Below, piece after piece: positions 1-22,788 of a stretch of DNA of 22,788 nt. Location of the stretch: positions 237,937-260,724 of the forward strand of contig NW_003122909.1 of NCBI RefSeq assembly GCF_000003605.2, written 5' to 3'. The position numbers and the translations under genes are program-made. The notes under the pieces were generated by a model. That model ran no database searches and was not told the DNA's origin. It saw only the letters and a program-made list of their open reading frames with translations. The DNA comes from Saccoglossus kowalevskii (Eukaryota > Hemichordata > Enteropneusta > Harrimaniidae). Position 1 is the first letter of the stretch. Each line of letters begins with the position of its first letter.

Positions 1-702
1 GTCCGCAGTTAAAATGGATATATAAATTATGCAAAAATAGAAAAGAGTGAACTTTGAGGTCATGCTGTGCGACTTTGAAAGCCGTTAGAGAGATGAGTGG
101 ACGCATTTGAATTAGTAGTATACCAAGGTATCCAGTGATGTAATTTTACCCACAAACAGACTTGAAGTTTTTAAGCTAATTTTTTTTAAACCACTTTTGT
201 CCAAAAAAGCATATTTTTGACCCAAAATCAAAAACGCATTCTGGATATTTAAAATAAAGACAAGTTTTACAAAGTTTGTATAATAAGCTTTCAGAAAATA
301 TATAACATGTTGGATATATAATACCATCTTCATTGTCTAATTACTCAATTAAAAAGCAAGCCAAATAAACTGCATCTCTGCCTTAAAACACCATAAAACT
401 TCACAAAACTCAAAATACTGTGTTGCAAATACTTGTCCACTGAGGCGCGCTTAAATCGTTATAAAGGACCTCGCACGTCACTAAATATCAGTTCAAAACA
501 AAGATCTGGGCGCTTACATAACATACAATTCAACATCACAAAAAAAACAACGGTAAGAACAATAGAAAAAACCAGCTATACATTACATTACTGAGCAATA
601 GTGTTGTGATGTGAAAAAGAGTTCAACGTCTTAAGTTACAGTGTCCATTACAGTGTCCAACGAGCGGTTCTCTAAGCAATACACAGATAGCTAAAGTTCT
701 AA
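1..702. other. Intergenic, no gene seen
   Basis: AT-rich sequence without a convincing exon on either strand. The longest reading frame (112-333, minus) has no recognisable domain and a composition expected of chance AT-rich DNA. One short perfect direct duplication, TTACAGTGTCCA twice in a row, occupies 636-659. Confidence 0.6.
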
Positions 703-915
703 TCAAAGTCTATATAGCGTCTTCTTCTTTCGTCGCATTAGCCCGGGTCGTTCTTTATCGTCTTCAATGTCGCTCAATTCTTAATTATACAGTCCTATTC
801 GGTACTCGTCCTTCATAAGGGGTTCAGAAGTCTTCATCTCTTCAACGTCTTTCATCGGTGCCATACTGTTAACGGTGTTAGTCGTCAAGCGCGGTTTCTT
901 AGTCATCTCTGCCAT
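703..915 (-). pseudogene. Doubtful coding segment with an in-frame stop
   Basis: Reading on the minus strand from an ATG at 915, 44 codons rich in Lys, Glu, Asp and Met run to a TAA at 783-781. The same frame continues for 25 more charged codons, including a Glu-Asp-Asp-Lys stretch and a basic Arg-Arg-Lys-Lys-Lys cluster, and ends at a TGA at 705-703. The composition on both sides of the TAA resembles a soluble or cytosolic protein N-terminus more than random AT-rich DNA, and the segment lies in a GC-richer patch. It could be the first exon of a minus-strand gene that continues beyond position 1; a weak GTATAA donor would sit just before the stop. It could equally be a decayed gene or chance. 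I recognise no family. Confidence 0.22.
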
Positions 916-1340
916 GGAGCTGTTAGTTCGGTTCACAAGAAAGACACACCTTCACCATTTCACTATTCTTCACAGGATGTCAATGTGTGTTAAACACCTG
1001 CCCGGGTTCATCCAAAACGTATCACGGGGATAAATTCTTCTCCTCTGGGTTCTCCACACGTGTCAGGGGGGAATCTCGTCTCGTCTCTTTATCGCGTCCC
1101 CTTGAGGTACGGGATCAGGAAAGTCACTTAAGCTTTACAGTCAAATAAGACACACACAGCGAAATACGTTTCAGCTCTCGTCTTAGTCGGTCTGTGGAGC
1201 ACTCTATAAGACACGGCGCCCTGGGGAAAAAATCCCCAAGACTATCGCAAGGCTGACCCAAGACTAGCCCAAGACTGGACTGCCTCAAGGCTCTCCCCAG
1301 GACTGGACTCGACTGCGTCTATCGTGCTGTGCCCCCCAAG
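916..1340. other. GC-richer patch with degenerate short repeats
   Basis: This stretch is clearly richer in G and C than its surroundings. Around 1229-1320 a degenerate unit resembling CCCAAGACT recurs several times, next to AAGGCT and GGACTGGACT variants. A short hairpin with a TGGGGA/TCCCCA stem and an A-rich loop lies at 1221-1240. It may be promoter-type sequence for the doubtful minus-strand segment beside it, or part of an old repeat. Nothing in it identifies a family. Confidence 0.35.
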
Positions 1341-2947
1341 ACCAACTAAAACAACTTTATTCATTTTCAAAACTCTAACCAATTACAAAACAGTGAAAAG
1401 ACTCTAGGGCGTAACCTTCAATCATAAAGCCAATCACACTAAGTACTGAATACGTCATATATTTTGATTAATCGTTCACTACATTAATAACTACGAATAC
1501 CAACTGTCAGAATCAATAGTCAGAATAGCAACGGTTATCTGGTAATTAGTTCCAAATCACTGAGCCAAGTTCCGTCCAAAACTTCAAATAGGCCTAAACG
1601 ATGACAGACATAACACAGCAATTCAGCTAATAATCAACTAATTAAGTCGTTCGACAGATACGCGAAAACAAATTCATGACAGTCCTAATGAAATACTTCA
1701 ATGTGACAGTGAAGTGCTTTGCCGGAACATTCACCTTGAAAATTCAAGATGTATGAGATTGTGAAAACTTCAAAATTTCAAAAATGAGCCAGTGACTGTG
1801 AAACTAGTGTGTTTCACTGTTAATTTTTCTCCACGTTTTCTGCTTTATAGTGGCAGCAAATCCACTGATATTGACAACACTACAAAATGTTGAAAATAAT
1901 AATGAACTCCCACCAACACATGATGGACTCAAGTATACTAGTTCGTCCATTATTGTTTAATCAATGACTATTATATGACTTGTATAAGTGCAGCTGTTTA
2001 TTTCTATAAATAGCGTAATTTATCACGTTGTAACCACTGTATAACTAGTTAATTAATTTACTGGGTATTAATACACAATTTAATTCGGAGTTGGAGTATA
2101 AAGTAAATGTAAATAACAATTATCTAATTGACTGCCCCAATACGAGGTAAACTAATTTCAACATATTTACATACACATATGTGTACATCAAGTCGTACTT
2201 TGTAGAGTAGCAATCAAAAAACTTGGAGTCTGTTTACAGTCTACTGGCAAGGACCTACATATAAAGACAACAACTGTCGGTTGTGAGCCATGGCTATAGT
2301 CTATATGCGATAGATGTACTTTAATATTCTTTTGAAAATGATTACCCAGTGCGCGCGCGATGTGAAGTGTGCTAAAGCGAGGTCCTGTATTGAAAAGCTA
2401 CATGTGATGTAACTTTTTGCTCTCGCCTGTCATGTTCCCAGTGTTGCTGTCACTGTATTGTGGCATTGATATTTACTGAGAATATGGCACTAAATACACC
2501 AATACGATATAATTTAATATGAATAGGAAACTAAGTTCGGAGCACGTGTACACATTTGCATCAACACAGTTGGCAGGTGCGATTGACGTTGGCTCATAAA
2601 GTTAATTATATCGCTATTGAACGTCACTATATGGACTGCTGAACTAATATATTATTAATGTAAATATTGATGCCCTTGTGGTAGTTGTGGATAAATGTAT
2701 TTCAATTTCTATGACATCTCTTGAAATTGTTAATAAAACAAATATCATAATGTTGTAAATCCAGATATTATGTTGTACAAACAAACACCGATTGTGTGTT
2801 CCTGTCATGGTGCATGCTTTAATTAATTTATTTCAGTATTTGTTCGATGTTTCATTTCAATCTAACATTGTGATTATGGAATCGCAATCTGTGTACCATA
2901 GGAAAATATTGGAATAACATTTCAGTTTTTGTTTGTTTGATCTGTAG
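1341..2947. other. 5' flank of the transporter gene
   Basis: About 1.6 kb of AT-rich DNA upstream of the transporter. No coding exon is visible. A TATAAAG at 2260-2266 could be a core promoter element for a plus-strand transcript, and a GCGCGCGCG run lies at 2351-2359. A pyrimidine-rich tract ends in AG at 2946-2947, just ahead of the start codon exon. This suggests an intron in the 5' untranslated region and a non-coding first exon somewhere in this stretch; its position cannot be fixed by eye. Confidence 0.35.
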
Positions 2948-2968
2948 ATACGAATAGTTTACGTATAG

Positions 2969-3128
2969 ATGGGAGTGTACACTACAAAACCACCAGACGG
3001 AGGATGGGGATGGCTAGTAGTAGCAGGAACATTCATTGTTTACGCACTTTCCTCTGGTTCCATAATGTCCTTCGGTGTCATTTATGTGGCGTTATTGGAC
3101 GCTTTCGGAGAATCTAGGGCTAAAACAG
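2969..3128 (+). CDS. Transporter exon 1: start, family signature, TM1
   Basis: Encodes residues 1-53 plus one base. It contains Pro-Asp-Gly-Gly-Trp-Gly-Trp (9-15) and TM1 (about 16-42). The donor GTGAGT at 3129 leaves phase 1. The ATG has G at +4, and an in-frame TAG directly precedes it. Confidence 0.92.
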
Positions 3129-6100
3129 GTGAGTGGGTTCATAATATGAATTATATAAACATGTTGCTAAGACTCCTAGACCCGAATCATAATCATCGAT
3201 TCAATTACAACATATTTTTATCATTTTAAAAGTAGGAATGATATGGGGTTTTTTAAAGGCGTGACCTTATTTTGATGATTCGTGGAGTGCTTCTGTGACG
3301 TATGCTGCTTTTCCTTGTTTAAGTTATTGTTCGTAATTTTAAAATATAGTATTCTAAAAACACAGATCAAAACATCCAAGATGATGTGAACAGACTTTCT
3401 GATCTTGTTAGATGACACGTTGTGAATTAGGAAACGTCATAAAATCCAAGTATATTCTACTTTCAAATTAGCTCTTGTTGGAACTTTGACGTATATGGTA
3501 ATGGCTCTTGTGAATCCCTATACTGGTGCACTCTCAGATCGTTTTGGTCATCGCCCTGTAGTGGTATGTGGTGGCGTCATTGCATCAGTATCATTGATGC
3601 TGAGTTCCTTTTCTACAAGTTTAACTCAGATGTATATTACTTTCGGTGTAATGACAGGTGAGTTTCAACTCCAAGATGTTAACCAATCGGATTTGTAGTG
3701 CGTGTACACGTGTGATATTAAAACTGATAGAACGCATTTTCCAATTGGCAAAATTGTTTGATAGAATATCAGCAAATTAAGCAAATGCTGGGATACAGTT
3801 TTCGTATTTTGTTATTTCTGCATTCATAGTAAATACAATTGCATTGTTGTCACGTAACCTTACTGGTTTGCTCTAACATTTGGTATTTACTTTACCACTC
3901 TAGGTCTTGGTTATGGCTGTGCTCATTTAGTATCTCTTCATATAGTGAGCAAGTACTTCACAACTAAATTACCCACAGCCACAGGAATCGCTTTATCTGG
4001 CAGTGGCTTTGGAATATTTTTATTTTCCATGGTGACACAGAAACTGTTGGACATTTATGGATGGCGAGGTACATTGATGGTTCTGAGTGGGATGGCTCTG
4101 AACATCTGTGTTGCAGGAATGTTATTCAGACCCTTAATTGTACGCAACACGGAAGAGGATGTTGCAATGCTTACCGAAAAACGGCAAGAAGACAGAACTG
4201 AAGTGGAACAGCGAAATTTCACTACAATCACACCAATCTCATTATCAGTTTGGACTACTAAGTTTGCATCGATCAGGCGTACGGCATCACAGATCTACTA
4301 TTTTTTTGACGAGGTTTATTGTTTTTCACTGTTGAAATTGTTCCAAATGTACCTCCTTCAGCTAAGCGTTTTCCTATCATGGGTTGCAATCATGATTATG
4401 AAAGGTCACGTGGTAGGTTATTTTTATACTGCAATATACATTTTGCTCCCATTTGGTTTTTCTTCAAAAAAAAACAAAAACTGTACGGATTTGCATTGAA
4501 TTATTATTCTACTACGTTTAGCCCTACTAGCGCTATCGATTGAAAATGTTAGGCATTACTCGATCATGAAATAAAGCACTTATACTTTGTTGGCCATAGT
4601 CCAGCGTACTAACGGTGTGGTTGAACGTTAGATGCTTTTATAATTCCAGGTAAAACGAGCTAGAGAGTTTGGAATTGGAGCCTTTCCCGCTGCATCACTA
4701 GTTGCTGTAATGGGTATCAGTCAGACTATTGGTCGCCCACTAGCTGGTATCATTGCCAATCAGAAAGGAGTAAACCGATTATTATTTTACCAGTCTTCCA
4801 TGGCATTAAGTGGAGGATGTATGATCGCTAGCATCTATGCCGACAGCTACCCCGGTATGTGCAAATACACTGTGTGTCCATGAGTATTTAACTAGTACTT
4901 GTTTGAAAATACCTAATATCTATTGACATAACATTACAGTTGAAGTACGGCATATTCAAAAACGTTTTTTTACAAATTTGAAAGTTGTTACTCAAGGCAG
5001 GGGGCAATTATCATGAGGGGGAGGGGTTAAAAATAAATACTACTGACGAGGATTAAATATAGTATATAATAGTTGTTAATAGGAAGCCTCGTGCCAGTTC
5101 TTTATAACTTAGGGGTAATTCTTAAAATAGTGAAATTAACACGCAATATCCAATGAAACCCTTCATATACTGTTTCCAGTGGGGGAAAAATATATGTCAA
5201 AACTATATAGCATAATTAAAAGTTTTAAAGTTGCATTCCTACTTCGTATTGTATGTAGAACACCTCCCATTAGAAATGGTGTGATCAGTTGCTTCGACAA
5301 CAAAACCTGAAATGTTGGTGCAATGAAGTTATCCTGCACTTGCCAGAAATTGTCACGGTGTCTAATATTGTCATAGTGTCTAATATTCAAATCAAACATA
5401 ATTTCATTCTTGTCTTAACTCGGGGTCATTTGGATGTTTGAATTTGCATGACGTACTTGATTATGAAGGGGGCTTCTGAAATCAAATGGAGGACTCAAAT
5501 TTCTCATGACCTATACATAATCTAAACCCTTATAAACTTATGGGTGAATGTAAATAAACTCAACAATAAAACATGACACATGTTTTACATTCGAATCATT
5601 CACAATTTGTCGTTCTTTCTTTTCAGGTCAATTTGTTCTCGTTATTTTTAATGATATATTTAATGGATTCACAACTACTTTGATGAGTGTTCTCTGCATA
5701 CAGTATTTCGGTGTGGAGAAATTTAAGTACACGTATTCTTTATCGCATACAAGTATTGGGCTTGCAATGCTTGTTGGTCCGGCCTTGGGAGGTGAGTTAA
5801 CTCGATCGATGACGCATTTTATTTTCTTCACTTTGATAATGTTATTGTATCACGCATCTAACAAAGTATCTCTCATGGTGTCATATGAACACATACTGAT
5901 TAACATGCAGATTGTATGGGGAAAAGGGTTGTAAGCATTTCGTTGTTGTGAAATTGCCACGTCGTCGGGAGAAAAACAGGATTCGTGGGAGCAAATTGCT
6001 GGATCTGGTATGAAGATTAAAACATGAACGTTACATAATTTCGAAGTTCTATTAATGAACTTCAACTTGTGTAACCCTTATACATACTATGTGGGTTTTT

Positions 6101-6538
6101 TGTGGGCTGCCAACGCACACGTGAGAAGAAAACAATCACCATCAAGTTATATTTATTCATTTTTACGAACTAGTGATAACATATTCAACACAATATGTTC
6201 TGTAATGTTTTTGTTTGTATCGGTTTGCCGACAATGCGACAATATAACATATTGGAATAGAAAACGTTTTCTGTCAGCTAAACATGTCATATGTAAGTGT
6301 CTAGTACAGTCTATTTTGTTTACCCCTTTAAGGTGCAATACGAGATTCTACTGGTGCGTATGTGTGGACTTTCTACCTTGGAGGTTTTTGTTTTCTATTT
6401 GCCGCATTTATCATGTGCTTTATGCCAATAGCCGGTCGATGCCAAGCGCTTAATACGGACAATGACGCCATGCGAACAACAACTTCTGTCGATCACAAAC
6501 CAACCTTGGTTATTGTAGAAAATGAGACATCCGTATAA
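2969..6538 (+). CDS. Monocarboxylate-transporter-like protein (SLC16 family), six exons
   Basis: Exons 2969-3128, 3472-3657, 3904-4412, 4650-4854, 5627-5791 and 6333-6538 join to 477 codons, giving 476 residues, normal for the family. The codon before the ATG is TAG, so the start cannot move upstream in this exon. The SLC16 signature Pro-Asp-Gly-Gly-Trp-Gly-Trp is at residues 9-15, and the Tyr-Phe...Gly-Ile-Ala...Gly motif between membrane segments 4 and 5 is at about 133-150. Twelve membrane segments can be laid out, with a charged cytosolic loop at about 193-258 between segments 6 and 7. SLC16 proteins move small carboxylates or other small organic molecules across the plasma membrane. Residue 33 is Met where MCT1 has the functional Lys38, and residue 310 is Gln where MCT1 has Asp302, while Arg314 (MCT1 Arg306) is kept. 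Proton-lactate cotransport is therefore unlikely and the substrate is open. The C-terminus Glu-Thr-Ser-Val fits a class I PDZ ligand. Confidence 0.93.
3129..3471 (+). other. Transporter intron 1
   Basis: GT...AG intron of 343 bases, AT-rich. I see no exon, repeat or RNA gene in it. Confidence 0.85.
3472..3657 (+). CDS. Transporter exon 2: TM2, TM3, start of TM4
   Basis: Encodes residues 54-115 plus one base and is phase 1 on both sides. It carries the MFS-type loop between TM2 and TM3 (Gly-Ala-Leu-Ser-Asp-Arg-Phe-Gly, about 71-78). Acceptor AG is at 3470-3471 and donor GTGAGT at 3658. Confidence 0.92.
3904..4412 (+). CDS. Transporter exon 3: TM4 to TM7 with central loop
   Basis: The longest exon (509 bases), residues 116-285. 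It covers the end of TM4, TM5, TM6 with the preceding Gly-Trp-Arg-Gly (168-171), the hydrophilic central loop, and TM7. The end is phase 0, with donor GTAGGT at 4413. Confidence 0.9.
4650..4854 (+). CDS. Transporter exon 4: TM8 and TM9
   Basis: Residues 286-353 plus one base. TM8 reads Gly-Ile-Ser-Gln-Thr-Ile-Gly-Arg (307-314); Gln310 replaces the Asp found in MCT1, and Arg314 is kept. The Val-Asn-Arg-Leu-Leu run before TM9 is typical of the family. Acceptor AG is at 4648-4649 and donor GTATGT at 4855. Confidence 0.92.
4855..5626 (+). other. Transporter intron 4
   Basis: GT...AG intron of 772 bases, the longest of this gene. It contains a G-rich GGGGGAGGGG run at 5018-5027. No exon or recognisable repeat is seen. 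Confidence 0.85.
5627..5791 (+). CDS. Transporter exon 5: TM10 and TM11
   Basis: Residues 354-408 plus one base, phase 1 on both sides. The acceptor follows a strong pyrimidine tract (CTTTCTTTTCAG). TM11 ends in the Gly-Pro-Ala-Leu-Gly-Gly motif common in SLC16 proteins. Donor GTGAGT is at 5792. Confidence 0.92.
5792..6332 (+). other. Transporter intron 5
   Basis: GT...AG intron of 541 bases. A long plus-strand reading frame crosses its 3' end into exon 6 in the wrong frame and is a by-product. Nothing else is recognised. Confidence 0.85.
6333..6538 (+). CDS. Transporter exon 6: TM12, C-terminal tail, stop
   Basis: Residues 409-476 and the TAA stop. It begins with Arg-Asp-Ser-Thr-Gly before TM12, as usual in the family. 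The cytosolic tail is short and polar and ends Glu-Thr-Ser-Val, a class I PDZ-ligand pattern. Confidence 0.92.
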
Positions 6539-6570
6539 TTCAAAACTGCTTACAGAATGAAAGTGTAGAC

Positions 6571-6576
6571 ATTAAA
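6571..6576 (+). terminator. Possible polyadenylation signal ATTAAA (transporter)
   Basis: The common variant ATTAAA lies 33 bases after the transporter stop. If used it gives a very short 3' untranslated region. Confidence 0.35.
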
Positions 6577-7257
6577 ATAATGTATTTACAGTAACGGGCA
6601 ATTGAAGAATATAGTAATGAAGAGCGAATGTATCGGCAGTACACAAACGCACGTTATATGTATCCCGGTAGAGAGAGAGAATTATCCGTTGTATTTGTTA
6701 CCACAGAAGGCCATTGCCCTCAACGTAGGACAACGATTACCAAATACCACTGATTTATCGATGTGTTCTCAGCGTAATACTCGTAATACAGCAATATTTC
6801 ATCTATATCGTGGAAAACTTAAGTTACAAGAATACAGGTGTTGTGGCGAATCTTATGTAAACACAGTTATCACTTTATAATAATGATAGCCGAGTGCTGC
6901 CTCATTATATGGGTACCGGTAGTCCGGGTAGATTCGGACCATTATCCTAATTTGAGGACCCTAATCAACTATAAGTAAATTTCTACGCTGTGTTCGTCAG
7001 TACATTAATTGTAGTGGTGTTTATACATTTTCTAATTTGTTTATCTCCAAAGACGCAATTGACATAAATGTGTTTTTTTTTATGATTTGTTGGCGCAGTT
7101 TGAATTGCATGTTGGATGTCTGTTTTTTAACACAGTATCGTGTGCTTGTGTTATTGAACCAACCAAGACAAGTCGGACGGAGAATGCGACATCTTCCAGT
7201 AGATACTGCCGTGTGCGTATGAACCGATGGGAGAAGGCTTTTGAAAGAAATATTGGC

Positions 7258-7263
7258 AATAAA
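7258..7263 (+). terminator. Possible polyadenylation signal AATAAA (transporter)
   Basis: The first canonical AATAAA on the plus strand after the stop, about 720 bases downstream. A second AATAAA follows at 7394-7399. Either could end a longer transporter transcript. Confidence 0.35.
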
Positions 7264-7877
7264 TTCAGAGCCATAGTTTGTTGAGCGATTTTCCTAAAAT
7301 CGTCACTTTTGAGTGAACATTCTTCAAATTGATACAACTTAATATTTTATGAGGAGAATAGTTTATAAGGTACTTGGAGCGCTGATCCGGCTCAATAAAG
7401 AAATTGTCGTATTATATTGTATTAAATTACATTGTGTTCCAGGCGGATTTGTTTGCTTGACACTGCAAGATGGTAGGTGTAATAGGAACATAGAACCGTA
7501 GCGTAATATGTGAAAACTGCAGCAATTATACCAATCGCCGCAAGGCATATCTAACTAGGTAGTCAGTGATGGAAGGTGAGGAAAGTCGTGGTATGACACG
7601 GGGCACGGAGAAATGCAAATCATGCATCTTAATAATGACAGTTGCAGACCGGAGATGGATGTCTAATTATTAGTGGTAAAATTGTAAAACCATTATGGTT
7701 CAGTGTGAGCTATTTGTATGAATATACTGGTGTATATATTCATAATACGGATTCATTTATTGAATGGTCTTGATCCCAATGACCCTGCCCTAGGGGATAA
7801 TAGAAAAAAAACGAGTACTCAGAAAGTGTGGTTAAAGTAATTCTGCGGTATTTTACGGGGTATTCGTTTTCATCATG

Positions 7878-7908
7878 CCATATTAGGAAATGCTAATTCC
7901 AAATATGG
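7878..7908. repeat. Short hairpin
   Basis: Arm 7878-7889 (CCATATTAGGAA) pairs with 7897-7908 (TTCCAAATATGG) with one mismatch around a 7-base loop. Too short for a typical microRNA precursor; function unknown. Confidence 0.4.
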
Positions 7909-8501
7909 AATGATTAAGCACGTAAGCGTCCTCTAATAATAAAAAACAAACATGACTGCCACCGGGGTTTGACCGGACCGGAAATTCGCTGATTCTGCTC
8001 CAAACTGAGCTTGGAATGCAATTTGATGCGTTCCCCGTGCAATTAACATAGATGACTATTAAACCTTTATATATTTTTGTTTTAGATTTGGTTATTTATC
8101 TTCCTTTTTTTGCATGCAAACAACACAACACAATGCAATGAACACGCATTGACTGTTTAGTCTGATAACCGGGGCTGCACGTGGTACCGATCAGCCAATT
8201 GGCAGCACACTGTATTATAAATATACAATACTACAAATACAACCAATCGACCTATTATTACGAATGCAACAACTTTATATACACTGCAATATAAAAATAA
8301 CACAACAATCTGCAATTATACTGGTTCTGTATCTGGTTACAAGACACCAGTATATGATTATATATACGATAAAGGAGCATACCATTTCTGTAAAAGATAA
8401 ATGTACAATTATTATTAGTTTAGTGTACAATCTCAAAATTTGGTAATTGTTTTGTTTGATAATCGCAGTGCTATGAAACCAGTATATTGTTTCCTATCAC
8501 G

Positions 8502-8507
8502 TTTATT
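8502..8507 (-). terminator. Possible polyadenylation signal AATAAA (lectin)
   Basis: A canonical AATAAA on the minus strand only 12 bases after the lectin stop codon. It is close, but tight 3' ends occur. The next minus-strand AATAAA is at 7761-7756. Confidence 0.4.
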
Positions 8508-8519
8508 CGTAGACTTACT

Positions 8520-8589
8520 TTAGTATTCACAGATAAAATAACCCAAATTGGAACAGTCACCAGCCACCCATTTATAGCCTTGGGATGTT
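8520..8589 (-). CDS. Lectin exon 14: end of C-type lectin domain and stop
   Basis: Residues 622-644 and TAA (8522-8520). Cys634 should pair with Cys618, and Cys642 in Phe-Ile-Cys-Glu with Cys546. The usual Trp-Asn-Asp calcium motif is replaced by Trp-Val-Ala-Gly-Asp-Cys. The protein ends two residues after the last Cys. Confidence 0.9.
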
Positions 8590-11500
8590 CTGTGATTTGA
8601 AAGAAACCAACAAGTTTTAGTAAAGTTTGAAGTTAATACAGTGAATTGCCACCACGTGTGATTGGTTATTTGACTCCGGTAAACGCTCATTTAAATATTT
8701 ATGCATATATCACCAATAGAACTTACTGCAGTCTTGCGCAGTTTCCGTTCATCGCACTGCTGTAGTCGTCCCAGTTACTGTATCGCATCCGTGATTGGTC
8801 TGGATATACGAATTCTCCTTCCGTTTCGTCTACGTGTGCACCAAACCACCACACATCTGAATACGTGTAAGATAAGAGAGATAGATAGAGATTCAACAAT
8901 TCAAGCTGTATGTTTCTATCTAAATTGAATATTAATAATTGAGGCGTGGTATACCAGATAGTATTTGAAGTATTTTTTTTATCTATTTAATCAATCAATC
9001 ATTCTTGCGTTAGGTTGCTTACTCATCCATTCATTCATTCATTCGACTCTATACATAGAAAATCAAAATAACGTTTGAAAGCGTCAGTTATATTTCTATA
9101 TTACCAGTTTCATCTGCATGTCTAGACTGCACAATCAAATCAACCAAGTAATCGTGGTGATCTAGACTTCGTATGTTTGCTAAGTGAGCTTGATTATTCT
9201 CGCAGTGAATATTTGCATCAGCCCACGTTTTCTGTTCATAGATGAGCTCAAATCTTCCATTTGCTGAATCGAAAAGAATTGTGAATTTGTGTGTTAACCT
9301 GCATTTAACTAGTTATCAAAAAGAGAAGCCTAGTATCAATACCAATGTTTGATGGGCAAGATATCCTTTGCCAATGAAAAACACTAATACGCATGCGTAC
9401 ACTGACTGTTGTAGTACGTACTATTACTGTCAATGCGCATGCGTTATTTATGGTTTCATCAAACCGAATCGAGTAATACAAAATGTAGCTTTCAGCATGC
9501 ACCATCAAACAAATACCCCTCGCAAGCATATTGTACATTTGTGTGAATTATTCTAAGAAAGACAATGTAAATAACGGATGTACGTACGAACTGCCATGAC
9601 TTCAACTTCACACAACGACAGCTGATCCTGGTTGTATACACGAACAGTAACGAAACGTCCAATTGTTCCGGCATTGCAGTTGAAATCTAGCCGGCTCTGG
9701 TACGTCATGGAATACGATACGGTTGGCCCACACTGTTCAGCATCTTCAATGTTCATACTTCGGCCTATGAAAACCTTAGCACCATTTAAACGCTCCCCTG
9801 AAATGACACAAATGACGTGACTCAATACGTACATGCGAGTGTCTGAGTGAATCAGTATTTAAGCTGAAACTTGCAGTAGCAAGACGCATGTGTTTGCCAA
9901 TGCAGATAAAACAAATGCGTCTACTGAGAACAAAGCTCGCAATAGTCTAATAAGATAATCTTTCCGAATATCCCAATCCATACACATGATTATGCAAATT
10001 AAAAATAGTCTACAAATAAATTTCAAATGCACAAAATTATCGCATGATCAATAAAGATAATAGCAATTAATAATAATAATGTACTATGCAATATATACCG
10101 AACGCGCTGTACACATGTCCATGAATTCACCAATGGGGACACTATTGAAGACTAGTTCGTTGTATTCAAACTTTCAAAAGATCTCGAAATGCATTTATAG
10201 TGTAGTTGACAGCATTTACCAAGGTATAACACTGAAACGTAATGGCGTTATAAATGTAGCAATATCATACATGCATATTGACATAAATAAACCAATAAAT
10301 ATAATATGAGCTACCACATCCATACTTACCACAACAATCCAGTCTGTTGTAAATTTTTACCATCTTGACGCAATGTAAAAAGGCGAGGTCAACACGCCAC
10401 CACGAATCCCAATCATGGAATGCTGTATGTGAGCAGCTTCCGGAAAAATAGTAGCCATTTGTATTTCCGTCATTGGCCTTCCAGGTGGGTCCGTGGCTAC
10501 TACTTTGTTCCGAATATCTAAGTAGGGCTACATTTTCAAGTACACCACCTAGAACAATTTATAGTCTTTAAAAATTGGGACAAAGAAGACTGAAACTAAT
10601 TTTGTACCTCGAAATAATATTAAGCGGAATACGTATGTTAGCGCATGTGAAAATACTCAATGCCTACCATCATCGCAGTCGCAAGTGTAGCTATCGTCGT
10701 CGAGTGTGTCACATGTGCCTCCGTGGCAGACGTTTGAATCTTCACAGGGGTGTCCAACTAACAAAAAAAATCAACAACACATTCAGTGGGGGAATGCATT
10801 AACAATATCACATTAACTTACACACAAGTACCTGATTTCGTTTTCAGACGTTTTTCCCATATAATAAGCGAAGGTCTGATTCCCATTGGTTGCCTGGATC
10901 GCAGGTCACATTGTACCCACCCTACAAACTATGTTCATTATATTATTTTGCATCTATGTCTTATGAGAAAGAATATTATTTTGGTGTGCTCAAAAAAATC
11001 ATTGCGGTCACCTTCAAATTCAAGATGGCGTCCATTATGGTTACTGAATGGTAAATGTACACATATCTGGTTAAATACTTATGCTAGAATGTTAGTTTAA
11101 ATGGCTATACGTCAGACCAGGTGCACGTGAAGGGTAAGCATCTGCTGCGGGCATGTCGAACCCGCCCTGATGTTCCTCCAGTCATGTCAGCGAAAAACAA
11201 TGTCAGACAAACAACCACACCAAACCACAAGGACAAACAGTTATTTTATATGATATTAGATAGTGGATCTGTTTTAATGATTCATGTATAATATTGCTCA
11301 CTTCAAATTGACAAATATATACCAAATTGTTTACAAACAATTTGCGCAATGAGCAGTCCATAACTATATGCCGGGCCATGTTTTCCATGACTGTTATTTG
11401 ATCCTATACATACAATGTAGGGTATTATATACTGTATATTTATAAACTGCTGAATTTATTTGCCAGATAGAAAAAACAATTTGCAATTGAAAGTGTGGGT

Positions 11501-14500
11501 GACTTTTATTTTGAAATGCACAATATAAAGTACACAATGGGCAATTAAAGCTATCATTACTAGTTATGAATATTTATAATAATTGTGTGTGGCACACACA
11601 CTAACATGTCAAAGTAACACACACGTTTTAATATTACGATATGAACAGTAACTACTAGTATATAATAATTGGAAATCTGTAATCAGCGAAACAAGGGTCT
11701 TACACGTACACGTACACACTGTTGGACGGAACTTGACCTGTATATTTACCTTTCAGTAGTGTATTTAAGGACATAAAACATTTGCCGAAAATAACAATAT
11801 TTTATTTAGTTAATCATTCGTTTCGCTAATTACAGATAATCGGAAATCTGTAATCAGCGAAACAAATGTCCTACATGTGTGTTATTATGTAAACTGTTGG
11901 CTTTAGTAGTCCAGTGTATACAACGGCATGGAACATTTGTCAAAAATAAAGGTGATTACACCGGAAGAAAGGTCCGTAAAAGAGAGCAGCCCCCATCTTT
12001 TGACCTTGGTTGAACCAGAGAGCCCTCCATACTGATGGTCATATGCAAATTAATACCCCTTTTGGCACGCTTCGGAGCGCTGCACGTTGCGTAGCTGGTC
12101 GCAATATTACTGTTAATTTAAAAATCATCTCCTTTATTTTTTGACAATTGTTTAATGCCGTTGTATACACTACTGAAAGGTGAATGTACTGGTCGAGTTT
12201 CGTCCAACAGTTGTAAATAATATACGAGGAGTACCCTTGTTTCGCTGACTACAGATTTCTGATTTCTGTAATTAGCGAAACGAACCATTTATGTATTAAA
12301 TATTGTTATTTTCGGCAAATTTTTGTAAATACTGTACGTATAAAACCCATTTCCACTGATTACAGTTTAATTTTTATTATGCGTGTTATCCCCGTTTTGT
12401 ATCGTTTTTTTTTTCGATTACAATAAGCCAATGACTCTTTAAATCTCGAAGGGCCTTTTTAAACTGTTTGCCCACTTTTTGGTGTGCATTGCTAATTACG
12501 GTGACAACGCTGCTTTCTGCTGATCACAGTCCCTTGGATTTTTCTGGATATGTACATATGCTGTACATCTCGTGGAAACCTGTTTCATTATCAACCTCAG
12601 TATAGTTCCTGCCAAGTCACCAAATGTGGAATTGCTATTTACTTCCAGTTGCTGAATAAGTGCCATTGTACAAACAAATGGATCATCAGTTATATACATA
12701 AAACGTGGTTTGCAACAAATGTTTTTGAATATCTTAAAGTTTGAAAAGACAATACTTTTATCATCATGAATGTTATTTCGTGAACTTTTTCGTTCACGAA
12801 AACATATATTTAGCCACTTTCACAAATATTCTATCACAAATGGAACCAGCTATATTAGGTTGTACAGGCTTGGTCGCCATCTTGGACGTTAACCTTAGAT
12901 TTGAAGGTCACCGCAATAACTGTTTTCGAGCACACCATACCATAGAGGTGCAAATAAACACAGTGAACTTAGTTTGTAGGCCGGGTACAATGGGAGTGCC
13001 TAGTATGTGAGATCAGACCTTCGCTTATAAATATATCTTTCTATTTTGACTGAGGGCCTCTATAGTTGAGATAATTTTCCTTTTACCTTTGACGTAGAGG
13101 ACGCTATTACGAAAGTCATGGTTACTTATTGGCCTCTTCGATATTCAAATGAAGTCTATTGACAGCTTACTGATATATTATGCAACATGAAAATAGTCAT
13201 ATGACTTGTGGCGCACACTTTGATATTTTTGGCGGAACAGCCACTGTTTAGTTTTGAGTAACGATTTGTGCCATTTTGTGCAAACAAATGTGGTTTGATT
13301 ATTCTTGGGTGTGAATATGCGAATTGAACTCTAGCCACTGTTGTATGGTGAAAATGGATCCACGTCGTGACTGACGAGATGTACAATAATAAAAGTATTT
13401 CATGGATTTCGGTAAAAGCTTTTACATATGTGACTTTTTAAACTTCATTTTTAGAATGACCTGGATTTCAGTCTCAATGGGAAAAACTGATGTTTTGAAA
13501 TCTGATAGACCTTTTGTAATATACAGTGTTGACTGCATTGAACACCATCAAGTACTTTCGAGTGTCAATTTCAATCATTTGGGCCACATTACATTAATTG
13601 GTTGCAGTCATTGACACTTCGTAATTTCCTAAGCTATTATGCAAATATATAGTGTAACCATATCATTTGCAATGGCGCAGGGAAACGGCTGAAGTATTGG
13701 CAATTTTAAATAATGACAGATATTTATTGGTTTCGAATATAATACTTTTTGAAAATTTTCATTTGAAAATATATCTCATGAGTGGTCTGACAATATCATA
13801 TTTATTAAACTGGTGTAGTGAGTCTCGAAACAAACGGAAATTACTACATGAGTTTAATACTTCTGATATTCGATATTCAGAGTCACTCTTGAGACATCTT
13901 CCAAACATCTTCTTCAGGTTTGTCAACTTTTTACATAGTAAACAAAAAGAAGTACAAGAACGCAAACAACGGACGAAAATTCAAAAGCACAAAATAAACG
14001 AATGACAGGCCACAATGAAAAAAATAACAACTGACAAGTACATGGTCAAATCAGCGAAGGGAATGACTTTACAAAGCCAAGGAACAAAGTCAAGGTGTTA
14101 TGTAACCGTGGCTTCGCTCACCAAACCTGATAACGGTAGACGATTACGCCATGGTGTATGAAATGTTAATGCTCAAAATAATATTAATTTAAACTATTTT
14201 CCAAACATTGGAATATATGCTGAAAAGTATTAATGAAGTGTAGTTATTAAGTTCAAACTTATATCGAGTGATTGTTAGGATTCACCGTTTTGAGTTACGA
14301 ATAATAATAATCTACCAGTCATGTACCTTTCTTCTAATCAGTCAATCATGCGGTGTATTGACTCGGTCTATTAATCCGATCGTCATGTATGAGTCTGAAG
14401 CCATACAACCACGACAACAACAAAATGTGTTCTTACCTGGGACCATGACCTGAACCTCACATAAACTGAGATTATATCCTGGTATGGTCGACGCGATTTC

Positions 14501-17500
14501 AACAAAGCGACCAGTTAAATGGCATTCAATTATAATTGTGTCGTGATCAGGATCCTCCACACTGCCACATATCTGAGGCGTTGAATCGTAAGTGGCAGAA
14601 ACAGCTACCTGTGCCCCAAGCATCCAATCAGCTATTCAAGTAATTAAAAGAATTAACAGTTGTTATGTGTCACCTAATCTCTGTTAGTACTGAACACTTG
14701 GACGAACATCAGTGTCAACTTACAGCAACAGTCTTGCCTGTTCAAAATGACCACCTCGGCGATGCAGTACATCTCTCCTAGATCGACTTTCCAATAACTC
14801 GGTGCATCATCCTCAGTTTCCGTATAAGAGCATGACATACCAGCCAGCATATCACTATTGAAAACGCCATCCACTGCTCTGCCGGCGTAGTTGGTGTCGA
14901 CGGTACTTGACTGGATCGCCCATTTATCAAAAGCAACGTTCCTCAACGATGCGCCTGGATAAAATAATTGTTTTGTTGCGCATTACAGTTTACATCAAAA
15001 TTATGTTCATTCTGTTACATCTACTACTAGGTTTGTAGTGTGACTTTGATTATTATACCAGCACAGGCAAATTACCGGTGCGTTTACTTTTCTTTGGCGA
15101 ACACCAGTGCACACAGGGCCCTGGAAATATTGCTCTAGAGTTGCGTTATATTCAATTTTGGCAGAAATCTGTATAACCTATTTCATGGCAAGTGAAGATA
15201 AATTATGGGAGTATACACCATACATCATTATTTGTCTAAAATCCATTGAAACTTGCTCGCTTATTCTGTCTCTGCCATCGCCCACGATGTAGTCAATAAT
15301 TGCCATATGTCGACCAAAAGTGTCATGGTACCTCTTCTCGAAACGTAACGGTAAGAAACTCGCAATGATTTTTTTTTAAATATTTACATCGTTGCAACTT
15401 TGCGGAACTCTAGTCATTAGGTGTGTTGAAAGCACTCCCTCGATTAATTCAATAATGGGAACGCACCGACCAACTGTCCGCGGCTGTGTGTACATAAATA
15501 ACTACAGAACACGAAATTAACCCCTCTATGACCATGTCTGCCACTGGGGCGTTACTCTCATATATAATATAAATAAATTTTAAAACCATTTGATAATCAA
15601 ATAATCAATTAAAATATGAAAACAACCATAATAATATATGTATGGTGGTCTGACAGTGATAAAGATTTTATGTGATTATTGAACACATTTGTGAATATTT
15701 ACTGTAGAATATGGTAACATTTAAAAGTTCGTTCATTAATGTGACATAACAGTTTGTCATAGGTGTTCTTAGATTGCCAGATTCCCTGACAACTGAGTTG
15801 GATGAAAGCTGCAGAACTGTAAACATTGAAGGGTCACATGTACGTTGGTGACACCCTTGGTGCCAACCAACATTATTACCATGGTTACTGCGCGAACAAG
15901 GCCACACTGACATAACCGAAATCGGCTTGTCGATTCAAACACAGCATTATTTGTTAAGCTGGTTTGTGTATGAGAGTGGTCAAGGCCACGAGTGCCCAGG
16001 GATGTTTAGTCACACCGATGTTTCGACTAGTATATTTGCCTATTATCAATGAATAATGTTCATATGACGTTATCATGCCCTTGACATTAAAGCCTCGATG
16101 GCATTCTTTACTTTTCTTCAAAGATTATTTACAGAGAATAGTTTCCATGGGTACAATACATATTGCTGCTCCCGCACAAATGCCATTATGTGAGTTGCAC
16201 TATAACCTTTGTAACGATTGCGAGTCTTTACCATAGAACACGTAAAGTTGTTTATTGCCCGAACGAGGCCTTGAGAAATTATTGTAAACACCATAACAGT
16301 TGTAAATATCTGTGGCCATATTAGTGTTTGATGGTTTCAGCAGGTGTGGTAGCTTATATTCCTGTGTGAGCACTTGGCCGGGAGAATTTAACCCACTGCC
16401 TATCTGATGCAAAGCGAGTGTAAGCGGAACAATTCGCCATACCGTGGTATTGGTACTACATCAGCCCTACGTTATGTGCGTACAACCTCACGAAACATAA
16501 CGAGGTCGTATTTCTCCATTGTTCATTGTACTTTGCTACTTTCTAAGTGGGGAGTTACAGTGAATGACTGTTCAATCGAAACAACCAATAATCCATAACC
16601 CATTCATGACACACGGTCATAATTATTTTACTTGTGAGACGGAGAGTTCTTCAAGCTCAGTTGGACTAAATATGTGTACACTATTTACTTTAAACATTGT
16701 AACAGTCAATTTATTGCATATACGCAATAGTCTAAAACTTACATACGGAACTTTGTTATCTATTCTTTACATTCAACACTGTCTTGTTTGGAGTCCTGTA
16801 GACTTGAAAGGCACATAATGCTAGCTCCCGTAAACTGCCATCTCAACCGACTACAGTAACTACCACATCACTAAACTCTCCAATCAAAATGAATTTTCCG
16901 TCAAAGTAGGTCAACAAGTGTGTATTCCAGATTGTCAATTCATCAACATACGAAATAAGAACTATATCCTTCAGATATTAATTTTAAAATGTTGATATGA
17001 AAGACGTTAAACTTACCTGCGGCTGCGCAATCACAAGAGAATGTGCCGATACCATCAATGCAAAGTCCACCATAGCAAGCACCTGGATAGCAGTCATCTA
17101 CGTTCAAATCTATAAAATGATAATTCAAGTCTGACATGAAAAGTGTACGCAGATGACACATTGTGTGTTGAAAGCGCACACATAGCGTGGTGGTGGTGTG
17201 GTAGAGGCGATAGTAGACGGTAAAAGAAGTGTGCTTAATAAGGGGTTGTTTATTCAGAAACTGTCATAATTCGGGTACCATTTTGGCAATTGGAGTGATA
17301 ATTCGAATAATTTAAAAACAACCTAGAGACACATAGATAAATGAGTCTGAAATATCTGAAATATGGTATGCTGACTTGACGTTGTCCTTCGCAATGACGT
17401 GAGTGCGAACGATGTTCATGTGATATGGTGATTTTTTTTCTGCCTTTGAAAGGATGACATTTCCCAACCCTCATCAACGGTTTGGTGTTGTTGTAGCCTG

Positions 17501-20500
17501 GCAATGTTATTTGAGTGTATCATCATCAAAGTTATATGAGCCACGTTTTTAAATGCATGTCGAAAACATCCCGTGACGTACAATTACTTGTAACGCAACT
17601 GGTTAGGTCATGGTTACCCACATAATTTTCATGAGAGCTGTATTGTGTTATAGTCACTAAATCAGTCGAGTGATTGGTCGGCAAACCTGGAGTGAAATAT
17701 ATATCTACACAAGAAGACCATTTTATATAAAGTGCTTGAAGCTCGTATTTAATTACCATTTTGAGTATAATCCAATAATAATAAGGTATTTAATTGTAAA
17801 ACTACATATGACAACAGGTTTTAAAATAGCCTTAGCTGGGATTTATTCCAAAACATATTATGGCTCACAGATGATTCTGGCAAAAATTATATACACTAAG
17901 CACACAATTGGGAATGCACGTCGTGAATAACTTGTCCGCTAGCTTGAATGTAATAACACACCAGGATTGTAGTGCACTTAAAGCACATAGTAAATAACTC
18001 TGTAGCAGTCATGAAATCTGCCTTTAAATGCACATACAAGGTACATTTCTGACTAGCTGGAATATGTCCAACTACACGTTTTAATTTGTAAATGCTTTCA
18101 GAATTACCAATAATTATATCACGATTGTTTAATAGCTATTATATGATGTAGGAACTCTCAATTGTATGTACATTTGGGAATAAAATACCAGAATTTCGAA
18201 AACCGGCTCACTGCTACCGATTTATGTAAGGTATATGATTTTTTCCTTGCCGTCGTGTTTTTTTTTATTCTCTCCACGATGCGCACCTGCAACCAATCGT
18301 CAGTTCGATCGCGACATTCACGATAATCTGTATTCTTTTATTACCTTGGCATATACACAAACTACACACTAGGACAGGGCAGTGAACTTGGAATGGCAAA
18401 GGAGAAGCAAGACACGAAACCGACTGTATAGTGGTGAACAAAAAACATGAACAAATATGAATAACAACGTTTGGATTTATAAGACATAGAAACTATGCCC
18501 ACGAGGAAGTACTAATCCCAGTACTTGGCTTGGTGCCTTGGCTAATGACTTGAGTTGACGCAAATGAACTTACCGATTTCACAATTTATGCCTACGAAAT
18601 CTGGAAAGCATTCACATGTGTAGCCCACGGCTTCGATTGTGCACGTCCCACCATTTAGACAAGGGTTGTCAATAATACATATACTATTTGCTGAAAAATT
18701 TTAAATGTACATATTGAACATACTTTGATGTTGACAGTCAGTGATATGATTCAAAATTATATTATTATAGATGGGTTAGGTGGTGGTTGTTGTGCCACGC
18801 ATGTGTGCGATTTTTGTTGAGTTGTTGTATTTTTAGCACAAGCGAATACAAGCAAGCATTAATATGAGTTTTCGTTTGATCGCACTGTGCACTAAATGCG
18901 TTTCAACCATACAATAAAATTACTTAGTTAATTTTTGTTATAGACACTTCTTTGTACAGGGTTGATCTGCGCACTGATCAATTCGCCATCTTTTTTCAAC
19001 ATGGAATCCATAACTCGCTCATGCGTGGTGCATCGTTCACCGCTGTTTATAACGACCCTGCTCTCAAAACAACGCATGTGTTTTATCTGTGCTTAGTGAA
19101 ATGCATGTATTGTATGTATTCTGGGAACATAGGGGCAATATTGGAACCGTAGCGTACGCAGTTCTGACGGCAGGGCCATTTTAGGCATGACACGCCTTAC
19201 AGAAAGTAATTATTCAAACATGATCGTACGTATTTCACAGTGGATTCCTTCATATCCGACTTGACAATCGCAAAGGTAACTGTTGATAAGGTCGTCACAT
19301 GTGCCACCATTTTGACAAGGCCCGTCTTCACATTCGTTAATATCTATTGCAATAAAAACAGAAAGACTTACTTTGCTGAACGATTATAATACAATACATC
19401 AAAAACAAATCCGAAAATCATGTTTTTTCAACACACATACACATGTGAAATAAATGACAAAAATTAGAACACCAATAACTCGAAATAAATGCATTTTTCT
19501 AATTCAACCAATAAGGTTTTGTACCCTCGGTCCCATGGCTACAACCGCTGTACAACCTCGGGTCGCAAATTCGTACCCGTTCCACAAAGAGTATAACTAA
19601 AACAGGATATCTTAATGTGTTAGCCAGCATAAAGAAAACTTCAAGCAAATTCTCGAAAGTAAGCAATGTTTGGTGTCATTGCATGTTATTAGGAAATTGT
19701 ATACAATAGAGTGCATAGGCCAACTAGTATGACGTATTCAATAGAATTACATTCTGACATGTTATAGTACGTGTGTGCGCAGAACGAGGTCCAAATGCGT
19801 TTGTTAGCCAATCAAAACCACTTTAGACAACTGACAAATGTCATACTACGTCTCATAGTCTCTTGGTACCACACTTTAATAAATAGGTAACTGTATTCGC
19901 CAACACCAGCTACAGATTGTTGAAACGAAGTTTGCTTTTTGCAAATCTGGAATTTAATATGTAATTTGGCCACCATGTATAATTAATGTACAAGGACTGG
20001 TGTTGGGGAAGTAGAGTGAGTATTCATCATCAACTATTCAATTTGGCTGGAGCGGCATCTCAAACTTAATCCTGTAATATTAGGTGACACATGCCGGTAA
20101 ATTATTGTAACTTCAGCACCATTCTTCAAAAAACATATATTGTTATATTATCAAACGGGTTATATATATTTAATATATAGATAATATGTATTGATCTATG
20201 TAGACATATTTGAACGATCTTCAAACTTATCGATTTCGCAGTTGATGCCACTGAATCCCGCCATGCAATCACAGGTGTAAAGCTCAAGGGTGCCGTTGCA
20301 CGTCCCACCATTCAGACAGGTTTCTGCACCACATGGTGAAACAACTGAAATAAAATCACGTATGAAGTAACGTCAGACAAATGGTGCGGCGTGGAATTAA
20401 TATGGGGCCCCTAAAATGTAGTCCGAAAAAGATTTTCTGTCCGTTCTTTAAACGTCATTTCTCGGACATGCATTGACCGATTTTGTTCATATTGGCGCTG

Positions 20501-21507
20501 ACACGAATCATAAGAGCATACGTTCATTAACTTTTTGTTTCGTTGTCTTGTGACCGACTGACAAAACTTATTCGAGGATGTCAATTTCTCAGGCATGTGT
20601 AGGCAAATTTTATTCAGAATTGAATGATGGATTTATTTGAATGATTTTAGCAGTTATTTTGAGATTTCAAATATAGCCGACAGGCGGCCATCTTCTTAAA
20701 TCGCACAATTTTAACATGTGACCAGCCGTTTCGCGTGAATGCATATTTCATTCTAACTAGTGATTGTTACGTATAATGCGTTACTGAGGAATATCGATTT
20801 GTTTTGTGATTTAAATCAAAACGGAGAACTGGCGACATTGTTGTATATATTCTCTTATGTTCATAACTTTTTCCTGACAATTGTTCCAAGCCAAATTATA
20901 ATGTTCGGTCCTCTAATGTCTCCTCAGCCTAGCGCTATGAGACATGGACTATGTTCACTATTTGTAGTGGTAGTTAGTTTTTTATCGGTAAATTGTCGGT
21001 TGACAGTTTTTTTGGCAGGCTACCTTCACATAAATTAACTCAATGTTTCTCAGTTGTTATATTACATAAAACCAAAGTAGCACCGAATGTTAGCCAATGA
21101 CAACTAGTGTAAATACTTATACCTCGATTTCCAATCTGTGACCCCGTCTCTGATTCCGACGTGATGTTAGTTGATTTCCCTGGTCCCACCACACCAATCA
21201 CAGTACCAGCAATCCCAAGGGCAGTGATGGTCGTAGTAATTCCAACTGCAATTCGCGCTGCTCTACCCCCAATGTTTCCCACGCTCGGCTGGAATAAAAG
21301 TTTAACATAAATCAGATATTGTCCGCAGATTGTGTATACTTAAAAAAAACATCATTTACTAACCCGATGAAGAGATACTGGTGCGTTTCAAACGTATATA
21401 CAAAACCCTTCTGAATAAATACATTATTCGAGTGTTGTCGCGAATACGTACTTTCAAAATGAAAAATGAAGAATATTTACCGTGGATGATGGATGAATTC
21501 TGTTCAT
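8520..21507 (-). CDS. Modular lectin: anchor, EGF x3, (EGF-fucolectin) x2, C-type lectin domain
   Basis: Fourteen minus-strand exons: 21507-21481, 21288-21123, 20344-20231, 19343-19230, 18690-18574, 17109-17017, 14954-14724, 14631-14437, 10757-10668, 10548-10330, 9797-9588, 9263-9105, 8856-8727 and 8589-8520. They join in one frame to 644 residues and a TAA. Order: basic N-terminus; hydrophobic segment 22-44; EGF domains 69-100, 107-138, 145-177 and 186-207; fucolectin/F-lectin domain 1 (about 211-352); EGF 357-380; fucolectin domain 2 (about 383-525); C-type lectin domain 526-644. Fucolectin (F5/8 type C-like) and C-type lectin domains bind glycans, so a role in surface glycan recognition, such as immunity or adhesion, is inferred. 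Arg residues before the hydrophobic segment favour a type II membrane protein, though a secreted form is possible. Sequons are at Asn50, Asn81 and Asn341. The internal introns are nearly all phase 1, as expected of exon shuffling. Least certain are the first exon and the EGF1 donor. Confidence 0.88.
8727..8856 (-). CDS. Lectin exon 13: C-type lectin domain, core
   Basis: Residues 579-621 plus two bases. It carries Trp-Trp-Phe-Gly, Glu-Gly-Glu-Phe and Asn-Trp, then Asn-Cys-Ala-Arg-Leu (Cys618). After Asn-Trp there is no Glu-Pro-Asn or Gln-Pro-Asp motif. The end is phase 2 at donor GTAAGT. Confidence 0.9.
9029..9044. repeat. ATTC microsatellite in lectin intron 12
   Basis: Four consecutive ATTC units, with a related AATC run about 40 bases before. 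Ordinary simple repeat. Confidence 0.8.
9105..9263 (-). CDS. Lectin exon 12: C-type lectin domain, first part
   Basis: Residues 526-578. The Lys-Thr-Trp-Ala-Asp-Ala...His-Cys (Cys546) helix and Ala-His-Leu-Ala-Asn-Ile segment are diagnostic of the fold. A second helix, Tyr-Leu-Val-Asp-Leu-Ile, follows. Phase 1 on both sides. Confidence 0.9.
9264..9587 (-). other. Lectin intron 11 with an intronic foldback
   Basis: A 324-base GT...AG intron, a large part of which is the hairpin described separately at 9389-9443. No exon is seen in it. Confidence 0.8.
9389..9443. repeat. Long imperfect hairpin in lectin intron 11
   Basis: The centre is a perfect 12-base palindrome, TAGTACGTACTA (9412-9423). 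The flanks 9391-9411 and 9424-9442 pair with each other with a few mismatches, and the outermost segments are ACGCATGCG on one side and CGCATGCGT on the other. The total is about 27 bp of stem. It may be a tiny foldback element or an RNA structure. Confidence 0.65.
9588..9797 (-). CDS. Lectin exon 11: fucolectin domain 2, second half
   Basis: Residues 456-525. It opens Gly-Glu-Arg-Leu-Asn-Gly-Ala, so Arg458 completes the Arg-x-Asp-x4-Arg motif. Cys478, Cys496 and Cys518 follow, then the Leu-Cys-Glu-Val-Glu-Val strand. The donor GTACGT is chosen because it is phase 1 like the next acceptor. Confidence 0.9.
9798..10329 (-). other. Lectin intron 10
   Basis: A 532-base AT-rich intron inside fucolectin domain 2. 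No exon or repeat recognised. Confidence 0.85.
10330..10548 (-). CDS. Lectin exon 10: fucolectin domain 2, first half
   Basis: Residues 383-455 with Ser-Cys-Ser-His-Thr (Cys421, His423), Trp-Trp-Arg-Val-Asp-Leu, extra Cys442, and Asn-Arg-Leu-Asp-Cys-Cys (450-455). His423, Arg451 and Asp453 match the fucose-binding motif. Donor GTAAGT. Confidence 0.93.
10668..10757 (-). CDS. Lectin exon 9: EGF domain 5, sixth cysteine absent
   Basis: Residues 353-382; Cys at 357, 363, 368, 378 and 380. Like EGF domain 4, it stops shortly after the fifth Cys and runs straight into a fucolectin domain. Acceptor follows a T-rich tract; donor is GTAGGC. Confidence 0.9.
10864..11033 (+). repeat. Outer inverted-repeat arm, left
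   Basis: Pairs with the complement of 12870-13028. Begins with ATAAGCGAAGGTCTGAT and ends at AAGATGGCGTCC. Confidence 0.65.
11677..11835 (+). mobile_element. Small TIR element 1 (159 bp)
   Basis: Begins CTGTAATCAGCGAAA and ends TTTCGCTAATTACAG, an inverted pair with one mismatch in 15. Size and lack of coding are typical of a miniature inverted-repeat element. It is the most complete version of the unit, and element 3 is a shorter inverted relative. Confidence 0.6.
11848..12254. mobile_element. Small TIR element 2 (407 bp), itself a foldback
   Basis: Begins CTGTAATCAGCGAAA and ends TTTCGCTGACTACAG. Its two halves (11848 to about 11955, and about 12125-12254) are inverted relatives of each other, sharing GTGTATACAACGGCAT and an AATAAAGG run. 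They enclose a distinct central segment (about 11958-12120) with a perfect ATGCAAAT octamer at 12043-12050. Only 12 bases separate it from element 1. Confidence 0.6.
12266..12365 (-). mobile_element. Small TIR element 3 (100 bp), deleted inverted copy of element 1
   Basis: Read on the minus strand it starts CTGTAATCAGTGGAA, then matches element 1 through TTTGCCGAAAATAACAATAT and ends TTTCGCTAATTACAG, but lacks about 60 internal bases. It is separated from element 2 by 11 bases. Confidence 0.55.
12496..12699 (-). pseudogene. Decayed coding fragment inside the inverted-repeat complex
   Basis: An open frame of 67 codons with protein-like composition. It contains Met-Ala-Leu-Ile-Gln-Gln-Leu, then Ser-Thr-Phe-Gly-Asp-Leu-Ala about 14 residues on, and a Val-His-Ile segment. 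This order resembles a block found in large uncharacterised proteins that are repeated in invertebrate genomes, which I recall only by pattern. In those, an Asp-x-Tyr...Ser-Ile-Lys...Glu-Arg motif usually follows; here the frame degrades at that point. No start context, splice sites or continuing domain are seen, so I regard it as a relic carried by the repeat. The family assignment is weak. Confidence 0.35.
12776..12801. repeat. Perfect 10-bp hairpin
   Basis: TTTCGTGAAC (12776-12785) and GTTCACGAAA (12792-12801) pair perfectly around a 6-base loop. It lies just inside the right outer arm of the inverted-repeat complex. Confidence 0.7.
12870..13028 (-). repeat. Outer inverted-repeat arm, right
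   Basis: The reverse complement aligns with 10864-11033. The 17 outermost bases are identical, and the rest is diverged with small gaps. Confidence 0.65.
14437..14631 (-). CDS. Lectin exon 8: fucolectin domain 1, second half
   Basis: Residues 288-352 with Cys309, Cys324 and Cys345, ending in the conserved Leu-Cys-Glu-Val-Gln-Val strand. Trp290 occupies the position of the second fucose-binding Arg/Lys. The 92-base intron before it interrupts the domain right after Cys-Cys, as in domain 2. Confidence 0.92.
14724..14954 (-). CDS. Lectin exon 7: fucolectin domain 1, first half
   Basis: Residues 211-287. It starts with the Asn-Val-Ala-Phe strand and includes Ala-Gly-Arg-Ala-Val-Asp-Gly, Ser-Cys-Ser-Tyr-Thr (Cys252, Tyr254), Trp-Lys-Val-Asp-Leu-Gly, and the hallmark Asn-Arg-Gln-Asp-Cys-Cys (282-287). 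Tyr254 stands where fucose-binding members have His. Cys274 is additional to the eel-agglutinin set. Confidence 0.92.
14955..17016 (-). other. Lectin intron 6
   Basis: A 2,062-base intron between EGF domain 4 and fucolectin domain 1. I looked for an extra exon that could supply the missing sixth EGF cysteine and found none. Short minus-strand frames at 15668-15913 and 16200-16412 show no domain. Confidence 0.75.
17017..17109 (-). CDS. Lectin exon 6: EGF domain 4, sixth cysteine absent
   Basis: Residues 180-210; Cys at 186, 191, 196, 205 and 207 only. The exon ends three residues after the fifth Cys at a good GTAAGT donor and splices in phase into the fucolectin domain, so no sixth Cys follows. 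Cys196-x-Asp198-x4-Phe203-x-Cys205 fits the hydroxylation pattern. Confidence 0.88.
17110..18573 (-). other. Lectin intron 5
   Basis: A 1,464-base AT-rich intron. No exon, RNA gene or clear repeat seen. Confidence 0.8.
18574..18690 (-). CDS. Lectin exon 5: EGF domain 3
   Basis: Residues 141-179; Cys at 145, 151, 157, 166, 168 and 177, a complete EGF domain without the calcium-binding pattern. Acceptor TTTTTCAG; donor GTAAGT. Phase 1 on both sides. Confidence 0.9.
18691..19229 (-). other. Lectin intron 4
   Basis: A 539-base GT...AG intron. Near 19150 it shares the short string GAACCGTAGCGTA with 7492-7504, which hints at a dispersed repeat but is too short to name. Confidence 0.75.
19230..19343 (-). 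CDS. Lectin exon 4: EGF domain 2, calcium-binding type
   Basis: Residues 103-140; Cys at 107, 112, 118, 127, 129 and 138. It begins Asp-Ile-Asn-Glu-Cys, and Cys118-x-Asp120-x4-Tyr125-x-Cys127 fits the Asp/Asn hydroxylation pattern of calcium-binding EGF domains. Phase 1 on both sides. Confidence 0.9.
19344..20230 (-). other. Lectin intron 3, starting with AT
   Basis: An 887-base intron that appears to start ATAAGT and end in a normal AG. No other exon is seen inside. Confidence 0.65.
20231..20344 (-). CDS. Lectin exon 3: EGF domain 1, non-GT donor
   Basis: Residues 65-102; Cys at 69, 74, 80, 89, 91 and 100 make a complete EGF domain with the Leu-Asn-Gly-Gly-Thr-Cys core. The expected phase 1 end falls at 20231, followed by ATAAGT, not GTAAGT. 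The exon would be 114 bases, the same as the next EGF exon. A weak in-phase GT (GTTCAA) lies 15 bases further on and would add five residues. Confidence 0.85.
20345..21122 (-). other. Lectin intron 2
   Basis: A 778-base GT...AG intron between the stalk exon and EGF domain 1. Nothing else recognised. Confidence 0.8.
21123..21288 (-). CDS. Lectin exon 2: membrane anchor and stalk
   Basis: Residues 10-64 plus one base. Arg18 and Arg21 precede a 23-residue stretch of Ile, Val, Ala, Gly and Thr (22-44), fitting a signal anchor. A Ser/Thr-rich stalk with the sequon Asn50-Ile-Thr follows. Acceptor TTTATTCCAG and donor GTATAA are both good. Confidence 0.75.
21481..21507 (-). CDS. Lectin exon 1: candidate start codon and nine residues
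   Basis: ATG at 21507-21505 with A at -3, an in-frame TGA 15 bases upstream, nine codons, then donor GTAAAT. It leaves phase 0, which matches the phase 0 start of the next exon. The short peptide has Arg3 and no hydrophobic run. An alternative first exon further upstream cannot be excluded. Confidence 0.5.
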
Positions 21508-21580
21508 AATTGAAACATAATATCAGTGAGCAGTAAATAAAACCAGTCCCTGGACTTGTATGATCATGGATCACCAAACG

Positions 21581-21590
21581 TTTATAATAT
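21581..21590 (-). promoter_or_regulatory. Possible TATA box for the lectin gene
   Basis: On the minus strand ATATTATAAA lies about 75 bases upstream of the candidate ATG. A start site 25-30 bases downstream of it would give a short untranslated leader. Short TATA-like strings are common in AT-rich DNA, so this is tentative. Confidence 0.3.
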
Positions 21591-22788
21591 ATCTCGGATG
21601 AGTATTAGCATATTAACAATGCATTAACGATATGTTGTCATAAATGGTAAGCAATTGCTAAGCAACAACATTAATACCAATATGTCCCTGGATTTGGAAA
21701 TGTACAAATGAACGGTCCAGAGGGTTTGAGACTAGTCTTTTTTGCTAATCTGTAATGTTTTGTACATAACCCGCCTTTAGGAACGATTATCGCAAATCTG
21801 ACATCAAATAACCAACCGCAGAATATCTCACTATCGAGTCTGAATGATCACAAATGTGTCGTAAACTAAATGACCACGATCAAAAAAAATAGAACCACTC
21901 GTTATATGTGTTCACAGATGATAACCAGATAGTGATTAATGGATTCCCTAGTTTTTTTTTTATCTGATTTATAAATCCAGCAATTGTGTAAAATTGTGCA
22001 CAGTTTATGCAATTCAAGAATGAATACTAAAAAAATATAACTAATTGTTATATTAATCTCAAAGGTATATATATATATTACATCTAAACTTTCTGCATGT
22101 TGACGTGGATGTAAGCGGTATATGAACACAGTATTGGTTCAAGCGGTCACACTCTTTTATTTACTGAAAACAAAAACACTTGTCCTATTATATGGAGGGC
22201 AAGGTGTATCCAAAGATTAACTGTTCTTATATTTGAACTGGAATTTTGCATAATAAAACTCGATTTCGCAGTAATATTTTTTCGAAGAATGCAGTTTCAG
22301 TTACTAAAAGTGAAGACGTTAGCAGGATTAAGACTTATTGCGAACCAAAGTGCGTGTTTCAATAGAAGGAGGGGGGAGGGGTGATTTTGTTAAATCTTAT
22401 CCGCTGAATAGTTACTGTTTATAAGGCTAGACTGGCCCAGCTGTGGCGATTTTTTTTTCAGTTAAAAAAAGTTGGAAAAATAGTTTTGCGAAAGGTGGGG
22501 TGAACGCGAAACCACCACAGACTGGTCGTATTTGCAGCTAATCTGTTGCTATTATTTATTCATGATATGCAGTGACATCACTGAACGGATACAGTGGGGC
22601 GTGCGCGCTGTGTACTGAGGTAAACATTGTGGATCTTCCTGTGCAGATCGCGCTTCACTGTAACCATAGAGCTCCATGCTTAACCCAAGATAACCCGAGA
22701 TAACCCGAGATAAAGCTACACGCAGGCTACTTCTCTCCATTAGAATAATTTGTATGAAACGTTATAAATAGTAATTCGTTTGTTATGA
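21591..22788. other. 5' flank of the lectin gene
   Basis: AT-rich sequence with no convincing exon. It includes a G-rich run (AGGAGGGGGGAGGGG) at about 22366-22380, a TA dinucleotide run near 22066-22078 and a short 10-bp tandem repeat at 22681-22713. A minus-strand frame at 22552-22740 overlaps that tandem repeat and has no clear signal peptide. Confidence 0.6.
22681..22713. repeat. 10-bp tandem repeat, about three units
   Basis: The unit TAACCCGAGA occurs twice exactly and once with one change (TAACCCAAGA), followed by a partial unit. A small minisatellite. Confidence 0.85.

Follow-up and report, generated by a model that had tools for sequence, protein, structure and literature searches.

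A predicted Saccoglossus kowalevskii protein joining two fucolectin domains, five EGF domains and a C-type lectin domain behind a putative membrane anchor

Selectins are cell-surface proteins with a C-type lectin domain (CTLD) and an EGF domain, two domain kinds also found in the protein described here; they are type I, with an N-terminal CTLD and CCP repeats, and are not known to have a fucolectin domain. MsaFBP32 (FBP32) and eel agglutinin (AAA) are soluble, and are not known to contain an EGF, CTLD or anchor. Drosophila furrowed and CG9095 carry CCP repeats in place of EGFs, in a domain order that differs from that of the present protein. According to the parts of PMC5712786 consulted, both of these fly proteins contain an F-type lectin domain and a C-type lectin domain, and the canonical sugar residues are likewise missing from the CTLD of CG9095. 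The lancelet fucolectin-CTLD-CTLD-CUB-APEC proteins, as described in the consulted parts of PMC12373286, also join a fucolectin to CTLDs. The combination of a fucolectin and a C-type lectin domain in one protein is already known, from Drosophila and lancelets.

The present locus lies in a 22,788-nt stretch of the Saccoglossus kowalevskii genome (contig NW_003122909.1), hereafter the window; mitochondrial codon usage led us to reject an echinoderm source for this DNA. On its minus strand, from 21507 to 8520, fourteen exons join in frame into a protein of 644 residues. The spliced coding sequence comprises 1,935 nt (644 codons plus stop) with no internal stop or frameshift; all fourteen exons were found where the first-pass annotation had placed them, and its claim of an unbroken frame holds. 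The phases over the thirteen junctions are 0 at the first, 1 at the next eleven and 2 at the last. The Pfam scan of the spliced protein yielded two stretches of the fucolectin type (PF22633, E = 4.6e-28), five EGF stretches (PF00008, E = 4.1e-24) and one Lectin_C stretch (PF00059, E = 2.9e-14, residues 535-643), in agreement with the earlier claim that two glycan-binding folds share one protein. The domain order is a short N-terminus, a hydrophobic anchor, EGF x3, (EGF'-fucolectin) x2 and a CTLD, where EGF' denotes an EGF with five cysteines. On balance, we consider it probable that the locus is one gene, encoding a recognition protein that sits on the cell surface (or is shed) and belongs to a small lectin family.

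The start codon and the first coding exon (21481..21507, 27 nt, MNRIHPSST) are predictions; this exon ends in phase 0 at the donor ACG/GTAAAT, and an in-frame TGA begins 18 nt upstream of the ATG. Downstream, AATAAA sits 12 nt past the stop codon. Five longer ORFs within the large introns gave no match to Pfam at E 0.01. An additional, fifteenth exon was considered between fucolectin 2 and the CTLD, near 9500 on the minus strand, where the reading resembles what we take to be the usual start of a CTLD. It was rejected, as including it would either break the frame or call for an intron of about 31-39 nt; in two relatives from the same genome, C785 and C844b, the fucolectin is followed in phase by this CTLD start, which also counts against it.

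The modules are set apart by introns of 2.1 and 3.7 kb, which would suit an arrangement of two or more genes, one coding for the EGFs alone and another, downstream of it, for the lectin part. We regard this as extremely unlikely, given that in three relatives from the same genome (C785, C844a and C844b) these modules likewise stand together, with order and phase unchanged. Their domain kinds, order and phase-matching splice sites, the latter chosen among several AG/GT candidates, support the view of the first-pass annotation that the window modules form one gene. The order in C785 and C844b is EGFs-EGF'-fucolectin-CTLD, the last CTLD exon of C785 being a candidate, and C844a ends after the fucolectin, without a CTLD. 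In contrast with the two EGF'-fucolectin units of the window gene, each of these relatives has one. The tally of genes in this genome with both a fucolectin and a CTLD is a lower bound.

The anchor exon (21123..21288, phase 0 in, phase 1 out) encodes basic residues followed by about 22 hydrophobic residues, and apart from itself matches nothing in the genome at E 1 or better. Judged from hydropathy and charge, this segment is most likely a type II signal anchor. A secreted lectin with a long cleaved signal peptide, acting as a soluble opsonin or agglutinin, is a less likely reading, though one to be taken seriously: the best 19-residue hydropathy listed for the segment is a modest 1.86, and FBP32 and eel agglutinin are described as oligomeric lectins with no membrane part (PMC5712786, parts consulted). 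Against secretion, the hydrophobic stretch is preceded by about 21 residues that include three Arg. Moreover, a hydrophobic exon lies ahead of the EGFs in C785 and C844a, where KKLRR or NRRRK abuts 20-odd hydrophobic residues, as in a signal anchor. The phases of the anchor exon are also readable in two relatives, and at C844b a hydrophobic stretch lies where the locus is cut off.

EGF1 (20231..20344), EGF2 (19230..19343) and EGF3 (18574..18690), all three supported by Pfam and cysteine count, have six cysteines each, and EGF2 has a D/N..Y/F pattern that we take to be that of calcium-binding EGFs. By cysteine count, EGF4 (17017..17109) and EGF5 (10668..10757), the two EGF' modules, have five instead of six. 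Each EGF' precedes a fucolectin with an extra cysteine, located in the N-terminal half of fucolectin 1 (14724..14954, GEMYC) and of fucolectin 2 (10330..10548, AFLHC). Among 36 fucolectin rows, which are paralogues and not independent samples, the extra cysteine occurs in 5/5 fucolectins behind an EGF' and in 0/31 others, for which 0.5-3 kb of upstream sequence (mostly about 1.5 kb) was scanned for an EGF'. Given that the five-cysteine EGF' and the extra fucolectin cysteine occur together, a disulfide tying each EGF' to its fucolectin can be predicted, with the chances for and against it roughly balanced. Two observations count against it: the second five-cysteine EGF exon of C844a precedes an EGF' instead of a fucolectin, and where other fucolectins read CC, that of C785 contains an additional unpaired cysteine. 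If the disulfide is real, EGF' and fucolectin would constitute a composite lectin module, which the Pfam scan divides in two, and the extra cysteine would serve as a simple sequence mark for this module in other animals.

The C-terminal halves of the fucolectins are encoded at 14437..14631 (fucolectin 1) and 9588..9797 (fucolectin 2). All four half-domain exons are supported by Pfam and by matches to PDB chains: with phmmer, fucolectin 2 matches FBP32 at 8.6e-39 and eel agglutinin 1K12 at 2.7e-22, and fucolectin 1 matches them at 3.3e-20 and 1.2e-10. Together with PF22633, these matches identify both as F-type domains (about 140 residues). The fucose motif H...RXDX4(R/K) is present in the N-terminal half of fucolectin 2 (SCSH...NRLDCCGER), where the H-to-R gap is longer by one residue than that of the two solved chains aligned with it; the gap exceeds the X24 given in the consulted parts of PMC5712786 in fucolectin 2 and in both solved chains alike. 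Fucolectin 1 reads Y...NRQDCCSDW: Tyr replaces His, Trp replaces the second basic residue, and the first Arg is kept. The cation motif h2DGx, as given in the same parts of PMC5712786, is partially fitted by each (ANDGN in fucolectin 2, AVDGV in fucolectin 1). Given its intact triad, fucolectin 2 is likely to form a fucose-binding site. The two window fucolectins do not group in a tree built from 27 fucolectin rows, with 13/23 inner branches drawn open, and both lie on long branches; this tree does not support a recent internal duplication of the pair.

The CTLD is encoded by three exons (9105..9263, 8727..8856 and 8520..8589, the last ending in FICEY and the stop codon), each supported by Pfam and PDB-chain matches. 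With phmmer it matches 97 distinct PDB sequences at E 0.1 or better, the best at 8.2e-25, and the 60 listed of these 97 are all C-type-lectin-like. Besides the PF00059 match, four cysteines are present (NIHC, GNC, GDC and FIC), which we assign as the core cysteines from the usual CTLD pattern. EPN/QPD and WND are the motifs of calcium-dependent sugar-binding C-type lectins; the window CTLD has none of them and reads YKWVAGDC. The C844b CTLD reads EPSDANHEDC and WNDVPC. Fucolectin 1 and the CTLD have lost canonical sugar residues, and probably bind other ligands or act as spacers or protein-binding surfaces.

These losses raise the possibility of a decaying or hypomorphic copy, as does the missing donor of EGF1. 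The introns are GT-AG in 12/13 cases: where homology places the EGF1 donor, at 20231, the sequence reads G/ATAAGT and lacks a GT, a point that the first-pass annotation had passed over. A GT donor is present in EGF3 of the same gene and in EGF1 of C785 and C844a. The only same-phase alternative GT before a stop, at 20216, scores -6.7 bits on a rough donor matrix. The donors of EGF2 and the second fucolectin 2 exon are weak on this matrix (1.7 and 1.1 bits), which, like the EGF1 site, counts against the fourteen-exon model. In favour of decay, C785 and C844b keep EPS..EDC in their CTLDs, and C844b and a further relative, C1647, keep WND, whereas the window gene does not. We nevertheless consider decay improbable. 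The 644 codons are free of stops and frameshifts over fourteen exons, EGF1-3 and the CTLD keep their cysteines, and AT-AG splicing, use of the weak donor and exon skipping at EGF1 would all keep the frame.

In the favoured reading of a single recognition protein, the EGFs behind a type II signal anchor would form a stalk that holds the lectin domains well away from the membrane, and each fucolectin would be carried as a unit behind its EGF', perhaps disulfide-tied. Judging from the families involved, it is likely to serve innate defence or adhesion by binding fucosylated glycans of microbes or cells. In the earlier proposal of a multivalent surface receptor, "multivalent" should be toned down, because only fucolectin 2 keeps the triad and the CTLD lacks the sugar motifs. 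C-X4-S/T-C is the O-fucose consensus, and occurs in 3/3 six-cysteine EGFs of the window protein. Together with the fucolectin 2 triad, this makes cis or homophilic binding conceivable; a self-reading adhesion or recognition system, in which a locked EGF'-fucolectin binds O-linked fucose on its own or neighbouring family EGF repeats, is very unlikely.

In comparison with known systems, MsaFBP32 and AAA share F-type homology with both fucolectins and the fucose triad with fucolectin 2, and their aligned chains have no cysteine at the extra-cysteine position. The window protein differs from the furrowed/CG9095 type (fucolectin, CTLD, CCP and transmembrane segment) in having EGFs instead of CCP, no CCP/sushi family being among the nine that its Pfam scan lists with an E-value of 1 or lower. 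It differs from the selectin type (CTLD-EGF-CCP-TM) in its C-terminal CTLD, N-terminal hydrophobic segment and lack of CCP. The lancelet proteins have CUB and APEC and an N-terminal fucolectin, with EGFs not named in the consulted parts of PMC12373286. As the first-pass annotation had supposed, no named protein with the order anchor, EGF x3, (EGF-fucolectin) x2, CTLD was found in the literature searched, and an EGF-rich, N-anchored order of fucolectin and CTLD was not found in print in that search. The window gene combines familiar parts in an unusual way, and adds a further way of combining fucolectin and C-type lectin domains: with an EGF stalk and an N-terminal hydrophobic segment, in a small family sharing exon phases.

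The first-pass annotation had joined fourteen exons (8520-21507) without a frame break, and had read them as two fucolectin domains, five EGF domains and one C-type lectin domain (CTLD). Both readings hold: on the minus strand, from 21507 to 8520, the exons splice in frame into a 644-residue protein, and Pfam applied to the spliced protein returned two stretches of fucolectin type (PF22633, 4.6e-28), five of EGF (PF00008, 4.1e-24) and one of Lectin_C (PF00059, 2.9e-14). The protein begins with a nine-residue start exon and an exon of basic and about 22 hydrophobic residues, followed by EGF1-3, EGF4, fucolectin 1 (two exons), EGF5, fucolectin 2 (two exons) and the CTLD (three exons). When searched against PDB chains, both fucolectins matched the F-type lectins FBP32 and eel agglutinin, the CTLD matched C-type-lectin-like chains, and EGF1-3 matched chiefly Notch and Delta EGFs. 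The Pfam and PDB-chain values are far beyond chance.

All 13 acceptors of the gene are AG, and 12 of its 13 donors are GT. The sole exception is EGF1 (20228-20231), which reads G/ATAAGT at the homologous position, where EGF3 of the same gene has G/GTAAGT and the EGF1 exons of the relatives on contigs C785 and C844a have a GT donor. This may be a genuine non-canonical site (possibly an AT-AG intron), an allele or an assembly error; the frame is kept whether AT-AG splicing occurs at 20231, a weak GT donor is used at 20216, or the exon is skipped. The 3.7 kb intron contains nested inverted repeats (10906-12995), with arms at 10906-10965/12936-12995, 10992-11024/12894-12926, 11718-11791/12138-12211 and others, which probably represent a transposon insertion. 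Exons at 2969-6538 on the plus strand belong to a Major Facilitator Superfamily transporter, presumably monocarboxylate-transporter-like; four of the five exon-like ORFs tried matched PF07690 at E 0.01 or better, two of them above the curated cut-off.

The genome (572 Mb, 4,830 contigs) was searched with the EGF'-fucolectin region, EGF' being the five-cysteine EGF before a fucolectin; at a threshold of E 1e-4 this yielded 110 matches, among them the exons of the window itself, spread over many contigs. On C785, a hydrophobic exon is followed by three EGFs, EGF', a fucolectin and CTLD exons 1-2, and VACSNTFKFICEY (E 3.3e-4), close to the contig end, is a candidate for the final CTLD exon. C844a (317-320 kb) presents a hydrophobic exon, EGFs, EGF', a fucolectin and then a stop, and the 2.8 kb read after it yielded no CTLD match. 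At C844b (339-345 kb), two EGFs precede EGF', a fucolectin and three CTLD exons, the last of which ends in FICEYDE*; the anchor exon is cut, with a hydrophobic stretch at the cut edge of the locus. Since these three genes carry a related order, the architecture is that of a small family, and splice sites matching the window gene's phases, picked among candidates, are readable in all three, which strengthens the earlier claim of one protein. Among the four genes read, only the window gene has two EGF'-fucolectin units. C1647 presents only a CTLD exon 2 match and an exon-3-like stretch. In the C844a locus, two adjoining EGF exons (1445-1832 of the locus) are nearly identical, in their splice sites as well as their coding sequence, and probably arose by a recent duplication. 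Across the assembly, PF22633 gave 97 matches on many contigs, two of them inside the window, indicating a large fucolectin family with clusters on C4257, C352 and C2403.

The two window fucolectins share 36% identity with each other and 34-42% with the C785 and C844a domains, and neither could be placed in a tree of 27 fucolectin rows. The window and C785 CTLDs are 42% identical over 95 aligned columns.

Hydropathy suggests a membrane anchor, putatively a type II signal anchor: the hydrophobic segment of the window gene scores 1.86, against 2.25 for C785 and 2.87 for C844a, and in both of these relatives it directly follows a basic cluster. The window anchor peptide has no other match in the genome, so what is common is position, phase and character, not sequence. 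The protein could work as a lectin on a stalk, with N-anchored EGFs holding out the lectin domains.

EGF4 and EGF5 and the EGF' exons of C785, C844a and C844b have five cysteines, the usual partner of Cys5 being missing. Of 48 loci searched, 27 contributed, together with the window, the 36 distinct fucolectin exons in which the strand between VDL and NRxD was read. The remaining 21 added no row, being repeats of another or not fitting the pattern, and 32 further loci, among them CTLD-only, mitochondrial and copies, were left out beforehand. The fifth residue of this strand is a cysteine in exactly the five exons behind a five-cysteine EGF', which are paralogues, and in none of the other 31, one of which (L007) has a cysteine two residues further on in a frame containing a stop. 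No EGF' was seen in the upstream sequence of these 31 (0.5 to 3 kb, mostly ~1.5 kb), a distance to be read against the 2 kb by which EGF4 precedes its fucolectin. The extra cysteine is also absent from both aligned solved F-type lectins. The simplest reading would be a disulfide between EGF' Cys5 and the extra fucolectin cysteine, a prediction from sequence whose chances are about evenly balanced: against it, in C844a one more five-cysteine EGF exon adjoins EGF', not a fucolectin, and in the C785 fucolectin another lone cysteine occupies the position at which others have CC.

The mitochondrial contig (C4830) reads TGA as Trp in what we take to be COX1 and an adjoining ND1-like gene, which lie on opposite strands; AGA, ATA and AAA occupy positions at which Ser, Ile and Lys would be expected. 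This codon signature speaks against the echinoderm code and may fit a hemichordate, a reading tempered by the opposite strands of the two genes.

Canonical C-type lectin sugar motifs are EPN/QPD and WND. Neither is present in the window CTLD; that of C844b has EPSDANHEDC and WNDVPC. For the fucolectins, passages of PMC5712786 give the fucose motif as HX24RXDX4(R/K). Fucolectin 2 reads SCSH...NRLDCCGER, and fucolectin 1 reads SCSY...NRQDCCSDW, thus losing two of the three basic residues. The motif is partly kept in C785 (Trp in the last place) and C844b (Arg replacing His), and C844a keeps H and R with Lys in the last place. Given the losses in fucolectin 1 and the CTLD lacking both motifs, each chain of the window protein is expected to carry no more than one canonical fucose site.

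Domain-shuffled lectins are common in invertebrates. The order anchor-EGF-(EGF'-fucolectin)-CTLD was not recognised in any of the papers listed by the literature searches, judged mainly by titles and abstract openings; the window protein is hence filed as a variant of the known mosaic-lectin type whose domain order appears new. According to the review PMC5712786, F-type lectins of Drosophila are found together with CTLD, CCP and transmembrane domains, combining a CTLD with an F-type lectin as the window protein does, and the CTLD of CG9095 is without the canonical sugar residues. Lancelet proteins described in PMC12373286 join a fucolectin to two C-type lectin domains and also carry CUB and APEC; the combination of fucolectin and C-type lectin domains is shared with the window protein.
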